From positions 868,001 through 932,000 of the forward strand of contig JAHBTY010000001.1 in NCBI GenBank assembly GCA_019638355.1: 64,000 bases of DNA, written 5' to 3'. Below are positions 1-64,000 of this stretch, one piece after another; the first letter of the stretch is position 1, and every line of letters begins with the position of its first letter. The notes beneath the pieces were generated by a model. That model was given only the letters and a program-made list of their open reading frames with translations, ran no database searches and was not told the origin of the DNA. The position numbers and the translations under genes are program-made. This DNA is from Cyclobacteriaceae bacterium. GTDB lineage: Bacteria > Bacteroidota > Bacteroidia > Cytophagales > Cyclobacteriaceae.

Positions 1-2
1 CT

Positions 3-380
3 ACCGATTCGTTGCAGGAACATCAATCTTACTTTTTTGCAGAGTTAAACCGTCTGCAATCAATTGTACAAGAGTTGGAAACCGGCACACCTATGTTTAT
101 TCTTTTGGATGAGATTCTGAAAGGAACAAACTCAACAGATAAACAATTGGGTTCGCTCGAATTATTAAAGCGATTGAAAGAAAAAGCTGCTCTTACAGTA
201 CTGGCCACGCACGACATTGCGTTGGGTGTTTTACAAGAGGAGTACCCGGCTCAAATTGCCACCGCCTGCTTCGAAGGGAAAATAGAAAACGACCAGCTTT
301 CGTTTGATTACACATTACAAGCTGGTGTAGCGCAAAAGGCCAATGCCACATTTCTGATGCGGAAGATGGGCATTATTTAG
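3..380 (+). CDS. MutS-family ATPase, C-terminal end (partial, 5' cut by window edge)
   Basis: The reading frame is open to the left edge of the window, so only the last roughly 125 residues are present. Early residues TDSLQEHQSYFFAEL are followed by the Walker B-like segment FILLDEILKGTNSTD and the D/H-loop segment VLATHD, the signature of the MutS-type ABC ATPase domain. It lacks anything resembling the MutS2 Smr tail, and it ends LMRKMGII, as in MutS-like proteins of Bacteroidota that are distinct from housekeeping MutS. Inferred role: DNA-binding, mismatch-repair-like ATPase. Its exact subfamily cannot be decided without the N-terminus. Confidence 0.85.
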   Translation, partial: TDSLQEHQSYFFAELNRLQSIVQELETGTPMFILLDEILKGTNSTDKQLGSLELLKRLKEKAALTVLATHDIALGVLQEEYPAQIATACFEGKIENDQLSFDYTLQAGVAQKANATFLMRKMGII

Positions 381-544
381 TCTTACTCTTAAATGGCTGC
401 CTATTCCCCATGCCTGTGAGAAAAGGTGTCATTGGTACGAGAGCGGGGTGAAGATTAATCCCTGTAATGATATGGGTTCGGATTTTTTTTGCGGATGCTT
501 TTCAAGTTGTTTTTGTATAACTTTAATTACTTTTCACATTGCCT

Positions 545-1561
545 ATGAAAACAATCGCCTACATCCTTCTTTTAATTCCCGTTGTTGTAAATGCGCAAAT
601 TGGGGCCAAAACCCAACAAAATGGTAAGCTTGCCGGCATCTGGCAAAACAACCAGTTTGGTTACCAGATGACACTCATCCTCAATGCCGATGGCAGTGGT
701 GAGTTTGATGGTGCCATGATTAAATACAGCACACAGGCCAATAAGCTCTCGCTTATGCAAGATGGCCAAACTACTGTTTATACTTATTTATTGCAGGGCA
801 ATAGCCTTACACTTTCTGGTGGCGATCTGGATGGCAGTATTGTATTTACAAGAGGTGGAACACAAAACACACAGCCAATTGTTCAGAACCAATCGCAGCA
901 AACCTATCAACAGCCACAAACCGGTGGAGCGCAAAGCGGAACCGATGTAATTGGTGTGTGGAGTGGAAATGGCGAATCAGTTGAGTTTAAAAGCAACGGC
1001 CAGTGTGTGTACCTCGGCAATACCTTTCAATACCAGGTATCGCAGGGGCATATCATTTTACAAACACCACAAGGTAATGCTATGCTGGCGTATAATATTA
1101 AGGGTAATCAACTTACGTTGAGTGCGAACGGCCAACAGTTTACCTATACAAAAGGTGCTGGCAACGTGGGGCAGGCACCCGCACAAAATCAGGCGCAACC
1201 CGGTGGCGGACGAATTGCACAAGAGTTGGTTGGTAAATGGTGCTGGACAAATGTGAACTCCACCAATACGGGCGGCTCCAGTTCAAGCGAATGTATCGTA
1301 TTGAATGCCAACGGTACATTTGAGTATGCCTCGGAACGTTCGATGGATACCAACACGAGTTCGTTCTATGCGGGTACATCATCGCAGGGCAGCGACCGCG
1401 GTACGTGGTGGGTGCAAGGCGATCGAATTTATTATAACTCGCAAGCCCGTGGTCAGGGCTCCTATCAATTACAGAAACAAAATCATCCTAAAACTGGCGA
1501 CCCCATGATTGTGTTGGATGGTGAATCTTATGTAACTTTCTTCCAGAAACCAAGATGGTAA
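545..1561 (+). CDS. Secreted hypothetical protein with lipocalin-like repeats
   Basis: No specific family was recognised. The ATG at 545 starts a clean signal peptide (MKTIAYILLLIPVVVNAQ); an in-frame TTG two codons upstream is less likely. The mature protein holds three similar modules (about residues 25-90, 130-195 and 220-335), each opening with G-x-W and containing N-A/S-x-G phrases typical of small beta-barrel 'lipocalin-like' domains. They are separated by Gln-rich linkers. The last module is larger and carries a single Cys pair. It is probably periplasmic or outer-membrane associated. The next gene begins one base after the stop, so the two are probably co-transcribed. Confidence 0.7.
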   Translation: MKTIAYILLLIPVVVNAQIGAKTQQNGKLAGIWQNNQFGYQMTLILNADGSGEFDGAMIKYSTQANKLSLMQDGQTTVYTYLLQGNSLTLSGGDLDGSIVFTRGGTQNTQPIVQNQSQQTYQQPQTGGAQSGTDVIGVWSGNGESVEFKSNGQCVYLGNTFQYQVSQGHIILQTPQGNAMLAYNIKGNQLTLSANGQQFTYTKGAGNVGQAPAQNQAQPGGGRIAQELVGKWCWTNVNSTNTGGSSSSECIVLNANGTFEYASERSMDTNTSSFYAGTSSQGSDRGTWWVQGDRIYYNSQARGQGSYQLQKQNHPKTGDPMIVLDGESYVTFFQKPRW

Positions 1562-1562
1562 T

Positions 1563-1799
1563 ATGAGTAAGAAAGTACAAAAGCGAGCAAATGGCGGATT
1601 GGCCATTTATTACGGTATGGGAACTGCACTAAGCGTTGTCGCAGGGTTCGTTGGCTTTATTGTATGGATTGTAAAGGTGGTGTTGGGGAAGGTTGAATTT
1701 AGTTGGGGTGCAACGATTATAATTCCAATCATACTCATCGCTTTGGGCGCAATGGCTTACTCGATTCTAAGAGTAGGGTACGAAGAACTTGAGGATTAG
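1563..1799 (+). CDS. Small two-helix membrane protein, hypothetical
   Basis: This 78-residue protein starts with a basic segment (MSKKVQKRANG) followed by two hydrophobic stretches (about residues 15-40 and 50-70), so it should be an inner-membrane protein with two transmembrane helices and an acidic C-terminus (YEELED). Its ATG begins one base after the stop codon of the upstream secreted protein, which points to translational coupling. No family was recognised and no function is proposed. Confidence 0.65.
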   Translation: MSKKVQKRANGGLAIYYGMGTALSVVAGFVGFIVWIVKVVLGKVEFSWGATIIIPIILIALGAMAYSILRVGYEELED

Positions 1800-1934
1800 A
1801 ATCCTTATAAAATAATTGTATTTTCGGCTAGCTTCTTGTAAGTCTTACTATTTGCAAATAGGTTAAATCTTTAGCCTTATTCATGAACTCGTGGCTATGA
1901 ATATTAAACGGATAATAAATTCAACAATACCGAT

Positions 1935-3077
1935 ATGAATAATCCCATCAACCGCAGAGCCTGGCTAAAATCAACATTGGCACTTACAGGCGGCCTTACT
2001 ATTTCTTCTGCATTGACAAACCAATTGTTAGCTGCGCCTGTCAGTCATGCGGAGGGAAGTTTTGCCCCGATGTTGAATGGAAAGATTACTCGCCTTGGTT
2101 CGAATGAAAATCCATACGGCCCTTCTGCGTTGGCGCGGAAAGCTTTGCAAGATGGTATGAATGAATTTAATCGCTATGCCTTTGAACCGGTACAAGAGTT
2201 TAAAAAAGTGTTGGCCGATAAAGAAGGTGTATCGCCCGAGCATATACTGGTTGTAAATGGTTCTTCAGAAACGTTGTGCCTTGCAGGTATGGCCATGGCG
2301 CTGGAAGGTGGTGCAGTGCTTTCAGCTTTCCCCACATTTCGTTCGCTCATGGACTATGCTGAAAAATTGCATGCGCGTTGGGATAAAGTTGATGTGGACG
2401 ATTACCATAAACATGATTTGAATGCGCTTGCAGCAGCTGTAAAATCCGATACACGCTTAATGTTTTTATGCAATCCCAATAACCCAACGGGTACGGTGAT
2501 TGAAGGCCAGAAGTATCTGGACTTTTGCCAGGAAATGAGTAAAAAAACTTTGGTGTTTTCGGATGAAGCTTACCTGGAGTTTCTAGAGCCGGCAGAACAA
2601 CGCTCGGCTGTTGAACTGGTGCGCAAAGGCTACAACGTAATGGTATCGCGTACATTTTCGAAAGTATATGGGTTAGCAGGTTTGCGATTGGGTTATGCTA
2701 TTGCGCCCCCTGATGTAATAAAAAAAATTTCTCAATACCAGATGGGGCCGGTTATTAATCAGGCCGGGTTGGCTGCAGCCAAAGCTTCACTCAACGATAC
2801 AACATTTGCTAAACTTACACGCACTAAAAACAACGAAGCATTAAATTTCTTTCAGCAATATCTCGATAAGAAGGGTTGGTTTCATGGCCAATCTCGCACC
2901 AACTGCGTATTGTTTCCTGCACCCAAAGACGGAAAAACCATTTTAGCCGAAACCCTGAAGCGCGGTTTCCAAATCCGTGTGTGGGATTTTCAAGATAAAG
3001 AATGGTGCCGGGTTAGTATTGGTACGCTGGATGAAATGAAAGCATTTGTGAAGGTGTTTGATGAGGTAGTGGGTTGA
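1935..3077 (+). CDS. HisC-like class I/II aminotransferase with twin-arginine leader
   Basis: This is a PLP-dependent aminotransferase of the histidinol-phosphate aminotransferase family. Visible landmarks are the substrate-binding SNENPYGPS (about 56-64), CNPNNPTGT (about 179-187), the SDEAYLEF aspartate/tyrosine segment (about 209-216) and the PLP lysine in SRTFSKVYGLAGLRLGY (K243). The N-terminus MNNPINRRAWLKS followed by a hydrophobic stretch and AAP is a twin-arginine signal, so the folded enzyme is probably exported with its cofactor. That is unusual for a biosynthetic HisC and argues against a role in histidine synthesis. No his genes lie nearby. The substrate is unknown. Confidence 0.88.
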   Translation: MNNPINRRAWLKSTLALTGGLTISSALTNQLLAAPVSHAEGSFAPMLNGKITRLGSNENPYGPSALARKALQDGMNEFNRYAFEPVQEFKKVLADKEGVSPEHILVVNGSSETLCLAGMAMALEGGAVLSAFPTFRSLMDYAEKLHARWDKVDVDDYHKHDLNALAAAVKSDTRLMFLCNPNNPTGTVIEGQKYLDFCQEMSKKTLVFSDEAYLEFLEPAEQRSAVELVRKGYNVMVSRTFSKVYGLAGLRLGYAIAPPDVIKKISQYQMGPVINQAGLAAAKASLNDTTFAKLTRTKNNEALNFFQQYLDKKGWFHGQSRTNCVLFPAPKDGKTILAETLKRGFQIRVWDFQDKEWCRVSIGTLDEMKAFVKVFDEVVG

Positions 3078-3152
3078 TGCGACCTTCCTGGTGATTTTCA
3101 GTTGGGCTCCTTGATTCCTTCAACCAGATGAGTTTACTATAATAAAATATTT

Positions 3153-3575
3153 ATGAGACTTGTTTTGATCATTTTAATAACAACTTATACAGTAAGTTCA
3201 TCAATGGGGCAAATAGACTCTACGATGTTTAGAAAATATAAATCAGAAACAATTTATTTTAAAGGGAATAAGTTCATAAAAAAAGATCAACTCTACCCAC
3301 TCAGAAATTTAAAGAATGAATTTAAACTTTCTAATGAAGGTGAGCAACTTTATAAGGACTACAAATCAGATCAACGTGTTTTTCTTATATCTTATTCAAT
3401 AGGTGTAGGGGCTTTATTAACAGCCATTGCCATTAAAAACCCAACTACATCTAGTGTACTGGGGGGCGTTGGAACAACCGGTATTGGAGTCAGTATTCCG
3501 TTTCTTGTTCGAGGACAAAATCTACTTCAAAAAGCAATTTGGATTCGAAATCGGGACGTGCTAGTGACTCGGTAG
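3153..3575 (+). CDS. Hypothetical membrane/secreted protein
   Basis: This 140-residue protein has a signal-like N-terminus (MRLVLIILITTYTVSSSMGQ), a charged middle part, and a glycine-rich hydrophobic segment near residues 80-120 that could be one or two membrane helices. Its A+T content looks higher than that of the flanking aminotransferase. No family was recognised. It lies alone before a stretch of decayed sequence. Confidence 0.5.
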   Translation: MRLVLIILITTYTVSSSMGQIDSTMFRKYKSETIYFKGNKFIKKDQLYPLRNLKNEFKLSNEGEQLYKDYKSDQRVFLISYSIGVGALLTAIAIKNPTTSSVLGGVGTTGIGVSIPFLVRGQNLLQKAIWIRNRDVLVTR

Positions 3576-3591
3576 GTAAAGTCGCTCCAAA

Positions 3592-3840
3592 CGGAGTATC
3601 GTTTCAGATAGCGCAAATAATTATTCAATAAATAACTAAATCAGTCCGTAAATAAAGTAAGGAGAATCTATGATTTGTCTCACTTACTCAATCACCACGC
3701 CATCCTTAAATCTTAATTTTCCGTCAGTCGCCACATGTATAGCGAAGTCATACTCCTTTACAACCGGAGTCTCGCTTCGGACCCCGTTATTAATCATTCA
3801 ATTGATTAAATGGGGCAGTAAATACTCAGCTTGAGAAGAA
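3592..3840. repeat. Possible pair of degenerate direct repeats with short palindromes
   Basis: Two stretches (about 3592-3662 and 3764-3840) resemble each other. Both start with CGGAGT-x-TCG-x-TTC and continue with A/T-rich sequence ending in AGAAT or GAGAAT. The second copy forms a short stem (CGGAGTC with GACCCCG). They flank a gene remnant in the 318-base gap between two coding regions. The similarity is modest and was judged by eye. Confidence 0.3.
3684..3758 (-). pseudogene. 3' remnant of a DKNYY-family gene
   Basis: On the minus strand this reads EYDFAIHVATDGKLRFKDG then VVIE and a stop. The downstream intact DKNYY protein (4446-5525) ends FDYATNIASDGKLRFKDG then VVIE. Only about the last 25 codons survive here; upstream of them the similarity ends in a short palindromic repeat. 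It is the relic of a duplicated or deleted neighbour copy. Confidence 0.75.
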
Positions 3841-3893
3841 TGGAAGATTTAAAATATGGATAGGCTCAGATTAAATTCTTAGCTTTAACAACC

Positions 3894-4427
3894 ATGAAAG
3901 TAAGTTTAATATTCATCAGTTTAATTCTATCTATTATGAGCCCACAACCTACCATAACCACTATCGAGCCCGTACCCAACGGAGAAGTTTTATACAAGGG
4001 AGATTTATCTCAAGGCCAACCGCTTGATGATTTGTCATGGGCGTGGAGTAGTGCCAACGCTTGCTTTCCGGAAACACAAAAACAAAAATTTACCGGCAAT
4101 CATGTTTTCTTTTCGGGTATTATCCCAAAGTATTCTGAAATGACGGTAACGGTTATTCCCGATGATGCAACGGCAAACTTTAGTATTTATGCATACGAGA
4201 TGGGCGTTACCAGAAACGATCTCGTGCCTAACCTAAGTTCTTGCATTCGCTGCGAAGCAGATCATAAATGGGATAGACCTTTTGCTGGTAAAACGCAAGA
4301 CCATACTCGGACGGTTACCGATCTGTTGGCAATCAACACACCTTATAAAGTTATAATTGGTGTTACCGGTGCCGATGGATTGGCAAGCGGTGGGTTTACT
4401 TTGAAAGTAAAAATGAAAAGCAGGTAG
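3894..4427 (+). CDS. Secreted hypothetical protein
   Basis: This 177-residue protein has a signal-like N-terminus (MKVSLIFISLILSIMS) and a body rich in beta-type sequence that ends GGFTLKVKMKSR. Three cysteines are visible (ANACFPE and SCIRCE), the last two as C-I-R-C. Its pattern, with a short ordered domain closing on a basic strand, resembles the small pre-peptidase-like beta-sandwich domains found in secreted proteins, but this is only an impression. It converges with the DKNYY gene on the other strand, 18 bases away. Confidence 0.55.
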   Translation: MKVSLIFISLILSIMSPQPTITTIEPVPNGEVLYKGDLSQGQPLDDLSWAWSSANACFPETQKQKFTGNHVFFSGIIPKYSEMTVTVIPDDATANFSIYAYEMGVTRNDLVPNLSSCIRCEADHKWDRPFAGKTQDHTRTVTDLLAINTPYKVIIGVTGADGLASGGFTLKVKMKSR

Positions 4428-4445
4428 CCAATTGAGTAAAATACT

Positions 4446-5525
4446 TTACTCAATTACCACACCATCCTTAAACCGCAGTTTACCATCGCTGGCGATGTTA
4501 GTAGCATAATCGAACGTAAACGTAGCAGGGTTGGCACCGGTTAGGGTTTGATCTTTATAAAACACATGTGTTTTATCTTTTGAGTATTCTTCGTACACGG
4601 GTGTAAAGGATGCAACGTCAGCTCCTGTAATTTTTTTGCGATCGTAAAAAACGTACTGCTTATCTTTTATAAATTCCCGATTCAAAATTTCAAGGCTAGA
4701 AATATCCACACCATCTATTCGTTCGCCATCGCTTACCAAAATGGTTTCGTTTACAACAACGTTTCGCTCATCTATTATTTTAATAGCCTCAATCTTATCG
4801 AACGTGAGCAGAGAGAAGTCAACTTTCCAGTTCGATAGTACAAGTGCATTTCCAAACTGCACGTAGTTCTCGGAGATGACCTTGGGTACTGCTCCGGGAT
4901 GCGCAGCTTTTTTTAACACCTGTACTTCAGCCCGCGATCCACCAACCTGATTGTAATCGCGATAAATGATGTAAATGTTAGCAGAATCGCTCGCAAGAGT
5001 AGCATTCAACACGGTAAAGGTTGCACGATCCACATCGAGTTTATTGCCATTCAGGAAGATGGCATTCTTATCGCGGCCCCACGCATAGTAGCTCCATTCT
5101 TGTTTAATGGGTTTATATGTTTCATAGGTTTGCGCGTCAGCATTTTTAATGATGTGAAGTGAGTCTCCGTAATCATAATGGTAATACACGTTTTGTGCAT
5201 CTTTGGGCGTTCCCTGTTCATCAATTGTAAAACTGGTATGGTCAACGTTTTGAACGTTGTCTTTCCAATACACACGCTGTTTGTCTTTGGCAAATTCTCT
5301 GGAGAGCACGGTGAATGTTTCGGGATCGGCTTCAAGCTCACGGTATCCTAATTCAAACCAATTGCCCATGGGTGAGTAAATGATTTTGTTTTTCCACCGA
5401 TGGTGATAATACGAATTGGAAAGGGTAGCATTAACCGGTTTACCTACCCGCATAAACAAACTTACGATGTACCCCACAAAAGCAAGGAAGAAAAAACCAA
5501 TGATGACTAGGATTGTTTTCAACAT
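4446..5525 (-). CDS. DKNYY-family protein, membrane anchored
   Basis: The protein consists of one N-terminal transmembrane helix (MLKTILVIIGFFFLAFVGYI) followed by repeated units of the DKNYY type: F-x-x-D-x-x-x-V-Y-Y/W-K-x-x and A/D-x-x-T-F-x-x-L/D. Examples are KDKQRVYWKD, KDKQYVFYDRKK and KDKTHVFYKDQ. The repeats probably form a beta-rich surface domain. The start at 5525 is chosen because the upstream in-frame extension runs through the katG terminator hairpin. A remnant of a second copy lies at 3684-3758. Function unknown. Confidence 0.8.
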   Translation of the reverse strand: MLKTILVIIGFFFLAFVGYIVSLFMRVGKPVNATLSNSYYHHRWKNKIIYSPMGNWFELGYRELEADPETFTVLSREFAKDKQRVYWKDNVQNVDHTSFTIDEQGTPKDAQNVYYHYDYGDSLHIIKNADAQTYETYKPIKQEWSYYAWGRDKNAIFLNGNKLDVDRATFTVLNATLASDSANIYIIYRDYNQVGGSRAEVQVLKKAAHPGAVPKVISENYVQFGNALVLSNWKVDFSLLTFDKIEAIKIIDERNVVVNETILVSDGERIDGVDISSLEILNREFIKDKQYVFYDRKKITGADVASFTPVYEEYSKDKTHVFYKDQTLTGANPATFTFDYATNIASDGKLRFKDGVVIE

Positions 5526-5557
5526 GGATAAACTTTTATCGGCTAAAGCTAAATAAA

Positions 5558-5585
5558 AAAGGTGACCCGTTTTCAGGTCACCTTT
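5558..5585 (-). terminator. Rho-independent terminator after katG
   Basis: A ten-base perfect stem (AAAGGTGACC with GGTCACCTTT) with an eight-base loop begins 19 bases past the katG stop codon. In the minus direction it is followed by a run of T (TTTTTTATTT). Confidence 0.85.
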
Positions 5586-5604
5586 CAAATCAGACTTCAA
5601 TTAC

Positions 5605-7815
<2,211 letters not shown>

Positions 7816-7892
7816 TTATAGTAGTTTAATTTATCTTATTGGTCCTGTCGGCATTACAGTTCAATACTAAACCCGATTTGTCTGATCAACAA

Positions 7893-7906
7893 TGATAATT
7901 GTCATG
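7893..7906. promoter_or_regulatory. Near-palindromic operator candidate between katG and oxyR
   Basis: ATGATAATTGTCAT is symmetric except for one base pair (ATGAyAATTrTCAT) and sits about midway between the two divergent starts. It could be an OxyR, Fur or PerR-type site. The family cannot be assigned by eye. A related perfect palindrome, TGACAATTGTCA, occurs at 60013-60024. Confidence 0.4.
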
Positions 7907-7993
7907 GCTGACGTTTTTTCCCGAACTGCAACGTTACAACACATCAAATCATAAATCAAATTGATTATTTTTATGATCTTATAGTTTCTGTCT

Positions 7994-8929
7994 ATGACCT
8001 TGATTCAATTGGAATACATTGTAGCCCTGGACACTTATCGCCATTTTGTGTTGGCTTCCGAAAAATGTTTTGTTACCCAGCCTACGCTGAGCATGCAAAT
8101 TCAAAAACTGGAAGAAGAGTTAGGTGTAAAAATTTTTGATCGCACCAAGCAACCCGTTATTCCTACCGAAATAGGAGCGAGCATCATTGCGCAAGCCCGC
8201 ATAGTGCTGCGTGAAGCTGCAGCAGTAAAGCAATTGATTGCCGAACAAAAAGATACGATGACTGGTGAAATCCGGATTGGTATCATTCCTACACTGGCTC
8301 CCTATCTGCTGCCATCGTTGTTTAAAAATATTCGCGAGAAGTATCCGCAGGTAAACCTTGTAGTGAAGGAGATTATTACGGAAGAGGTTGTGCGCGAATT
8401 GAAGAGTAATCGGTTGGATTGTGGTCTTGTAGTAACTCCACTCAACGATTCATCCATAAAAGAAAACATACTCTTTTATGAGGAGTTGTTCGTTTATGTA
8501 TCGAAGAAAAACGCGTTGGTGGATAAAAAATACGTGTTACCAACCGAGATTGACCCCAACCAGTTGTGGTTATTAGAAGAAGGCCATTGTTTCCGATCGC
8601 AGATTTTAAATTTGTGTGAACTGCGAAAACATTCAGAGCTTCATTTTAAATATGAAACCGGCAACATTGAAACACTGAAGCGGATGGTAGATAAAAGCGA
8701 TGGTATTACTATTTTACCTGAACTGGCAATTATGGAATTTAGTTCGGCTCAACTTAAACTTGTAAAACGATTGAAGGAGCCGAGCCCTGCCCGCGAAGTA
8801 AGCCTGGTTACGCATCGCGATCATCTTAAAACAAAACTTATTCAAACGCTGAAAGAAGAAATTTTAATGTTGGTGCCGAAGCAAATGCAGAAACTGAATA
8901 AGAAGAAGATAGTGGAGATTAATTATTAA
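7994..8929 (+). CDS. oxyR: Hydrogen peroxide-sensing LysR-type regulator OxyR
   Basis: The winged-helix DNA-binding domain occupies residues 1-60 (SEKCFVTQPTLSMQIQKLEE), followed by a LysR substrate-binding domain. The two redox cysteines of OxyR are present at C199 and C208 (EEGHCFRSQILNLCEL), the same numbering as in E. coli OxyR, and at 311 residues the length is normal. It is therefore a true OxyR and not a generic LysR protein. It is divergent from katG, its expected target. A TTG box followed 18 bases later by TAGTTTCT lies just before the start, so the transcript may have almost no leader. Confidence 0.95.
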   Translation: MTLIQLEYIVALDTYRHFVLASEKCFVTQPTLSMQIQKLEEELGVKIFDRTKQPVIPTEIGASIIAQARIVLREAAAVKQLIAEQKDTMTGEIRIGIIPTLAPYLLPSLFKNIREKYPQVNLVVKEIITEEVVRELKSNRLDCGLVVTPLNDSSIKENILFYEELFVYVSKKNALVDKKYVLPTEIDPNQLWLLEEGHCFRSQILNLCELRKHSELHFKYETGNIETLKRMVDKSDGITILPELAIMEFSSAQLKLVKRLKEPSPAREVSLVTHRDHLKTKLIQTLKEEILMLVPKQMQKLNKKKIVEINY

Positions 8930-8946
8930 ATTCATTTTCAAGTATT

Positions 8947-9591
8947 ATGAAGATAAGGATCGTTTTTATTGCATTCGCATTATTTGCTTGCTCTGAAAAG
9001 AATGGATCAAGCGTTGCAACATCAGAAAAAGAAAGATTACCACAAAATTTAAAGCTTTATTCTGGAGACAGTGTGGAGATCGCGATAGATCATGGTCTTA
9101 ATGTAGACCTGTTAGAACCCGTTGATAGCGTTTTTTATTTTACTTATCTACATGGAGATTCTCACTTTTGTGGATTTAGGCAGAAACATTTGAAAGAGGG
9201 AGGTCCAGACTGTGAACAATTTTATTTTGGTGAAATCCGGTCTAGGAGTGATTATGAACAACTTCTAGTCATACAACGGTATGCATTTAATGATATAATT
9301 AACTCGGTATTCTTATTGACTTTTGATAAAGATATGAATCTTAAATCTGTGTTAGAGGTTGCTTCATTGATTCATCAAGCTGAATTGGAACCCAACTTTA
9401 AATCGATTATTTACAATGATTCTATTACAAAATTTGAGATAACTCGAAACTTAATGCCTGAAGATATTGTAGAAAATCGTTGGTTAATATGTAGGGATAG
9501 CCTAACAAGGAAATTCAAATTTCAAGAAGGCAAATATACTCTCTCAAGACTTGATAGTGTTCGTTTATGTAATTGGATAATACAGGATTGA
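8947..9591 (+). CDS. Lipoprotein, hypothetical
   Basis: This 214-residue protein has a lipoprotein signal (MKIRIVFIAFALFAC, lipid-modified Cys at 15). The mature part is charged and shows no recognised domain; it has several cysteines (FCGFR, DCEQF, LICRD, RLCNW). It begins 17 bases after oxyR and may be co-transcribed, but its A+T-rich base composition differs from that of oxyR. It ends just before a strong terminator. Function unknown. Confidence 0.6.
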   Translation: MKIRIVFIAFALFACSEKNGSSVATSEKERLPQNLKLYSGDSVEIAIDHGLNVDLLEPVDSVFYFTYLHGDSHFCGFRQKHLKEGGPDCEQFYFGEIRSRSDYEQLLVIQRYAFNDIINSVFLLTFDKDMNLKSVLEVASLIHQAELEPNFKSIIYNDSITKFEITRNLMPEDIVENRWLICRDSLTRKFKFQEGKYTLSRLDSVRLCNWIIQD

Positions 9592-9597
9592 CGAAAA

Positions 9598-9616
9598 GAG
9601 CGCCTCATCAGCGCTC
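9598..9616 (+). terminator. Terminator between convergent genes
   Basis: The stem GAGCGC/GCGCTC has a seven-base loop, A4 on the left and CTTTATTTTA on the right. It lies between the convergent lipoprotein gene and the TPR gene and could work in both directions. Confidence 0.7.
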
Positions 9617-9623
9617 CTTTATT

Positions 9624-10112
9624 TTATCTCTGTTTGCGTTTGCATCGTTTAATGCTTTCTTCCAATACAATACAGTGCCATAACTCAGCCGAGTGTTGCA
9701 GCGCTTTCCGATAGCGGGTTATCGCTTTGTTAAATTGTTTTTTCAATTCGTAGGCCTTGCCCACTTGTTCCAGTAAGTATGCTTTTCTCGCTTGCTTGGC
9801 TTTCATTCCTTTCCTGTAAATATCAAGCGCATCATCCAGCCTTTCGTCATCGGCTAATACTTTGCCGAGGTACCAATAAGGATCGGCAAACTTTTTATCG
9901 AATTGTATCGCAAGCCTGAAGTGCTGTTCGGCACGCGGCCGGTCATCACCATAGTCGAAGTAGATTAAACCTAATGTATAATGTAACCGGGCATACCCAG
10001 GTTCTTCAAACAATAGCCTGTCCAGCAACTTCAAAGCAGGTTCGTGGCCTTCCATCCACGCCAGCTTCAACGCTTCTTCGAGATAGTCTTCTATCCATTT
10101 TATCTTTTCCAT
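9624..10112 (-). CDS. TPR-repeat protein
   Basis: This 162-residue soluble protein is built almost wholly of tetratricopeptide repeats. Examples are LLFEEPGYARLHYTLGLIYFDYGDDRPRAEQ (first repeat), then FADPYWYLGKVLADDERLDDALDIYRKG, then LLEQVGKAYELKKQFNKAITRYRKAL. The N-terminus MEKIKWIEDYLEEALKLA is shared in plan with the next gene upstream, so the two are tandem paralogues. A scaffold role is likely; the partner is unknown. Confidence 0.8.
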   Translation of the reverse strand: MEKIKWIEDYLEEALKLAWMEGHEPALKLLDRLLFEEPGYARLHYTLGLIYFDYGDDRPRAEQHFRLAIQFDKKFADPYWYLGKVLADDERLDDALDIYRKGMKAKQARKAYLLEQVGKAYELKKQFNKAITRYRKALQHSAELWHCIVLEESIKRCKRKQR

Positions 10113-10128
10113 TGTTAAGTTTCAGTTT

Positions 10129-10157
10129 AGCAGGAGAAACAAGTTGTTTCTCCTGCT
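10129..10157 (-). terminator. Strong hairpin between the two TPR genes
   Basis: A perfect 12-base stem (AGCAGGAGAAAC with GTTTCTCCTGCT) with loop AAGTT starts just past the stop codon of the upstream TPR gene. There is no clear T-run, so it may be a terminator or an mRNA 3'-end stabiliser. Confidence 0.55.
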
Positions 10158-10162
10158 TGTGT

Positions 10163-10660
10163 TTAAAAACTGAACATCACCCATCTCTTTTTCCGGCATC
10201 GTTTAATGCCTTCCATCAACTGGGCAGTTTCAAAACCGGTAGTTGCTACCATCGCTTCTTTGTAGAAATGAATCGCTTTCCGGAAATCCTGTTTCAACTC
10301 GTACACCTGCGCAATCAAATCAAGAAAAGCAACTTTGTTTGCTTCTTTTTGATGTAAACCTTTTTGCAGGTACTCCAGCGCTTCGGTGTACCGTGCTGAT
10401 CGAATCAGTAAGTTACCCAGGTGCAGGTAAGGCGGTGCATAGGTTGCATTAAACCGGATGGAAAGCTTTAGGTGCATTTCTGCCTGGGCTATTTCCCCTG
10501 TGTAGTACAAGTATGCCCAGCCAATGTGGTTGTGCAGGTGTGCATAGCCTGGTTCTTCGTACAACAGGTTAAGCAGCAACTCCAAACCTTCGTTTACCTG
10601 GTTGTTGTATATCAACTGCTCGGCCTGAGTCAGGTGTTTGTTCATCCATTTTAGTTCCAT
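10163..10660 (-). CDS. TPR-repeat protein, paralogue of the neighbouring gene
   Basis: This is a tetratricopeptide protein of about 165 residues with the same layout as the gene downstream. It has an N-terminal helix (MELKWMNKHLTQAEQLI), LLYEEPGYAHLHNHIGWAYLYY, ARYTEALEYLQKGL and FRKAIHFYKEAM, and a basic tail with RCRKK. The start at 10660 is preferred to one ten codons upstream because it matches the start of the paralogue and avoids the hairpin at 10683-10716. Function is not identifiable beyond protein-protein interaction. Confidence 0.78.
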   Translation of the reverse strand: MELKWMNKHLTQAEQLIYNNQVNEGLELLLNLLYEEPGYAHLHNHIGWAYLYYTGEIAQAEMHLKLSIRFNATYAPPYLHLGNLLIRSARYTEALEYLQKGLHQKEANKVAFLDLIAQVYELKQDFRKAIHFYKEAMVATTGFETAQLMEGIKRCRKKRWVMFSF

Positions 10661-10682
10661 ACGTACATTCAAAAATTTAATG

Positions 10683-10716
10683 TTCAACATTCAAAACTCA
10701 GGTCTTGAATGTTGAA
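10683..10716 (-). terminator. Hairpin between rtcB and the TPR gene
   Basis: The 12-base arms TTCAACATTCAA and TTGAATGTTGAA are perfect, with a ten-base loop, and begin 23 bases after the rtcB stop. It is A/T-rich without a U-run, so it could be a weak terminator or a mobile palindromic repeat. The adjacent CTTGAATTTTGAA echoes one arm. Confidence 0.45.
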
Positions 10717-10738
10717 TTCTTAAACCTTGAATTTTGAA

Positions 10739-12154
10739 TCAATCTTCTGCAGGCGAATCATCGCCACACATTCTTACAATCTTCGGAGTAAAAGCTCCGA
10801 GCACTTCCACCAGTTCATCCTGATAACGCATGACTTTCCGGATATCCTTATAAGCCATGGGCGCTTCATCCAATCCGCCTCCCAATAATGTTACTTCATG
10901 CCGTTGCAATTCCTGCTTCATCATTTTATTGGTGATGGAATTTTTAGCGGCACTTCGCGACATCATTCTTCCCGCTCCGTGCGAAGCGGAGTTGAGTGAC
11001 ATAGCATTACCTTTTCCTTTCACAATAAAGCCAGGAGCAGTCATCGAACCAGGAATAATTCCCAGTACACCAGCACCCGCAGGTGTTGCTCCTTTACGAT
11101 GCACAATTACTTCGGTGCCATCAGCCAACTTTTCTTTCCAGGCAAAGTTGTGATGATTCTCTACCCGAAATAAAGACTGCTCGCCCAATGCGGCTCCAAT
11201 CCTTTCGTGAATCTGATGATGATTAGCCGAAGCATAATCACCAGCTAAATTCATCGCCAACCAATATTCTTGTCCGGCTTCTGTGTTTAAGTCGAGCCAT
11301 GCAAGACTTGCTGCATCGCCAGGCAACAAACAATTTTGTTTAGCTACGCGAGTGTAGTGTCTGGCAATTTCAGCGCCTAATCCACGTGAACCCGAGTGGG
11401 ACAATACTGCGAGGTATTTTCCAGCAGCAAGTTTCCATTCATTGTTTTCGCCAAGATTTATCAATCCAAACTCAACAAAATGGTTTCCGCTTCCGGATGA
11501 ACCAATCTGCATCGCTGCCTTACCTTGCAACGGTTTTAGTATCGTGATCTCTTTAAACAAATTCCGATCAAGCACTTCATGTTCTTTCGGGCGTTTAAAT
11601 ACTTCGCGGCCAAAACATGTATTGTCCAACAAGATTTGTTTCAGGTTGGCCTGATGTCTTGATAAAAACTTTTCATCCAATGGATAAGCAGTTAAACACA
11701 TTCGACAGCCAATATCTACACCTACTCCATACGGTATTACAGCATTGTGTGTAGCCAATACTCCACCAATCGGTAAACCGTAACCTTGATGAGCATCGGG
11801 CATTAACGCTCCGGCAACTGTTATCGGCAACTTCATGGCAATCTCCATCTGGTTACGCGCACCTTCTTCAATCTCAGCGCCTCCGTAAATCTGATAGTCG
11901 ATTCTGTTTTTCAACAACTCATGCACCAACGATTTTTTTTCGGATGGTACAAGGGCCAATGCAGTTTTGCTCCAGATAGAATCCTTTATAAACGCTTTCG
12001 GGTTTATCAGTACTGCTTTCAGTTCCTCGTATATTTCTTCCTTCTCGCTTCTGCGGTAGTACTTCAATACGGTATTGATCGCAGTACCGATTGCTTTTCC
12101 TTCCGGATAACCCAATTTAATCAGGTCCTTTCCGCTTAACATTTTCCTTTTCAT
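10739..12154 (-). CDS. rtcB: RNA-splicing ligase RtcB
   Basis: A Mn2+- and GTP-dependent ligase that joins RNA ends bearing 2',3'-cyclic phosphate (or 3'-phosphate) and 5'-hydroxyl, used in RNA repair. Hallmarks are the metal site segment GVGVDIGCRMCL, GSSGSGNHFVEFG, HSGSRGLG, NHHQIHERI and the guanylation region HRKGATPAG with SHGAGRMMSRSAAKN near the C-terminus. The product has 471 residues. The ATG at 12154 is preceded by AAAGGAAAAATT, a recognisable ribosome site, and is preferred to an in-frame ATG 15 codons upstream. No archease or RtcA neighbour is present. A structured, terminator-containing leader lies upstream (12243-12368). Confidence 0.95.
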   Translation of the reverse strand: MKRKMLSGKDLIKLGYPEGKAIGTAINTVLKYYRRSEKEEIYEELKAVLINPKAFIKDSIWSKTALALVPSEKKSLVHELLKNRIDYQIYGGAEIEEGARNQMEIAMKLPITVAGALMPDAHQGYGLPIGGVLATHNAVIPYGVGVDIGCRMCLTAYPLDEKFLSRHQANLKQILLDNTCFGREVFKRPKEHEVLDRNLFKEITILKPLQGKAAMQIGSSGSGNHFVEFGLINLGENNEWKLAAGKYLAVLSHSGSRGLGAEIARHYTRVAKQNCLLPGDAASLAWLDLNTEAGQEYWLAMNLAGDYASANHHQIHERIGAALGEQSLFRVENHHNFAWKEKLADGTEVIVHRKGATPAGAGVLGIIPGSMTAPGFIVKGKGNAMSLNSASHGAGRMMSRSAAKNSITNKMMKQELQRHEVTLLGGGLDEAPMAYKDIRKVMRYQDELVEVLGAFTPKIVRMCGDDSPAED

Positions 12155-12242
12155 AATTTTTCCTTTCTGTTTCGCTATGGGCAAAACAATTCCACACATC
12201 GTTCCTGATGTTAAAAATTTTAAAACTTGTCCGTGGTAAAAT

Positions 12243-12368
12243 AAAAAAACCCGGACTGCCCGGGTTTTCAGTTAATTGATCAGATACTGATCAACTGAAA
12301 ATCCGAGGCTTAAACCCAATATCGCTACCGGGTTTGTTGATTTTATATGGTGCTGTTATTTTTAGCAT
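12243..12368 (-). ncRNA. Structured leader RNA or small RNA upstream of rtcB, attenuator-like
   Basis: Read on the minus strand, three stems are possible in order: AAACCC with GGGTTT (12335-12312); a long imperfect palindrome, TTTTCAGTTGATCAG with CTGATCAATTAACTGAAAA (about 12303-12264); and the terminator at 12268-12246. The 5' AAACCCGG can also pair with the terminator's CCGGGTTT, and the GG before the palindrome can pair with the CC that opens the terminator, so the folds compete. A promoter lies immediately upstream. A 25-codon ORF (ATG at 12368, TGA at 12291) runs through it and ends inside the palindrome. It may be an attenuator or a free-standing small RNA. Confidence 0.55.
12246..12268 (-). 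terminator. Rho-independent terminator in the rtcB leader
   Basis: The stem AAAACCCGG/CCGGGTTTT has a five-base loop and is followed on the minus strand by T7. It lies 92 bases before the rtcB start codon, so it ends transcripts before rtcB unless disrupted. Confidence 0.85.
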
Positions 12369-12372
12369 GGCG

Positions 12373-12404
12373 CAAAGATAAATTTGTTTGCTTCTAACTT
12401 CAAA
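12373..12404 (-). promoter_or_regulatory. Bacteroidota-type promoter for the rtcB leader
   Basis: On the minus strand a TTTG box is separated by 20 bases from TATCTTTG, which fits the TTTG/TAnnTTTG consensus. Transcription should begin near 12366, at the head of the structured leader. Confidence 0.7.
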
Positions 12405-12499
12405 GCAAGTACTGCAAAAATATTTTTTCTGCTGTAGAAAGCTTCTGATCAATGAATCCAGAACATTCTATATCATTGTGCCCTAATAAAACCACACTT

Positions 12500-13081
12500 A
12501 TGAAAGTGAAATTTGTTCTCACGTTGTTCCTTGCTGTAAGTCTTGTTACCACTTTTGCTCAGACCGAATCTAACTACCGACCGGTTCGCTTTTTAATTAG
12601 TGGCGCACTTGAATTTGGTGGTGATGAGTTGCAAAGAGTTCTATTTACCAATGGCGACACTCAATCAGTGAATGCCGGTCAGGGTGGCTCTATCGCGATC
12701 GGTGCTCAGATTCAATTTCCAAAAGCTGACAAGTTTTTAATTCGAGGCTCTATTGGTTATAAATACCTAACCACCCAAGCTGATAACGTTCACATCCGAC
12801 TTACGCGCGTACCTATGCAACTTACCGCCAATTTTATGGCGGCACCTAAATTAAGATTGGGTGCAGGTATTGTTACTCATACCGGTGTCAAGTTTAATTC
12901 GGGTGGCCTTGGCGGTGACATGACTTATACGAGCAATACCGGCCCGGTCTTTGAAATTGCCTACTATGGTATAGGTCTTTCATTCACAGCATTAAATTAC
13001 ACCGATCAGAATAACGAGACTTATTCTGCCAATGCATTTGGTATCACCTTTTCAGGTGTGCTGCCGGGTATGAACAAATAA
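12500..13081 (+). CDS. Outer-membrane beta-barrel-like protein, hypothetical
   Basis: The ATG at 12500 begins a clear signal peptide (MKVKFVLTLFLAVSLVTTFAQ). An in-frame ATG 16 codons upstream would only add a hydrophilic extension. The mature part of about 170 residues alternates polar and hydrophobic residues and is rich in glycine and aromatic residues, with strands such as FLIRGSIGYKYLT and LRLGAGIVTHTGVKF. This suggests a small outer-membrane beta-barrel. The final residues do not form a clear barrel-ending Phe signature. No specific family was recognised. Confidence 0.6.
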   Translation: MKVKFVLTLFLAVSLVTTFAQTESNYRPVRFLISGALEFGGDELQRVLFTNGDTQSVNAGQGGSIAIGAQIQFPKADKFLIRGSIGYKYLTTQADNVHIRLTRVPMQLTANFMAAPKLRLGAGIVTHTGVKFNSGGLGGDMTYTSNTGPVFEIAYYGIGLSFTALNYTDQNNETYSANAFGITFSGVLPGMNK

Positions 13082-13084
13082 GCA

Positions 13085-13459
13085 TTAAGTTTTCTTTCGT
13101 GCACCCAGTAAAGTGCTGATGAAACAAATTATAAGTAATACACTGTACTCAACTCCGTTTCGGCCGGCACCAACAACAAACCAACCTTCACGGCTATGTA
13201 CTAATATTATACCCATCAGCAGTTGTAAGATAAACAAGATGCCGATGGGCATAACCCAACGGTTAAGCATCAACAAAATAGCACCGACAATTTCGAATAG
13301 TGTAATTGCCCAGGCAGAATAAGGTGGAAGACCAAAGTTTGCAAGAAAGCCATCAAAGGGAGTAACACCATTATTAACAATCCGTGCAATACCATGAATT
13401 AACATATTGGCGGCAGCCGCCATGCGGATTATGATTAAAGCAAGTTTCCCATTATTCAT
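13085..13459 (-). CDS. DoxX-family inner-membrane protein
   Basis: This 124-residue protein has four predicted transmembrane helices and the DoxX-like pattern. An N-terminal helix (ALIIIRMAAAANMLIHGIAR) is followed by a loop with GLPPYSAWAITLFEIVGA, a third helix (MPIGILFILQLLMGIILV) and a fourth (SVLLIICFISTLLG). DoxX proteins are small quinone- or redox-linked membrane proteins; the reaction here is unknown. It is convergent with the preceding gene and divergent from the transporter at 13508, 48 bases away. Confidence 0.75.
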   Translation of the reverse strand: MNNGKLALIIIRMAAAANMLIHGIARIVNNGVTPFDGFLANFGLPPYSAWAITLFEIVGAILLMLNRWVMPIGILFILQLLMGIILVHSREGWFVVGAGRNGVEYSVLLIICFISTLLGARKKT

Positions 13460-13507
13460 AAGGTATGGATTTGAATCAACAAACTTCTATTTTTAGATCA
13501 CCCAGAT

Positions 13508-14773
13508 ATGAGTGCTCCATCTAAGATAAGAAGTGTTGTGTTATGGTCGCTAATTTCGGCTGCTTTTATTGGGCCGGGTACTATTACAACCGCGGTAACA
13601 GCCGGTGCATCTTTTCAGTTGAGCTTGTTATGGGCAGTAGTATTTGCTACTGTAGCCTGCCTTGTATTGCAAGAAGTATCGGCCCGCATTATTATCAGCA
13701 GTGGACTAACCTTTGGTGAGTGCATTGCTAAAGTTTTCAAATTGGGTTGGATAAAGTGGTTGGTGGCTATTCCGGTTTTACTGGGTTGCGCAGCATACGA
13801 AGCGGGGAATATTCTTGGTGCAGTTTCAGGGTTGTCACTTTTAACATCAGTTCATACAAAACTATTAACATTTATTATTTCAATTGCGGCTGCCACAGTT
13901 TTATGGCGCAGTGGTTATAAACTCATCTCAAACCTAATGATCTTGTTGGTGCTAACAATGGCTGTTGCTTTTGCAGTACTTGCACTAAAATCAAATTTTA
14001 CATTTCCGGAATTAATTAAAGCATCGGTAATACCAGATTTACCGAATGGTAGCGAATGGATTGCTTTGGCATTAGTGGGTACTACCATTGTCCCCTACAA
14101 TATTTTCATGGGGTCGGCAATCAGTAAGGGTAGCACGATTTCGCTTATGCGGATTGGGTTAGTAATATCAGTGATAATAGGTGGTTTGATAACAACCTTC
14201 ATTTTACTGGCCGGAACGGTGGCTGGTAGTTTTACTTCCTTTCCGGCTCTTGCCGAAACATTGCAAACCGATATTGGCTCGTGGGCAGCATGGGCATTGG
14301 GTATCGGATTGTTTGCAGCCGGATTTTCATCGGCCATCACCTCGCCCTATGCAGCCTCTTTGATTGCATCAACAGTGTTACGGTCGCAAAATAAAAATCA
14401 CACGCGGTTGGTTTGGATAATCGTATTGGTTACCGGGTTTGGTTTTGGCATTAGTGGTGTAAAGCCCATTCCGGTTATATTGGCCGTGCAAGCATTAAAC
14501 GGTTTTGTATTACCCTTGCTTACTTACTTTTTGATCAGGATGGTAAATGATACCAGTTTGGTGAAGCCTGAATTTCAACACGCAGCCTGGTACAATGGTG
14601 TTTTGCTTTTAATCTTTGGAACTACTGCACTAATCGGAATAAATAATATCAACAAAGCCATTAGCGATGCATTTAAAGTAACATCGCACTTTGAAATTGT
14701 AGTGGTGTTAACGATTGCTTTGCTGGTTGTAGTTGCCGTGCAATTATTCAGGCTTCGGAGAAATGCAACCTAA
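13508..14773 (+). CDS. Divergent Nramp-family transporter
   Basis: This 421-residue inner-membrane protein has about 11 helices. It aligns by eye with Nramp (MntH) transporters: helix 1 GPGTITTAVTAGASFQLSLLW corresponds to the usual DPGN-containing segment, and helix 6 TTIVPYNIFMGSA to the usual M-P-H-N segment. The metal-binding residues differ: the Asp and Asn of DPGN are Gly and Thr, and the Met-Pro-His is Val-Pro-Tyr. It is therefore in a non-canonical Nramp clade, and the transported ion cannot be assumed to be Mn2+ or Fe2+. Confidence 0.82.
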   Translation: MSAPSKIRSVVLWSLISAAFIGPGTITTAVTAGASFQLSLLWAVVFATVACLVLQEVSARIIISSGLTFGECIAKVFKLGWIKWLVAIPVLLGCAAYEAGNILGAVSGLSLLTSVHTKLLTFIISIAAATVLWRSGYKLISNLMILLVLTMAVAFAVLALKSNFTFPELIKASVIPDLPNGSEWIALALVGTTIVPYNIFMGSAISKGSTISLMRIGLVISVIIGGLITTFILLAGTVAGSFTSFPALAETLQTDIGSWAAWALGIGLFAAGFSSAITSPYAASLIASTVLRSQNKNHTRLVWIIVLVTGFGFGISGVKPIPVILAVQALNGFVLPLLTYFLIRMVNDTSLVKPEFQHAAWYNGVLLLIFGTTALIGINNINKAISDAFKVTSHFEIVVVLTIALLVVVAVQLFRLRRNAT

Positions 14774-14782
14774 GAGATCAAT

Positions 14783-15943
14783 TTAAATCAACTTCGCTAA
14801 GGTACTGATGTAGCGCTCGGGCACTTCGCCTTTGGTGGCAATCTGATAATCGTTATAGCTGCATGGAATAATGCTATTGCGGGTATAGCGCGCACCGGGT
14901 TGGTGATAGGCTACTTCCATCCACCACTTCTCTGTTACCTTACTTTTATAGAAGGTAATAGTTTCAGGTTCGGCAGCCATTGATACTACGTACTTTAAAA
15001 AATCGTTGCTCTTAAAATTGGTATCGTGCTTACGATGGTAAAAGCCTTCAATGAAATACCAGATCATGGTAGCAATTACCGAAGCTGTCTTTTTAGTAGC
15101 ATCGTCAAAGTCAGGATTGTATTCATAAAATCCGGCCGAGCTTAATTTTTCATTCATGCCTGCATACCAGCACAGCTGGCACGCTTCTTCACCAGTTAAT
15201 CCGAAGGGTTGAGCTTTGGCATTGCCGGGCGCATCGGATGAACGAATGGCTGTAATATCAAAACTCATTAAATCGGCATTGCGAATGGCGGGTTCCATCT
15301 CGGCAAGGTTGGTGCGCATTTGCCCGATTCGAAATGCTTCGAAATATAATTTTTCAAGAATGGCGGCCGAAGCAGGATCAATCAGATAAAGCTGATGTGC
15401 GAGGTGTGTATAGCTAAGCAGGTAGTTGGGCTCGTGCAGTAAAATTTTATGAATGTGTTGACTGGCTTTGTCAGCCTCGCGGTGATCGTCCAGGTCTAAA
15501 AATGCATCGATGTTAAGCAAGCTGATGAGTTTCTCCATGTCTTCGTAACCACGGTATTGACCGTAATCCAGATCGTGCGTACCCCCTAAAATCAAAGGCA
15601 ATACATTGTTCTCTAATAAAATGCGACAAACTTCGCTGATGCGCACATAGGTTTCGTCCAGGTCGATACCAGGTTTCAGATTACCGAGATCAACAATCCG
15701 ATATGCGCCCGTTCCTTTTTTCAGGTTATAAAGTTTTTTCCGGATTTCATCAGGGCCATTGGCACTACCGGAATTTGTGGTGGTGCCGCGGTCTTCTTTT
15801 ATCCCCACAATGGCAATGTGTGCACCTTTATAATCAGGCATTTTATCGCCATACACCCGAATGCTTTTGAATAGCGAATTCGGTGTATAGGTTTTTTGAT
15901 AGATGGATTCGTCAATTGGGGAGAAGAGTATGGTGAGATCCAT
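14783..15943 (-). CDS. Arginase/formimidoylglutamase-fold protein with altered metal site
   Basis: This 386-residue protein belongs to the ureohydrolase superfamily (arginase, agmatinase, HutG). The three signature regions are recognisable: LPLILGGTHDLDYGQ (usually GGGHD), INIDAFLDLDDHRE (usually DAHxD) and LMSFDITAIRSSDAPG (usually SxDxDxxDPxxxPG). Several expected Mn2+ ligands are replaced, notably the His of DAH and the second Asp of SxDxD. The protein may be a divergent hydrolase with another metal arrangement or a non-catalytic relative. Its start overlaps the hepT stop by one base, so it is probably the last gene of the mntA-hepT transcript. Confidence 0.75.
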   Translation of the reverse strand: MDLTILFSPIDESIYQKTYTPNSLFKSIRVYGDKMPDYKGAHIAIVGIKEDRGTTTNSGSANGPDEIRKKLYNLKKGTGAYRIVDLGNLKPGIDLDETYVRISEVCRILLENNVLPLILGGTHDLDYGQYRGYEDMEKLISLLNIDAFLDLDDHREADKASQHIHKILLHEPNYLLSYTHLAHQLYLIDPASAAILEKLYFEAFRIGQMRTNLAEMEPAIRNADLMSFDITAIRSSDAPGNAKAQPFGLTGEEACQLCWYAGMNEKLSSAGFYEYNPDFDDATKKTASVIATMIWYFIEGFYHRKHDTNFKSNDFLKYVVSMAAEPETITFYKSKVTEKWWMEVAYHQPGARYTRNSIIPCSYNDYQIATKGEVPERYISTLAKLI

Positions 15944-16296
15944 CAGAATTTTAGTTTTGATTTAACTTGAATGATTTGAACTTTAAAAATTGGGATGTCT
16001 TTTTTAACAATATTCCAAAGTCGCTTTGGTAGAATACCAAAATAATCGTGAGCGATTACGTCTCTTAGTCCAGCGATACTTTTCCATGGAATATCAGTGA
16101 ACTGATTCTTTACGTCTACCGGAATATTTTTAACAGCTTCGCCAATTATTTCTAGTCTTCTGGCAATAGCATCTTGCTTTTCAAAATTGAACTGAAAGTC
16201 TTCTTCTGAAAGGTTAAGTGAATAGTCCTCAATTTTTTGAATGCTCTCCAAAATATCATCAATAAAATGACGAAACTCTCGCACTTTTTTACCCAT
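15943..16296 (-). CDS. hepT: HepT-like HEPN toxin (DUF86)
   Basis: This HEPN-domain ribonuclease toxin of about 117 residues carries the conserved R-x4-H-x-Y motif (RDVIAHDY) near its C-terminal third. In characterised systems the tyrosine of this motif is the residue AMPylated by the antitoxin. The start at 16296 gives MGKKVREFRHFIDDILESI and overlaps the end of mntA by eight bases, the usual arrangement for this pair. A longer in-frame extension upstream lies inside mntA and is rejected. The toxin is inferred to cleave RNA when free of modification. Confidence 0.88.
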   Translation of the reverse strand: MGKKVREFRHFIDDILESIQKIEDYSLNLSEEDFQFNFEKQDAIARRLEIIGEAVKNIPVDVKNQFTDIPWKSIAGLRDVIAHDYFGILPKRLWNIVKKDIPIFKVQIIQVKSKLKF

Positions 16297-16573
16297 AAAT
16301 GGGGATAGGATTTTCGAGAATATACTTTTTAAGCGCGGGCTTAACAGCCCGATATTCAACCAAATCTACACTGCGATGCAAGGCTGCTTCAAGATCTAGC
16401 TTTATACCAATAAAGTCTAATAGACTATATGAATCATCTAACTCAACTAAAATATCAACATCACTATTACCAGTAAAGGTACCATCTGCCATAGATCCAA
16501 AAATAGCTGCCTTCGTTACCTTATGCCTTTGTAAAATAGGTGTTGTAATATTTTTGATTTGGTCAATAGTCAT
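16289..16573 (-). CDS. mntA: MntA-like minimal nucleotidyltransferase antitoxin
   Basis: This small nucleotidyltransferase has the exact G-S-x10-D-x-D motif (GSMADGTFTGNSDVD) and the helix SLLDFIGIKLDLEAAL typical of MNT partners of HEPN toxins. In the characterised family it AMPylates HepT and blocks its RNase activity. The start at 16573 (MTIDQIKN) leaves a normal N-terminus of about 25 residues before the catalytic motif. It lies upstream of hepT and overlaps it. It is preceded by the nqrF terminator-like hairpin. Confidence 0.88.
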   Translation of the reverse strand: MTIDQIKNITTPILQRHKVTKAAIFGSMADGTFTGNSDVDILVELDDSYSLLDFIGIKLDLEAALHRSVDLVEYRAVKPALKKYILENPIPIYG

Positions 16574-16594
16574 ACCGCTAGTAAAGTTAAACAA

Positions 16595-16616
16595 AAGCCC
16601 CGCATTTGCAGGGCTT
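16595..16616 (-). terminator. Terminator after nqrF
   Basis: The stem AAGCCC/GGGCTT has a ten-base loop that includes a further TGCA-type pairing. It is followed on the minus strand by TTGTTT and lies 27 bases past the nqrF stop. Confidence 0.65.
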
Positions 16617-16642
16617 CAAGGTTATCTCAATTATTTGAAAGG

Positions 16643-17935
16643 CTACCCCCCAAAGTCGTCAAAGCGAACGTTTTCTTTTGGAATACCCATGTCGTCCAGC
16701 ATTTTTAGTACTGCTGCGTTCATCATTGGCGGGCCGCAAAGGTAAAACTCTACATCTTCGGGCGACTTATGTTTCGAAAGGTAATTATCGTACAAACACT
16801 TGTGTATAAAACCGATGTAACCATCACCATCTTTATCATCTAAACTCTTTTTCACTTTCCAGTTGTCTTCCGGAAGCGGTTCCGATAAACCGATGTTGAA
16901 CTGGAAGTTCGGAAACTCTTGTTCGATTTTGCGGAAGTGTTCTACATAGAACAATTCTTTCTTTGAGCGGCCACCGTACCAATACGAAACTTTACGGTTG
17001 GTTTTTTCTGTATGGAACAGGTGGAATATCTGCGCGCGTAAAGGAGCCATACCGGCACCGCCACCAATGTAAATCATTTCGCGTTGGGTCTTGTTGATAT
17101 GGAATTCACCATACGGACCAGAAATCGTTACTTTATCGCCCGGCTTGCGCGAGAATACATACGATGAACAGATACCGGGATTAACATCCATCCATTTGTT
17201 GTTGGCACGATCCCATGGTGGGGTGGCAATACGAATATTCAACATTACAATGTTTCCTTCTGCCGGGTGGTTAGCCATCGAGTAGGCGCGGAAGATGGGC
17301 TCATCGTTTTTCATTTTCAGATCCCACAACTTAAACTTATCCCAATCGCCCTGAAATACATCTTGTTTGTGGCCCAAATCAGGATGGGGAGTAATGTCCA
17401 TCGTTTTAAAATCCACCGAAAGAGCAGGCACATCAATCTGAATGTAACCACCTGCTTCAAACTTCAACGTTTCACCCGGAGGCAGTTTTACAACAAACTC
17501 TTTAATAAAGGTAGATACGTTGTAATTGCTTACTACTTCACACTCCCACTTCTTGATACCAAAAATTTCTTCCGGAATTCGGATGTCAAGGTCTTGCTTC
17601 ACTTTAACCTGACAACCCAGGCGCACGTGTTCTTTTTGTTCCTTACGGGAAAGGTGGCCCACTTCGGTAGGTAGAACATCGCCCCCGCCTGATTCTACTA
17701 CGCACTTGCACATGGCGCAGGTTCCGCCACCCCCACAGGCAGAAGGCAGAAATATTTTTTCATTTGCAAGCGTGGTAAGCAGTGAGCTACCAGCTGAAAC
17801 GGTAATGGTTTTTTCACCATTGATAACAATTTTTACGGGCCCGGATTGGACCAACTTTTTCTGAGCGAAAATCAAAAGCCCTACCAGTAATAGAATAACT
17901 ACGGTAAAGGCAGCAATTGAAGTGAAGATTAACAT
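16643..17935 (-). CDS. nqrF: Na+-translocating NADH:quinone oxidoreductase subunit F
   Basis: NqrF takes electrons from NADH through FAD and a 2Fe-2S centre into the sodium-pumping complex. An N-terminal transmembrane helix (about 1-25) is followed by a ferredoxin domain with [12 protein letters not shown] and a further Cys (LGCQV). Next come the FAD segment RAYSMANHP and the NADH-binding region, with [10 protein letters not shown] and the C-terminal YLCGPPMM. The start at 17935 is chosen because it begins directly at the membrane helix. The other nqr subunits are not adjacent, as hom lies upstream and mntA downstream, which is unusual. Confidence 0.93.
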
Positions 17936-18079
17936 GGATATCGATTTACCTTGAGCCACAAATATAGGCATGGAAGTGAAAACACGCCATTAGAATGGCA
18001 TTGAAATATTATGGATGAAGGCCTTAAACAAAACTGGCAACCCGATGATTGCCAGTATGTTGTTTAAGTGGTTGTGGAA

Positions 18080-19306
18080 TCAGGCCGTTAGGCGCTCAAC
18101 AACCACCGGCTGTGGAGCTACTGTAAGGTTTGGGTGAGGTGCGAGAATAACACTTACATCATCGCGCCCGGCCCATTCCTGAAGTTTTTCAAGGTGTATG
18201 GTTCCTTGCAGGTATTGATGGCCTTTGCCCTGATAGCCGCCTTTAAAATTTTCAAAGTCGCTGCTGCTGATGGATGTTCCTTCCGGGAAGCTGACCACTA
18301 CATCTACCAATGCCTCGTTTGAGAAGGGCAGGCCATCGCCTTGTGTAAACTTTTTATACTCGTAGCGATAATCGAATGTAAGTGCCGAAATATCGGAAAG
18401 CACGGCCGACCCGGTAGGATAACTACCCGCACCTTTGCCAATAAACACTTGCTTTTCCGCGAAAGCGCCTTGCACCAATACTGCATTGTACTCGTTGCGC
18501 ACAGCCGCAAGCGTATTATCCAATGGAATAAACTGCGGAGCCACAAAGCCAACAATGCTGCCTTTGAGTTTGTAGGCACGCGCCACCAGTTTAATGGTAA
18601 GATTATTTTCGCGCGCATATTTTAGATCAACAGCCGAAATGTTTTGAATGCCTACGTTAATGATGTTTTCCGGTTTAACAAACACTCCGAATGTATGTGC
18701 AATGGCAATGGTGAGTTTGTATTTTGGATCGAAGCCTTTTACATCCAACGATGGATCAGTTTCGGCAAAGCCAAGATCTTGTGCTGCCTTCAATGCTTCG
18801 GCATAACTTTTTTTCTCGTCAAATACTTTGGTGAGAATATAGTTGGTAGAACCGTTGAAGATACCTTCAATGCTGGTGATCAAATCATTATCGTAATACT
18901 CCTCCAGGTTGCGCAAGATGGGAATACTGCCGCACACTGAACCTTCGTACAGGATGGAGCGATCATATTTTTGTTGCAGATCATAGATTTCTTCCAAATG
19001 TTCGGCCAGCATTTTTTTGTTGGCGGTAACTACGTGCTTACCGTTTTGAATTGATTTTTTAACAATATCAAACGCTGCAGTGGCATCGTCAATCAATTCA
19101 ACCACCACATCTATTTCGGGGTCGTTTAAAATATCGTTGGCTTCGTATGTAAAGTAGTTTGTATCAATAATGCGCTGTTTATCGCGATTCTTAACACAGA
19201 TTTTTTTTATTTCGGCCTTAACTCCGTGCGTTTCGTTTAATACGTGATAAAGGCCTTGCCCCACACATCCAAAACCAAACAAGCCTAACTTTAATTTCTT
19301 CTTCAT
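18080..19306 (-). CDS. hom: Homoserine dehydrogenase
   Basis: It reduces aspartate semialdehyde to homoserine, the branch point to methionine and threonine. The N-terminal NAD(P)-binding fold has GLFGFGCVGQGLY, the catalytic region shows GSVCGSIPIL and GIFNGSTNYILTK, and the substrate segment is AETDPSLDVKGFDPKYK. At 408 residues without an ACT or aspartokinase domain, it is the monofunctional form. It overlaps metX by four bases (ATGA) and is the last gene of the SAM-riboswitch-controlled operon, so here it feeds methionine synthesis. Confidence 0.93.
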   Translation of the reverse strand: MKKKLKLGLFGFGCVGQGLYHVLNETHGVKAEIKKICVKNRDKQRIIDTNYFTYEANDILNDPEIDVVVELIDDATAAFDIVKKSIQNGKHVVTANKKMLAEHLEEIYDLQQKYDRSILYEGSVCGSIPILRNLEEYYDNDLITSIEGIFNGSTNYILTKVFDEKKSYAEALKAAQDLGFAETDPSLDVKGFDPKYKLTIAIAHTFGVFVKPENIINVGIQNISAVDLKYARENNLTIKLVARAYKLKGSIVGFVAPQFIPLDNTLAAVRNEYNAVLVQGAFAEKQVFIGKGAGSYPTGSAVLSDISALTFDYRYEYKKFTQGDGLPFSNEALVDVVVSFPEGTSISSSDFENFKGGYQGKGHQYLQGTIHLEKLQEWAGRDDVSVILAPHPNLTVAPQPVVVERLTA

Positions 19307-20346
19307 ACTAAGGTTTCTTTCTTTACTTCTGTTCTTAGAAATTTTCGTACACTTTGTTTAAACTGATCAAACTCTACCAAAAAACCATCGTGCCCATGCA
19401 GCGAGGTTATGGTGTCTAATCTTGCATCGGGTATGTGGTGTGCTAAAAATTCCTGTTCCCGCAATGGAAACAGTAAATCAGTATCAATACCAATAACCCA
19501 TGTTTTTGCGTTGATGGTTGAAAGTGCTGCCTCTACACTTTGCCTGTTGCGCCCCACGTTGTGGCTATCCATCATTTTGGTTAGCGTCCAATAAGTGAAC
19601 GCATTAAACCGATTGGCCAGCTTTTGCCCCTGGTAGCGTTGGTACGATGCAGCCCTGAAATCATCGGTTTTATCGATCGTTTTTTCACTTTGTGTTTGCT
19701 GAAAGGTATCGTACGTGCGAAATGAAATCATGCCGATGGCGCGTGCGGTTTTCATGCCTTCCACACCCGCACGAGCATCATCTTCTTTCCAGGTAGCATC
19801 AGCCGCAATGGCCATCCGTTGGGCTTCGTTGAAGGCAATGCCCCATGGTGAATGAAATGCATTAGTAGCAATGGGAATAATTCGGTCAAATACATTTGGT
19901 TGAAGAATAGCCCACTCCAAAACTTGTTGACCACCCAGTGAACCCCCCACCAACGTATGAATCTTTTCAATACCCAAATGCTGACGAAGTAAATCAAAAC
20001 TTCTTACCACATCGCGGTTGGTAATCTCCGGAAAGGAATGATAATACGGATTGCCTGTTTGCGGATTGATTGAAAGTGGCCCGGTTGAACCATAACACCC
20101 ACCCAATGTGTTGGCACAAATAATAAAATAGTCGCGCGGATCAAATGGTGTGGTGTCTGTAAATAATTCTTTCCACCAATCGGTAAAATCGGAACTGCCG
20201 GTAAGGGCATGACAAATCCAAACTACGTTACTGCGGTCTTTGTTGAGTTGGCCAAGCGTAGTGTACTTAAGCTGGAAAGCCGGGAGTTTTCCCCCGGTTT
20301 CCAACTGGAACTCACTGGCAAAGTGAAATATCTGATCTGTTTTCAT
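19303..20346 (-). CDS. metX: Homoserine O-acetyltransferase
   Basis: An alpha/beta-hydrolase-fold enzyme that acetylates homoserine for direct sulfhydrylation. The nucleophile elbow GGSLGGQQVLEWA, the oxyanion/lid region with CHALTGSSD and the C-terminal HGHDGFLVEFDQF (catalytic His and Asp) are all present. The length of 347 residues is standard. It lies between metY and hom and overlaps hom by four bases. The substrate (acetyl- or succinyl-CoA) cannot be settled by eye, but pairing with MetY favours acetyl. Confidence 0.93.
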   Translation of the reverse strand: MKTDQIFHFASEFQLETGGKLPAFQLKYTTLGQLNKDRSNVVWICHALTGSSDFTDWWKELFTDTTPFDPRDYFIICANTLGGCYGSTGPLSINPQTGNPYYHSFPEITNRDVVRSFDLLRQHLGIEKIHTLVGGSLGGQQVLEWAILQPNVFDRIIPIATNAFHSPWGIAFNEAQRMAIAADATWKEDDARAGVEGMKTARAIGMISFRTYDTFQQTQSEKTIDKTDDFRAASYQRYQGQKLANRFNAFTYWTLTKMMDSHNVGRNRQSVEAALSTINAKTWVIGIDTDLLFPLREQEFLAHHIPDARLDTITSLHGHDGFLVEFDQFKQSVRKFLRTEVKKETLV

Positions 20347-20347
20347 A

Positions 20348-20446
20348 CCTCACCCCGACCCCTATCCTGCGGAAAGGGGAGCGGAGAAATTAAATTTATT
20401 ATTAACTCAAAAGTCCCTTTTTTTTGGAGAGGGATTTAGGGTGAGG
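20348..20446. repeat. Inverted pair of CCTCACCCC-type repeats between metY and metX
   Basis: CCTCACCCCGACCCCTATCC at the left and GGAGAGGGATTTAGGGTGAGG (21 bases ending at 20446; arms CCTCACCC/GGGTGAGG) at the right are two copies of one roughly 30-base element in opposite orientation. They fill the whole 101-base space. Elements of this look are scattered repeats in many bacterial genomes. Transcribed, they form a long hairpin inside the operon mRNA. Confidence 0.75.
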
Positions 20447-20447
20447 T

Positions 20448-21797
<1,350 letters not shown>

Positions 21798-21823
21798 TTA
21801 ATGTTTTGAGTTGCGGTATGTGC

Positions 21824-21902
21824 GAACACAGACCGCGGTTTTTATTATTATTATTTTTATGGTCTGTGTTCTTTCATCATGGTCTGTGTCCACACAGACC
21901 AT
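21824..21902 (-). repeat. Four alternating copies of ACACAGACC between osmC-like gene and metY
   Basis: GAACACAGACC (21824-21834) and GGTCTGTGTTC (21861-21871) are perfect inverted copies. They are followed by the palindrome ATGGTCTGTGT-CC-ACACAGACCAT (21879-21902). The four arms are interchangeable, so alternative hairpins are possible in the operon mRNA. An A/T-rich spacer of repeated TTA separates the first pair. Confidence 0.7.
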
Positions 21903-21913
21903 CCTTTTAATTC

Positions 21914-22348
21914 TTAATTCAATGAAAAATTAATGGGTGTAACATTGCGCAGGTTATCATTTACCGGGCATCGGTTTTCAATTTCGTGCAACCACTTCGT
22001 TTTCAAAACCTCATCAATTTTGGTTTTGGTTTTAAGTGACACAGTGAGTTGTTGGTACCCGGCACGTTCGGTAAATGAAGTTCCAAACAAACGAGCCGGA
22101 TTTAAATCGCCTTCAATATCAATTTGAAGATCTTTCAAATCAATATTTAGTTCTTTGGCAGTGATGTGTGCCACCACATTAATACATCCGGCATAACCGG
22201 CCAGAATATACTCAACAGGATTTGGGGCAAGGTTGGTACCGCCCAACTCTGCTGGTTCATCAACAATAAATTTGAAGCCGCGGGTTTCAATTTCCGTACG
22301 GGCCGGGGTTTCGCTTTTTGAGTTTATAGAAAATTTGAGATTAGACAT
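21914..22348 (-). CDS. OsmC-family protein
   Basis: OsmC/Ohr-fold protein, a family of thiol-dependent peroxidases and related sulfur proteins. The core shows PNPVEYILAGYAGCINVVAHITAKE, with the first conserved cysteine, and NRCPVNDNLRN, with the second. The start at 22348 (MSNLKFSINSKSE) is chosen; the longer frame runs upstream into the leader region. Its place as the first full-size gene of a riboswitch-controlled methionine operon suggests a role in sulfur metabolism or in handling reactive sulfur species rather than general osmotic stress. This is an inference from context. Confidence 0.85.
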   Translation of the reverse strand: MSNLKFSINSKSETPARTEIETRGFKFIVDEPAELGGTNLAPNPVEYILAGYAGCINVVAHITAKELNIDLKDLQIDIEGDLNPARLFGTSFTERAGYQQLTVSLKTKTKIDEVLKTKWLHEIENRCPVNDNLRNVTPINFSLN

Positions 22349-22433
22349 AATTACACATGTTTTGATGATTGAAAATTTGTTAGAGAGCATGTAAACATAA
22401 CCGTAACCGTGCCTGTCACCGGACACAATCATA

Positions 22434-22480
22434 GGCTAGTGTGTTGCCGGAAGCGCTACGCTTCAATACTGCAACAAGCC
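22434..22480 (-). promoter_or_regulatory. Long stacked hairpin right after the cysteine-rich ORF
   Basis: On the minus strand three successive stems stack: GGCT/AGCC, GTTGC/GCAAC and GAAGCG/CGCTTC with loop TAG. It starts two bases past the TAA of the 48-codon ORF. There is no T-run, so it is not a simple terminator. It may sense whether a ribosome reaches the stop codon, or may be an mRNA stabiliser. Confidence 0.55.
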
Positions 22481-22481
22481 T

Positions 22482-22628
22482 TTAACAGCAACAACACATA
22501 CAACCCTTTGGATGAGGATTGCACATTTGTGCAAGTGTGTAAATGATGTTTGAAGAAAGTTGATCGAGTGAGTTTTTCAGGTTTTGAAATCCTGATCGCA
22601 CCTGGCGGATGAAAAGTTTTGTTTTCAT
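22482..22628 (-). CDS. 48-residue cysteine-rich leader ORF in the met operon
   Basis: The ATG at 22628 lies nine bases after the 3' strand of the SAM aptamer's closing stem. The product begins MKTKLFIRQVRSGFQNLKNS and ends NPHPKGCMCCCC before TAA, so five of its last six residues are Cys. It is preceded by AAGTAAA rather than a strong ribosome site. It is not a shadow of another gene, as both flanks are non-coding. Poly-cysteine leader peptides acting as cysteine-responsive attenuators are known in mycobacteria; an analogous role is inferred here. Alternatively it could be a small metal- or thiol-binding protein. Confidence 0.7.
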   Translation of the reverse strand: MKTKLFIRQVRSGFQNLKNSLDQLSSNIIYTLAQMCNPHPKGCMCCCC

Positions 22629-22637
22629 TTTACTTTA

Positions 22638-22765
22638 CCGGTTTATAGTTCTCCTCAGCACCTTGCCGGGAGCAGGATTTAGCACCGTTTCTTTCCGATT
22701 TTACTCGGGTGAAGGTTGCTAGTGTTTCACAGAGCCTGTACTCTCCACACTTCTTTATAAATCGG
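22638..22765 (-). promoter_or_regulatory. SAM-I (S-box) riboswitch aptamer
   Basis: Minus strand: the closing stem P1 is CCGATTTATA with TATAAACCGG (one mismatch). Inside it are the S-box landmarks AAAGAAGTGTGGAGAG, GCTCTGTGAAACACTAGCAACC and the highly characteristic GGTGCTAAATCCTGC. It lies upstream of the osmC-metY-metX-hom operon, as expected for repression by S-adenosylmethionine. No T-run terminator follows directly. The aptamer ends next to the start codon of the cysteine-rich ORF, which favours control of translation or of downstream structure. Confidence 0.88.
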
Positions 22766-22798
22766 TTTCAGCAAATTGCCTCACCGACTATGATGACA

Positions 22799-22830
22799 CA
22801 AACGTATAGTGGTTTGGTAGAGTTTCCAAA
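22799..22830 (-). promoter_or_regulatory. Promoter of the met operon
   Basis: On the minus strand TTTG is separated by 20 bases from TACGTTTG, matching the Bacteroidota consensus. The expected start of transcription (about 22790) is some 25 bases before the SAM aptamer. Confidence 0.7.
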
Positions 22831-22894
22831 CCTATTTCAAAAAAAGTGTTAAATTTTTTTACTGACGGGTGTTAGTTAAGTATATAAAAAAAAA

Positions 22895-22922
22895 TGAAGT
22901 GTGAGATTACTCCCACACTTCA
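22895..22922 (-). terminator. Terminator after the 547-residue hypothetical gene
   Basis: The nine-base perfect stem TGAAGTGTG/CACACTTCA is followed on the minus strand by a run of nine T. It starts 22 bases after the stop codon of the gene at 22944-24587. Confidence 0.88.
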
Positions 22923-22943
22923 CAGTAGCCGATCAATCAATTT

Positions 22944-24587
22944 CTATTTCAATTTTACACGGGCAAACCAAAGTTCTTTGCCGGCTTTGTCAGCCCCAAA
23001 GAAGACAAGGGTCTCACTTTTATCTGTTTCCAGAAACGGATATTTAGGGTCAAGGTAATATCCTTCCCCTTTACCAAAGGTCTTCAAGTCTGCTACCGTA
23101 TTATTTTTCATGTTTACTTTCCCAATACGAGGGTAGGTTAAAAGTTTATCATTGCCCTTGCCTTTAATTTCCTGAAGTACCCAGTACAAATCTCCATCAC
23201 TTCCTTCAATGATAGTTTGTGGGCAAGCATACACACTGGTAATTTTCGTTACAGTGTAATAACCCACTCCTTGTAAATAATTATAGTCAACGGCTACACC
23301 ATTTTCTTTTGTATCTAATCCGTATTGTGCTTTCAGTTTTCCATTTGTATCAAAGTGAAAGCCAAGTACATCTTCAAACTTGGTGATGATGCCATCTTTG
23401 GTTTTGTCGTAATTCTGGCCCAGAATGATCAGATCGCCATTAGAGGCAAAGTTGTAGGATCGAATTCCAAATTCCCGACCAGTATAGTCTGGTGTTTTTC
23501 GTTGACTGGGAGGAAATTGTTGTTTGGCTTTAAATTCTTCAAGATTGGTTTCGGTAAGATAAACCATTTTGCCTGCCGACACTTTCATAAGTTGAACGGC
23601 TTTGTATTTTACTTCTCCACCTCCAATGCGTGATCCCGCACCTTCGTTGAAATACTTATCGCGACCCGCCATGGCCGGACCATAAAAATAAAAATCGTTA
23701 CCAGAGGAAATCATTTCTTGAATATTCCAATAGCTGGCCGGGCTATTAAAGTTAAAGCGTTCAACAATGTTAGCTTGATCATCTACCCGGATGTAAGTGA
23801 AGTTATTCTTGTCAGGATCAGCATTTTTCTTTCCCATAGCATTAGAGGGTGCGAAAATGAAAACCAATCCGGCTACACCAGGGCTTTCCGGATCATCGGG
23901 ATTCTCTCTTTCAATAGTTCTTACAAATGCTAAAGTTTGAAAATTTGGAAATTCAAAATCAGTGCTTTTTACCATGTTTAGATCTGAGTCAAATTTCACC
24001 AGGCGTATTGCGCCCACATCATCACCAGGATTTACGCCAATCTTTGCTTTTACAGATGCGAGAATGAACAAATCACCAGTCATATCATCTTCAGCATGTG
24101 TAATGCCTGTTAATTTGTTACCATCTTCTGTTTTGGGTTTTACTTTATCAAGTATATCTACCTTGCGGTGATACCCACCTAACAGAAATTGATATTTATA
24201 GGTAATCTTCTTTTTACGAAGCACAAGAGTACCCATCATATTATTCTCTACCGTATTCCCCATTACCGTATATTCTTCACCCTTAAACCTGAACCACTTA
24301 AATTGCTTTTTCATCTTCTCAGCCTCTTCGGTGAGTTCCTCTTCTTTCACCAGATTAAAGTCATTGTCGAACACATATTGCTCGTATTTGAATACGTTCT
24401 TTTTTTGGTCTGTGAAATAAGTAAGTGTGTAGGTTTTTGCATCTTTATCATAATCAAGACCGGCTAAAAAGCCACGTTTTGATGCGCGTGAGATTTTGTA
24501 AGTCTTTTCAAGATCTAGTTGTTGGGCCAACAATTGAGTTGTGCCAGCCATAAATACTATCAGAAAGACCAGAAGGGTATTCTTCAT
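22944..24587 (-). CDS. Secreted hypothetical protein, beta-rich
   Basis: This 547-residue protein begins with a signal peptide (MKNTLLVFLIVFMAGTTQLLAQ). The mature part is a long series of beta-type repeats with phrases such as GDLFILASVKAK, NDFYFYGPAMAG and NGDLIILGQNYDK, reminiscent of propeller or tolB-like proteins of Bacteroidota that report on 'data read from a field'. No catalytic motif was recognised. It lies alone with its own terminator, upstream of the met operon and in the same orientation. Confidence 0.65.
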   Translation of the reverse strand: MKNTLLVFLIVFMAGTTQLLAQQLDLEKTYKISRASKRGFLAGLDYDKDAKTYTLTYFTDQKKNVFKYEQYVFDNDFNLVKEEELTEEAEKMKKQFKWFRFKGEEYTVMGNTVENNMMGTLVLRKKKITYKYQFLLGGYHRKVDILDKVKPKTEDGNKLTGITHAEDDMTGDLFILASVKAKIGVNPGDDVGAIRLVKFDSDLNMVKSTDFEFPNFQTLAFVRTIERENPDDPESPGVAGLVFIFAPSNAMGKKNADPDKNNFTYIRVDDQANIVERFNFNSPASYWNIQEMISSGNDFYFYGPAMAGRDKYFNEGAGSRIGGGEVKYKAVQLMKVSAGKMVYLTETNLEEFKAKQQFPPSQRKTPDYTGREFGIRSYNFASNGDLIILGQNYDKTKDGIITKFEDVLGFHFDTNGKLKAQYGLDTKENGVAVDYNYLQGVGYYTVTKITSVYACPQTIIEGSDGDLYWVLQEIKGKGNDKLLTYPRIGKVNMKNNTVADLKTFGKGEGYYLDPKYPFLETDKSETLVFFGADKAGKELWFARVKLK

Positions 24588-24702
24588 GTGTTTTGAGATT
24601 AAGGTTTGGTGAAAATTTTAAACATAAAGTTGTTTGCAACTCCAATCACCTGCAATACAAGTTCAAGGGTATAAGTGTGTACGTACCAGTACGGATAAAA
24701 AA

Positions 24703-24725
24703 AAGTCTGCCGGTGTGGCAGACTT
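24703..24725 (-). terminator. Terminator after fabG
   Basis: The perfect nine-base stem AAGTCTGCC/GGCAGACTT has a five-base loop and is followed on the minus strand by T7, 27 bases past the fabG stop. Confidence 0.88.
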
Positions 24726-24751
24726 ATAAATAGATAGAAGATCGAAAAAAC

Positions 24752-25498
24752 TTAGGTCAGCATTCCGCCATCAACCTGAATTACCTGACCGGTAATGTAG
24801 GTTGACATATCAGAACCAAGAAACACACATGCATCGGCAACATCGTTCGGGTTACCACCGCGCTTTAACGGAATTGCATCGCGCCAGCTTTGTACGGTTT
24901 TAGGATCAAGTACAGCTGTCATTTCAGTTTCAATAAAACCAGGGGCAACGGCATTGGAACGAATACCGCGCGAGCCTAACTCCAACGCAACTGATTTTGT
25001 AAAACCAATTATACCTGCTTTAGAGGCAGCATAGTTGGCCTGGCCGGCATTACCTTTTAATCCAACTACGGATGTCATGTTAATGATGGAACCACTTTTT
25101 TGTTTCATCATTTGTTTGGTTGCAGCCTTAACAGTATTGAAGCAAGACTTCAGGTTCACATTAATTACTTTGTCCCACTGCTCAACTGTCATGCGCAACA
25201 ATAACGTGTCTTGCGTAATGCCGGCATTGTTTACGAGAATGTCTAACGAACCAAACTCAGCAATTACATCGTTGATCAGTTTTTCGGCTTGTACAAAATC
25301 CGAGGCATCGGAACGGTAGCCTTTAGCTTTAACGCCTTTGGCAGCAAGTTCAGCTTCCAGAGCCTGACCTTGCTCGACACTTGATAAATAGGTGAAGGCA
25401 ACATTGGCACCTTGTTCAGCATACTTCAATGCAATAGATCTTCCTATTCCTTTTGATGCTCCGGTAACGAGCGCTGTTTTTCCTTTTAGTAATGTCAT
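24752..25498 (-). CDS. fabG: 3-oxoacyl-ACP reductase FabG
   Basis: A short-chain dehydrogenase/reductase that reduces 3-oxoacyl-ACP with NADPH in fatty acid synthesis. It has the TGASKGIGRS nucleotide-binding motif (about 14-23), NNAG, the catalytic Ser in NMTSVVG, YAASKAG (Tyr and Lys) and the C-terminal ITGQVIQVDGGMLT characteristic of FabG. The length of 248 residues is standard. No other fab genes are adjacent; it is divergent from lpdA across 137 bases. Confidence 0.92.
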   Translation of the reverse strand: MTLLKGKTALVTGASKGIGRSIALKYAEQGANVAFTYLSSVEQGQALEAELAAKGVKAKGYRSDASDFVQAEKLINDVIAEFGSLDILVNNAGITQDTLLLRMTVEQWDKVINVNLKSCFNTVKAATKQMMKQKSGSIINMTSVVGLKGNAGQANYAASKAGIIGFTKSVALELGSRGIRSNAVAPGFIETEMTAVLDPKTVQSWRDAIPLKRGGNPNDVADACVFLGSDMSTYITGQVIQVDGGMLT

Positions 25499-25574
25499 GA
25501 TTATAAGTTTACAAAGCCTTCAAAATTGCCAATTTAATCCCACAATTTAAAAACCAGCCCCGTTTAATCAACCT

Positions 25575-25604
25575 TTTGAAAGACCGCCCGGCAATGTATC
25601 TTTG
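25575..25604 (+). promoter_or_regulatory. Promoter of lpdA
   Basis: TTTG and TATCTTTG separated by 18 bases match the Bacteroidota promoter consensus, 32 bases before the lpdA start codon. Confidence 0.72.
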
Positions 25605-25635
25605 ACCGCATTTTAAAGACTTTAAATTCTGCATT

Positions 25636-27027
25636 ATGGCAAAATATGATGTTATCGTAATTGGTTCGGGTCCGGGTGGATATGTGGCAGCAATTCGCGC
25701 TTCGCAATTGGGCATGAAGGTGGGGGTTGTTGAAAAGGCCGAATTGGGTGGAATTTGTTTAAACTGGGGTTGCATCCCTACCAAAGCCCTATTAAAGAGC
25801 GCTCAGGTTTTTGAATACCTGAACCATGCCAAAGATTATGGAATTGAAGTAAAAGAAGCTAAAGCCGATTTTAATGCGATTATAAAACGCAGCCGCGATG
25901 TGGCCAACGGTATGAGCAAGGGCATTCAGTTTTTGTTTAAGAAAAATAAAATTGAACAGCTTGTTGGTACCGGTAAACTGAAAAAGGGCGGCAAGGTTGA
26001 AGTAACCACTGCTGATGGTAAGAAAGAAGAGCATGAGGCCAAGCATGTTATTCTGGCAACGGGTGCACGTTCGCGCGAATTGCCGGCATTAAAAATTGAC
26101 GGTAAAAAAATTATTGGTTATCGCGAAGCCATGTCGTTACCGGCACAACCTAAAAAATTAATTGTGGTGGGTTCGGGTGCAATAGGGGTTGAGTTTGCGT
26201 ACTTCTACAATACTATCGGTACCGAGGTAACCATTGTAGAATTTATGCCCCGCATTGTTCCGGTTGAAGATGAAGAAGTTTCAAAGCAACTCGAAAAATC
26301 CTTTAAGAAGGCGGGCATCACCATTCACACAAATGCGGAAGTTACGAAAGTAGATACGGCTGGTAAAGGATGTATAGCTACCGTAAAAACCAAAGATGGT
26401 GAAATCAAACTCGAAGCGGATGTTGTACTTTCGGCAGTTGGAGTTGCCACCAATATTGAGGGCATTGGGTTAGAAGAGGTGGGTGTTAAAACCGACAAGG
26501 GAAAGGTTATTGTTGATGATTATTATAAAACTAACGTAGCGGGTGTATATGCCATTGGCGATATTGTAAAAGGCCCTTCGTTGGCTCACGTAGCTTCCGC
26601 AGAAGGCATTACGTGCGTAGAAGCCATTGCCGGGTTAAAACCACATCCCATTAATTACAACAACATACCGGGTTGTACCTATTGCAGTCCGGAAATTGCA
26701 TCGGTTGGCTATACCGAAGAGGCTGCAAAAAAAGCCGGCTATGAAATTAAGGTAGGTAAGTTTCCCTTCTCGGCATCGGGTAAGGCAAAAGCAGCCGGTG
26801 CACCCGATGGATTTGTAAAGGTGATTTTTGATGCTAAGTATGGCGAGTGGTTAGGCGCACACTTTATTGGAGCCAATGTTACTGAAATGATTGCCGAGGT
26901 TGTGGCAGCCCGCAATCTGGAAACCACTGGGCATGAAATTATAAAATCTATTCATCCACACCCAACGATGAGCGAGGCGGTAATGGAGGCGGCAGCTGCC
27001 GCTTATGGTGAGGTAATTCACTTGTAG
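25636..27027 (+). CDS. lpdA: Dihydrolipoyl dehydrogenase
   Basis: The FAD-dependent E3 component of 2-oxoacid dehydrogenase complexes and the glycine cleavage system; it reoxidises dihydrolipoyl groups with NAD+. Visible are the FAD motif GSGPGG (10-15), the redox disulfide C41-x4-C46 (GGICLNWGCIPTK), the NAD motif VVGSGAIGVEF, AIGDI, and the C-terminal dimer-interface catalytic HPHPTMSEA (His-Glu). At 463 residues it is full length. It stands alone with its own promoter and terminator, so it is probably shared between complexes. Confidence 0.95.
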   Translation: MAKYDVIVIGSGPGGYVAAIRASQLGMKVGVVEKAELGGICLNWGCIPTKALLKSAQVFEYLNHAKDYGIEVKEAKADFNAIIKRSRDVANGMSKGIQFLFKKNKIEQLVGTGKLKKGGKVEVTTADGKKEEHEAKHVILATGARSRELPALKIDGKKIIGYREAMSLPAQPKKLIVVGSGAIGVEFAYFYNTIGTEVTIVEFMPRIVPVEDEEVSKQLEKSFKKAGITIHTNAEVTKVDTAGKGCIATVKTKDGEIKLEADVVLSAVGVATNIEGIGLEEVGVKTDKGKVIVDDYYKTNVAGVYAIGDIVKGPSLAHVASAEGITCVEAIAGLKPHPINYNNIPGCTYCSPEIASVGYTEEAAKKAGYEIKVGKFPFSASGKAKAAGAPDGFVKVIFDAKYGEWLGAHFIGANVTEMIAEVVAARNLETTGHEIIKSIHPHPTMSEAVMEAAAAAYGEVIHL

Positions 27028-27055
27028 CGCTTATATTTATTCAAAAGGGTATTTC

Positions 27056-27086
27056 AAAGAGGCTGTCTCAAAAGGGCAGCCTCTTT
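27056..27086 (+). terminator. Terminator after lpdA
   Basis: The ten-base stem AAAGAGGCTG/CAGCCTCTTT is followed by TTGG. It lies about 30 bases past the lpdA stop codon. Confidence 0.78.
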
Positions 27087-27211
27087 TGGTTTATGAGGGT
27101 TCAAAAAAAGAGGAAGTTGAAGCATTCAACAGCTAAAATTAAAATTGTGGCTCACTTGAAATGTATCAAAGCCAGGCAAATCGGGTATCAGGCTTTATTT
27201 AGGTGTTATTG

Positions 27212-27577
27212 TTATTCTTTATTTGAACACGAATTAAAAATACGAACCGGGTATTTTTTACTACCTGAATAATCAACCGCTGCTAAACACATGGCACAAT
27301 TGCCATTAAAATTATCCGGATTTAGTTGAACATAAAATGTTTTACCTGGTTCGATTTGTAAGGCGTTGCATTCTATGGTAGCCAGAAAAACATGTTCATA
27401 GCCATCGGTATCTTCACCAAAATGATATAGGTCTGGGTCTTGAATTTGTAAAACGGCCTGCCCGCAGATGCCGGCAAGCTGCACAACCGGAATACAACCT
27501 CCGGTGGACTTAAAGGTTTGCGACTCGCAGTTGCACAACACAATTATTGAAATAATAACGAAGTAAATCCGGTTCAT
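27212..27577 (-). CDS. Small secreted or lipoprotein-like hypothetical, cysteine-containing
   Basis: This product of about 121 residues starts MNRIYFVIISIIVLCNCESQ, a signal sequence with possible lipobox cysteines. The mature part contains GGCIPVV, GICGQA, IECNAL and NCAMCLA, that is, several cysteines that could form disulfides, and ends RIFNSCSNKE. An upstream in-frame extension is less likely because it overlaps the promoter of the divergent small gene. No family was recognised. Confidence 0.5.
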   Translation of the reverse strand: MNRIYFVIISIIVLCNCESQTFKSTGGCIPVVQLAGICGQAVLQIQDPDLYHFGEDTDGYEHVFLATIECNALQIEPGKTFYVQLNPDNFNGNCAMCLAAVDYSGSKKYPVRIFNSCSNKE

Positions 27578-27625
27578 CATAATTTTCTTGATTTGCAACC
27601 ATAGACACAAACTATGCGATAAAGG

Positions 27626-27655
27626 TTTAAATAACACCCAAAGAAACTACCTTTG
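27626..27655 (+). promoter_or_regulatory. Promoter of the 65-residue protein gene
   Basis: TTTA and TACCTTTG separated by 18 bases match the Bacteroidota promoter pattern except for the last base of the first box. It supports translation starting at 27674 rather than at an earlier in-frame site. Confidence 0.55.
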
Positions 27656-27673
27656 TTATATACCAACCCGTTT

Positions 27674-27871
27674 ATGACCGAACGCGACCTACGCAAACTG
27701 GAAGCTTCTATCCGCCTGAAGATGGAAGACATTAAAAATCAAAAAGTAAGTTTGAAAGACTCTGGTATTGGTGGGTTAATGAACATACTGAAAAAAGCAG
27801 ACGAAGCGGCCTACGAAAAACTAATGCCCGCTTATAAAGAGATGGTAACAAAGTTTAACATCTTTAAATAG
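27674..27871 (+). CDS. Small helical protein, hypothetical
   Basis: This 65-residue, highly charged, probably all-helical protein (MTERDLRKLEASIRLKMEDI) has a central glycine pair (SGIGGLMNILKK). There is no signal or membrane segment. The start at 27674 lies about 15 bases downstream of the expected transcription start. No family was recognised. Confidence 0.55.
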   Translation: MTERDLRKLEASIRLKMEDIKNQKVSLKDSGIGGLMNILKKADEAAYEKLMPAYKEMVTKFNIFK

Positions 27872-27902
27872 TACACGGCCCTTACGGGATCAACTCTGTT
27901 GA

Positions 27903-28511
27903 TTAATATGCAGACTCAAATCGTACACCAGCTTTTATTGCTACCGGTAAATCGTTGTTGGAAGGAACCCTCGGACATGAGTACCGGTTGCTATAGGCAC
28001 AATAAGGATTATACGCAAGATTAAAGTTAAGAATCATAGTGTCACCTTCCGGAATTTTCACATCGAGGTAGCGGCCACCGCCATAACTTTCACTTCCGCT
28101 TGTAAGATCTGTAAAAGGAAGAAAAAGATGATCGTGGTATGCGGGATTGCTGCTTAATTCTTTCGACTGGTAGAGCGTAAGCTGGCAGGGTTTACCATCC
28201 AATTCAAAATCAACCAACGCATACGCGCGGTAATTGTTTACGATCGGGCCAGTTGCCGGCATAGGTTTATAAGGTGTGGAAGGTGTTAACGTAACCTTGG
28301 CTGTAACTGCATAGTTGGTAGAAATAGGAAAGAAGTCGTGCTGTTTGAATTTTCGAAGATCGGTAGGGTTAAGGGGCGATGTCTTTTTATTCTTATAAGA
28401 TTTGTTCAACTCTTGTTGAAAATTTTTGGACTCACGAACGATGGCGGTGGAATCCGGTTGAGCCTGTGTTTGATAGGCAACTAGCAATAAAATCAGGATA
28501 GGTAGCTTCAT
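27903..28511 (-). CDS. DUF1684-family secreted protein
   Basis: The signal peptide (MKLPILILLLVAYQTQAQ) is followed by a DUF1684 domain with its typical conserved stretch LFLPFTDLTSGSESYGGGRY and the C-terminal motif LAYNPYCAYSNRYSCPRVPS. The conserved Asn/Tyr/Cys cluster suggests a folded, possibly disulfide-stabilised enzyme-like domain, but no activity is established for the family. The product has 202 residues and probably resides in the periplasm. Confidence 0.85.
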   Translation of the reverse strand: MKLPILILLLVAYQTQAQPDSTAIVRESKNFQQELNKSYKNKKTSPLNPTDLRKFKQHDFFPISTNYAVTAKVTLTPSTPYKPMPATGPIVNNYRAYALVDFELDGKPCQLTLYQSKELSSNPAYHDHLFLPFTDLTSGSESYGGGRYLDVKIPEGDTMILNFNLAYNPYCAYSNRYSCPRVPSNNDLPVAIKAGVRFESAY

Positions 28512-28605
28512 TATTTTAGAATTAGCAATTGCATCATAAACCGGATACTACCTCGAAAGTATAAAAATCATAACAAATTAATACCTTCACATAAACTCCA
28601 AAGTT

Positions 28606-29535
28606 ATGCCAGCCTTTCACGTTGAAAAATCAATCGAAATCAAGGTTACACCCGATGTAGTGTATGCATTTTTAAGCGACTTTAACAATTGGCGCGTATG
28701 GTCGCCCTGGCTTATACTGGAGCCGGAATCAAAAGTAACGGTAGCGCCCGGAGGTAAACAATATGCCTGGGACGGTAAGCGAACCGGCAGTGGCGAAATG
28801 AAAATAATGAAAGAAAATCCGGCCCAACGATTGGATACACAAGTAACATTTTTGAAACCTTGGAAATCCACATCATCGGCCTGGTTTGAGTTGAAGCCCA
28901 CCACTAACGGTACCCACTTAACCTGGTGCATGGATAGCAGCCTGCCCTTCTTTTTGTTCTTTATGAAAAAAATGATGACGGCTTACATTGGCATGGATTA
29001 TAGCCGAGGCTTAAGTATGCTGAAAGATTATCTTGAGACAGGAGCGGTTCCTTCCAATCTCACTTTTAAAGGTATTACAGATTTTGCGGGTTGCAGTTAC
29101 ATTGGTTTTAAAACCGCTTGCCCAATGAACGCCATTGATGAAAAAATGAAAGCGGATTTTGGCAAGCTATTCAGTTGGAACAAAGCTAACCCCGGTTTGC
29201 TTCAAGGTATTCCGTTTTCTATCTACCACAAGTGGGATGTTGTGAAAAACGCAGTGGTATATACTGCAGCGTTTCCGGTAAAATCTATTCCTGCAAATTT
29301 ACCGGCAGGCGCAATAACAGGAACTATACCGGCAACCAAAGTGAATACAATTACGCACACCGGAAATTATAAGCACCTGGGCAATGCCTGGAGTGCGCAG
29401 TATAATCTGCAGCAGGCTAAAGTTTTTAAGTGGAAAAAAGGAATTGATCCCTTTGAAACCTATAACACCATGCCGGGTAGCGTGGCTGAAAACGAACAGG
29501 TAACCGAAGTACATTTCCCGGTGGCGCAGGATTGA
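28606..29535 (+). CDS. SRPBCC plus GyrI-like effector-binding protein
   Basis: This 309-residue soluble protein has two domains. Residues 1-145 resemble the START/SRPBCC lipid- or ligand-binding fold (FHVEKSIEIKVTPDVVYAFL, FNNWRVWSPW). Residues about 150-305 resemble the GyrI-like effector-binding domain (GSVAENEQVTEVHFPVA at the end). Its stop codon overlaps the TTG start of the Crp/Fnr-type regulator gene, so the two are translationally coupled. It probably binds a hydrophobic small molecule; the ligand is unknown. Confidence 0.8.
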   Translation: MPAFHVEKSIEIKVTPDVVYAFLSDFNNWRVWSPWLILEPESKVTVAPGGKQYAWDGKRTGSGEMKIMKENPAQRLDTQVTFLKPWKSTSSAWFELKPTTNGTHLTWCMDSSLPFFLFFMKKMMTAYIGMDYSRGLSMLKDYLETGAVPSNLTFKGITDFAGCSYIGFKTACPMNAIDEKMKADFGKLFSWNKANPGLLQGIPFSIYHKWDVVKNAVVYTAAFPVKSIPANLPAGAITGTIPATKVNTITHTGNYKHLGNAWSAQYNLQQAKVFKWKKGIDPFETYNTMPGSVAENEQVTEVHFPVAQD

Positions 29536-30095
29536 AATCCCTGCTTGATCATATTAATCAGTTTTCTCAGTTGCGTCAAACAGCACTTCGTGATCTTGCG
29601 AAAGATTTACAGCGCGTTCAATTGGCAAAAGGTGAATTTCTGGCAACCGAAGGGAAAGTATGCAACCATGTTTATTTTGTTGAGCAGGGTTGCTTGCGCG
29701 GATTTTACAATTTAGATGGAAAAGAAATTACCTATTGGTTTGGCTTTGAAGATAGCTTCGTTACTTCCTTCTTTAGTTTTATTTCGCGTAAGCCAGCCGT
29801 GGAGAATATTCAGGCAATTGAAGAATGTACCCTTTGGGCTATCGGCTATAATGTTTTGCAATCCCTGTATGCCCGGCATAAAGATATGGAGCGACTCGGC
29901 AGAATTATGCAGGAGCGTTATTATGTAATGCTGGAAGAACGGTTTGTGGCCAATCATTTTAAAGAAGCCCGTGAACGATATGAAAACCTGATCAGCACAT
30001 CGCCTCATATTTTGCAACGTGTTCCGCTAGGCTACATTGCTTCTTACCTCGGCATTACACAAGAAACCCTTAGCCGAATTCGCAACAAAGTGTAA
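29532..30095 (+). CDS. Crp/Fnr-type transcription regulator
   Basis: This 187-residue protein has a cyclic-nucleotide-binding-like beta-roll (LAKGEFLATEGKVCNHVYFVEQG, DGKEITYWFGF) and a C-terminal helix-turn-helix (PLGYIASYLGITQETLSRIRNK). No Fe-S cysteine cluster typical of true FNR is present, so an unknown effector is likely. It starts at TTG (29532), overlapping the stop of the effector-binding gene. The palindrome TTTGATATATATCAAA lies 20 bases after its stop codon and could be its binding site. Confidence 0.85.
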   Translation: MKSLLDHINQFSQLRQTALRDLAKDLQRVQLAKGEFLATEGKVCNHVYFVEQGCLRGFYNLDGKEITYWFGFEDSFVTSFFSFISRKPAVENIQAIEECTLWAIGYNVLQSLYARHKDMERLGRIMQERYYVMLEERFVANHFKEARERYENLISTSPHILQRVPLGYIASYLGITQETLSRIRNKV

Positions 30096-30114
30096 TTAAT
30101 GGCCCTGCAATTTT

Positions 30115-30130
30115 TTTGATATATATCAAA
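30115..30130. promoter_or_regulatory. FNR/CRP-type palindromic operator
   Basis: TTTGATATATATCAAA is a perfect 16-base palindrome containing TTGAT-N4-ATCAA, the FNR consensus. It lies before the yiaA-like gene, centred about 43 bases upstream of the expected transcription start from TACATTTG (30153-30160). No TTTG box is present at the usual distance, which suits an activator-dependent promoter. Confidence 0.72.
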
Positions 30131-30183
30131 GTCGTCACTTTTGGTTTGCTTCTACATTTGAATAGGTTAAACCAACTAAAAAA

Positions 30184-30606
30184 ATGGAAAACAAATCGAT
30201 TCAAAAACCCTCGAATGCATTTATTGCTGCTTCGTGGGTGGCATTATTAACAGGTATGTTAGCCTACATCATTGGCTTGTGGAATGCCGAAATGCAATTG
30301 AATGAAAAGGGTTATTATTTTACAGTGCTGATGTTTGGCTTGTTTGCCGCGATCTCGTTGCAAAAAGCAGTTCGCGATCAATTGGAGAAAATTCCGGTTA
30401 CCAATATTTATTATAGCCTGGCGTGGTTTTCTACCATACTGGCGATTGTATTGTTGGTAGTAGGCTTATGGAATGCCGAGTTGATGCGAAGCGAAAAAGG
30501 ATTTTATGCGATGTCGTTTACCTTAAGTTTATTTGGAGCAATTGCCGTTCAGAAAAACACACGCGATGCTCAGTTGGCCGAGCGACAAACGGAACAGCCC
30601 TTGTAG
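30184..30606 (+). CDS. YiaA/YiaB-family inner-membrane protein
   Basis: This 140-residue protein consists of two similar halves, each with two transmembrane helices and the phrase [18 protein letters not shown] or [19 protein letters not shown], as in the duplicated YiaAB domain. Function in the family is unknown. The gene is preceded by an FNR-like palindrome and a TACATTTG box, so it may respond to oxygen or redox signals through a Crp/Fnr protein. Confidence 0.88.
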
Positions 30607-30620
30607 GCAAGCGAATGACT

Positions 30621-30654
30621 GCAATGAGGCTGGAAATCGAATCAGCCTCATTGC
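30621..30654 (+). terminator. Hairpin between convergent genes
   Basis: The perfect 12-base stem GCAATGAGGCTG/CAGCCTCATTGC with a ten-base loop lies between the yiaAB-like gene and the rhodanese gene. It has no marked T-run; it could stop transcription in both directions. Confidence 0.6.
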
Positions 30655-30666
30655 TAAGATTCCTAC

Positions 30667-31194
30667 TTATTCGTGAATTTTAAAATTCGTTTTCATACAT
30701 GCCGTGTTAGGATTTATTGCAGAAACACCTCGATCCAGATTCTTCACATTTTTAAAACCCTGGTTGTTAAGTAATATGGCAGCCCGCGGACTCCTTACAC
30801 TGTGGCTGCAGTAAACCAGAATCTCCCGATCTTTATAGGCAGCTAATTCTGAAAGTCGCTTTTCGAGTTCATCAATGTTAATGTTAATCGCATTGTTAAA
30901 ATGCCCATAGGTATTTCGCATACCCCGGCCCTCAAACTCAGCTTTCGATCGCACATCTAATAAAATCGCCTCGGGGTTATCAGCAATGCGTTTGCAGAAA
31001 TCATCGGCAGTCAGATTTTCAAATTGCAGGCTGCTTTTTAAAACCAATTTCATGTGGCATGTGGAGCAGGTGCCGGGTTTGTTATGTACAACATTATCGC
31101 AGGTTTGCCCGCACGGCATACAAACATATTCCTGTGCTTGCACCCATAGCACAATCGAAACAAAGAGAAGTACTGTTGTAAATAGTAATTTCAT
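30667..31194 (-). CDS. Rhodanese with N-terminal heavy-metal-binding motif
   Basis: The signal peptide (MKLLFTTVLLFVSIVLWVQAQ) is followed by a cysteine motif variant of the heavy-metal-binding domain (YVCMPCGQTCDN and PGTCSTCHMKL). A rhodanese domain follows with the active-site cysteine in LVYCSHSVRSPRAA and the conserved LLDVRSKAEFEG. The combination suggests a periplasmic sulfur-transfer or metal/thiol-handling enzyme. It lies two bases from the marC-like gene downstream in the same orientation. Confidence 0.85.
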   Translation of the reverse strand: MKLLFTTVLLFVSIVLWVQAQEYVCMPCGQTCDNVVHNKPGTCSTCHMKLVLKSSLQFENLTADDFCKRIADNPEAILLDVRSKAEFEGRGMRNTYGHFNNAININIDELEKRLSELAAYKDREILVYCSHSVRSPRAAILLNNQGFKNVKNLDRGVSAINPNTACMKTNFKIHE

Positions 31195-31196
31195 AC

Positions 31197-31769
31197 TTAT
31201 GAGGTTGGAAAAACATTCCCCTTAAAAATCTTTACGGCTATCGCCAACAAAATTACTCCAAATACCCTGCGTAAAACCGCAAAGCCCGACTTACCAATTA
31301 CACGTTCTAACCAGGAAGAAGAACGCAGCACCAGGTAAACAAAAATCAAGTTTACCAAAATCCCAATCAACACATTGGTTTCTTCATACACAGCACGCAG
31401 CGAAAGTATGGTAGTTAATGTTCCGGCTCCTGCAATTAATGGAAATGCAAGTGGTACAACCGAACCGGTTCCTTTTGCGTCCGGATCATCTTTTATTAAG
31501 GTAATACCTAAAATCATTTCCATGGCCACAATAAAAATTACAATGGCTCCGGCCACCGCAAACGAGGCTACATCCAAACCAAATAGGTTTAAGATGGATT
31601 GGCCCAGGTAAAGAAACCCTACCATTAACACAGCCGAAATCAGCGTAGCTTTTTCAGCGTATATGCGGCCTTCCCTTTTTTTTATCAGAATGATAAAGGG
31701 TACCGAGCCGATAATATCAATTACTGAGAACAGAATGAGCGATACGGAAAAAATTTCTTTAAAGTTCAT
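31197..31769 (-). CDS. MarC-family integral membrane protein
   Basis: This 190-residue protein has six predicted transmembrane helices and the MarC (UPF0056) signature, including the helix with PLAFPLIAGAGTLTTILSL and the N-terminal SVIDIIGSVPFIILI. The transport role of the family is unproven; it has been suggested for small solutes or antibiotics. It is probably co-transcribed with the rhodanese gene. Confidence 0.88.
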   Translation of the reverse strand: MNFKEIFSVSLILFSVIDIIGSVPFIILIKKREGRIYAEKATLISAVLMVGFLYLGQSILNLFGLDVASFAVAGAIVIFIVAMEMILGITLIKDDPDAKGTGSVVPLAFPLIAGAGTLTTILSLRAVYEETNVLIGILVNLIFVYLVLRSSSWLERVIGKSGFAVLRRVFGVILLAIAVKIFKGNVFPTS

Positions 31770-31893
31770 ACAGAAAAATATATAGCAAAGGTACTACAAA
31801 ATAGCAACGCTGCAGCCGACTGCTATCATTTAGAAATTTGTTGGTTGAAAATGAAAGCATAGAAGCTGTGCGGGTTTATCAGCTCTAAGGTCA

Positions 31894-32937
31894 TCAGCTA
31901 TTTTTTAAAACGTTTAACAACTGCATGAAGGCAGCCGGTTTTATAGCCGGAAAGTTTGCCACCCGGAACGTGGAATGCTTTAATTCGCCATAGCCTTCGC
32001 CTAACAGTAAGCGCGCCCTTTTAGCTTTTGCCTTGGTACGTTTAATTGCAGCGACAGAAGCTGTAACTGCGATTACCGTATCGGAGCGCACCGCTGGGTT
32101 TTGAATAAGTGGTTGAAGATTTTTAGCCTCGGTAAGTTGTGCATAACAGGTTGCTGCTTGTTGCCTTAACCGTTTATAAATGGGTTGCACTGCAGTTGAG
32201 TCTTGCAATACCCGATACAAAAGATAAATTCCCAATACATTGGGTGTGTGCGTGGTTTGATGGTTAGCAGCAAAGTGAAGTTGGTTAACCAGGCTGTTAT
32301 AATGTGCGCGTTCGTTCAGGTGTTGTACGCGCTGCACTGCGCGTGGTGAACAAATCATTACCGCAAGCCCGGCCGGTAATCCAAAACATTTTTGTACCGA
32401 AGCAAACCATACATCGCCTATCGAAAAATCAAGAACCTGCCCGCCCATAGAGGAAGTAGCATCGATGGCCAGTAAAGCATGTGGATTTTGGAAGCGAATT
32501 TTTTTTAGCACGGGCATACTTACCTGCGTGCCATTACTGGTTTCGTTTTGGGTAATGCAAAGTACTTCGCCCTGGTAGGAAGCAACCGGTAACTCTTCTT
32601 CGCGATGAAACACAACAGCTGTGGCACCTGGCTTAAGTGCTTGTGTGTAGCTGAACCACTTTTTACCAAAGGCGCCATTATAAAGATGGGTGCTGCTTTC
32701 CACTACCAGCGATTGTGCCAGCACCTCCCAGCATTCGGTAGCCGAAGACAAGAATAAGACGGTATAGGATTTTGGAACATTCAATTTTTGTTTCAGTACG
32801 CTTATGGTTTTTTTTACCAGCGCCATGCAGGCCGGGCTGCGGTGATTCATACTTAGTATGCCTGCAAGCTGGGCCTCTCTTACATAGGCAGCTACGCGGT
32901 CGTGTACTTGCGATGGGCCCGGGTAAAATGAAATCAT
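31894..32937 (-). CDS. Class V aminotransferase, SerC-like
   Basis: A PLP-dependent aminotransferase of fold type I, class V. The N-terminus MISFYPGPSQVHDRV resembles phosphoserine aminotransferase. The PLP-binding lysine is in WFASVQKCFGLPAG, with SMGGQVLDFS before it and LFLSSATECWEVL as the cofactor phosphate region. The start at 32937 is chosen; 11 extra residues upstream are unlike the family. The partner serA is not near. It may act in serine synthesis or on another amino acid. Confidence 0.85.
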   Translation of the reverse strand: MISFYPGPSQVHDRVAAYVREAQLAGILSMNHRSPACMALVKKTISVLKQKLNVPKSYTVLFLSSATECWEVLAQSLVVESSTHLYNGAFGKKWFSYTQALKPGATAVVFHREEELPVASYQGEVLCITQNETSNGTQVSMPVLKKIRFQNPHALLAIDATSSMGGQVLDFSIGDVWFASVQKCFGLPAGLAVMICSPRAVQRVQHLNERAHYNSLVNQLHFAANHQTTHTPNVLGIYLLYRVLQDSTAVQPIYKRLRQQAATCYAQLTEAKNLQPLIQNPAVRSDTVIAVTASVAAIKRTKAKAKRARLLLGEGYGELKHSTFRVANFPAIKPAAFMQLLNVLKNS

Positions 32938-33067
32938 GGGGTAAAAATACAGATTGAGTAGAGTATCCACTCGTTTATTAATGTGTAGTCGCCCTCCCTG
33001 TACAATTTTCGAACCTTTTTATTGAAGACCTTAGAAAGCTAGCTAATTTAGCGGCCTAGTCAAAAAA

Positions 33068-33088
33068 AAGGGCCCTATATGAGCCCTT
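33068..33088 (-). terminator. Terminator overlapping the end of radC
   Basis: The stem AAGGGC/GCCCTT overlaps the radC stop codon, with a T-run of seven on the minus strand directly after it. Confidence 0.8.
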
Positions 33089-33542
33089 CATCAGCAAAGG
33101 AATAATATCCTTCGCTGGTTATTATGATGTGATCAAGTAATTGAATTTCCAGGAATCTGCCAGCTTCTTTTATCTTTCTGGTCAGGTCAATATCCGCTTG
33201 GCTTGGCTGCAAATTGCCAGAAGGATGATTATGGCTTAGTATGATCCCTGATGCTGCCGCTTTGATCGCGGCTGCAAAAATTAGTTTTGGATCAGCTACA
33301 GTCCCGCTAATTCCTCCTGTTGATACTTCGAAAATTCCAAGAACCTTGTTTGCGCGATTTGTAAGCATTACTTTGAATTGCTCTACAAGTTCAATCTTCG
33401 TCTTATCCCAAGTTTCTTGCAATACACTGTGGGCATCCCTTGAACTGTTGATCTTGGGACGTTGCGATGGCTTGACGTTCGACTTGTAGGTGAGCTGAAT
33501 TTCTGCTACCTGATACTGTCTTGTTTCTTTTGTGTTTTCCAT
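33075..33542 (-). CDS. RadC-like JAB-domain protein
   Basis: This 155-residue protein carries the JAB metalloprotease-like RadC domain, including NHPSGNLQPSQADIDLT and LLDHIIIT; the Zn-binding His-x-His and Asp are in place (SHNHPSGN, DIDL). Short stand-alone RadC proteins are often carried by mobile islands or plasmids. Here it adjoins a decayed region (33543-34680). A role in DNA repair is not established for the family. Confidence 0.85.
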   Translation of the reverse strand: MENTKETRQYQVAEIQLTYKSNVKPSQRPKINSSRDAHSVLQETWDKTKIELVEQFKVMLTNRANKVLGIFEVSTGGISGTVADPKLIFAAAIKAAASGIILSHNHPSGNLQPSQADIDLTRKIKEAGRFLEIQLLDHIIITSEGYYSFADEGLI

Positions 33543-33733
33543 AATCGTGAGAATTAATTATGGTGCACTCGAAGGCTTTGGAAGGAATTTGCGCAAGGAG
33601 GAACGGAATAATTGGGGGTTCCTGGAAGGAGGCACGACTGGAAGGGGGAACCGTTTATGCCGGAAATTCCTTGCAAGCATATTCCGACATAAGCCTAAAT
33701 TAGTACCGATGATTAATGAGAGATTAAAATAAT

Positions 33734-34341
33734 ATGTGGAAATATACTTGCATAGATCATCCTTTTGAACCCTTTATCCCAAAGGGCGCTAAGACGCTGG
33801 TGATTGGCACCTTTCCTACAAGGTCAGAGAACTTTCAATTTCCGTTTTATTATTCCGCTAAGGACAGAGATTCTGCCAGCGATGGAAAATGTTTATGGAC
33901 TCAGGTTTAAACACCAGGAAAGAATGCTGTTGAGGAGAGAAAGGTGTTGCTTGCATCTAAGCAAATTGGGATTACTGATATGCTACTGAAATGCTATCGA
34001 TTGGCTGAAAAATCGCAGGATAAACATTTGTATCCGATCTTGCGGAATGACATCTTTTCAATTTTGGATCAACATGACTCTATAGATTGTCTTTTACTAA
34101 CCAGTCGAACTGAGGTCTATGGTGCGTTGGGGCTCCTGAATATGCATTTTCAGAGCGAGGGTAAAATTCTTGAATATCCGGTAAGGAACCGACATAATAT
34201 TCTAGAGGGGGGGATTTCGACATAACACTAGGAATATAGAAATACTCGTCCCCATTTCACCCTCACCGAGTGCAGAAAAAAGTGCCGACCTGGAGACTTT
34301 GATAGAGATGTACAAGTTGTGCTTGATCGAGGTTAGGAAGT
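33734..34341 (+). pseudogene. Frameshifted uracil-DNA-glycosylase-like pseudogene
   Basis: The first frame reads MWKYTCIDHPFEPFIPKGA and later LVIGTFPT, then FYYSAKDRD, and soon stops. A second frame supplies LPAMENVYGLRFKHQE, and a third EERKVLLASKQIGITDMLL, LYPILRNDIF and LLTSRTEVYGALG. The C-terminus NIEILVPISPSPSAEKSADL needs one more shift at a G7 run (34207-34213). In order, these match the layout of small uracil-DNA-glycosylase-like proteins. At least three frame changes make a decayed gene more likely than sequencing error. Confidence 0.75.
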
Positions 34342-34450
34342 AGAACACACCCAACCATTTTTTCCGACAAGCCGCCAATTGCGCTTGTTGCGCGGCCTTT
34401 GTCAAGGGTGACGATTCCATGAAGAAATAAAAGAACGATCGTCACTCGTA

Positions 34451-34570
34451 TTACCCTTTACAAAGGTTGCGCAACAGGCCTACCTTTGGCTTGGTGGTGA
34501 AATGGTCTGTAACGTTGAGCATAGTAAAATCAAAGTCTTTCCAAAGCTCTTGGAGTTTATCAAATGGCAT
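34451..34570 (-). CDS. Possible short ORF or gene remnant, 39 residues
   Basis: Minus-strand ORF starting MPFDKLQELWKDFDFTMLN and ending LLRNLCKG. Its amino-acid composition looks protein-like, but no family was recognised. It lies in a decayed region next to an inverted repeat, so it may be a fragment of a lost gene. Confidence 0.3.
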   Translation of the reverse strand: MPFDKLQELWKDFDFTMLNVTDHFTTKPKVGLLRNLCKG

Positions 34571-34592
34571 TCAATATCACGAGGTTTAAAGA

Positions 34593-34659
34593 AGCTGATC
34601 AAATAAGGAGTCGCCACTAATGTAATCCGGAAGATAATCGACACCTTATTTGATCTGCT
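34593..34659. repeat. Inverted repeat in the decayed region
   Basis: AGCTGATCAAATAAGG (34593-34608) and CCTTATTTGATCTGCT (34644-34659) are inverted copies matching at 15 of 16 positions. They enclose 35 bases. It could be a hairpin, a terminator or the ends of a small lost element. The rest of the gap from 33543 to 34680 shows nothing else recognised apart from the glycosylase pseudogene. Confidence 0.6.
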
Positions 34660-34680
34660 TCAAAAGTGAGTACATCATAT

Positions 34681-35523
34681 TCACTTGAATGGATATAAAA
34701 ACTGTTTCCAGTATGATTTGGGAAAATTTGGTTCTTCCTTAATACCAATTTCACCAATGCCCTTGGATTCATAAATTTTTGGATTGTCGTACGCTGTCTT
34801 AAAAATATGATCCCATACAGTTAACCATGCGCCATAATTTACTTGCGCATCTTTGTAATCTGCACGGTGGTGCCAACGATGGAGTTCAGCTACGCAAAAG
34901 AACCTCTTGAGAACGCCAGCCTTATAATTTAAATTGGTGTGTTGCATCATCATATTGATGGCAAGAATAGCAAGCGCGGCAACCACTACCGATTGGGGCG
35001 TACCTATTACAAGACATAAGATTATTCCGGGGCTGCCTTCCAGAATCTGATGAAGGGCGTGCCGCTTTTCTCCATTAAGAAAGTAGAGGCGCTCCGAACT
35101 ATGATGGATGGCGTGGAGTTTCCATAACCATTGATAGCGGTGACTTTGCCAGTGAACAACGAATAAAAAGAAGTCGATAATGGTGAGTGCCAGCAGTACT
35201 TGTATCCAAACCGGTAGCGTGGTTGGAAACCATTGGGGAAAAGGTATCCAAACGGCAAGCCAGATAAGAGCAAATTGGGCAGAAACTTTAATGAGATAAT
35301 TGATGATGTAATACGTAAAGTCGAGATTCCAATCATTTCCATCCACCCAATTTTGTTCGAATGGTAACCAGCGTTCGAGCAGTAATACTACCAAACCGAA
35401 TAATGCAATAATGGGCACGGTGGCGAGATATTGGTTGGTGCCGCTTTCTATCAACCTGATAATTAAGAAAGAAGCAGACAGCATAAAGACCGGGTATATT
35501 GAATACTGAAAAAGTTTTTTCAT
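34681..35523 (-). CDS. Sterol desaturase/fatty acid hydroxylase family protein
   Basis: This 280-residue inner-membrane protein has the di-iron histidine clusters of the fatty acid hydroxylase superfamily: HWQSHR, HAIHHSS, HALH and LHRWHH. It has about four or five transmembrane helices. The start at 35523 is ATG; a TTG two codons upstream is less likely. The family inserts hydroxyl groups or double bonds in lipids. Its lipid substrate here is unknown. It is the last gene of the long minus-strand block. Confidence 0.9.
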   Translation of the reverse strand: MKKLFQYSIYPVFMLSASFLIIRLIESGTNQYLATVPIIALFGLVVLLLERWLPFEQNWVDGNDWNLDFTYYIINYLIKVSAQFALIWLAVWIPFPQWFPTTLPVWIQVLLALTIIDFFLFVVHWQSHRYQWLWKLHAIHHSSERLYFLNGEKRHALHQILEGSPGIILCLVIGTPQSVVVAALAILAINMMMQHTNLNYKAGVLKRFFCVAELHRWHHRADYKDAQVNYGAWLTVWDHIFKTAYDNPKIYESKGIGEIGIKEEPNFPKSYWKQFLYPFK

Positions 35524-35584
35524 AGCCAAAGATTTTTTTGCAAAATCCCCAGAAAGAAATGGCTATGCTTGAATAAACTGGCTA

Positions 35585-36277
35585 TTATTTCAAAATCGCA
35601 GAGGGGTTAGCCCCGAACATATCCATGAAGGTGCGGCTCAGATGCGCGGTGTCAGAAAAACCCGCTTCGTGTGCGGCTTGAGTAAGCGTCATTCCTGCAA
35701 GCACCGAGGTGACTGCCACGCGCATGCGACACCAAAGAATAAAAGGGCGTAGCGGGATACCGACCTGATCTTTGAATAAATGCGTGAAGCGACTGGCGGA
35801 GAGGCAGGCTACCTCTGCCAGCATTTCCAGGTTAAACTCATGTGTGGTTATATGAAAACGAATAAAGTCGGTAGCTCTTTGTATGCGGTTGTCAATTGGG
35901 TTGACAGATTCGATTGTTTTTGTGAGTGATGTGGGGATGCTACCCCCAGCAAACGCTTTTCTATCCGCTTCTGATATTCTGCCTTCAATGGATTGAATGG
36001 ATTGAGTGGATTTAAATGTGGTGAGAATTGCTTTTGCAAGGTTAGACTCTGGCTCTATAAAAATAAAGGCTGCTTCGCCAGTGGTTGTAGTTTGATGGAG
36101 TTGATCAGGCAATACTAATACAGTTTGCGAAGCCAAAGAATTGCCAAAGGCATCTTGAATATATATTACACCATCCACACTGACAATTATTTCAAGGGCA
36201 TGGTGCTTGTGCTGATCCGTATGAATAGCTGGACTAATGAAGGTGGCGTGGTCTTCAAAAATTTGGATGTGCTTCAC
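35585..36277 (-). CDS. AraC-family transcription regulator
   Basis: This 230-residue protein has an N-terminal cupin-like sensor (about 1-90, with QHKHHALEIIVSVDG) and a C-terminal AraC DNA-binding domain. The first helix-turn-helix contains NLEMLAEVACLSASRFTHLFK and the second TLTQAAHEAGFSDTAHLSRTF. It adjoins the copper ATPase gene (36289) and may control it or the hydroxylase gene downstream. The His cluster in the sensor might bind metal, but this is inference. Confidence 0.88.
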   Translation of the reverse strand: MKHIQIFEDHATFISPAIHTDQHKHHALEIIVSVDGVIYIQDAFGNSLASQTVLVLPDQLHQTTTTGEAAFIFIEPESNLAKAILTTFKSTQSIQSIEGRISEADRKAFAGGSIPTSLTKTIESVNPIDNRIQRATDFIRFHITTHEFNLEMLAEVACLSASRFTHLFKDQVGIPLRPFILWCRMRVAVTSVLAGMTLTQAAHEAGFSDTAHLSRTFMDMFGANPSAILK

Positions 36278-36288
36278 TTAAGATCTTT

Positions 36289-38460
36289 TTACACCTTCAA
36301 CATCCGAGCATTAATAGCAACAACCACGGTACTTACGCTCATTAATACGGCACCCATCGCAGGACTGAGCATGACTCCGAAGTTGTACAACACACCCGCT
36401 GCCAATGGCAGGGCAATCACATTGTAGCCAGTTGCCCACGCAAGGTTCTGAATCATTTTCCTGTACGTGGCTTTTCCAAACAAAATAAGATTCACTACGT
36501 CTTTCGGGTTGCTGTTCACCAAAACAATACCAGCCGTTTCGGCAGCAATGTCAGAACCAGAGCCTACGGCAATGCCGATGTTGGCTTGCGCGAGTGCAGG
36601 TGCATCATTCACGCCATCACCCGTCATGGCAACAAATTCACCCTTCGCCTGAAGCTCTTTAATCTTTTCCAGCTTTTGATGTGGAAGTACTTCGGCCATA
36701 AAGCCATCCATACCCAGCGATTCACTCACCTTCCTGGCCACTTCTTTGTTATCGCCTGTGAGCAAAAGTGTTTTGATGCCATTTGCGCGGAGTGTGTTAA
36801 TTGCGTCAGGTGATTCCTTTCTGATTTCATCCGCTAATGCAATCACACCAGCTACTTTGCTTTCTATCAAAACATATACAACCGTTTCCGCCACGCTTGA
36901 TGATGGGAGTTGAATGTATAAATTTTTCTCCTTTAAATATCCGGGGCTTACTACCTTCACTTGCTTTCCACTCCACATGGCTTGTATGCCTTTTCCTGTG
37001 ATTGCATTGAACTCATTAATAGCAGGCAACGAAAGTTTAAGTTCCTTCGCTTTTTCTACAATGCCGGTTGCAATGGGATGTTCGGAGTTCTGTTCAAGTG
37101 CTGCGGCAATAGCAAGAACTTCATCACGATTATACGATTCACTTAATGAATCGAACCTCACCACACTAAATTTACCAAGCGTAAGCGTACCGGTCTTATC
37201 AAACACCAGCGCAGTAATCTTTCTGGAATTCTCAAAGGCCGTTCTGTTTTTGATCAGCAATCCGCTCTGGGCAGAAATGGCTGTAGACCGCGCCACCACT
37301 AACGGAACGGCAAGCCCAAGGGCGTGTGGACAGCAAATGACAATCACTGTAACCATGCGCTCCATCGCGAAAGCCAGGTCTTTACCAATACTCAGCCAGA
37401 CAATAAACGTTAATGCACCCGATACCAGTGCAATGATGGTAAGCCAACCCGCAGCCTTATCAGCCAGGAGTTGCGTTTTGGATTGACTTTGTTGCGCGTC
37501 CTGAACAAGTTTAATTACCTGCGCCAGGTACGAGTCTTTACTCCCGTGCAACACTTCCACTTTAAGCGATCCGTTTCCATTGATGGAACCTGCAATTACT
37601 TTTTCGCCTTTCGACTTCTCTACAGGCTTCGACTCACCTGTGAGCATGGACTCATTCAGGTAACTATTGCCTTCGGTGATGATGCCGTCAGCGGCAATTT
37701 TTTCACCCGGCTTAATGAGAATAATGTCCCCGGCTTTCAGGTCTTCCGTCTTCACTTCCGTGATGTGCTCGCCATGAATGAGGTGCGCTTCCGAGGGCAT
37801 GAGTTGCACCAACAGTTCCAATTCGCGCGATGCACTCATAATGGATTTCATTTCGATCCAGTGCCCCAACAGCATGATGAGAATTAACGTGGCTAACTCC
37901 CAGAAAAAGTCCATGCCGGATAAACCCAACACAATGGCCACGCTGTACACATAGGCAACCGTAATCGCTACTGCTACCAGTGTCATCATGCCAGGCGATT
38001 TTGATTTCACTTCATCCTTTAAGCCAATGAGGAAGGGCCATCCGCCATAGAAGTAAACAATGGACGAGAGCAACATGAGCACATACGAGGAACCTGTAAA
38101 CATCCAATCGACACCAAGCCAATGTTGAATCATAGGTGAAAGCGCCATGATCGGTATGGCCAGAACAAGGACGATATAGAATCGTTTTTTGTAGTCATCA
38201 ATCATTCCAGCATGGTGAGCATGGCCTGAATGACCGGACTGTTGGTGCTTATGCTCCAAATGTTTTTCGCCCTTCATGTGATGATGTTCGTGTCCACTCT
38301 CATGTTGTCGATGATGCTGATGACCCGAATGCTCACCTTTTGAATTTGAAATTGGAATCAAATCCATTCCACACTTCGGGCATTTACCGGGTGCATCCTT
38401 CACAACTTCGGGGTGCATAGGGCAAGTGAATTGTTGATTTCTATGTTGATGTTCCATCAT
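36289..38460 (-). CDS. Copper-translocating P1B-type ATPase, CopB-like
   Basis: An inner-membrane ATPase that exports copper or silver from the cytoplasm. Residues 11-35 form the heavy-metal-binding domain (CPMHPEVVKDAPGKCPKCGM), followed by a His-rich stretch to about 83. Transport helices begin near 95. The membrane metal site is C-P-H (377-379) rather than CPC, the mark of the CopB group. The phosphorylated Asp is D421 in DKTGT, the HP pair is at 461-462 and GDGVND at 614-619. At 723 residues it is full length. Confidence 0.93.
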   Translation of the reverse strand: MMEHQHRNQQFTCPMHPEVVKDAPGKCPKCGMDLIPISNSKGEHSGHQHHRQHESGHEHHHMKGEKHLEHKHQQSGHSGHAHHAGMIDDYKKRFYIVLVLAIPIMALSPMIQHWLGVDWMFTGSSYVLMLLSSIVYFYGGWPFLIGLKDEVKSKSPGMMTLVAVAITVAYVYSVAIVLGLSGMDFFWELATLILIMLLGHWIEMKSIMSASRELELLVQLMPSEAHLIHGEHITEVKTEDLKAGDIILIKPGEKIAADGIITEGNSYLNESMLTGESKPVEKSKGEKVIAGSINGNGSLKVEVLHGSKDSYLAQVIKLVQDAQQSQSKTQLLADKAAGWLTIIALVSGALTFIVWLSIGKDLAFAMERMVTVIVICCPHALGLAVPLVVARSTAISAQSGLLIKNRTAFENSRKITALVFDKTGTLTLGKFSVVRFDSLSESYNRDEVLAIAAALEQNSEHPIATGIVEKAKELKLSLPAINEFNAITGKGIQAMWSGKQVKVVSPGYLKEKNLYIQLPSSSVAETVVYVLIESKVAGVIALADEIRKESPDAINTLRANGIKTLLLTGDNKEVARKVSESLGMDGFMAEVLPHQKLEKIKELQAKGEFVAMTGDGVNDAPALAQANIGIAVGSGSDIAAETAGIVLVNSNPKDVVNLILFGKATYRKMIQNLAWATGYNVIALPLAAGVLYNFGVMLSPAMGAVLMSVSTVVVAINARMLKV

Positions 38461-38482
38461 AAAAAGCGTTAAAGTTTCGTAC

Positions 38483-39079
38483 CTACTTTGAAAGTATTAC
38501 TAATTTTACAATCATATCGACATCATCGTAAACAAGTTTTTCGCCAAGGTTCTCGAAAAATGATTGTGAACCGAATTTCACATCGTACTTACTTCGATCA
38601 AACGTCAGCGTAGCTTCGGCTACCGTTTGATTATTTATACTGTTAACCTTGGCTGTGAACGTAATAGGATTTGTTTTTCCTTTGATTGTAAGATTACCGG
38701 TAACAGTATATTCGGTTGCAGACGTTGGTTCAACTTTAGTAATGACAAAAGATGACTTTGGAAAGCGCACTACAGAAAAGAAGTCTTCAGACTTCAGGTG
38801 ATCCACCAAGCGCTTGTTTGATTTCGTATCGGTAATATCAGCACACGTAATGCTGGTCATGTCCATTTCAAAAGAACCACCGGTTAGTTTGTTTTTAGTG
38901 AATGTAAGGTTGCCCGATGACAGTTGTATTTCTCCGTAGTGTTCACCACCCAATTTTTTTCCCGTCCACTCCAGTTTACTTTGCTTCAGATCGATGTCAG
39001 TTTTCTCGGCACTGTTTCCTTGCGCAAAGGAAGAAAATGACAGTAATACAAAGAGTGTGATAGATGCAAGTTTCTTCAT
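38483..39079 (-). CDS. YceI-family periplasmic protein
   Basis: The signal peptide (MKKLASITLFVLLSFSSFAQ) is followed by a YceI lipocalin-like domain with the typical KLEWTGKKLGGEHYGEIQL, MTSITCADI, HLKSEDFFSVVRFPKS and VTGNLTIKGKT. YceI proteins bind polyisoprenoids in the periplasm. The start at 39079 is preferred to one 16 codons upstream because it opens the signal peptide. It begins directly after the stop codon of the DUF2911 gene, so the two are coupled. Confidence 0.92.
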   Translation of the reverse strand: MKKLASITLFVLLSFSSFAQGNSAEKTDIDLKQSKLEWTGKKLGGEHYGEIQLSSGNLTFTKNKLTGGSFEMDMTSITCADITDTKSNKRLVDHLKSEDFFSVVRFPKSSFVITKVEPTSATEYTVTGNLTIKGKTNPITFTAKVNSINNQTVAEATLTFDRSKYDVKFGSQSFFENLGEKLVYDDVDMIVKLVILSK

Positions 39080-39080
39080 T

Positions 39081-39941
39081 TTACTTTTTACCGATTTTCG
39101 TTTCCCATTCAATACGCAGTTTCTCATTTGTTACGATAACCTGATCAAGCTTTTTCGTTATGGCCAAATCGGTAGACGCTTTCAATGTTTTAAGAGCCGT
39201 TGCATAGTCATTCATCGCGGCTTCAATTTTTGCCTGTAGTTGAAGATATGCGGCATCCTGCGCTTTACTGTTGGCTATTTGCACCCAGGCATAAGCCTGC
39301 TTCAAATCTTTATTGTTGTTGAAGTAGTAAGAACTGGATTGATAGAAAAGGCTTGGACGGTCTTCCTTCTTTACATTAATCCGATCATCGATTTCGGCCA
39401 TCACCTTTTCGTCCACGTTCATTTTAATGGTCAGTTTCACCTGCGTGTTCTCCCATAGTAGAAACAATCCGGCTTCGTCTTTCGAAAGATCATTTACTTC
39501 GATGGTGAAGGTCTCATAATAGCGTGCCGATTTCTCTGGCTTTGCTGCAAAGCGCAAGAGGTCTTGCTCTTGTGTATAATCGGAAGTGCCGTGCATCTCA
39601 GCAGCCTTGTTGATTACGATTGTCCACTCGTTCTGATTGGGAATGGTGAACAAAGAATAAGTACCCGCGGGAATGTCGTTGTCATTCAATTTCACAGCTT
39701 CCGAAAAACGGATGGTGGTTGCATCGTGGGCACCCGTGCGCCATAGTTCTCCGAAAGGAACCAGGCCGCCAAAGATTACCCTGCCACGCGCACTGGGGCG
39801 AGAGTATTTTATCTCCACTTCACCAAAGCCAATCTGTTGTTTAAACTCAGCATCGGGGCTAGCCGGTGGCATATTTAGTTGTGCCCTCACCGAAACAGAA
39901 TACAGGAGTGCTATCGCGAAGACTATTACAATTCTTTTCAT
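39081..39941 (-). CDS. DUF2911-family secreted protein
   Basis: The signal peptide MKRIVIVFAIALLYSVSVRAQ is followed by a DUF2911 domain (DAEFKQQIGFGEVEIKYSRP, GGLVPFGELWRTGAHDATT, IPAGTYSLFTIPN). The C-terminal 90 residues look helical and TPR-like (AYAWVQIANSKAQDAAYLQLQ). The family is common in Bacteroidota and of unknown function. It ends one base before the yceI-like gene. Confidence 0.88.
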   Translation of the reverse strand: MKRIVIVFAIALLYSVSVRAQLNMPPASPDAEFKQQIGFGEVEIKYSRPSARGRVIFGGLVPFGELWRTGAHDATTIRFSEAVKLNDNDIPAGTYSLFTIPNQNEWTIVINKAAEMHGTSDYTQEQDLLRFAAKPEKSARYYETFTIEVNDLSKDEAGLFLLWENTQVKLTIKMNVDEKVMAEIDDRINVKKEDRPSLFYQSSSYYFNNNKDLKQAYAWVQIANSKAQDAAYLQLQAKIEAAMNDYATALKTLKASTDLAITKKLDQVIVTNEKLRIEWETKIGKK

Positions 39942-39966
39942 GTTAGTCACGTTTGTTAGATTGAAT

Positions 39967-40725
39967 TTATTTAGCAAAAATCTTTTTTAGGGTACGCGAT
40001 GAAATGGTGTACAACACAAAACCCGACAACACCGTGAGTAGACCGAATACAGAAAGTATTTTCAACAACCAATTATTAAAGTTGTCGCGACCGGCATAGT
40101 CCATTGTGTGGAACATCCACAAAAAGTCAAATGCCCGCCACTGGTCATGGCGAATGGATTGAAAAGTTCCAAGTTCGGCACTTACATACACAGTGCAATC
40201 GGGGTTCTTAAAACTTACTGCCCATGCAGGCAAAGGTTTCTCGCGATACTCATGGTGGCCATCGGTCTGATCCAGGTATTGCACTGCGCTTACTTGTGCA
40301 CCCGAAACCACTTGTTCTTTTGCCACGGCAAGTCCTTCATCTTTAGTCAATGCTTGTCTCAGTTCGCCTGTGCCCGCATTGGCCAATGCGTAATGGATAT
40401 GGTGATGCATGCCCTCGCCAGCATGGCCTGAGAAATAGGCAATCTGATAAACAGGATTATCTAAAACACGAACAAGATGAACGGAATGGATGGAATCAAC
40501 CGACTGAGATTGTCTGAGTTTTTCAATGGCAATCGTGGGTGAGACCGTTGATACATTGGCAGAAATAAATGCGGGCGATTTTAACAGATGGTCTCCATGC
40601 ACACTGTCTATGTCGCTCCAGCTAAAAAAAAGACCGCTGATTGTCCAGCCAAGAAACTGGATGCCAATAAACAAACCAAGGTAACGGTGAATTTTGCGAA
40701 TGAACAGGTTCTTGTTTTTAATCAT
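39967..40725 (-). CDS. PepSY-associated membrane protein
   Basis: This 252-residue protein has an N-terminal membrane helix (IHRYLGLFIGIQFLGWTISG), a periplasmic PepSY-like region with AVSFKNPDCTVYVSAELG and HDQWRAFDFLWMFHTMDY, and a C-terminal helix (VLSGFVLYTI). PepSY transmembrane proteins are often linked to metal reduction or uptake. Its start overlaps the upstream methyltransferase stop (ATGA), showing translational coupling. Placement in a copper-resistance block suggests a redox or metal-handling role. Confidence 0.85.
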   Translation of the reverse strand: MIKNKNLFIRKIHRYLGLFIGIQFLGWTISGLFFSWSDIDSVHGDHLLKSPAFISANVSTVSPTIAIEKLRQSQSVDSIHSVHLVRVLDNPVYQIAYFSGHAGEGMHHHIHYALANAGTGELRQALTKDEGLAVAKEQVVSGAQVSAVQYLDQTDGHHEYREKPLPAWAVSFKNPDCTVYVSAELGTFQSIRHDQWRAFDFLWMFHTMDYAGRDNFNNWLLKILSVFGLLTVLSGFVLYTISSRTLKKIFAK

Positions 40726-41351
40726 AGAATAGGTATTGTGGTTCGCTGAAAACTACAGAAGACAAAATTCTGCTGTGTGTTGAAAGGTGTGGTGTGTGTT
40801 TCTTTTATGCACTTTATCCGCGTGAAATCTTTCGCAAATAGTACGGACATCGATGCTTCGGTGTATTGCCTGATCTCTAGGCCGCTGCATTTGGTGGGGC
40901 CCTTATCGGAGAATGTGCCAAGAACCAGGTGTCCACTGGGTTTAATGCTCTGCTTGGCAATGGCTAGATATTTTGTAATCTGAATTTCTGTTGTTAAAAA
41001 GTGGAAGGCCGCCCGGTCATGCCAGAAATCGTATTTACGTTCAGGTACAAAGTCCACAATATCTTTCTCTATCCAGGTGATTGCTGCTGCCTTTTCTCCT
41101 AACCTCGATTTTGCGCGTTGAATTGACTTAGCGGAAATATCAAGCACCGAAATATCCGAATAGCCTAACTCCAGCAACGCATCTACCAAATGACTATCGC
41201 CACCACCAATATCAATGACGCTGGAAGTCTTCGGCAGCTTGAACAAATTAATGAAGTCAACCGAGGTATGTGGATACGGTTGAGACCAACTAAGGTCAGA
41301 TTCTGTCTTGGTTTCGTAAATGTTTTCCCAGTGGGTTTTATAATTCTGCAT
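40722..41351 (-). CDS. Class I SAM-dependent methyltransferase
   Basis: This product of about 209 residues has the glycine-rich SAM site VIDIGGGDSHLVDALLELG, an acidic residue after ISVLDIS and a following region with KYDFWHDRAAFHFLT (methyltransferase motif IV region). It belongs to the small class I methyltransferases. The chosen start (41351) begins MQNYKTHWENIYE; longer forms overlap the universal stress protein gene. The substrate is unknown; thiol or metalloid methylation would fit the surroundings but is only a guess. Confidence 0.85.
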   Translation of the reverse strand: MQNYKTHWENIYETKTESDLSWSQPYPHTSVDFINLFKLPKTSSVIDIGGGDSHLVDALLELGYSDISVLDISAKSIQRAKSRLGEKAAAITWIEKDIVDFVPERKYDFWHDRAAFHFLTTEIQITKYLAIAKQSIKPSGHLVLGTFSDKGPTKCSGLEIRQYTEASMSVLFAKDFTRIKCIKETHTTPFNTQQNFVFCSFQRTTIPIL

Positions 41352-41358
41352 GGAACGT

Positions 41359-42186
41359 TTATTTCTTATTGATGATAAGTACTGGCATTTCATACTCGGC
41401 TGCGACCTTCTCTGCCATTCCGGATGAAAAAGGGCGGATTAAGGAGTTGCCCCCATGAGTAGTTAATACAACCAAATCAGCATCCAAGTCCACTGCCACT
41501 TTTTTTATCCCGGCCTCATCGTTGCAAACGGAAAATTCGATGTGGGTTTTTAATCCTTTGGTGAGTTGTTCCATTTTCGTACGCGAAACGTTGGTTTCCT
41601 CGGAGTTTAGGGTTATGCTTAAAATATGCAAGAGATGGATAGTGGCATTCCACGGGGATGCTAATTGATCTAGGAACGCAAGTGCTTCCTTCTCGTTGTC
41701 TTCAAGGGCAGTGACATAAACTACTGTTCGGATTTTGAAGTCGGGGATGGGTGATTTAATGATCAGCACAGGTAGAATTGTATGACGAATCATCTGAAGA
41801 GCGCGAGAGCCTAAAAATATCCTCCTGAGTCCATTGACACCATGCGATCCCATTACTATCAAATCGATAGAGAATGCAGTTGCATGCTTTTCAACCTGTT
41901 TCCAATCTTCGTCCAGTACCAAAGCCGGCTTCGCGGAAATACCTTGTTGTTCGGCCGCTCTTACCAGTTGATCGAGCCTGGCTCTTGCCGGACCGCTGCA
42001 GTCATGGTGCTGGTGCCCGTCATGAGAACCACCTCCATGCATGGCCATATGTCCTCCTGTTGGTGCAGGGGCATGCAAGTGAAGAAAATAAACCTCTGCA
42101 TTGGTTTTTACAGCGATGGCAATGGCAACGTCCGCAGCAGTTTGAGCGCATTCTGAAAAATCTGTGGGGACAAGTATTCTCTTCAT
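41359..42186 (-). CDS. Universal stress protein with two Usp domains and His-rich insert
   Basis: Two UspA-like domains in tandem: the first starts MKRILVPTDFSECA and ends in the ATP-binding G-S-H-G-V-N-G-L-R type loop; the second ends LVVLTTHGGNSLIRPFSSGMAE. Within the first domain there is an unusual His-rich insertion of about 20 residues (HMAMHGGGSHDGHQHHDC), which could bind metal. The ATG at 42186 is used; a TTG three codons earlier is less likely. It is cytoplasmic, in the copper block, and may link metal stress with general stress response. Confidence 0.9.
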   Translation of the reverse strand: MKRILVPTDFSECAQTAADVAIAIAVKTNAEVYFLHLHAPAPTGGHMAMHGGGSHDGHQHHDCSGPARARLDQLVRAAEQQGISAKPALVLDEDWKQVEKHATAFSIDLIVMGSHGVNGLRRIFLGSRALQMIRHTILPVLIIKSPIPDFKIRTVVYVTALEDNEKEALAFLDQLASPWNATIHLLHILSITLNSEETNVSRTKMEQLTKGLKTHIEFSVCNDEAGIKKVAVDLDADLVVLTTHGGNSLIRPFSSGMAEKVAAEYEMPVLIINKK

Positions 42187-42213
42187 TCTATTCAAATTTG
42201 TATTGATGTTGGA

Positions 42214-44559
42214 TTACCACAATACCGTTAGCCCAGCACCATACTTATAATCCGAATCATAAGACGCGTGAATATAAAATCGTTTGGCAATGTTATAGTC
42301 AAAATCAATGTTGTACTCCCAATCTGAGTTGCCCACCAGGCTTAACCTCAATCGTTTGGTAATCGGCATATCATTTCGGGAAAGCTGAAAACGAACTTCG
42401 CCCCGGTGATCCACCCTGAATTCAGAAAGAACAAACATGGGGAGCAAATAGCGTACGCCTATGACGCCAACTTTGCGGTTCACTTGCTTTCCGTCTTCAG
42501 TGACCTGAAAAGTATTCCGGATGTCCGCGCCTATAAATGCTGATAAGAATTGCCTCTTGTCGAGGAAGCGCTGGTAGTCAGGTTGAAATTCGTATTTGCT
42601 TTTGTAGTTCACCCGGTAGGTCGATCCAAGAATCCCTTTGTTTCCTACGATGTTGGCAAAACCAAACACGGCATCGGAGGCTATTTTTGTCTGGCCCCAC
42701 AAGTACAATGCGCGGTCTTCCTTAAAAACTTTCTTTTGATCCTTCGCGGTAACCTGCGTATTTGGAGACGAGTTTTCATAGCTCACCACACGCGCCATGC
42801 CGGCCATCATGTGATAGAGAATGTGACAATGGAAGAACCAGTCTTTTTCTTCGTTGGCATAAAACTCAATCGTAACGGTTTCCATCGGAGCGATGTCGAA
42901 GGTGTGTTTCATGGGCGAGTATTCTCCTTGTGCATTTAGGAAACGGAAGAAATGACCGTGTAAATGCAGCGGATGGCGCATCATGGTATTGTTCACCAAA
43001 ATCATTCGCACATTTTCTCCTTTGCGTATTACTATTTTATCAGATTGCGAGAGTGTTTTGTTGTCGAACGACCACACATAGCGAATCATGTTACCGGTAA
43101 GGCTGAGTTTGATTTCGCGTATGGGCAATTGATCGTTCAAGACTGTTGGCGTTGGAGAGCGGAGCATGTCGTAGGTTAAGGTGACTTCGCTTTGATCGCC
43201 CATGTCCATTTTCGACATATCCATGTTGCTCATTGCGGTGTCTTGCATATTCATGGTATCCATGTTCATTTCTTTAATGGATGTGGTATCCATTGCCATG
43301 TTCATCATGGAAGTATCTCTGGGCATGTCTTTCATAGAAGGGTCACTCTTCATATTCATGTCCTCTATCTTCATATTACCCATATCATGGCCTTGGTGTG
43401 CGCCCTCCATTTTCATTCCTTTCATATTGCTCATGTCCATGTCGGCCATGTTGCCCATATTGTTCATTTCGCGCATCATGGCAAAGTAGTCGAGTTTGGG
43501 CAGCAAGGGTGCGTTCATCTTCATGCCGTTTCCAAAATAAAGCGAAGCATAGCCGGAAATATCCTGTGCGGTCGCCCGGAATTCGTATGCCATGCCGCCA
43601 TCGGGAATTTTAATTTCTATATCATAAGTTTCCGCAATGGCTACTAGTATCTTATCCACCTCAACCGGCTGTACGGCAATGCCATCAGCGGCCACCAATT
43701 TCATTTTGCCACCGGCATATTGCACCCAGTGGTATGACGATGCACTGCCGTTGATGATGCGCAGCCGCAGTGAATCGCCCGGCTTCGCATCAGTAAAAAT
43801 ATGGTCCGATTTTCCGTTGATGAGGAAGCGGTTGTAGTACACATCCGAAACGTCCATGGCGGGCATGCGCATCCACTCGGTTTTGGCGCGGTCTTTCAGG
43901 TAGCCTTTGGCCAGCGCCTCGCCCCAACTTTGCACTGAATTTTTTCTGATGGCATAATAATCGAGGCCGCGCTTCAAATTGCGCAACACTTCGTGCGGAT
44001 TTTCATCCGTCCAGTCGCTGAGCATAATCACGTGTTCTTTCATACTCGCTGATTCATTCCAACCACGTGGATGAATAACAATTGAGCCATAGATACCGGA
44101 TTGCTCCTGCAGCATGGTGTGCGAGTGGTACCAGTATGTTCCCGTTTGGATGAGCGGAAATTCAAATGTGTGTGTCTGGCCTGCTTTAATGGGTGCTGTA
44201 GTCAAGTACGGCACCCCGTCTTCTTCATTAGGCAACAACAGGCCGTGCCAATGAATGGATGTTTCTTCGTTCTTTAATTTGTTGTGCACACGGATGATGG
44301 CCGTATCTCCTTCGTTGAAGTGCAGCACCGGCCCCGGTATGCCCCCGTTGATGGCCATACCCATTTTTTCTTTGCCAGTATAGTTTACCATCAGGTGGTC
44401 AATGTAGAGATCATACTCTACACGCTTGCCGGGTGCGGTGGGCTTTTTATCGTGCATGTTGTTATGCTGAGCCAGCAAAGGCATGTATGCTGCAACAGTA
44501 AGCAGCATACAAACCCCGATGGAAGAAAGAATTACTTTTTTTGCTGGTTTAATGATCAT
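42214..44559 (-). CDS. Multicopper oxidase fused to a CopB-like outer-membrane domain
   Basis: This 781-residue protein has a signal-like N-terminus followed by a CopA-type multicopper oxidase. Copper ligands are HWHG (103-106), HSH (145-147), HPLHLHGHFF (529-538) and HCHILYHMMAGM (577-588). Residues 361-454 form a linker with about 29 methionines, a likely Cu(I) store. From about residue 620 the sequence becomes CopB-like outer-membrane barrel (YGAGLTVLW at the end). It should oxidise Cu(I) in the periplasm and hold copper at the outer membrane. It overlaps the stop of the Met/His-rich lipoprotein gene. Confidence 0.9.
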   Translation of the reverse strand: MIIKPAKKVILSSIGVCMLLTVAAYMPLLAQHNNMHDKKPTAPGKRVEYDLYIDHLMVNYTGKEKMGMAINGGIPGPVLHFNEGDTAIIRVHNKLKNEETSIHWHGLLLPNEEDGVPYLTTAPIKAGQTHTFEFPLIQTGTYWYHSHTMLQEQSGIYGSIVIHPRGWNESASMKEHVIMLSDWTDENPHEVLRNLKRGLDYYAIRKNSVQSWGEALAKGYLKDRAKTEWMRMPAMDVSDVYYNRFLINGKSDHIFTDAKPGDSLRLRIINGSASSYHWVQYAGGKMKLVAADGIAVQPVEVDKILVAIAETYDIEIKIPDGGMAYEFRATAQDISGYASLYFGNGMKMNAPLLPKLDYFAMMREMNNMGNMADMDMSNMKGMKMEGAHQGHDMGNMKIEDMNMKSDPSMKDMPRDTSMMNMAMDTTSIKEMNMDTMNMQDTAMSNMDMSKMDMGDQSEVTLTYDMLRSPTPTVLNDQLPIREIKLSLTGNMIRYVWSFDNKTLSQSDKIVIRKGENVRMILVNNTMMRHPLHLHGHFFRFLNAQGEYSPMKHTFDIAPMETVTIEFYANEEKDWFFHCHILYHMMAGMARVVSYENSSPNTQVTAKDQKKVFKEDRALYLWGQTKIASDAVFGFANIVGNKGILGSTYRVNYKSKYEFQPDYQRFLDKRQFLSAFIGADIRNTFQVTEDGKQVNRKVGVIGVRYLLPMFVLSEFRVDHRGEVRFQLSRNDMPITKRLRLSLVGNSDWEYNIDFDYNIAKRFYIHASYDSDYKYGAGLTVLW

Positions 44560-44764
44560 GCCCTTTCATTTCTGTGGAGTCCATCTTTTGCATTTCAGTG
44601 GAATCCATTTCCATTTCATCGTGGTCATGACCGGTAGTGTCACCCGCTGCGTGCTCGTGTTCTTCGGTGCTTTGTTCTTTCTTGCCTCCGCAACCAACAA
44701 CGAACATTGAGGAGACGAATAATCCTGAAACCAGGATAGCGATTGCTAAAATTGATTTTTTCAT
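44549..44764 (-). CDS. Met/His-rich small lipoprotein
   Basis: The start at 44764 gives MKKSILAIAILVSGLFVSSM with a lipobox ending FVVGC, so a lipoprotein of 71 residues. The mature part is dominated by His, Met, Glu and Asp (HEHAAGDTTGHDHDEMEMDS and STEMKGHDH), a typical soft-metal-binding composition. It probably sequesters copper or silver at the envelope. Its 3' end overlaps the multicopper oxidase start by 11 bases. Confidence 0.8.
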   Translation of the reverse strand: MKKSILAIAILVSGLFVSSMFVVGCGGKKEQSTEEHEHAAGDTTGHDHDEMEMDSTEMQKMDSTEMKGHDH

Positions 44765-44789
44765 AGTTATGATTTTTAGGTTAAGAATT

Positions 44790-45446
44790 TCAATGTTTAT
44801 GTTCCATTTCCAGGTACTTGCCTTGCGGGCCAATGCCTTCGATATGGACCAGTTGTGAACCGTAATGCCCTGCACGCGAAACACTGTAAGCCGACACTAC
44901 CAGCACAGCGGCCACAACAACTGCTGCCCATCGAGTGCCCTTAAATACAAACAAATTGACGATCTGCAACAGCAGCGCTACGATGCCGGAATTAATAGTC
45001 CAGTCGGCCCACTTATCGTGCTGATCTAATACAAGTTGTGCGTGCTCACTGATACCATGCGTATGAGGGTGGAAATTTTTACTGGCAAACCAGGCTGCCA
45101 ATACCCCTGCAAAAAGAATGGCCGCGATGATCCATGAAATTTCTTTCTTCATGAAATATAGGTTGAGTAGTTGGATGCCTGCTGCTACAATAATCAGCAC
45201 AATAGCAAAGTGCACAATGAGAGGGTGCAGCGTGGGGAAATCAGCAAGGTCAGCCGTTACTTTCTTTTCATCGTGAGCCATCCCTTCGTCATGATGGTGA
45301 ACGGTGTCTCCTGCAACATGCTGTTGTGCCATAGCGATGGAGTCGGCTGTTTTTACAGAATCTTTCTTATGCTTCTTTCCATCATGGCCAAACCCGGAAG
45401 AAATTGTTATGAGCAGCACAAGCGTACTTGCAATAATTGTTTTCAT
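44790..45446 (-). CDS. DUF2231-family membrane protein with His-rich N-terminus
   Basis: This 218-residue protein starts with a signal-like helix, then an acidic/His-rich periplasmic segment (VHHHDEGMAHDEKK) and a DUF2231 core with LHPLIVHFAIVLIIVAAGIQL and three to four transmembrane helices. DUF2231 proteins occur near copper-handling genes; a haem- or metal-binding role is suspected but unproven. It is followed 25 bases downstream by the Met/His-rich lipoprotein gene. Confidence 0.85.
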   Translation of the reverse strand: MKTIIASTLVLLITISSGFGHDGKKHKKDSVKTADSIAMAQQHVAGDTVHHHDEGMAHDEKKVTADLADFPTLHPLIVHFAIVLIIVAAGIQLLNLYFMKKEISWIIAAILFAGVLAAWFASKNFHPHTHGISEHAQLVLDQHDKWADWTINSGIVALLLQIVNLFVFKGTRWAAVVVAAVLVVSAYSVSRAGHYGSQLVHIEGIGPQGKYLEMEHKH

Positions 45447-45469
45447 GGTAGTTAAGTTAGTTTAGGTTG

Positions 45470-46714
45470 TTAGGAAATTGTTTTAGAAATTTTTTCTAAG
45501 ATCATGTGACTGTCGCCAAACTTGCAAAGAGCATCACAGTGCTCCCGTAAGTCTGAAAAAAGAATATATTTTATAAGTACCTGACTTTTCTTGATCGATG
45601 GCCGGCTCAGTTGAAGAAGCACATCCTTTTCACGCTTGTCAGGAATAATAATGAATAGGGATGAACTGTGATCCGGCAACGAAAAGGCCAGATCGCTTAA
45701 TCGAAGAATACCCGAGTAGATAGAGGTACTTTTTTCAACTTCGAATGCGCACACTACTTTATTGGTGCCCCTTTCAAACCAGATCACATCGATCAATTGT
45801 ATCGTGCTTAGCGTTTCTTTATCAATGCTCAGCGTGGGAAACTGACCAAGGCTGATGAATGAAAAGTTAATCTCCCCATAACATTTACTTCGGTCGTTGC
45901 TGGCTGTAATGGGATCGTACCCCAGTGCTTTGCCCACCTTCAGGAGATGGAATTGCATTTCGGTATGAAGGTCTTCTTCATGCTTCTCATCTAGCACCTC
46001 TTTGTGACGCTTGTCATACTGCTTCAAAAGTTTGGTTTTCTCGTCTTCCGATATTACCTGTCCTTCGATAATAATATTACGCATACCGACTTCATACAGT
46101 AGTCCTGCAATTGCTCCCAGGTCATTTGAAAGCTGACTTTTGTTCTCCTCATTTGATCTGAGAATCACATCGCGCATTTTTAAGTACTCTGTCCAACTAC
46201 CCAACTTTTTATTATCCCGAAATAAATAATTGAAGCCATTTACAATTGCTGTGTTAAATGGAGGCATAAGCGTGGGGTGTAGAAAGTATAAAATGCTGGC
46301 AACGGCAGGCCCCAGACCTTTAATTTTAAGCGCATCAAGTTTAATAATTTCGCGAATAATTTGTTCCTCTTTCGTGGCACTGTAGCAGTTTTCAAGGAAC
46401 TGGCCAAATGCGCGTTTGTTGTTTTGGTTTTCGTAAATATCCGGGATCCGCATTTTAGGTTTCCAATAAAATGGATGTGCTGCCCCTTCAAATACCTGTT
46501 TTTGCTCGGTGATGGCATTGAGGACAAATTCGAGGGATGATCCCTTAAAATCATTTCCAAATTTTTCGTTTTTAATATCTTCGATGACTTGAAGCACACC
46601 TCGTTTGATAGCCCGGAATGCTTTCAATCTCTCTTCGTTGCCGATAAACCACGTGTTATAAACCGAAGCCGGGTCATACTTGTAAGATTTAATGATGTCA
46701 GGTAATAATTCCAT
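45470..46714 (-). CDS. Putative HhH plus PD-(D/E)XK-like nuclease
   Basis: This 414-residue soluble protein has two parts. The N-terminal half includes a helix-hairpin-helix-like segment ([20 protein letters not shown]). The C-terminal part contains [11 protein letters not shown] followed by [20 protein letters not shown], the D...E-x-E-K pattern of restriction-type nuclease folds, and [11 protein letters not shown]. It lacks a methyltransferase partner. It interrupts the copper genes, which is odd for a restriction enzyme. Catalysis is inferred from sequence pattern only. Confidence 0.6.
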
Positions 46715-46738
46715 GCGACTTGTGGTTTTTTTGTTGCT

Positions 46739-47131
46739 TTATGGGTTCGGTTCGATACGCGTCCATAATTCAGTATCGCTGATCCAACGGAACGCCTTGT
46801 AACCGACAACTTTGAGTGTTTTGGGGTCCTTTAATGCAAGATATCCGTCAGCCTTGTGGCCATGCCTTGGATCATAAACTGTACCGTCATTCCATTCGCG
46901 GGTTTCGGAGTTATATTTAAAACCAGATAATACAAGAGTATTCAACTTGGCATTTTCCTTATCATCTTTCACCCAGATAATTTTTCCAACGTACAATCCA
47001 CTCTCTATATAAATGGAAACTTTAGCTTCACCTTTCTCGGTAAGCCATTGGCCCACGATGTCCCTGGCTTGTTCTTGTGCCGTGGTCTTGAGTCCAGTAA
47101 AGCAGAACAAAAGAATCATCATCAATCTCAT
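46739..47131 (-). CDS. DUF2147-family secreted protein
   Basis: The signal peptide (MRLMMILLFCFTGLKTTAQ) is followed by a DUF2147 domain (IVGQWLTEKGEAKVSIY, LSGFKYNSETREWNDGTVYD, LALKDPKTLKVVGYKAF). The family is a small periplasmic lipocalin-like domain of unknown function. The start at 47131 overlaps the stop of the upstream gene (ATGA), so the two are translationally coupled. Confidence 0.9.
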   Translation of the reverse strand: MRLMMILLFCFTGLKTTAQEQARDIVGQWLTEKGEAKVSIYIESGLYVGKIIWVKDDKENAKLNTLVLSGFKYNSETREWNDGTVYDPRHGHKADGYLALKDPKTLKVVGYKAFRWISDTELWTRIEPNP

Positions 47132-47583
47132 GGTCTGCGCGCTGAAGTATGTGTTTGCCATATTTTCCATGTGCCATTTTCCTTTTTAAGAATCGTAGTA
47201 GCAACACCTTTGCGCTCAATCACGGAGTTGTCTTTTTTCAGAACAATAGTGTACTTATACGTCTCCATGGCGAATGCGTATGGCAGATCAACTGTGACAT
47301 CAGCCTTATAATCGCTGAATGCGAAAGATTTAAAATCACCGAGTTCAGGTCCCAGGTGATGAGCCAGGTAATCCTGATACCTGCCTTCGACCTTTCCCGA
47401 TTCAATTACAATTGAATTCGATACAAAGAGTTTTCCTGTCCCGATTGTATCAAGTTTTTCAATGGCTTTCTTGTATGCCTCCAGCGTTGTGATAACGGTG
47501 GTTACATCGTCAGCATTGGGTTTCTGACCTTGAACTGAAAAGGTGATCGTTGCAAGAAAAATGATTATGCTTAACGTTTTCAT
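47128..47583 (-). CDS. SnoaL/NTF2-like secreted protein
   Basis: The signal peptide MKTLSIIIFLATITFSVQGQ precedes an NTF2-like cone fold, with TTLEAYKKAIEKLDTIGTG, AHHLGPELGDFKSFAF and a C-terminal strand set ending GTWKIWQTHTSA, as in DUF4440/SnoaL proteins. No catalytic residues can be named with confidence. The start at 47583 opens the signal peptide; the longer frame overlaps the DUF3347 gene. It is coupled to the DUF2147 gene. Confidence 0.8.
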   Translation of the reverse strand: MKTLSIIIFLATITFSVQGQKPNADDVTTVITTLEAYKKAIEKLDTIGTGKLFVSNSIVIESGKVEGRYQDYLAHHLGPELGDFKSFAFSDYKADVTVDLPYAFAMETYKYTIVLKKDNSVIERKGVATTILKKENGTWKIWQTHTSARRP

Positions 47584-47618
47584 AAATCTAGATTGTTTAG
47601 TTGTTGCTGGATTTGCAT

Positions 47619-48197
47619 TTATTGAATTGTTTCTTTCACTTTTCCGCATGAAAGCATTTCGCTGCCCAAATAGGGGTTGCGTATTTCTTTGGTATCGCTA
47701 AGCCAATGTGCTCCCGTATTATTGTTTGCCATAGGGCATTGCACGTAGTAAACTGTGATGCCCCCTGCACCGAATTCTTTCAGACTCTTGTATAGTGCAT
47801 TGCTGAAGGATGAGAACGCCTGTCGTTGTATGGCCAGATCTGTTGCCTTCTCAATCCGTTCGAGATTCTCATTGAGTATTTTCAGGGAACCCATCCAGTC
47901 CATCAGCGCTTCATCTTTAAGCAAAGCCAAGTCGACTTTCGATAGTGCGACTCGAATTTGGGATACAGATTCTGTAGCCTTTGCGGCATCCGATAATATA
48001 AGTGCATCTTTTAACTGTAAAGAGGCAACAAATACGTCATGGAGTTGCATTTGAAATTCTGGCACTGCGCGGTGCGAGTGGGCAGTTTCTTTTTTACTGT
48101 GTCTAGGCGCGTTAGTATGCCCCGCACCATGATCGTGCTGAGCAACTGCCGAACCTGCAAGGAGAATCAGACTCGTAATTATTATGCTAATTTTCAT
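47619..48197 (-). CDS. DUF3347-domain secreted protein
   Basis: The signal peptide MKISIIITSLILLAGSAVAQ is followed by a His-rich segment (HDHGAGHTNAPRHSKKET). Next is a DUF3347 domain, a helical bundle ending in the motif QCPMANNNTGAHWLSDTKEI, and NPYLGSEMLSCG. The Cys-Pro-Met and M-L-x-C-G pieces are shared with two other proteins in this window and look like a Cu(I) or Ag(I) site. Periplasmic metal binding is inferred. Confidence 0.9.
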   Translation of the reverse strand: MKISIIITSLILLAGSAVAQHDHGAGHTNAPRHSKKETAHSHRAVPEFQMQLHDVFVASLQLKDALILSDAAKATESVSQIRVALSKVDLALLKDEALMDWMGSLKILNENLERIEKATDLAIQRQAFSSFSNALYKSLKEFGAGGITVYYVQCPMANNNTGAHWLSDTKEIRNPYLGSEMLSCGKVKETIQ

Positions 48198-48217
48198 TGG
48201 CAAATGGGTTTAATTCA

Positions 48218-49702
48218 TTAAACAATTTCGTAATTCAACATCATGCCATCATCTTCATGCTCCAGATTGTGGCAGTGAAATACGTACACGCCTTTATCCT
48301 GAGGGAAGGTCATGATGATTCTTACTTTTTCACGTGGCATTACCAGTACGGTGTCTTTCCATCCTCTTTCAGAAGCAATCAATGTGCCTCTGCCTCCTGT
48401 TCTGGAAAGGATTTGAAATTGAACACCATGAATGTGCATCGGGTGAATCTCATCTCCTTCGGAATTATCAAAATCCCAGATTTCAGTAGCGCCTGCATTT
48501 ATCGTTTCGTCAATCCGGTTGAGGTCATAGATTTTGTCGTTAATGGTGTGCATACCGCTTCCCATACCCCCACCATTCATATTCATCCCTTCCATCATTC
48601 CTTTGATTTTCATCGAGCGTGTTTTGGATGCCGAAGCTTCTGCCAGCGGTGTGACCACAGAAAGTTGAGAGGGTGTAGAGAACGAATCACTCACTTGTTG
48701 ATTCACCGTAAACTTCATGATCTTGAATTCCTGCTGGCCTTGAGCCCCGCCATCGAAAGTTTTACTTAACAGGTAAACTTCTTTACCAACCGCCAGATTT
48801 TTAAAGCTCACTAAAATATCAGCTCGCTCGCCCGGGCCTAGCAATAAGGAATTCACAGAAACAGGCTGCGATAACAAACCACCATCAGAACCGATTACTT
48901 CAAAACCCAGGTTATCGCTCAAACTAATGTTATACACCCTGGCCGTTGAGCCATTCAAAATGCGCATCCGATAATACTGAGTAGACACATTGTGGAAAGG
49001 AGCATAGGTACCGTTTACTAAAACATATTCACCCGTGTAACCCGTCATGATTTCATTCATGGATGGCGAATAATTCAGTTGTCCATTTTCAATGCGTTTG
49101 TCCTGGATCACCAACAAAAGTTCACGGTCGCCAGAAGGAAGGTTCAGCGCCAGTTCTTCTGCGTCATTGGCAATAAAAAAGCCTGCGAGGCCGGTGAATA
49201 CCTGTCTGGCCGTCTTTCCGTGAGGGTGAGGATGATACCAATACGTGCCAGCCCGTTGGTTAATGGGCAGTGAAAAGTCGAAACTACCACCGCTGTTGAT
49301 AACATTCTTGGGGTGTCCGTCCATATCGGCAGGAACTAATAGCCCATGCCAATGAATGTTGGTGTCCTCCGAAAGAAGGTTTTGGAAGGCCATCGACACA
49401 GTTGTGCCCGTGTCAACTTTAATAGTTGGCCCTAACATTCCGTCTGCGTAACCGAATACCGAGGCACTCTGATTATTTAGAAGACTAGCCGTGTTTCCTT
49501 TTGCCTTCATTGAAAAATTACTGGTCATAACATTGGGGAATGCCAAGGGCGTGGTAAATGTGCCCTCTTTGACTGCTACGGCATTGGAACCCATGTTCAT
49601 ATTCATATTCATGTTGTCCATGCAACTTTGCAGCATGGGAGAAAGCATGACTGTTGAAGCAGCCGCCACTCCTGATAGCTTAACAAATTCTCTACGTTTC
49701 AT
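48218..49702 (-). CDS. Multicopper oxidase, CueO/SufI-like
   Basis: This 494-residue protein has a twin-arginine-like leader (MKRREFVKLSG) with a lipoprotein-type cysteine (LQSC, residue 27) and a Met/Asn-rich segment. Copper ligands are HWHG (117-120), HPHPHG, HPMHIHG and HCHNLEHEDDGMM at the C-terminus. A short Met/Gly-rich loop (GMMEGMNMNGGGMGSGM) lies before the third domain, as in CueO-type cuprous oxidases. Periplasmic oxidation of Cu(I) is the expected role. An inverted repeat lies just upstream. Confidence 0.92.
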   Translation of the reverse strand: MKRREFVKLSGVAAASTVMLSPMLQSCMDNMNMNMNMGSNAVAVKEGTFTTPLAFPNVMTSNFSMKAKGNTASLLNNQSASVFGYADGMLGPTIKVDTGTTVSMAFQNLLSEDTNIHWHGLLVPADMDGHPKNVINSGGSFDFSLPINQRAGTYWYHPHPHGKTARQVFTGLAGFFIANDAEELALNLPSGDRELLLVIQDKRIENGQLNYSPSMNEIMTGYTGEYVLVNGTYAPFHNVSTQYYRMRILNGSTARVYNISLSDNLGFEVIGSDGGLLSQPVSVNSLLLGPGERADILVSFKNLAVGKEVYLLSKTFDGGAQGQQEFKIMKFTVNQQVSDSFSTPSQLSVVTPLAEASASKTRSMKIKGMMEGMNMNGGGMGSGMHTINDKIYDLNRIDETINAGATEIWDFDNSEGDEIHPMHIHGVQFQILSRTGGRGTLIASERGWKDTVLVMPREKVRIIMTFPQDKGVYVFHCHNLEHEDDGMMLNYEIV

Positions 49703-49737
49703 GTGTTAATAAGTTTTTTTAGTGGTTACATGGAATC

Positions 49738-49782
49738 GCATGCCTACATGCGGTGGTGCGGCATTTTGGCACACTGGCATGC
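49738..49782. promoter_or_regulatory. Inverted repeat before the CueO-like gene, operator candidate
   Basis: GCATGCC (49738-49744) and GGCATGC (49776-49782) are perfect inverted arms about 31 bases apart, with further related GCGGCAT and CATGCGG copies between them. It lies 36 bases before the multicopper oxidase start. A metal-responsive operator is possible. Confidence 0.4.
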
Positions 49783-49824
49783 TATACGCATCTCTTTTTT
49801 TGGATGACCTTGTGCAAGACGATT

Positions 49825-50298
49825 TCATTTCTTAAAGTATTTTTTAGCGTTTTGTTCGGACTCGAAATATAAAATGGAGCCTGACTTATCGGGACTCACC
49901 GTAATAAATGCGCGCGCTTTATCAACCGACACATTACTGTAGGGGTCAACAGCTAGCCGGACGGATTCATCTGTATTAAGGTCGCGTACACATTTCGGAC
50001 AACATCCGTAATATGTCTTGTCCAGCACCACTACCGGAATTTGATCAACACCCATGTACGTGTTGTTCACCATGCATACTAGCTTGTGATCAACGGCTGT
50101 ACCAGGTACCGGAAGAGAGGATTGATATTGTTGCTTCATCTCACTTTCCTGTTTCTCCTGCTGGTAAGTATGCACCGCCAACCACACAAACCAACCTCCA
50201 ATCATCACAATGGCCAAAGCCGTGATGAAGATTTCACTCCATTTGAACTTCTTTTTTTTATTCGCTGTCGGAGGTCGGTAGGTTTGTTTCTTTTTCAT
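49825..50298 (-). CDS. TRASH/YHS-like cysteine-rich membrane-anchored protein
   Basis: This 157-residue protein has a basic N-terminus, one transmembrane helix (WSEIFITALAIVMIGGWFVWL) and a periplasmic domain with VCMVNNTYMG, TYYGCCPKCVRDL and a C-terminal YFESEQNAKKYF. This arrangement (Cys, then Cys-Cys-x-x-Cys, then an aromatic F-E-S) resembles the TRASH/YHS metal-binding fold. Binding of copper-type metals is inferred from sequence and context. Confidence 0.7.
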   Translation of the reverse strand: MKKKQTYRPPTANKKKKFKWSEIFITALAIVMIGGWFVWLAVHTYQQEKQESEMKQQYQSSLPVPGTAVDHKLVCMVNNTYMGVDQIPVVVLDKTYYGCCPKCVRDLNTDESVRLAVDPYSNVSVDKARAFITVSPDKSGSILYFESEQNAKKYFKK

Positions 50299-50393
50299 AA
50301 CTCTGATGAAAAATGTTTTACGAACGATCTAAATTTAAGAGTGAGCGAGACGTTTCAATGTGCATTTACTCCGTCTCATCTCTCCACCCGCTA

Positions 50394-50903
50394 TTAGTGA
50401 ATCATTTCTTTTACACTACCGCATTTCAGCATTTTGTCTCCGAAATAAGGGTTCTTAATTTCCTTTTCGTTGGAGAGCCAATAGGCACCACTATTATTGT
50501 TTGCCATGGGGCAATACTCTAGATAAAGCATACCCATTGACAGTTTCCCATCCTTTACCAAAGTCGCCATTTCGTTACTAAGCGTGCTAAACAACTTACG
50601 TTGCTCATCTAAATCTGAAGTATTAGCTAACTTAGTAGCCGCTTCAATAGAAGCTGTTGATACTTTGGCATTTCTTAATGCTTGACTCAATTCAATAGCG
50701 CTAGCTTTTGCTTCCTCGTTGTCCGAGGCTACCAATGAGTTCTTCACATGAATGTAGTGCTCATATGCCTTGCCCAGTTTAGGATCTTTAAACATCACCA
50801 TCGCTTGATCGGTCTTCTTCTGTTCATGCCCGGCATGATCGTGTTGTGCAAAAGCTCCCCAGCTACCTAGAACCAGGATAAGCATCATCATTTTTGTTTT
50901 CAT
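50394..50903 (-). CDS. DUF3347-domain secreted protein
   Basis: The second DUF3347 gene of the block has a signal peptide (MKTKMMMLILVLGSWGAFA), HDHAGHEQ and a helical domain, and ends with YCPMANNNSGAYWLSNEKEI then NPYFGDKMLKCG. The product of 169 residues is closely related to the neighbouring copy at 47619-48197 and to the C-terminal domain of the adaptor at 51751-53451. It is probably a periplasmic metal-binding protein. Confidence 0.9.
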   Translation of the reverse strand: MKTKMMMLILVLGSWGAFAQHDHAGHEQKKTDQAMVMFKDPKLGKAYEHYIHVKNSLVASDNEEAKASAIELSQALRNAKVSTASIEAATKLANTSDLDEQRKLFSTLSNEMATLVKDGKLSMGMLYLEYCPMANNNSGAYWLSNEKEIKNPYFGDKMLKCGSVKEMIH

Positions 50904-50929
50904 GGTTGTTATTGATTATCATTAGTTGT

Positions 50930-51595
50930 TTATAGAATCGTATTGGTTGTTTTTCTTGCTTTGATAAGTCTTACTGTGCCGACCATCGACTTAAAATGCG
51001 CAGTCTCTTCTGCCTTTTGAAAAGTTTCTTTGATGGCTTTGGCTAACAAATTCTCAACGTTATCGGTCGTTGTCTGAAATCCATCCAAAAGTTGAACGGC
51101 ATAAAATCCTACCCTCTGCAGGGCACCAGCCGGTTTGCCAAAATCTGCTATGTGAAATTCTCCGGAAGGCTTAAGCACCCTGCGGATTTCTTCCAAAGCA
51201 AAATATTTCTGTCGCAGCCTAAGATGATGAAATACAAGGCTTGACATAACATGATCGAACGAGTTATCCGGGTACGGAAGTTTATTCCCATCGTATTGCT
51301 GCACGTCAATGCTTAGACCTGTCTTTGAAAGTTTTTCGTTCGCGATGGAAATTATTTTTTCATCGATATCAACGCCAAAGAATTGAGCACGCGGATGTCT
51401 TTGAGCCGCCATAATGGAGAGCGTGAGCGATCCACATCCAAAATCCAGAATCCGATCATTCGGTTTGATATTCATTTGGTCGATCAATGCCGATTTGAAC
51501 TTTCGTTCGGGCATGGTCAGTTGCAAGACAGGGTCATATACTTTTGTAAGCCAGTCGTACTTCAATGCGGGTATGTAGTTTTTGCTTTCAGTCAT
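50930..51595 (-). CDS. Class I SAM-dependent methyltransferase, UbiE-like
   Basis: This 221-residue methyltransferase has the SAM-binding ILDFGCGSLTLSIMAAQRHP, an acidic residue in FFGVDIDEKI, DGNKLPYPDNSFDHVMSSLVFHHL (motif II-III) and a following EEIRRVLKPSGEF. The C-terminus lacks the N-methyl-specific features of known UbiE. The substrate is unknown. It lies between the DUF3347 gene and the M-x-K-P-C-C microprotein gene. Confidence 0.88.
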   Translation of the reverse strand: MTESKNYIPALKYDWLTKVYDPVLQLTMPERKFKSALIDQMNIKPNDRILDFGCGSLTLSIMAAQRHPRAQFFGVDIDEKIISIANEKLSKTGLSIDVQQYDGNKLPYPDNSFDHVMSSLVFHHLRLRQKYFALEEIRRVLKPSGEFHIADFGKPAGALQRVGFYAVQLLDGFQTTTDNVENLLAKAIKETFQKAEETAHFKSMVGTVRLIKARKTTNTIL

Positions 51596-51605
51596 TTTTT
51601 GTTTT

Positions 51606-51746
51606 TTATTGTTGTTGATGCATGAGTTGGCTCCACAGAACGAATAGTATTATTCCAATCAGAATGGCATAGACTATTCTTCTTGGCCACACTTTCCAGG
51701 ATGGTGGTGGTTTAAGATCACTATTTTCGCAACAAGGCTTGGCCAT
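51606..51746 (-). CDS. M-A-K-P-C-C microprotein with one membrane helix
   Basis: This 46-residue product starts MAKPCCENSDLKPPPSWKVW and continues with RR and a 20-residue hydrophobic helix rich in Ile and Leu, ending in a Gln-rich tail (HQQQ). It lies four bases before the adaptor gene's stop codon in the direction of transcription, between the adaptor and the methyltransferase. A related 44-residue protein occurs at 60022-60156. The N-terminal Cys-Cys placed before a membrane helix suggests metal binding on the cytoplasmic face; this is inference. Confidence 0.75.
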   Translation of the reverse strand: MAKPCCENSDLKPPPSWKVWPRRIVYAILIGIILFVLWSQLMHQQQ

Positions 51747-51750
51747 AAGG

Positions 51751-53451
51751 TTATTTTAAAATCTCCTTTGTTTCTCCACAGCGCAGCATCTGCTCACCGA
51801 AATAAGGATTGCTGATTTCCTTTTTATCGCTGATCCAAAAAGCACCTTTGTTATCGAATGCCATTGGGCAAAACTGGTAGTACGCCTCAAGTCCGTTCAC
51901 TCCAAACGTTTTAATTGATGAGTAAAGAGCATTTGTGAGTTGGGAAAATGCCGCCCGTTGAATCTCAACATCCGTTGCAGACGAAATGAGTTTGGTAGCT
52001 GTCTCCAAACTTTTCAGTTGGTCCATCCACTTCATATGTGCATCTCCTTTTAGCAAACCCATATCGACATTCTTCAAAGCCGTATTGAACGCACTTGTTT
52101 GAGCAGATGCAGACTTGGCATCAGATGCTACAAGGGCCTCTTCTATTTTGAAGTAAGGGGTCAGTAATTCTTTGAGCTGTTTTGTAAATGCCTGATCTAC
52201 CACCATTGACTTTTCCACCGTGGTAACTTGCGTTGCATCATTTGTTTGTGCAGCCGCGTGATCGTGATTATGCCCAGCCATTGGGTTAACTCCTTTCTTG
52301 AGTACGATTTCACTGTACAGCAGGTAGGCGCCCGTCACAACAATTGAATCACCTTCTTCCACACCACTCGTAATCTCGACCTTGTTAAAATTCTCCAGCC
52401 CGGTAGTGATCATTTGTGGTCGGTACTTACCAACACCGGTTTTCTTATACACATGATTACCCAACTCTTCGCGGATAACGGCATCCGCAGGTAACGTCAA
52501 CGCTTTCTTTTTGGAATGTTCGAAGACGATCTCCGCCTGCATACCGGGTGCGAAGAGATGCTCATTATTAGCAAGGGAAGCACGTAATACAAATATCTGG
52601 CTGGACTGTCGGTATTCCGGGGAAAGAAAGATGACCTTGCTTTCAATGGGTTGATTTTCGAATCCGTTAACATAAATGGTTATGCGGTCGCCCAACTTAA
52701 TAAGCGATGCTTCTCGCGGGTACATTTCCGCTTCCACCCAGAGTTTGCTGAGTTTTTCTAAGCGATAGATGGCTGCGCCTTCGGCAACGTACTGTCCTTC
52801 GGCAACAGGTATTTCGGTAATGATGCCTGCGGCAGGGGCTACGAATTGTATGCGTGGGTTAGTGGTTTTCGATTTGGATAGTTCAGCAATCTGATCTTCT
52901 GTCATTCCGTACAACCATAACTTTTTCCTCGCAGCCTCCAGGTAAGAGGAGTACCGCTTATTGTCAATAGATTGGGATTGCGCAAGAGCAAGTAGATATT
53001 CATTCTGGTATGTGAGCAATTGCTCACTGTAAATTTCATAAATCAGTTGACCCTGATTTATAGGGATGCCAGTTTCTTTGATAAAGAGTTTATCAATCCG
53101 GCCCGGAACCCTGGTGCTCACTACTTCAGTCTGCGTCTCATCCGCCCTGAGGCGGCCGTTCAGAAGTATGCTGTTACCAATTTCCTGGACAGACACTCGC
53201 TGCACGGTAATATTAGCAAGTTCAATCTGGCTTTCACTGAGTGTTACTTCTGACTTATCACCACCTGCTGTAATCGGAACCAAGTCCATACCACAGATAG
53301 GACAAGTGCCGGGTTTATCCTGAACAATCTGTGGGTGCATGGGGCATGTATAAGTTTGTTTTATTTCAGAGGACTGACCATCTTTTTTTCCATTGCACCC
53401 GATCAGTAGTATGATGATAATAACAACTGAATATTGAATTGTAGTTTTCAT
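51751..53451 (-). CDS. CusB-like RND efflux adaptor with C-terminal DUF3347 domain
   Basis: This 566-residue lipoprotein-type adaptor (MKTTIQYSVVIIIILLIGC) has an N-terminal heavy-metal-binding domain (CPMHPQIVQDKPGTCPICGM), membrane-fusion barrel-sandwich and alpha-hairpin parts (residues about 70-400), then a DUF3347 domain (about 420-566) ending QFCPMAFDNKGAFWISDKKE and NPYFGEQMLRCG. Such adaptors link the CusA pump to TolC and receive metal from periplasmic donors. The DUF3347 tail may act as a built-in donor. Confidence 0.92.
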   Translation of the reverse strand: MKTTIQYSVVIIIILLIGCNGKKDGQSSEIKQTYTCPMHPQIVQDKPGTCPICGMDLVPITAGGDKSEVTLSESQIELANITVQRVSVQEIGNSILLNGRLRADETQTEVVSTRVPGRIDKLFIKETGIPINQGQLIYEIYSEQLLTYQNEYLLALAQSQSIDNKRYSSYLEAARKKLWLYGMTEDQIAELSKSKTTNPRIQFVAPAAGIITEIPVAEGQYVAEGAAIYRLEKLSKLWVEAEMYPREASLIKLGDRITIYVNGFENQPIESKVIFLSPEYRQSSQIFVLRASLANNEHLFAPGMQAEIVFEHSKKKALTLPADAVIREELGNHVYKKTGVGKYRPQMITTGLENFNKVEITSGVEEGDSIVVTGAYLLYSEIVLKKGVNPMAGHNHDHAAAQTNDATQVTTVEKSMVVDQAFTKQLKELLTPYFKIEEALVASDAKSASAQTSAFNTALKNVDMGLLKGDAHMKWMDQLKSLETATKLISSATDVEIQRAAFSQLTNALYSSIKTFGVNGLEAYYQFCPMAFDNKGAFWISDKKEISNPYFGEQMLRCGETKEILK

Positions 53452-53456
53452 CGCTG

Positions 53457-54800
53457 TTATGGATTAATTACTTTTATAAAACTCTCGCTGTCTATCATGT
53501 ATTGAGCGTTGGCGGCAACGTCTGCCGATTCGGTTAACCCTTCAGTTATTTCAACCCAGCCATCTGCCTCTAAACCCGTTTTTACTTTAAAGGGTGTGTA
53601 GGTACCTTTCTCTTTGATGAATACTATTTGCTGAACACCTAAATCAAGAATTGCTTTTTTGGGTACCCACAACGCCTGATCATGTGCCTGCACAACATGC
53701 GCAGTTAATAGTTGTCCGACACGGATTTCATTTTTGCCTACATCGATGTAGGATCGAACCTGTAGGAATTGTTTGCCTTCGCTGAAAAAGGGTTGAATGA
53801 AGTCCACCTTAGCTTGGATGGCTTTTTGCGAACCTTTCACGTGGAGTTCAATCTGTTCGCCTTTTTTGATTTGTGCGCCTTCCTTTGCCGGAAAGTATAC
53901 TTCGGCCCAAAGGCGAGTGTCATCTACCACTTTGAAGAGGCTTTGACCTGTAGACACATACATACCTTCGCGAACTGAAAATTGTCCGCCCATTACCGGT
54001 GACGGATTTGCAGCATTCATTGAGTTACTTGACTGCGTCCCGCCACTCATGGCACCCCCCGCCTTTTTGTTCATTCCGCTACCGCCCATTGATGATGGTG
54101 TGCCATTCGATGTGCTACTCTCCGGGAGTGTTGCAGTTGCTTCCAGGATGTACCCGGAGTATGGACTCAGCACTGGTAAGGCGAAAGTTTCTTTTCCGGT
54201 TTTGATGATGTTCCCTATTTGATCATCTGTAAGTCCGAGCAATTGAAGCTTTTCCTTTGCAGACTCAATGATTTCGATATGTTCCTTATGCTGACCTACC
54301 ACGTAGAGTAATTCCCGTTGGGCTGTGATCAACTCCGGACTATATATCTCCATAATCACCTGGCCTTTTCGCACGGGCTGGTAATTATACTTCAGATAGA
54401 GCCTTTCAATGCGACCGCCAAAGCGCACCGGAACTGAATAAGTTTTGCGCGTATCATAATTGATTACTCCAGCGGCTGTAATATTTACAGACAACGTTTT
54501 TCTTTCGGGCCGGATTGTTTCTATAGCAGATATCACCGAGCTATTGGTAGGCTTGATCAGGTCTTTCATTTCATCCGATACAACTACTGGTTGTGTAGCG
54601 CCAGACTTCTTTACCAAATCCATTCCGCAGATTGGACAAGTCCCTGGTTTATCCTGAGTAATCTGGGGATGCATAGGGCAGGTGTATTCATCGTGAATAT
54701 GCGCCTGCTTTTCTTTTTCTGAATTGCATGCTACCATTAATCCCAGCATGAGGATGAGTAGGGCGAACGTCTTCAGCATTTTATCAGTTGCACGTTGCAT
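53457..54800 (-). CDS. CusB-like RND efflux adaptor
   Basis: The heavy-metal-binding domain (CPMHPQITQDKPGTCPICGM) is followed by a membrane-fusion adaptor fold of about 400 residues. The segment with GTPSSMGGSGMNKKAGGAMS is an extended Met/Gly-rich loop that may coordinate copper. A lipobox ending LMVAC lies near residue 20 of the form starting at 54779; either 54800 (ATG overlapping the stop of the TolC gene) or 54779 could be the start. It is the second adaptor in the block. Confidence 0.92.
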   Translation of the reverse strand: MQRATDKMLKTFALLILMLGLMVACNSEKEKQAHIHDEYTCPMHPQITQDKPGTCPICGMDLVKKSGATQPVVVSDEMKDLIKPTNSSVISAIETIRPERKTLSVNITAAGVINYDTRKTYSVPVRFGGRIERLYLKYNYQPVRKGQVIMEIYSPELITAQRELLYVVGQHKEHIEIIESAKEKLQLLGLTDDQIGNIIKTGKETFALPVLSPYSGYILEATATLPESSTSNGTPSSMGGSGMNKKAGGAMSGGTQSSNSMNAANPSPVMGGQFSVREGMYVSTGQSLFKVVDDTRLWAEVYFPAKEGAQIKKGEQIELHVKGSQKAIQAKVDFIQPFFSEGKQFLQVRSYIDVGKNEIRVGQLLTAHVVQAHDQALWVPKKAILDLGVQQIVFIKEKGTYTPFKVKTGLEADGWVEITEGLTESADVAANAQYMIDSESFIKVINP

Positions 54801-54801
54801 A

Positions 54802-56055
54802 TTATTTCTCCAATTGCTTTTCATAACTCACGATCATCTGATAATATCTTTTCATCACATCTAAGTATTGGGTTTGTGCCATAATGAGGGCCTCGTATGC
54901 ATCAATCACAAATGGCAACTCCTCTCGGTTTTCTTCGTATGCCAGCATTACCGTTTCATAGTTCCGCTCAAGTGCCGGAATAATTTTTTCCTCATAGTTA
55001 TCCAGTTGTTTCCTTGTGGTTTGAATTTCCCAAGCCATCCCCGCAGCCATACCCTGGGCTTCGTTTAGAATGGCCTCGCGTCCGCGTTTCATCGCTTCGA
55101 TCTGCAGGTTCATTCCCCGCACGTTGGCCTTATACATTTTTGAAGACCACGGAGCGATTGGTATAGAGACCATACCCTCAATCGTGTAAGCGCTGGGCAT
55201 CATCTGTCCCAATGGAGCCATGTGGTTATATCGGATTCTGAAGTCCGGTTTGGCCTGGTAGCTTTCCAACTTCACGGCATAACGCATTGACTGAATAGTG
55301 TTGTTGAGTTGCCGGATATCGCTTCGGCTGTTTGCCAGCACAGTGGTGTCTATTGCAAGTTCTACCGGATCAAAATCCTGGAAGACAGTATCAATGTCAA
55401 AGCGGACATCCTTGGGCAGATTCATCAATGCATTGAGTGAAATATTTTTCTGAATGATTTCATTTTCCGTCATAAAGATCATGTTCTCGACTTCATGCAA
55501 TCTTCCCTCTGCCTTAAAGCTGTTGCCCAACGGACTTTGGTTATAGGGGTACCGTGCTTTGGCAATGTTGAACATGAGTTGAATGATTTCCTGATTCTCG
55601 CGAAGAATTGCCAGCTTCTTTTCCAGTACGAGCCATTCATAAAATGCTGTTTTTGCCTGCGACCTTAGTTCGTTGAACGTGTATGAACCCGTAGCTTCTT
55701 CAATGGCCGCTTTTGATGAGAGCAGTTGCTGATTGGCTCGCAATTTTGCCGGATTCGGTATGGACTGTTCAGCGGAGAGCATCACAGATCCCTTGTCCCT
55801 TTCGTCCATCACCATTTGACCAGGATAAGGAGTCATAAAAGTTCCGAGTCCGACCATCGGAGCCATCCAACTTTTCGCACCTTTTGAGATTTCATTTAGC
55901 GCCTGTGCTTTGTATCGATATTCTTGTAACATGGGGTTGTTGTGTTGGATCACTGTGAGAATGCTGTCCAACTTTAATCGTTGCTGTGCCTGGGCAGTGA
56001 GACTGCCCCAAAGCGCAAGCCAGAACAGGATTATGGTTTTAATGTTTGATTTCAT
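54802..56055 (-). CDS. TolC-family outer-membrane efflux protein
   Basis: The signal peptide MKSNIKTIILFWLALWGSLTAQA is followed by a TolC-like repeat structure: the N-terminal half with LDSILTVIQHNNPMLQEYRY and a second repeat from about residue 210, with long coiled-coil helices. Length about 417 residues. Together with the split CusA pump and the two adaptors, this completes a tripartite efflux system. It overlaps the end of the CusA coding region. Confidence 0.9.
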   Translation of the reverse strand: MKSNIKTIILFWLALWGSLTAQAQQRLKLDSILTVIQHNNPMLQEYRYKAQALNEISKGAKSWMAPMVGLGTFMTPYPGQMVMDERDKGSVMLSAEQSIPNPAKLRANQQLLSSKAAIEEATGSYTFNELRSQAKTAFYEWLVLEKKLAILRENQEIIQLMFNIAKARYPYNQSPLGNSFKAEGRLHEVENMIFMTENEIIQKNISLNALMNLPKDVRFDIDTVFQDFDPVELAIDTTVLANSRSDIRQLNNTIQSMRYAVKLESYQAKPDFRIRYNHMAPLGQMMPSAYTIEGMVSIPIAPWSSKMYKANVRGMNLQIEAMKRGREAILNEAQGMAAGMAWEIQTTRKQLDNYEEKIIPALERNYETVMLAYEENREELPFVIDAYEALIMAQTQYLDVMKRYYQMIVSYEKQLEK

Positions 56056-57976
56056 GGATTTCAAGTTTTCCGAATTTTCTAAGCTCATATTCTTTGGTCA
56101 TCAAAAAGATTAGGGGCGTCACCAAAAGGATGTGCGTGGAGGATGTGAGTACGCCTCCAATCATGGGCAACACAATGGGTTTCATTACATCGCTGCCGAC
56201 ACCGGTAGCCCACAACACCGGAACGAGGCCAAATAGAGCAACGGACACAGTCATCAATTTTGGTCTGAGGCGTTTTGCCGCTCCGGCAATTACAAATTCC
56301 TTCAATTCAGTCATTGAAATGGTTTCGCGCGAGTTGCCTCTTAACTCTACCAGTTGCCTCATTGCATCGTTGAGATAGATTACCATCACAACACCTGTCT
56401 CTACGGCAATACCGAACAAAGCAATGAATCCAACCGCTACGGCTACCGATAGGTGAACACCCCAGAAATAAATTATATAGGCCCCTCCAATAAGCGCAAA
56501 GGGTACGGTTATCAAACTAAAGAATGCTTCGCGTATGGAATGGAAAGCGAAATAAAGTGAGAGGAATATGATGATAAAAACTATGGGAGCAATCAACGTT
56601 AATGTTTTCTTGCTTCGGATAAGATTTTCGTACTGGCCGCTCCACTCAATATAATATCCGTTGGGAAGGCTTGAGAGGTCACTGTTTAATTTATCAATAG
56701 CTTCTTGTACTGTGCTGCCGAGGTCACGGTCGCGCACATTAAAAAGTACAGCACCGCGCAACATAGCATTTTCTGAGTTGATCATCGGTGGGCCATCTTC
56801 AAACCGAAGGTCGGCCACATCTGATAATGGAATCGTTCCCAATGCAGGGGTCTGCACCGGAATGCGTTTAAGTTGGTCCAGGCTGTTCCGGTAGTCTTGT
56901 GCCAACCGTACATTCACTGAAAAACGTTGACGACCTTCAATGGTACGCGTGATGGGTGTACCTCCAATAGCGGATTCTACCATCATGTTTACGTCATCTA
57001 TATTGAGGCCGTAACGTCCAATCTCTTCACGTTTAATATCAATGACCAGATACTTGCCCCCTGTGATGGGCTCAACATAAAGGTCTTTCACTCCCGGAAT
57101 ACCTTCGAGGGCTAGTTTAACTTTTTCCGAAACGGCATAGATCGTATCCAGATTCTGACCATACACCTTTACACCTACATCGGTGCGAACTCCGGTAGCC
57201 AACATATTGATGCGGTTAATAATGGGTTGTGTCCATCCGTTAACCACTCCGGGAATTTGGAGTTTGGCATCCAATTCATTAACGATATCTTTTTTCGTTA
57301 TCCCCGGTCGCCATTCACTTTTTGGCTTCAGCATGATAATTGTTTCGATCATGCTGATGGGTGAATTATCGGTTGCAGTGCTGGCCCGACCTGCCTTCCC
57401 TAGTACTTTGTCAACTTCGGGAACTGAGTGAATCAGTTTATCTTGCACCTGCAGAATTCTTTTTGCCTCTGCATTCGATATGTCTGGAAGCGTAACGGGC
57501 ATGAACAGAATGGACTGCTCATCAAGCGGTGGCATAAATTCTGAACCAAGGCTGATGATTAAGGGAATGCTGATGACGAGTGCAGCGATGTTAATTCCAA
57601 TTGTAGTCTTGCGCCATTTCATACACCAGCGGATAATGGGTTCATAGACCTTCTCCAGTATTCTGTTTACCGGGTTAGAGTGTTCGTCTTTAAATTTCCC
57701 CTTCATGAAAAACGAAATAAGTACGGGTGCAAGGGTAACAACCAATACTGCATCCACGATCATGATGAAGGTTTTAGTATACGCCAGTGGGTGAAACAGT
57801 TTGCCCTCTTGCCCGGTAAGCATAAACACCGGAAGAAATGAAGTAATGATGATAATTGTTGAGTAGAAGACTCCCCGAGAAACCTGCTTACTTGATTTTT
57901 CGATGACCGCAAGACGTTCCTCTTCGGTGATCCATGGTTCTTCTTTTTTGCGTGAGAATATTTTGAAAAATTTCAT
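56039..57976 (-). CDS. cusA: CusA-type heavy-metal RND pump, C-terminal part (see split)
   Basis: This is the C-terminal two-thirds of a CusA/CzcA-type transporter, from the membrane segment after periplasmic loop one. It has helices with SRGVFYSTIIIITSFLPVF, FHPLAYTKTFIMIVDAVLVV and the conserved SEFMPPLDEQSILFMPVTLP. It lies in the -1 frame relative to the upstream N-terminal part (57988-59280), from which it is separated by 11 bases. Its own ATG at 57976 could start a separate subunit. The metal-binding methionines and Glu could not be mapped residue by residue here. Confidence 0.88.
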   Translation of the reverse strand: MKFFKIFSRKKEEPWITEEERLAVIEKSSKQVSRGVFYSTIIIITSFLPVFMLTGQEGKLFHPLAYTKTFIMIVDAVLVVTLAPVLISFFMKGKFKDEHSNPVNRILEKVYEPIIRWCMKWRKTTIGINIAALVISIPLIISLGSEFMPPLDEQSILFMPVTLPDISNAEAKRILQVQDKLIHSVPEVDKVLGKAGRASTATDNSPISMIETIIMLKPKSEWRPGITKKDIVNELDAKLQIPGVVNGWTQPIINRINMLATGVRTDVGVKVYGQNLDTIYAVSEKVKLALEGIPGVKDLYVEPITGGKYLVIDIKREEIGRYGLNIDDVNMMVESAIGGTPITRTIEGRQRFSVNVRLAQDYRNSLDQLKRIPVQTPALGTIPLSDVADLRFEDGPPMINSENAMLRGAVLFNVRDRDLGSTVQEAIDKLNSDLSSLPNGYYIEWSGQYENLIRSKKTLTLIAPIVFIIIFLSLYFAFHSIREAFFSLITVPFALIGGAYIIYFWGVHLSVAVAVGFIALFGIAVETGVVMVIYLNDAMRQLVELRGNSRETISMTELKEFVIAGAAKRLRPKLMTVSVALFGLVPVLWATGVGSDVMKPIVLPMIGGVLTSSTHILLVTPLIFLMTKEYELRKFGKLEIHEIKH

Positions 57977-57987
57977 TGCTGTCTTTT

Positions 57988-59280
57988 TTAAGGGTTCCCT
58001 GATTTTTTTGCCATTTCTTCAGCGTAGCGTTGACTGAGGTGTTTGTAGGCATTTTCCGACATGATAATTCCGTTATCAACAATTACCCCGATTGCCAATG
58101 CAACCCCGGTGAGGGACATGATGTTGGAAGAGATATTAAAAGCATTTAATAAAATGAAAGCGGTGGCCAACGTAATGGGTATCTGTATGATGATGCTCAA
58201 TGCGCTTCGCCAGTGAAACAGGAAGATGATCACCACCAGTGAAACCACGATCATTTCTTCTATTAGTGTTTTCTTAATGGAAGAAACAGACTCCTCGATT
58301 AATTCGCTTCTGTCGTAGGCAAGATTGAATTTCATGCCTTCGGGAAAACCCTTGGCTACTTCTTCCATCTTTTTCTTTACTCTCTTGATCACCTCATCTG
58401 CATTTTCACCATAGCGCATCACCACAATGCCTCCCACAGCCTCACCTTCGCCACTCACATCAAAAATGCCAAGACGAAGTTGACCGGTCATTTGCACGGT
58501 AGCTACATCCTTGACCGTAACTGGTATGGAGTTTACTGTTTTAAGCGGGATCATTTCAATAGCTTCAATACTCTTGATATACCCGGTAGTCTTGATCACG
58601 TACCCGATGTCGTTTACTTCAAACTTCCTTCCGCCCGCTTCATTATTATTGGCACGAATGGATTGAATCACCTGCGGGATGGAGAGGCCATAGTATGTAA
58701 GTTTGTTTGGATTGATCGTAACCTGGTATTGTTTTTCGAACCCTCCAAAGGAGGCCACCTCGGCAACTCCAGGCACATTCTGCAATCCGAATTTTATATA
58801 CCAGTCTTGTATAGCACGTTGTTCACCCAGATCCATGCCGGGTGCTTCCAATGTATACCACAGAATATGGCCTACACCGGTGCCATCAGGACCAATGGTT
58901 GGAACAACACCCTCCGGCAATAAGCGCGATGCGTAATTTAACCGCTCAAGAACGCGTTGTCTAGCCCAGTAAACGTCAACATCATCTTCGAAGATCACGT
59001 AAACAAAACTCATCCCGAACATGGATGTACCGCGAACATATTTTATCTGGGGCAAGGCCTGAAGATTGGTGACCAATGGGTAGGTAACCTGATCTTCCAT
59101 AATCTGTGGGCTTCTTCCCATCCACTCCGTGAACACGATAACCTGGTTCTCAGAAAGGTCAGGGATGGCATCAATCTTATTCACCTTTACGGAGTGTAAA
59201 CCCCACCCGAAGAGGCCTGCTGCAATAAGCAGGATAATGAAACGATTGTGTATAGAGTATGAAATTATTTTCTCAATCAT
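57988..59280 (-). CDS. cusA: CusA-type heavy-metal RND pump, N-terminal part (frame ends early)
   Basis: This is the first 430 residues of a CusA-type pump, with MIEKIISYSIHNRFIILLIA, KVNKIDAIPDLSENQVIVFT, MFGMSFVYVIFEDDVDVYWA and the N-terminal half of the periplasmic domains. It ends at AKKSGNP directly before the C-terminal part. A full CusA of about 1045 residues would result if ribosomes shift by -1 at the A7 run (58003-58009). Alternatively a one-base indel, real or sequencing-derived, has split the gene. Confidence 0.88.
   Translation of the reverse strand: MIEKIISYSIHNRFIILLIAAGLFGWGLHSVKVNKIDAIPDLSENQVIVFTEWMGRSPQIMEDQVTYPLVTNLQALPQIKYVRGTSMFGMSFVYVIFEDDVDVYWARQRVLERLNYASRLLPEGVVPTIGPDGTGVGHILWYTLEAPGMDLGEQRAIQDWYIKFGLQNVPGVAEVASFGGFEKQYQVTINPNKLTYYGLSIPQVIQSIRANNNEAGGRKFEVNDIGYVIKTTGYIKSIEAIEMIPLKTVNSIPVTVKDVATVQMTGQLRLGIFDVSGEGEAVGGIVVMRYGENADEVIKRVKKKMEEVAKGFPEGMKFNLAYDRSELIEESVSSIKKTLIEEMIVVSLVVIIFLFHWRSALSIIIQIPITLATAFILLNAFNISSNIMSLTGVALAIGVIVDNGIIMSENAYKHLSQRYAEEMAKKSGNP
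58003..58009 (-). other. A7 slippery heptamer at the CusA split
   Basis: On the minus strand GCA-AAA-AAA-TCA contains A-AAA-AAA in the X-XXY-YYZ arrangement of -1 slippery sites. A -1 shift here joins the two cusA frames, reading on through about 11 codons into the second ATG. A short potential stem (AGGG-AA-CCCT) follows. Confidence 0.55.
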
Positions 59281-59392
59281 AGTAATCGAATAATAGAAAT
59301 GAAGTCAGTTATCCTAAGGAAAAGGACATGAAGAAAGGGCGGAGCTAATCTTGCAAATGCTTTAAAACAAGATTAATTGTGTGAAGAGGCTA

Positions 59393-59406
59393 TTCGCACA
59401 TGCGAA
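59393..59406. promoter_or_regulatory. Palindrome upstream of cusA, operator candidate
   Basis: TTCGCA-CA-TGCGAA has perfect six-base arms around a two-base centre, about 113 bases upstream of the cusA start. It could be a binding site for the HMA-AraC or another metal regulator. Confidence 0.4.
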
Positions 59407-59435
59407 CACAATCCACACGCCCCTAAGCGCAGTTA

Positions 59436-59864
59436 TTAAATAAGGAAAGTCTGAACGAGTATCGTAATGTCTCGTTCGATCAATGGCGGTCGATAATTGA
59501 AAAAGTGTCCACGTTCAACCGCAACAACAGAGTTCAGGTTTTCTACAGACGGAATGATTAAAGGCAACGCATCCGTAAGTGGTTTGATTGTAATGGTTTC
59601 ACTTACCTTAGTTGAATATTTTTCAGAGTCGATAATAACGGTGGCATCTTCACAGCACCCTTTATGCCCTACGGATGTATGATCGGAAGAATCCCCATCA
59701 TGATCACAACCACGTGTGTGTTCCTCGCAAGCCTGAGCGTGGCCAAAAATTGCCATGCTTTGGACTTCGCCTCCACACAAATGAAAACTAACCGAATGGC
59801 TGATGGAAGACATCAGCACAAGCGATGCAAGAATACCGGTCAGTATGGTGCGAAACTTCTTCAA
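59436..59864 (-). CDS. HYC_CC_PP-family secreted protein
   Basis: The signal peptide (MKKFRTILTGILASLVLMSS) is followed by the signature pattern of the HYC_CC_PP family: a His-x-Cys motif (SFHLCGGEVQS), then a Cys-Cys pair (GHKGCCEDA) and a Pro-Pro pair near the C-terminus (YRPPLIERDI). A His/Asp cluster (CDHDGDSSDHTSVGH) suggests metal binding. The family occurs beside metal-efflux genes in Bacteroidota. The product is probably periplasmic. Confidence 0.85.
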   Translation of the reverse strand: MKKFRTILTGILASLVLMSSISHSVSFHLCGGEVQSMAIFGHAQACEEHTRGCDHDGDSSDHTSVGHKGCCEDATVIIDSEKYSTKVSETITIKPLTDALPLIIPSVENLNSVVAVERGHFFNYRPPLIERDITILVQTFLI

Positions 59865-59958
59865 GACTTTGTAAATATACGGGGCTTACGCATATAAGTT
59901 ATTATACATTATTGCTGAAATGTTATAAAATTCTCTAATATCTTCCAAAAATTCGCAA

Positions 59959-59981
59959 AAAAGCCTCTTTTCGGGGCTTTT
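59959..59981 (-). terminator. Terminator after the M-T-K-P-C-C gene
   Basis: The stem AAAAGCC/GGCTTTT has a loop of nine bases, with T-run on the minus strand (TTTTTTGC). It lies 41 bases past the stop codon of the microprotein gene. Confidence 0.65.
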
Positions 59982-60021
59982 ATAAAAACCCAATCCCATT
60001 TGATCCAGCCCATGACAATTG

Positions 60022-60156
60022 TCAGAAGTTGAAAATTTCAGCCAGAATCACGATCAACATAATGGCAAGGACAATAGCAATCCAAAATCTCCTGATCCAC
60101 TTCTCTGATTCCGGTGACGGCTTGGGTGTCTCTATTTGACAACAAGGTTTAGTCAT
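60022..60156 (-). CDS. M-T-K-P-C-C microprotein with one membrane helix
   Basis: This 44-residue product starts MTKPCCQIETPKPSPESEKW, then IRRF and a membrane helix rich in Ile, Ala and Leu. It shares with the microprotein at 51606-51746 the start M-x-K-P-C-C, the Lys-Pro-x-Pro segment, W-x-R-R and the helix. Its stop codon overlaps the palindrome TGACAATTGTCA (60013-60024). It lies 21 bases after the HMA-AraC gene and is probably co-transcribed with it. Function unknown. Confidence 0.72.
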   Translation of the reverse strand: MTKPCCQIETPKPSPESEKWIRRFWIAIVLAIMLIVILAEIFNF

Positions 60157-60177
60157 AATTTCAAATAGTTGGTTTTA

Positions 60178-60732
60178 CTATGCCGCGCTTCGCGTATACT
60201 CAGTTTTAAACGCAGACACTGAAATTCCTGTTATCGCCCGGAATTGTTTTGACAAGTGTTGAACGTTGGAATAACCCATGCGATACGAGATTTCACTCAA
60301 GGTCAGTTCCCCTTCCCTGAGTAGTTGTTTAACTCTGTCCACCTTTCTTTCTATAGCAAAGGCCTCGATTGTCTTATTCTGGTTTCTGCTAAAGAGTTTG
60401 GTCAGGCTGAAGTAATTCCTGGCCAGGTGATCGGACAAGTAAGCTGATAGTCTGCTCACATTATTCCCCGCTTCCACTTCATTGAGGTATTTAATAATAT
60501 GAATTTTTATTTCTTCTACGGTCACCTCTGTTTTGTCGTAAACGACTTGCAGACCGACTTCACGTAGTTTCTTTTCAAGCGTTGGTAAAATTGTATCACA
60601 GGGGCCTGAAAAAATTACGCGACCCAACTCAACCTTTTGAGGAGGGGTATTTAGTTGCTGAAGTACCTGCATGACGTAGATAACACAGCGTTCACAGACC
60701 ATATTTTTTATATGAAGTTCGTACGTTTTCAT
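60178..60732 (-). CDS. AraC-type regulator fused to an N-terminal HMA-like domain
   Basis: This 184-residue protein has residues 1-70 of the heavy-metal-associated (HMA) type with C-E-R-C (C13 and C16: KNMVCERCVIYVMQVLQQ), a 30-residue linker, then an AraC-type helix-turn-helix pair (LTLSEISYRMGYSNVQHLSKQFRA) starting near residue 85. HMA domains carry soft metals such as Cu(I); fusion to a DNA-binding domain would make a one-component metal sensor. The start at 60732 is ATG, preceded by a TTG two codons away. It likely controls the neighbouring efflux genes. Confidence 0.88.
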   Translation of the reverse strand: MKTYELHIKNMVCERCVIYVMQVLQQLNTPPQKVELGRVIFSGPCDTILPTLEKKLREVGLQVVYDKTEVTVEEIKIHIIKYLNEVEAGNNVSRLSAYLSDHLARNYFSLTKLFSRNQNKTIEAFAIERKVDRVKQLLREGELTLSEISYRMGYSNVQHLSKQFRAITGISVSAFKTEYTRSAA

Positions 60733-60833
60733 AACCAATAATTAATTTTCGATTTGAGGAAAAGACTTAAGAGTTGACGTGTTCTGTTTTACACGAAACA
60801 CAGATTAACCGGAAGTACTCAGAAAACTAATTA

Positions 60834-61286
60834 TCAGATTTGAAAGGAATTCAGAAGAACTCTTTTGTAGGTGCCCTTATTGCTATAAAGAAATTGGGAA
60901 TATGTTACACACGCAGAAAAAGTAGTAGTGTTGTTGATGAGCGAAACGGGGGTCGCAACATTGAATAAAGGAGCAGCATTGGTGGCTACTTCCACAATCG
61001 GTGTTTCAGCGTTTATGGAAAGGGCTGTAAAGAACTCCGTCATCCCATCCGAACAACAGCAATCCTTGTAAGCCATTTCAAAGGCAACATTGTTTGTAAG
61101 CCAATGATGTGCTTTTGTCGATATTTGCTTGGAGTGTTTACAATGAGAATCTGGATGACCTGATTGCGATTGCATTATCACTTCTGAGTTGCATGTGACA
61201 TTGCAAACAATGGTTGCCAAAACCGATAGGGCAAAGAACAGCGACAGGAAAAGGCTGTATTTTCGTATGGTTGTCAGGGGAATCAT
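60834..61286 (-). CDS. Secreted hypothetical protein, cysteine-containing
   Basis: This 150-residue protein has an N-terminal hydrophobic segment (YSLFLSLFFALSVLATIVC) and a Cys/His-containing part with CNVTCNSEV, SHCKHSK and DCCCSDGM. A run of three cysteines is notable. The C-terminus is Asn/Thr-rich. No family was recognised; metal or disulfide chemistry is possible given the surroundings. Confidence 0.6.
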   Translation of the reverse strand: MIPLTTIRKYSLFLSLFFALSVLATIVCNVTCNSEVIMQSQSGHPDSHCKHSKQISTKAHHWLTNNVAFEMAYKDCCCSDGMTEFFTALSINAETPIVEVATNAAPLFNVATPVSLINNTTTFSACVTYSQFLYSNKGTYKRVLLNSFQI

Positions 61287-61317
61287 CCAACGACAAAGAA
61301 GCTAATGTTTGTTTACC

Positions 61318-61374
61318 TTTATAATGATAAAAGTTGGCTCACAGGATGATTTTTATCAGGTATGGTATTATAAA
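61318..61374. repeat. Nested inverted repeats in the gap before the PepSY-like gene
   Basis: TTTATAA (61318-61324) pairs with TTATAAA (61368-61374) and TGATAAAA (61325-61332) pairs with TTTTATCA (61351-61358), making a nested structure. It lies between the hypothetical gene at 61286 and the terminator at 61372-61409 and may be an operator or a strong RNA stem. Confidence 0.5.
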
Positions 61375-61409
61375 ATAGGCGCAGGAAGTCTTTTCCACCC
61401 GCCTTATTT
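61372..61409 (-). terminator. Terminator after the PepSY-like gene
   Basis: The stem AAATA-GGCG/CGCC-TTATTT has one bulged base and a roughly 18-base loop. It is followed on the minus strand by TTTTATAAT and lies 26 bases past the stop codon. Confidence 0.6.
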
Positions 61410-61434
61410 CACTCGCAACCAGATTAAGTGAGGA

Positions 61435-61797
61435 TTATTTCAATGCCTTGTCTCGCAGTCCTTTCGATGATACCCACTTGCCTTCAGGCGTGAATTTGAT
61501 CTCTACATTATTACCTTCTTTTTTACCCCTGTAACTGTAGTGAAGGGGAATAGCTCTCGATGTTCCCGGTTTTCCCTGATCACCGGGGATCGCGGTTGTA
61601 TGTTCAAAATGAGCATACCACACGCCTCCTTTGATGTCTGCTTTTGCAGAGGCAAACTCATTTTCAAAGGTCTTTAAGACAGATACCGGCACCTGTTCGT
61701 CCCTGATTTTCTCTACCATGTTCATGGGGATGGTTTGTGCGAATGTCCATACAGCACTTAGTAACAGGAAAGACAAGGTGAATTTTAGCGTTTTCAT
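61435..61797 (-). CDS. PepSY-like small secreted protein
   Basis: The signal peptide (MKTLKFTLSFLLLSAVWTFAQ) precedes about 100 residues with the pattern PVSVLKTFENEFASAKADIKG, VWYAHFEHTT and a terminal KFTPEGKWVSSKG, resembling PepSY-like DUF2874 domains. It is probably a periplasmic protein. Evidence for the exact family is moderate. Confidence 0.55.
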   Translation of the reverse strand: MKTLKFTLSFLLLSAVWTFAQTIPMNMVEKIRDEQVPVSVLKTFENEFASAKADIKGGVWYAHFEHTTAIPGDQGKPGTSRAIPLHYSYRGKKEGNNVEIKFTPEGKWVSSKGLRDKALK

Positions 61798-61826
61798 ATT
61801 ATTAATATTTAAAGGTTTGACAATAA

Positions 61827-62624
61827 TTATTTATCATGAGTATCCAGAATCACCGGCAGGCCATCCTTACCAATGGGCACAAAGAAAAATTTGGTATTTG
61901 GGCTGGACGTTAGCTTATCCTGCACTTCCAGTGCTTTGAACTGCAGGTACCGTTGGGTTAAGCCAGCATCAATGATTTGCTGTGCATCGCGCTGCCCTTT
62001 AGCCAACACCCTTTGTATCTCCGCGTTTTTCTCTGCAATCTTTAATTCGTACTCTTTTTGCTCAATGGCCTGCTGAACTGCGAGTTTCTTATCTACAGCC
62101 GAAGTAACCACCACAGGGTATTCAATATGTTTTACGGTAACGTTGTTGAATTCAATGTGCTTTCCTTTTGTCAGCATCATCAGGCGGGTGAGGATGGCGG
62201 ACTCGATCTCCGGACTTTTTGGTGACACCATGGTGTACTTGTATGTTGAAAAAACATTTCGTACCAGGCTCATGAACTCAGGCTTGATTACTTTGTTGTA
62301 GTAGTCTTTGCCAACTTCCAGTTCCAATTGTGGCAGTTCGGAAGCTACCGGCCTCAGCGTAACGGAAACGGTAAGATCGATGTGCAACTCATCTTCCGTA
62401 AGGATTGATACGTTTTCGTTATAGGTTTGCCATTGCATATTATAACCGACCACACCATTCCAGGGCCAATGCCACACAACGCCATTAGAATAGATTTTGT
62501 CGGTTACTAACCCTTTGCTTAATGGCTTCCATCGCATGGCATTGTAGCCGGGTTTTACTACCGAGCATCCGGCTGCCAGCAAGAGAATTGTTGCAGCCAT
62601 CACGAAATTCAAATTTGTTTTCAT
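61827..62624 (-). CDS. SPFH/prohibitin-like lipoprotein
   Basis: This 265-residue protein starts with a lipoprotein signal (MKTNLNFVMAATILLLAAGC) and contains an SPFH (band 7/prohibitin) domain, with the late helical region AEKNAEIQRVLAKGQRDAQQ and ITKGKHIEFNNVT-type strands before it. A lipid-anchored SPFH protein facing the periplasm would be unusual, since this domain usually sits on the inner-membrane cytoplasmic face. Its neighbours suggest envelope stress. Confidence 0.75.
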   Translation of the reverse strand: MKTNLNFVMAATILLLAAGCSVVKPGYNAMRWKPLSKGLVTDKIYSNGVVWHWPWNGVVGYNMQWQTYNENVSILTEDELHIDLTVSVTLRPVASELPQLELEVGKDYYNKVIKPEFMSLVRNVFSTYKYTMVSPKSPEIESAILTRLMMLTKGKHIEFNNVTVKHIEYPVVVTSAVDKKLAVQQAIEQKEYELKIAEKNAEIQRVLAKGQRDAQQIIDAGLTQRYLQFKALEVQDKLTSSPNTKFFFVPIGKDGLPVILDTHDK

Positions 62625-62637
62625 AGTACTGATAAGT

Positions 62638-62811
62638 TTAAGTGTTCAAGAACTCACAACGATCTCCAAATTCATTTTTGCACCAGGCGATGAACGAACC
62701 GATTTCGTTCTCTGGCAAGAGTCTGAGCGCCTTGACATATTCTTTCTTTAACAGGTCTCTGTCAAAGCTTATTTTTCTCAAGATCAGTTTGCAGTACTCG
62801 AACCTGCTCAT
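62638..62811 (-). CDS. Small conserved hypothetical protein
   Basis: This 57-residue product starts MSRFEYCKLILRKISFDRDL and includes LLPENEIGSFIAWCKNEFG. It is charged, probably helical, and contains three cysteines. Small proteins of this look occur often in Bacteroidota, but function is unknown. The longer in-frame form upstream is less likely. Confidence 0.55.
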   Translation of the reverse strand: MSRFEYCKLILRKISFDRDLLKKEYVKALRLLPENEIGSFIAWCKNEFGDRCEFLNT

Positions 62812-62999
62812 GGTGTGAATGATTTTGTTACTTTTTATAACGCGGGTAGCCTGAGCACGGCTCAAATTTTTTTGGCTATGATGTGTATTTTATTGCAGCA
62901 CTAAGAACGAGAAAGCGAGGGCAGGCACCTGACCAATTAAGTGTAAATCAATGCCAAAGTTTTTTCACCTCCCCTTATGATGAAACGTTAAATTCAATA

Positions 63000-63560
63000 A
63001 TGAAAATCAAGAGACTATGTATTGGACTTTTGGCTTTGTTGCTGGCGTTTCCTTCATGGAGGTTGCTGGCTCAAAGTACGTTTAAGTCGAAGTATGGATC
63101 ATTGTCAATTACTGCCTCGTACTTTGACCTTCCCTTGACGGTCCATACGAAAGCGGTTGAAGTTTCATTGGACTACGAGACTTCAGAAATCATTCTTATC
63201 CTCAGCCCAACGGCTTTGCATACCGGCATCGATTCAATTGATCATCGTTTAAAAATAATCGACAATACATGGGTATTACGAGGCAACCTTAACCTGGGGC
63301 GCATTAATACAACAACCCATGCGCCACAGAATTTTCAATTGACCGGAATTCTTGAATTGCTGCCAAACCAGAAACTGACTGTTAAAGGCATTGGTCGGCT
63401 TGAGCATATCGGTGGAGGGGAAGAAATGGCATGCGAGCTTGCGTTTTACTTTGATTTAGATTTGGAACCCTTGGGGATATCCGCCCTAACGGGACCATCC
63501 GGGAGCGAAAACCTGGTTAAGGTCCGGTTCTTTGAAACGGTATTGAGAAAAGTTAACTGA
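63000..63560 (+). CDS. Secreted YceI-like protein
   Basis: The ATG at 63000 opens a signal peptide (MKIKRLCIGLLALLLAFPSWRLLAQ). The mature domain resembles YceI (SLDYETSEIILILSPTAL, GIDSIDHRLKIIDNTWVLRG, TTHAPQNFQLTGILELLPNQ), though more divergent than the family copy at 38483. Starts further upstream would add a hydrophilic extension and are rejected. Confidence 0.65.
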   Translation: MKIKRLCIGLLALLLAFPSWRLLAQSTFKSKYGSLSITASYFDLPLTVHTKAVEVSLDYETSEIILILSPTALHTGIDSIDHRLKIIDNTWVLRGNLNLGRINTTTHAPQNFQLTGILELLPNQKLTVKGIGRLEHIGGGEEMACELAFYFDLDLEPLGISALTGPSGSENLVKVRFFETVLRKVN

Positions 63561-63581
63561 AAATAATTTTAGACATCTTTT

Positions 63582-63770
63582 ATGAAAAATCATTGGTTAT
63601 GGATGATCATTGGGTGCGGCTTGCCGCTGCTCCTCATTTTCCTACTACCGGTTTTTGGCATTAAGTCAAATACAGGATTCCTGCTGTTTATGATTCTTTG
63701 TTTTGCCTCTCATCTTTTTATGATGCGCGACATGAATCACACAAGTAATGACAAACACTCCCATCACTAA
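63582..63770 (+). CDS. DUF2933-like small membrane protein
   Basis: This 62-residue protein has two hydrophobic segments (MIIGCGLPLLLIFLLPVFGI and FLLFMILCFASHLFMM) and a His/Asp-rich tail (MNHTSNDKHSHH). This resembles the small DUF2933 membrane proteins that occur with copper-efflux genes. It begins 21 bases after the preceding gene and could be co-transcribed with the following gene. Confidence 0.7.
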   Translation: MKNHWLWMIIGCGLPLLLIFLLPVFGIKSNTGFLLFMILCFASHLFMMRDMNHTSNDKHSHH

Positions 63771-63782
63771 AACGAAATTGAT

Positions 63783-64000
63783 ATGGCACAGATTCACATA
63801 AAACGCTTTGGTTTTGCCTGTGGAGCTACAGGAGTACTATTGTACCTGGGGTGCATATTAGTAATGGCAACAGTAGGGAGAGAAGGCACCGTATTATTCC
63901 TCAACAGTTTATTGCATGGCATCGATGTTTCATCAATCCTACGGATGAACATGTCCATAACAGAAGTCTTGATCGGTGTCGTTCAAACTTTTATACTGGG
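63783..64000 (+). CDS. DUF5676-like membrane protein (partial, 3' cut by window edge)
   Basis: The ATG at 63783 starts MAQIHIKRFGFACGATGVLL and continues with LYLGCILVMATVGREGTVLF and the conserved FLNSLLHGIDVSSI, then LRMNMSITEVLIGVVQTFIL. This resembles DUF5676 small membrane proteins, which accompany metal-efflux genes. The gene continues past the window edge. Confidence 0.8.
   Translation, partial: MAQIHIKRFGFACGATGVLLYLGCILVMATVGREGTVLFLNSLLHGIDVSSILRMNMSITEVLIGVVQTFIL

Follow-up and report, generated by a model that had tools for sequence, protein, structure and literature searches.

A SAM-I riboswitch followed by a cysteine-tailed leader ORF: a candidate two-input control region ahead of methionine and sulfur genes in Bacteroidota

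The locus and its layout

What does a short open reading frame (ORF) that ends in a run of cysteine codons do between a SAM riboswitch and a methionine/sulfur operon? The locus that raises this question lies on the minus strand of the window (the whole stretch of 64,000 nucleotides from a Cyclobacteriaceae bacterium that was analysed), where the order is aptamer, cysteine ORF, about 130 nt of RNA, an OsmC-like gene, metY, metX and hom. A likely promoter -7 element, TACGTTTG (TAnnTTTG), was read from the sequence at 22799–22806 and is followed by a SAM-I riboswitch aptamer at 22640–22763 (RF00162; 64.6 bits against a cut-off of 44.4, E 9.6e-13). The leader ORF, supported by its conserved position and its cysteine tail, occupies 22482–22628 and comprises 48 amino acids and a stop codon (translation MKTKLFIRQVRSGFQNLKNSLDQLSSNIIYTLAQMCNPHPKGCMCCCC); it ends KGCMCCCC, with four cysteine codons (TGT TGT TGC TGT, 22485–22496) abutting the stop. 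Its ATG lies 11 nt past the final base of the aptamer and about 165 nt downstream of the inferred start of transcription. An earlier note on this DNA had described just such an ORF behind a SAM aptamer and before a methionine/sulfur operon, which the aptamer score and the family assignments of the downstream genes bear out; it had also put nine bases between aptamer and start, a gap that is in fact 11 nt.

Past the stop codon, the single three-stem hairpin proposed in the earlier note is better described as two neighbouring elements that have a few bases in common. The first, hairpin H1 (22481–22433), was identified from the sequence and from folds and has the arms AGGCTTGTTGC / GCAACACACTAGCCT with an inner GAAGCG-type stem; the second, element H2 (22439–22396), was defined by alignments and a covariance model, R1, and consists of covarying stems around a GUGAC loop (22419–22415). 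The operon then begins with the OsmC-like gene (21914–22348, its start picked by comparing relatives), which matches PF02566 with 59.7 bits (cut-off 27.5), and continues with metY (O-acetylhomoserine sulfhydrylase, 20448–21770; TIGR01326, 673.2 bits, cut-off 495.1), metX (homoserine O-acetyltransferase, 19303–20346; NF001209, 335.5 bits, cut-off 331) and hom (homoserine dehydrogenase, 18080–19306; NF004976, 330.5 bits, cut-off 205). The same genome holds a second SAM aptamer, which precedes a gene with a PF02574 homocysteine S-methyltransferase domain (termed metH here) and lacks a cysteine ORF. Carriage of the leader on plasmids was considered and set aside, a plasmid search having given no match.

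We assign a probability of about 0.7 to the reading that this region is a two-input leader of the methionine/sulfur operon; translation of the ORF, stalling on it, and the direction and size of any response have not been shown. The layout is kept while most of the peptide has changed, and it therefore looks like a control switch for SAM and cysteine. The joining of a cysteine leader to a SAM-I riboswitch, as suggested in the earlier note, thereby gains support from comparison, since the cysteine tail is kept while the peptide bodies diverge; that the leader responds to cysteine supply is itself an inference from sequence, without expression data.

Aptamer classes and the cysteine tail

All 110 SAM aptamers detected in 58 relatives were read individually, and they split by helix P1 into an AU-rich class A, typically GATTTATA...TATAAACC, and a class B, typically CGCTTATC...GATAAGCG. 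The two classes were first noticed by eye and only later fixed as a rule, under which an aptamer with AUAAA in the P1 3' strand counts as class A and a cysteine-tail ORF must have its first ATG 5–15 nt past the aptamer, a length of at most 110 aa and at least three cysteines among the last ten residues (sorting by the P1 5' strand gives classes of 61 and 49 aptamers, and by the 3' strand 58 and 52). A cysteine-tail ORF that satisfies this rule follows 45 of the 58 class A aptamers and 1 of the 52 in class B; the remaining class A regions carry two cysteines (5), fewer (5) or no ATG (3). Control ATG ORFs from the same class A regions pass in 1 of 150 cases (Fisher p 2.6e-34). The rule was kept unchanged for a fresh set of 64 aptamers from order-level genomes that had not been read before; among the matches listed, 22 of 40 class A and 1 of 24 class B aptamers pass (Fisher p 2.9e-5), as does 1 of 104 control ORFs, and the class A failures comprise 2 with two cysteines, 6 with fewer, 9 with no ATG in the required interval and 1 that runs into metX. 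Class A leaders without a cysteine ORF are thus common, and both class B positives depend on sorting by the 3' strand (in the second, the 5' strand resembles class A). The p-values overstate the significance because the genomes are related to one another and not independent. The layout of aptamer and cysteine-tail ORF nevertheless exceeds chance, and the conservation beside related riboswitches that the earlier note had proposed to look for is present in both sets. Throughout, the fixed-rule counts use the first ATG, and for lengths, start context, spacers and first-set gene counts we chose the ATG, GTG or TTG that maximises the cysteines.

At least 11 families of the same order contain one or more aptamers with a cysteine-tail leader. 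A pattern scan gave 80 loci among the matches listed, 26 of them SAM-like by one motif; 18 of these were taken to Rfam, and none of the other 8 has a three-cysteine tail. RF00162 was confirmed in 18 of 18, and 13 of 18 pass the fixed rule (again among the matches listed), including Fulvivirga kasyanovii (Cytophagales), Pontibacter mucosus, Pontibacter flavimaris, Mucilaginibacter aquaedulcis, Pedobacter rhizosphaerae, P. segetis and P. changchengzhani (the last two with three scattered cysteines). The Pedobacter species belong to Sphingobacteriaceae, so that the leader also occurs in that family; the loci of Dyadobacter psychrotolerans and Rhodonellum psychrophilum failed the rule. A Chitinophagales genome passes with the tail CCCCCCC, and a Flavobacteriia genome with a 12-aa peptide, MKKRMCCCCYEK. 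A phylum-wide sample, in which 90 aptamers were read among the matches listed, marks the limits of the distribution: within the class and outside the order, 3 of 7 listed class A aptamers pass (each of them from the single family f22), and 0 of 38 in class B, while two more class A leaders there have two cysteines (one of them, L315 of family f25, ends MRMRMPMSCFSYMCA). Within the window's family and outside its own genus, 1 of 4 class A aptamers among the matches listed passes; outside the class, none of the 38 listed aptamers passes and none belongs to class A.

The peptides themselves combine a persistent tail with a changeable body. Narrowing the 54 peptides with at least two tail cysteines to those with bodies under 50% alike leaves 38, and in these cysteine accounts for 40.4% of residues in the last 12 positions but 2.2% in the body, a difference that is partly by construction, given that only peptides with at least two tail cysteines were admitted. 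The final residue is cysteine in 42 of the 54, both cysteine codons are in use (UGU:UGC = 184:77), and the number and spacing of the cysteines differ between leaders, as do the bodies between genera.

These patterns bear on the possibility, also raised in the earlier note, of a small thiol- or metal-binding protein; the ORF would then encode a functional product, co-regulated with the sulfur operon, that uses the cysteines at its C-terminus to bind a metal or to react with thiols. Such a protein would be in keeping with the conservation of the body among six close relatives from the window's subclade (dN < dS in 15 of 15 pairs, dN/dS about 0.08–0.65) and with the presence of OsmC, a thiol protein, as the next gene in that subclade. 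Against it, the 38 bodies are less than 50% alike, lengths range from 7 to 72 aa (with starts chosen for the cysteine frame) and include the 12-aa version MKKRMCCCCYEK, and the ORF is bound to one aptamer class at one spacing; moreover, the window's peptide matches nothing in Pfam or NCBIfam, which rules out a known family in these collections. We consider a thiol- or metal-binding protein decidedly improbable. Because the bodies diverge while the cysteine tail stays, the ORF is most likely a leader peptide, a judgement made without expression data, and it has the usual traits of one: it is short, it carries its cysteine run near the stop codon and its body is otherwise poorly conserved across genera.

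Methionine is also enriched in the tails (34 of 456 residues, or 7.5%, against 1.8% of the body; p 2.7e-7), a figure that the selection for cysteine does not affect. The leader could accordingly read methionine and cysteine codons jointly, reporting on the general supply of sulfur amino acids and not on cysteine alone, and the ending of L315, MRMRMPMSCFSYMCA, agrees with such a role. Yet the same tails hold 184 cysteines to 34 methionines (having been chosen for at least two cysteines), many have no methionine, and an AUG ahead of UGU may reflect RNA pairing, so that joint sensing remains possible but doubtful. A further alternative is an arrest peptide, whose nascent chain would sense SAM or another metabolite in the exit tunnel, with the cysteine run as the arrest motif and not as a sensor of cysteinyl-tRNA. 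The methionine enrichment and the conserved body in the window's subclade could be accommodated in this way; the variation of the bodies between genera and of cysteine number and spacing could not easily be, and to our knowledge known arrest motifs are unlike tails that vary so. We regard arrest as unlikely and retain the two-input leader, with its cysteine codons as the second sensor, as the preferred reading.

Start site and RNA beyond the stop codon

The position of the start codon suggests how SAM could act on the ORF. In 56 leaders the ATG lies 6–14 nt after P1, mostly 9–11, and hence within reach of the P1 3' strand, which in the window is TATAAACC at 22640–22647, or -19 to -12 from the leader AUG according to the covariance alignment. 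The start context of these 56 leaders has A at -3 (64%) and at -6 (59%) and an A-rich second codon, along with an A-rich stretch from -17 to -12 that is supplied by the P1 3' strand. The same positions tune initiation in Flavobacterium, and Bacteroidota mRNAs lack Shine-Dalgarno sequences (PMC6847099). Judged by sequence, these starts resemble those of well-translated ORFs in Bacteroidota, although translation itself has not been shown. In translational SAM-I switches the ribosome binding site sits in the 3' side of P1 (PMC2258182). In two relatives metX itself starts 7 nt (L138) and 9 nt (L516) downstream of a class A aptamer, where it is probably under direct translational control by SAM without a leader ORF. 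Since the metX start occupies the same spot, P1 probably gates any ORF that starts there.

Upstream of the aptamer, TAnnTTTG is found within 70 nt in 42 of 61 class A regions, compared with 10 of 48 in class B and a shuffled mean of 2.5 for class A, and its commonest position is 41–43 nt upstream of the class A aptamer. We take this motif to be the Bacteroidota promoter consensus.

The spacer between leader and gene is mostly 107–165 nt long. Only 3 of 50 class A spacers are terminator-like, and a classical attenuator with an intrinsic terminator is therefore unsupported and was rejected for class A; the terminator-like match in the window (22431–22404) is H2, without a true U tract. Strong terminators do occur in 6 of 47 class B spacers, all six in leaders of metB-like genes (L034, L035, L036, L037, L038 and L110; dG -15 to -18; PF01053 for L036). 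A single aptamer class thus seems to be coupled to more than one kind of expression platform within the same genomes.

In folds of the window the 3' arm of H1 can pair instead with the cysteine codons. Selection might then preserve the UGU/UGC repeats for their part in RNA structure, where they form an arm of H1, with their coding sense a coincidence. An anti-cysteine arm, GCAACA, is conserved in the genus-level leaders and able to pair with the cysteine codons, as this would require; however, pairing between cysteine codons and spacer falls below 0.05 on its own in just 2 of 38 leaders (mean z -0.54, combined p 0.0046) and is thus weak and not general, and class A leaders under the fixed rule have the run in the frame of the first ATG past P1. 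We judge a coding coincidence very unlikely, and take the run to be read as codons in the two-input leader.

H2 was characterized in the window's genus, where it is formed by the stems CUAACC/GGUUAG and UGCC/GGCA and the GUGAC loop. For four of its eight predicted pairs, at least one sequence has both partners changed, and in an alignment adjusted by hand 241 of 260 cells are paired, where shuffling gives a mean of 86% (the adjustment moved a one-column gap in the sequences that have it at column 22). The alignments draw on 23 leaders chosen by a regular expression that holds GTGAC (alignment A1 excludes L088 and L005, and A2 also L004), and it is because of this selection that the loop is invariant in them; among three R1 matches from outside the selection, L019 and L090 keep GUGAC and L007 has GUGGC. 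R1, which was trained on 20 of the 25 leaders that it matches, finds one copy of H2 in each of 25 of the 58 genomes, all of one genus, and all 25 copies have a SAM aptamer no more than 400 nt upstream, so that a multi-copy element can be discarded. H2 has no match in Rfam, and a known Rfam element after the ORF was also rejected, the only hit being RT-9 (E 0.055, 24.8 bits against a cut-off of 46.1). H2 may mark a place where a protein binds, or it may be an aptamer of unknown kind or some other further sensor. It is probably dispensable for the general mechanism, because leaders outside the genus have no match to it.

Downstream genes, a possible mechanism and known systems

The genes behind the leader, taken as the first gene matching one of nine reference proteins, are specific. 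Among the matches listed, the 75 class A leaders with a cysteine tail are followed by metY in 46 cases, OsmC in 7 (with metY next), metX in 3, cysH in 2 and others in 17 (YceI, ATP-grasp, TonB-receptor or unassigned genes), and by metH in none; metH, by comparison, lies downstream of 55 of 76 class B aptamers and of 5 of 23 class A aptamers without a cysteine tail (likewise among the matches listed). Pfam backs the cysH, YceI, TonB plug and ATP-grasp assignments for representative loci. In the first set, metY is separated from the leader by an OsmC-like gene in 7 of 51 class A cysteine leaders. In the Chitinophagales genome the aptamer and CCCCCCC leader are followed by a cysH-like and then a cysD-like gene, named by sequence likeness only. 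The pathway fit is direct for cysH (2 of 75) and cysD, and metY (53 of 75 counting OsmC-metY, among the matches listed) uses sulfide. A cysteine sensor placed before sulfide-producing or sulfide-using steps and absent before metH fits a role in sulfur supply.

The architecture is conserved and the cysteine tail retained ahead of these genes, and the following mechanism could account for both. In a first step, inferred by combining the spacing with the known design of translational SAM-I switches and the relatives with metX at the same spot, SAM would close P1, whose 3' strand would form part of the ribosome landing site, and so block translation of the leader; when SAM is low, P1 would open and the leader would be translated. 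In a second step, suggested by the cysteine run at the stop codon, the ribosome would read the supply of cysteinyl-tRNA at the end of the leader, stalling on the cysteine codons when cysteine is short and otherwise finishing and leaving. The third step is the least certain: as long as a ribosome sits at the leader's end, it would keep the operon on, either by keeping Rho off the untranslated spacer or by holding a hairpin open. Rho-dependent termination of the untranslated spacer, or reinitiation, are the best candidates for the link from stalling to expression. If SAM blocks the leader, then its translation should favour expression, and a stalled ribosome should do so even more, from which it follows that the operon would be most active, and reach strong expression only, under a joint shortage of SAM and cysteine, when homocysteine is best made from sulfide by MetY. 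For the wider proposal, of a widespread Bacteroidota gate in which a SAM-I aptamer licenses a poly-cysteine sensor ORF, SAM and cysteinyl-tRNA are read serially before metY or cysH, and H2 is added in one genus, we would put the chances only a little above even.

Each half of this arrangement is known. Poly-cysteine leader peptides have been described in Actinobacteria (PMC1262725; Canestrari et al. 2020, the latter through papers that cite it), and these Actinobacteria leaders and the mycobacterial polycysteine short ORFs resemble ours in having cysteine codons near the stop and sulfur genes downstream; attenuation without conserved terminator hairpins has been reported for the Actinobacteria leaders too (PMC1262725). 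The mycobacterial ORFs differ in being leaderless, to go by the title, and the parts of the source available do not mention a riboswitch, whereas the ORF in the window starts with an ATG behind a SAM-I aptamer, inside the leader, and thus lacks the leaderless start. Translational SAM-I switches with the ribosome binding site in P1 share the aptamer class and the use of the P1 3' strand, but gate the gene where here a cysteine-tail leader would be gated instead (PMC2258182). Other systems are comparable in outline. In the ppe2 leader of Mycobacterium tuberculosis, which has a B12 riboswitch and a translated uORF, the downstream gene likewise depends on a riboswitch-controlled leader, but the ligand is B12, the link is reinitiation and the abstract gives no run of amino-acid codons (PMC11260477). 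The Salmonella mgtA leader with mgtL similarly unites metabolite sensing and an ORF with proline codons in one 5' region, but answers to Mg2+ and proline through stem-loop attenuation (PMC6460261). The uORFC-8-2 element of Rhodobacterales also has tandem cysteine codons in a uORF, but precedes cysS only, with a predicted intrinsic terminator and, in the text at hand, no mention of a riboswitch (PMC8632094); the ORF in the window stands before OsmC-metY and not cysS, and no U tract follows H2. At Sinorhizobium meliloti metA, a SAM-II riboswitch also has a translational output that is not the nearest AUG, but the aptamer class differs and no leader peptide with cysteine codons appears in the abstract (PMC9373788).

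We recognised no report of a SAM riboswitch joined to a cysteine leader in the open-licence literature, which was covered mostly as titles and the beginnings of abstracts. Within that scope, what is new is the serial arrangement of SAM-I aptamer and poly-cysteine ORF, kept across an order and beyond. If the proposed mechanism is true, one leader would combine information on SAM, the end product, with information on cysteine, the sulfur donor pool, through two kinds of sensor in series, the output of the riboswitch would be a sensor ORF and not a gene directly, and the locus would offer a concrete handle on attenuation in Bacteroidota.

Cysteine-tail ORFs also occur without an aptamer, one genome having such a leader before sulfite reductase. 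These leaders are rare, with 2 of 9 sulfite reductase loci carrying one (a long run is missing from one of the two) and 0 of 26 PAPS reductase loci, so that the cysteine leader is for the most part not a common stand-alone module before sulfate-assimilation genes. Individual examples have sulfite reductase, a peroxiredoxin-like gene or a TonB receptor-like gene downstream (L399, L402 and L367, respectively; genome G039), and another (L406, G055) is followed by no long ORF in the stretch read. Finally, six leaders (L069, L061, L094, L108, L082 and L106) place a class A aptamer and a cysteine-containing tail before YceI-like, ATP-grasp and TonB-receptor genes, for which the shared leader, if the proposed reading is right, predicts functions in sulfur metabolism.
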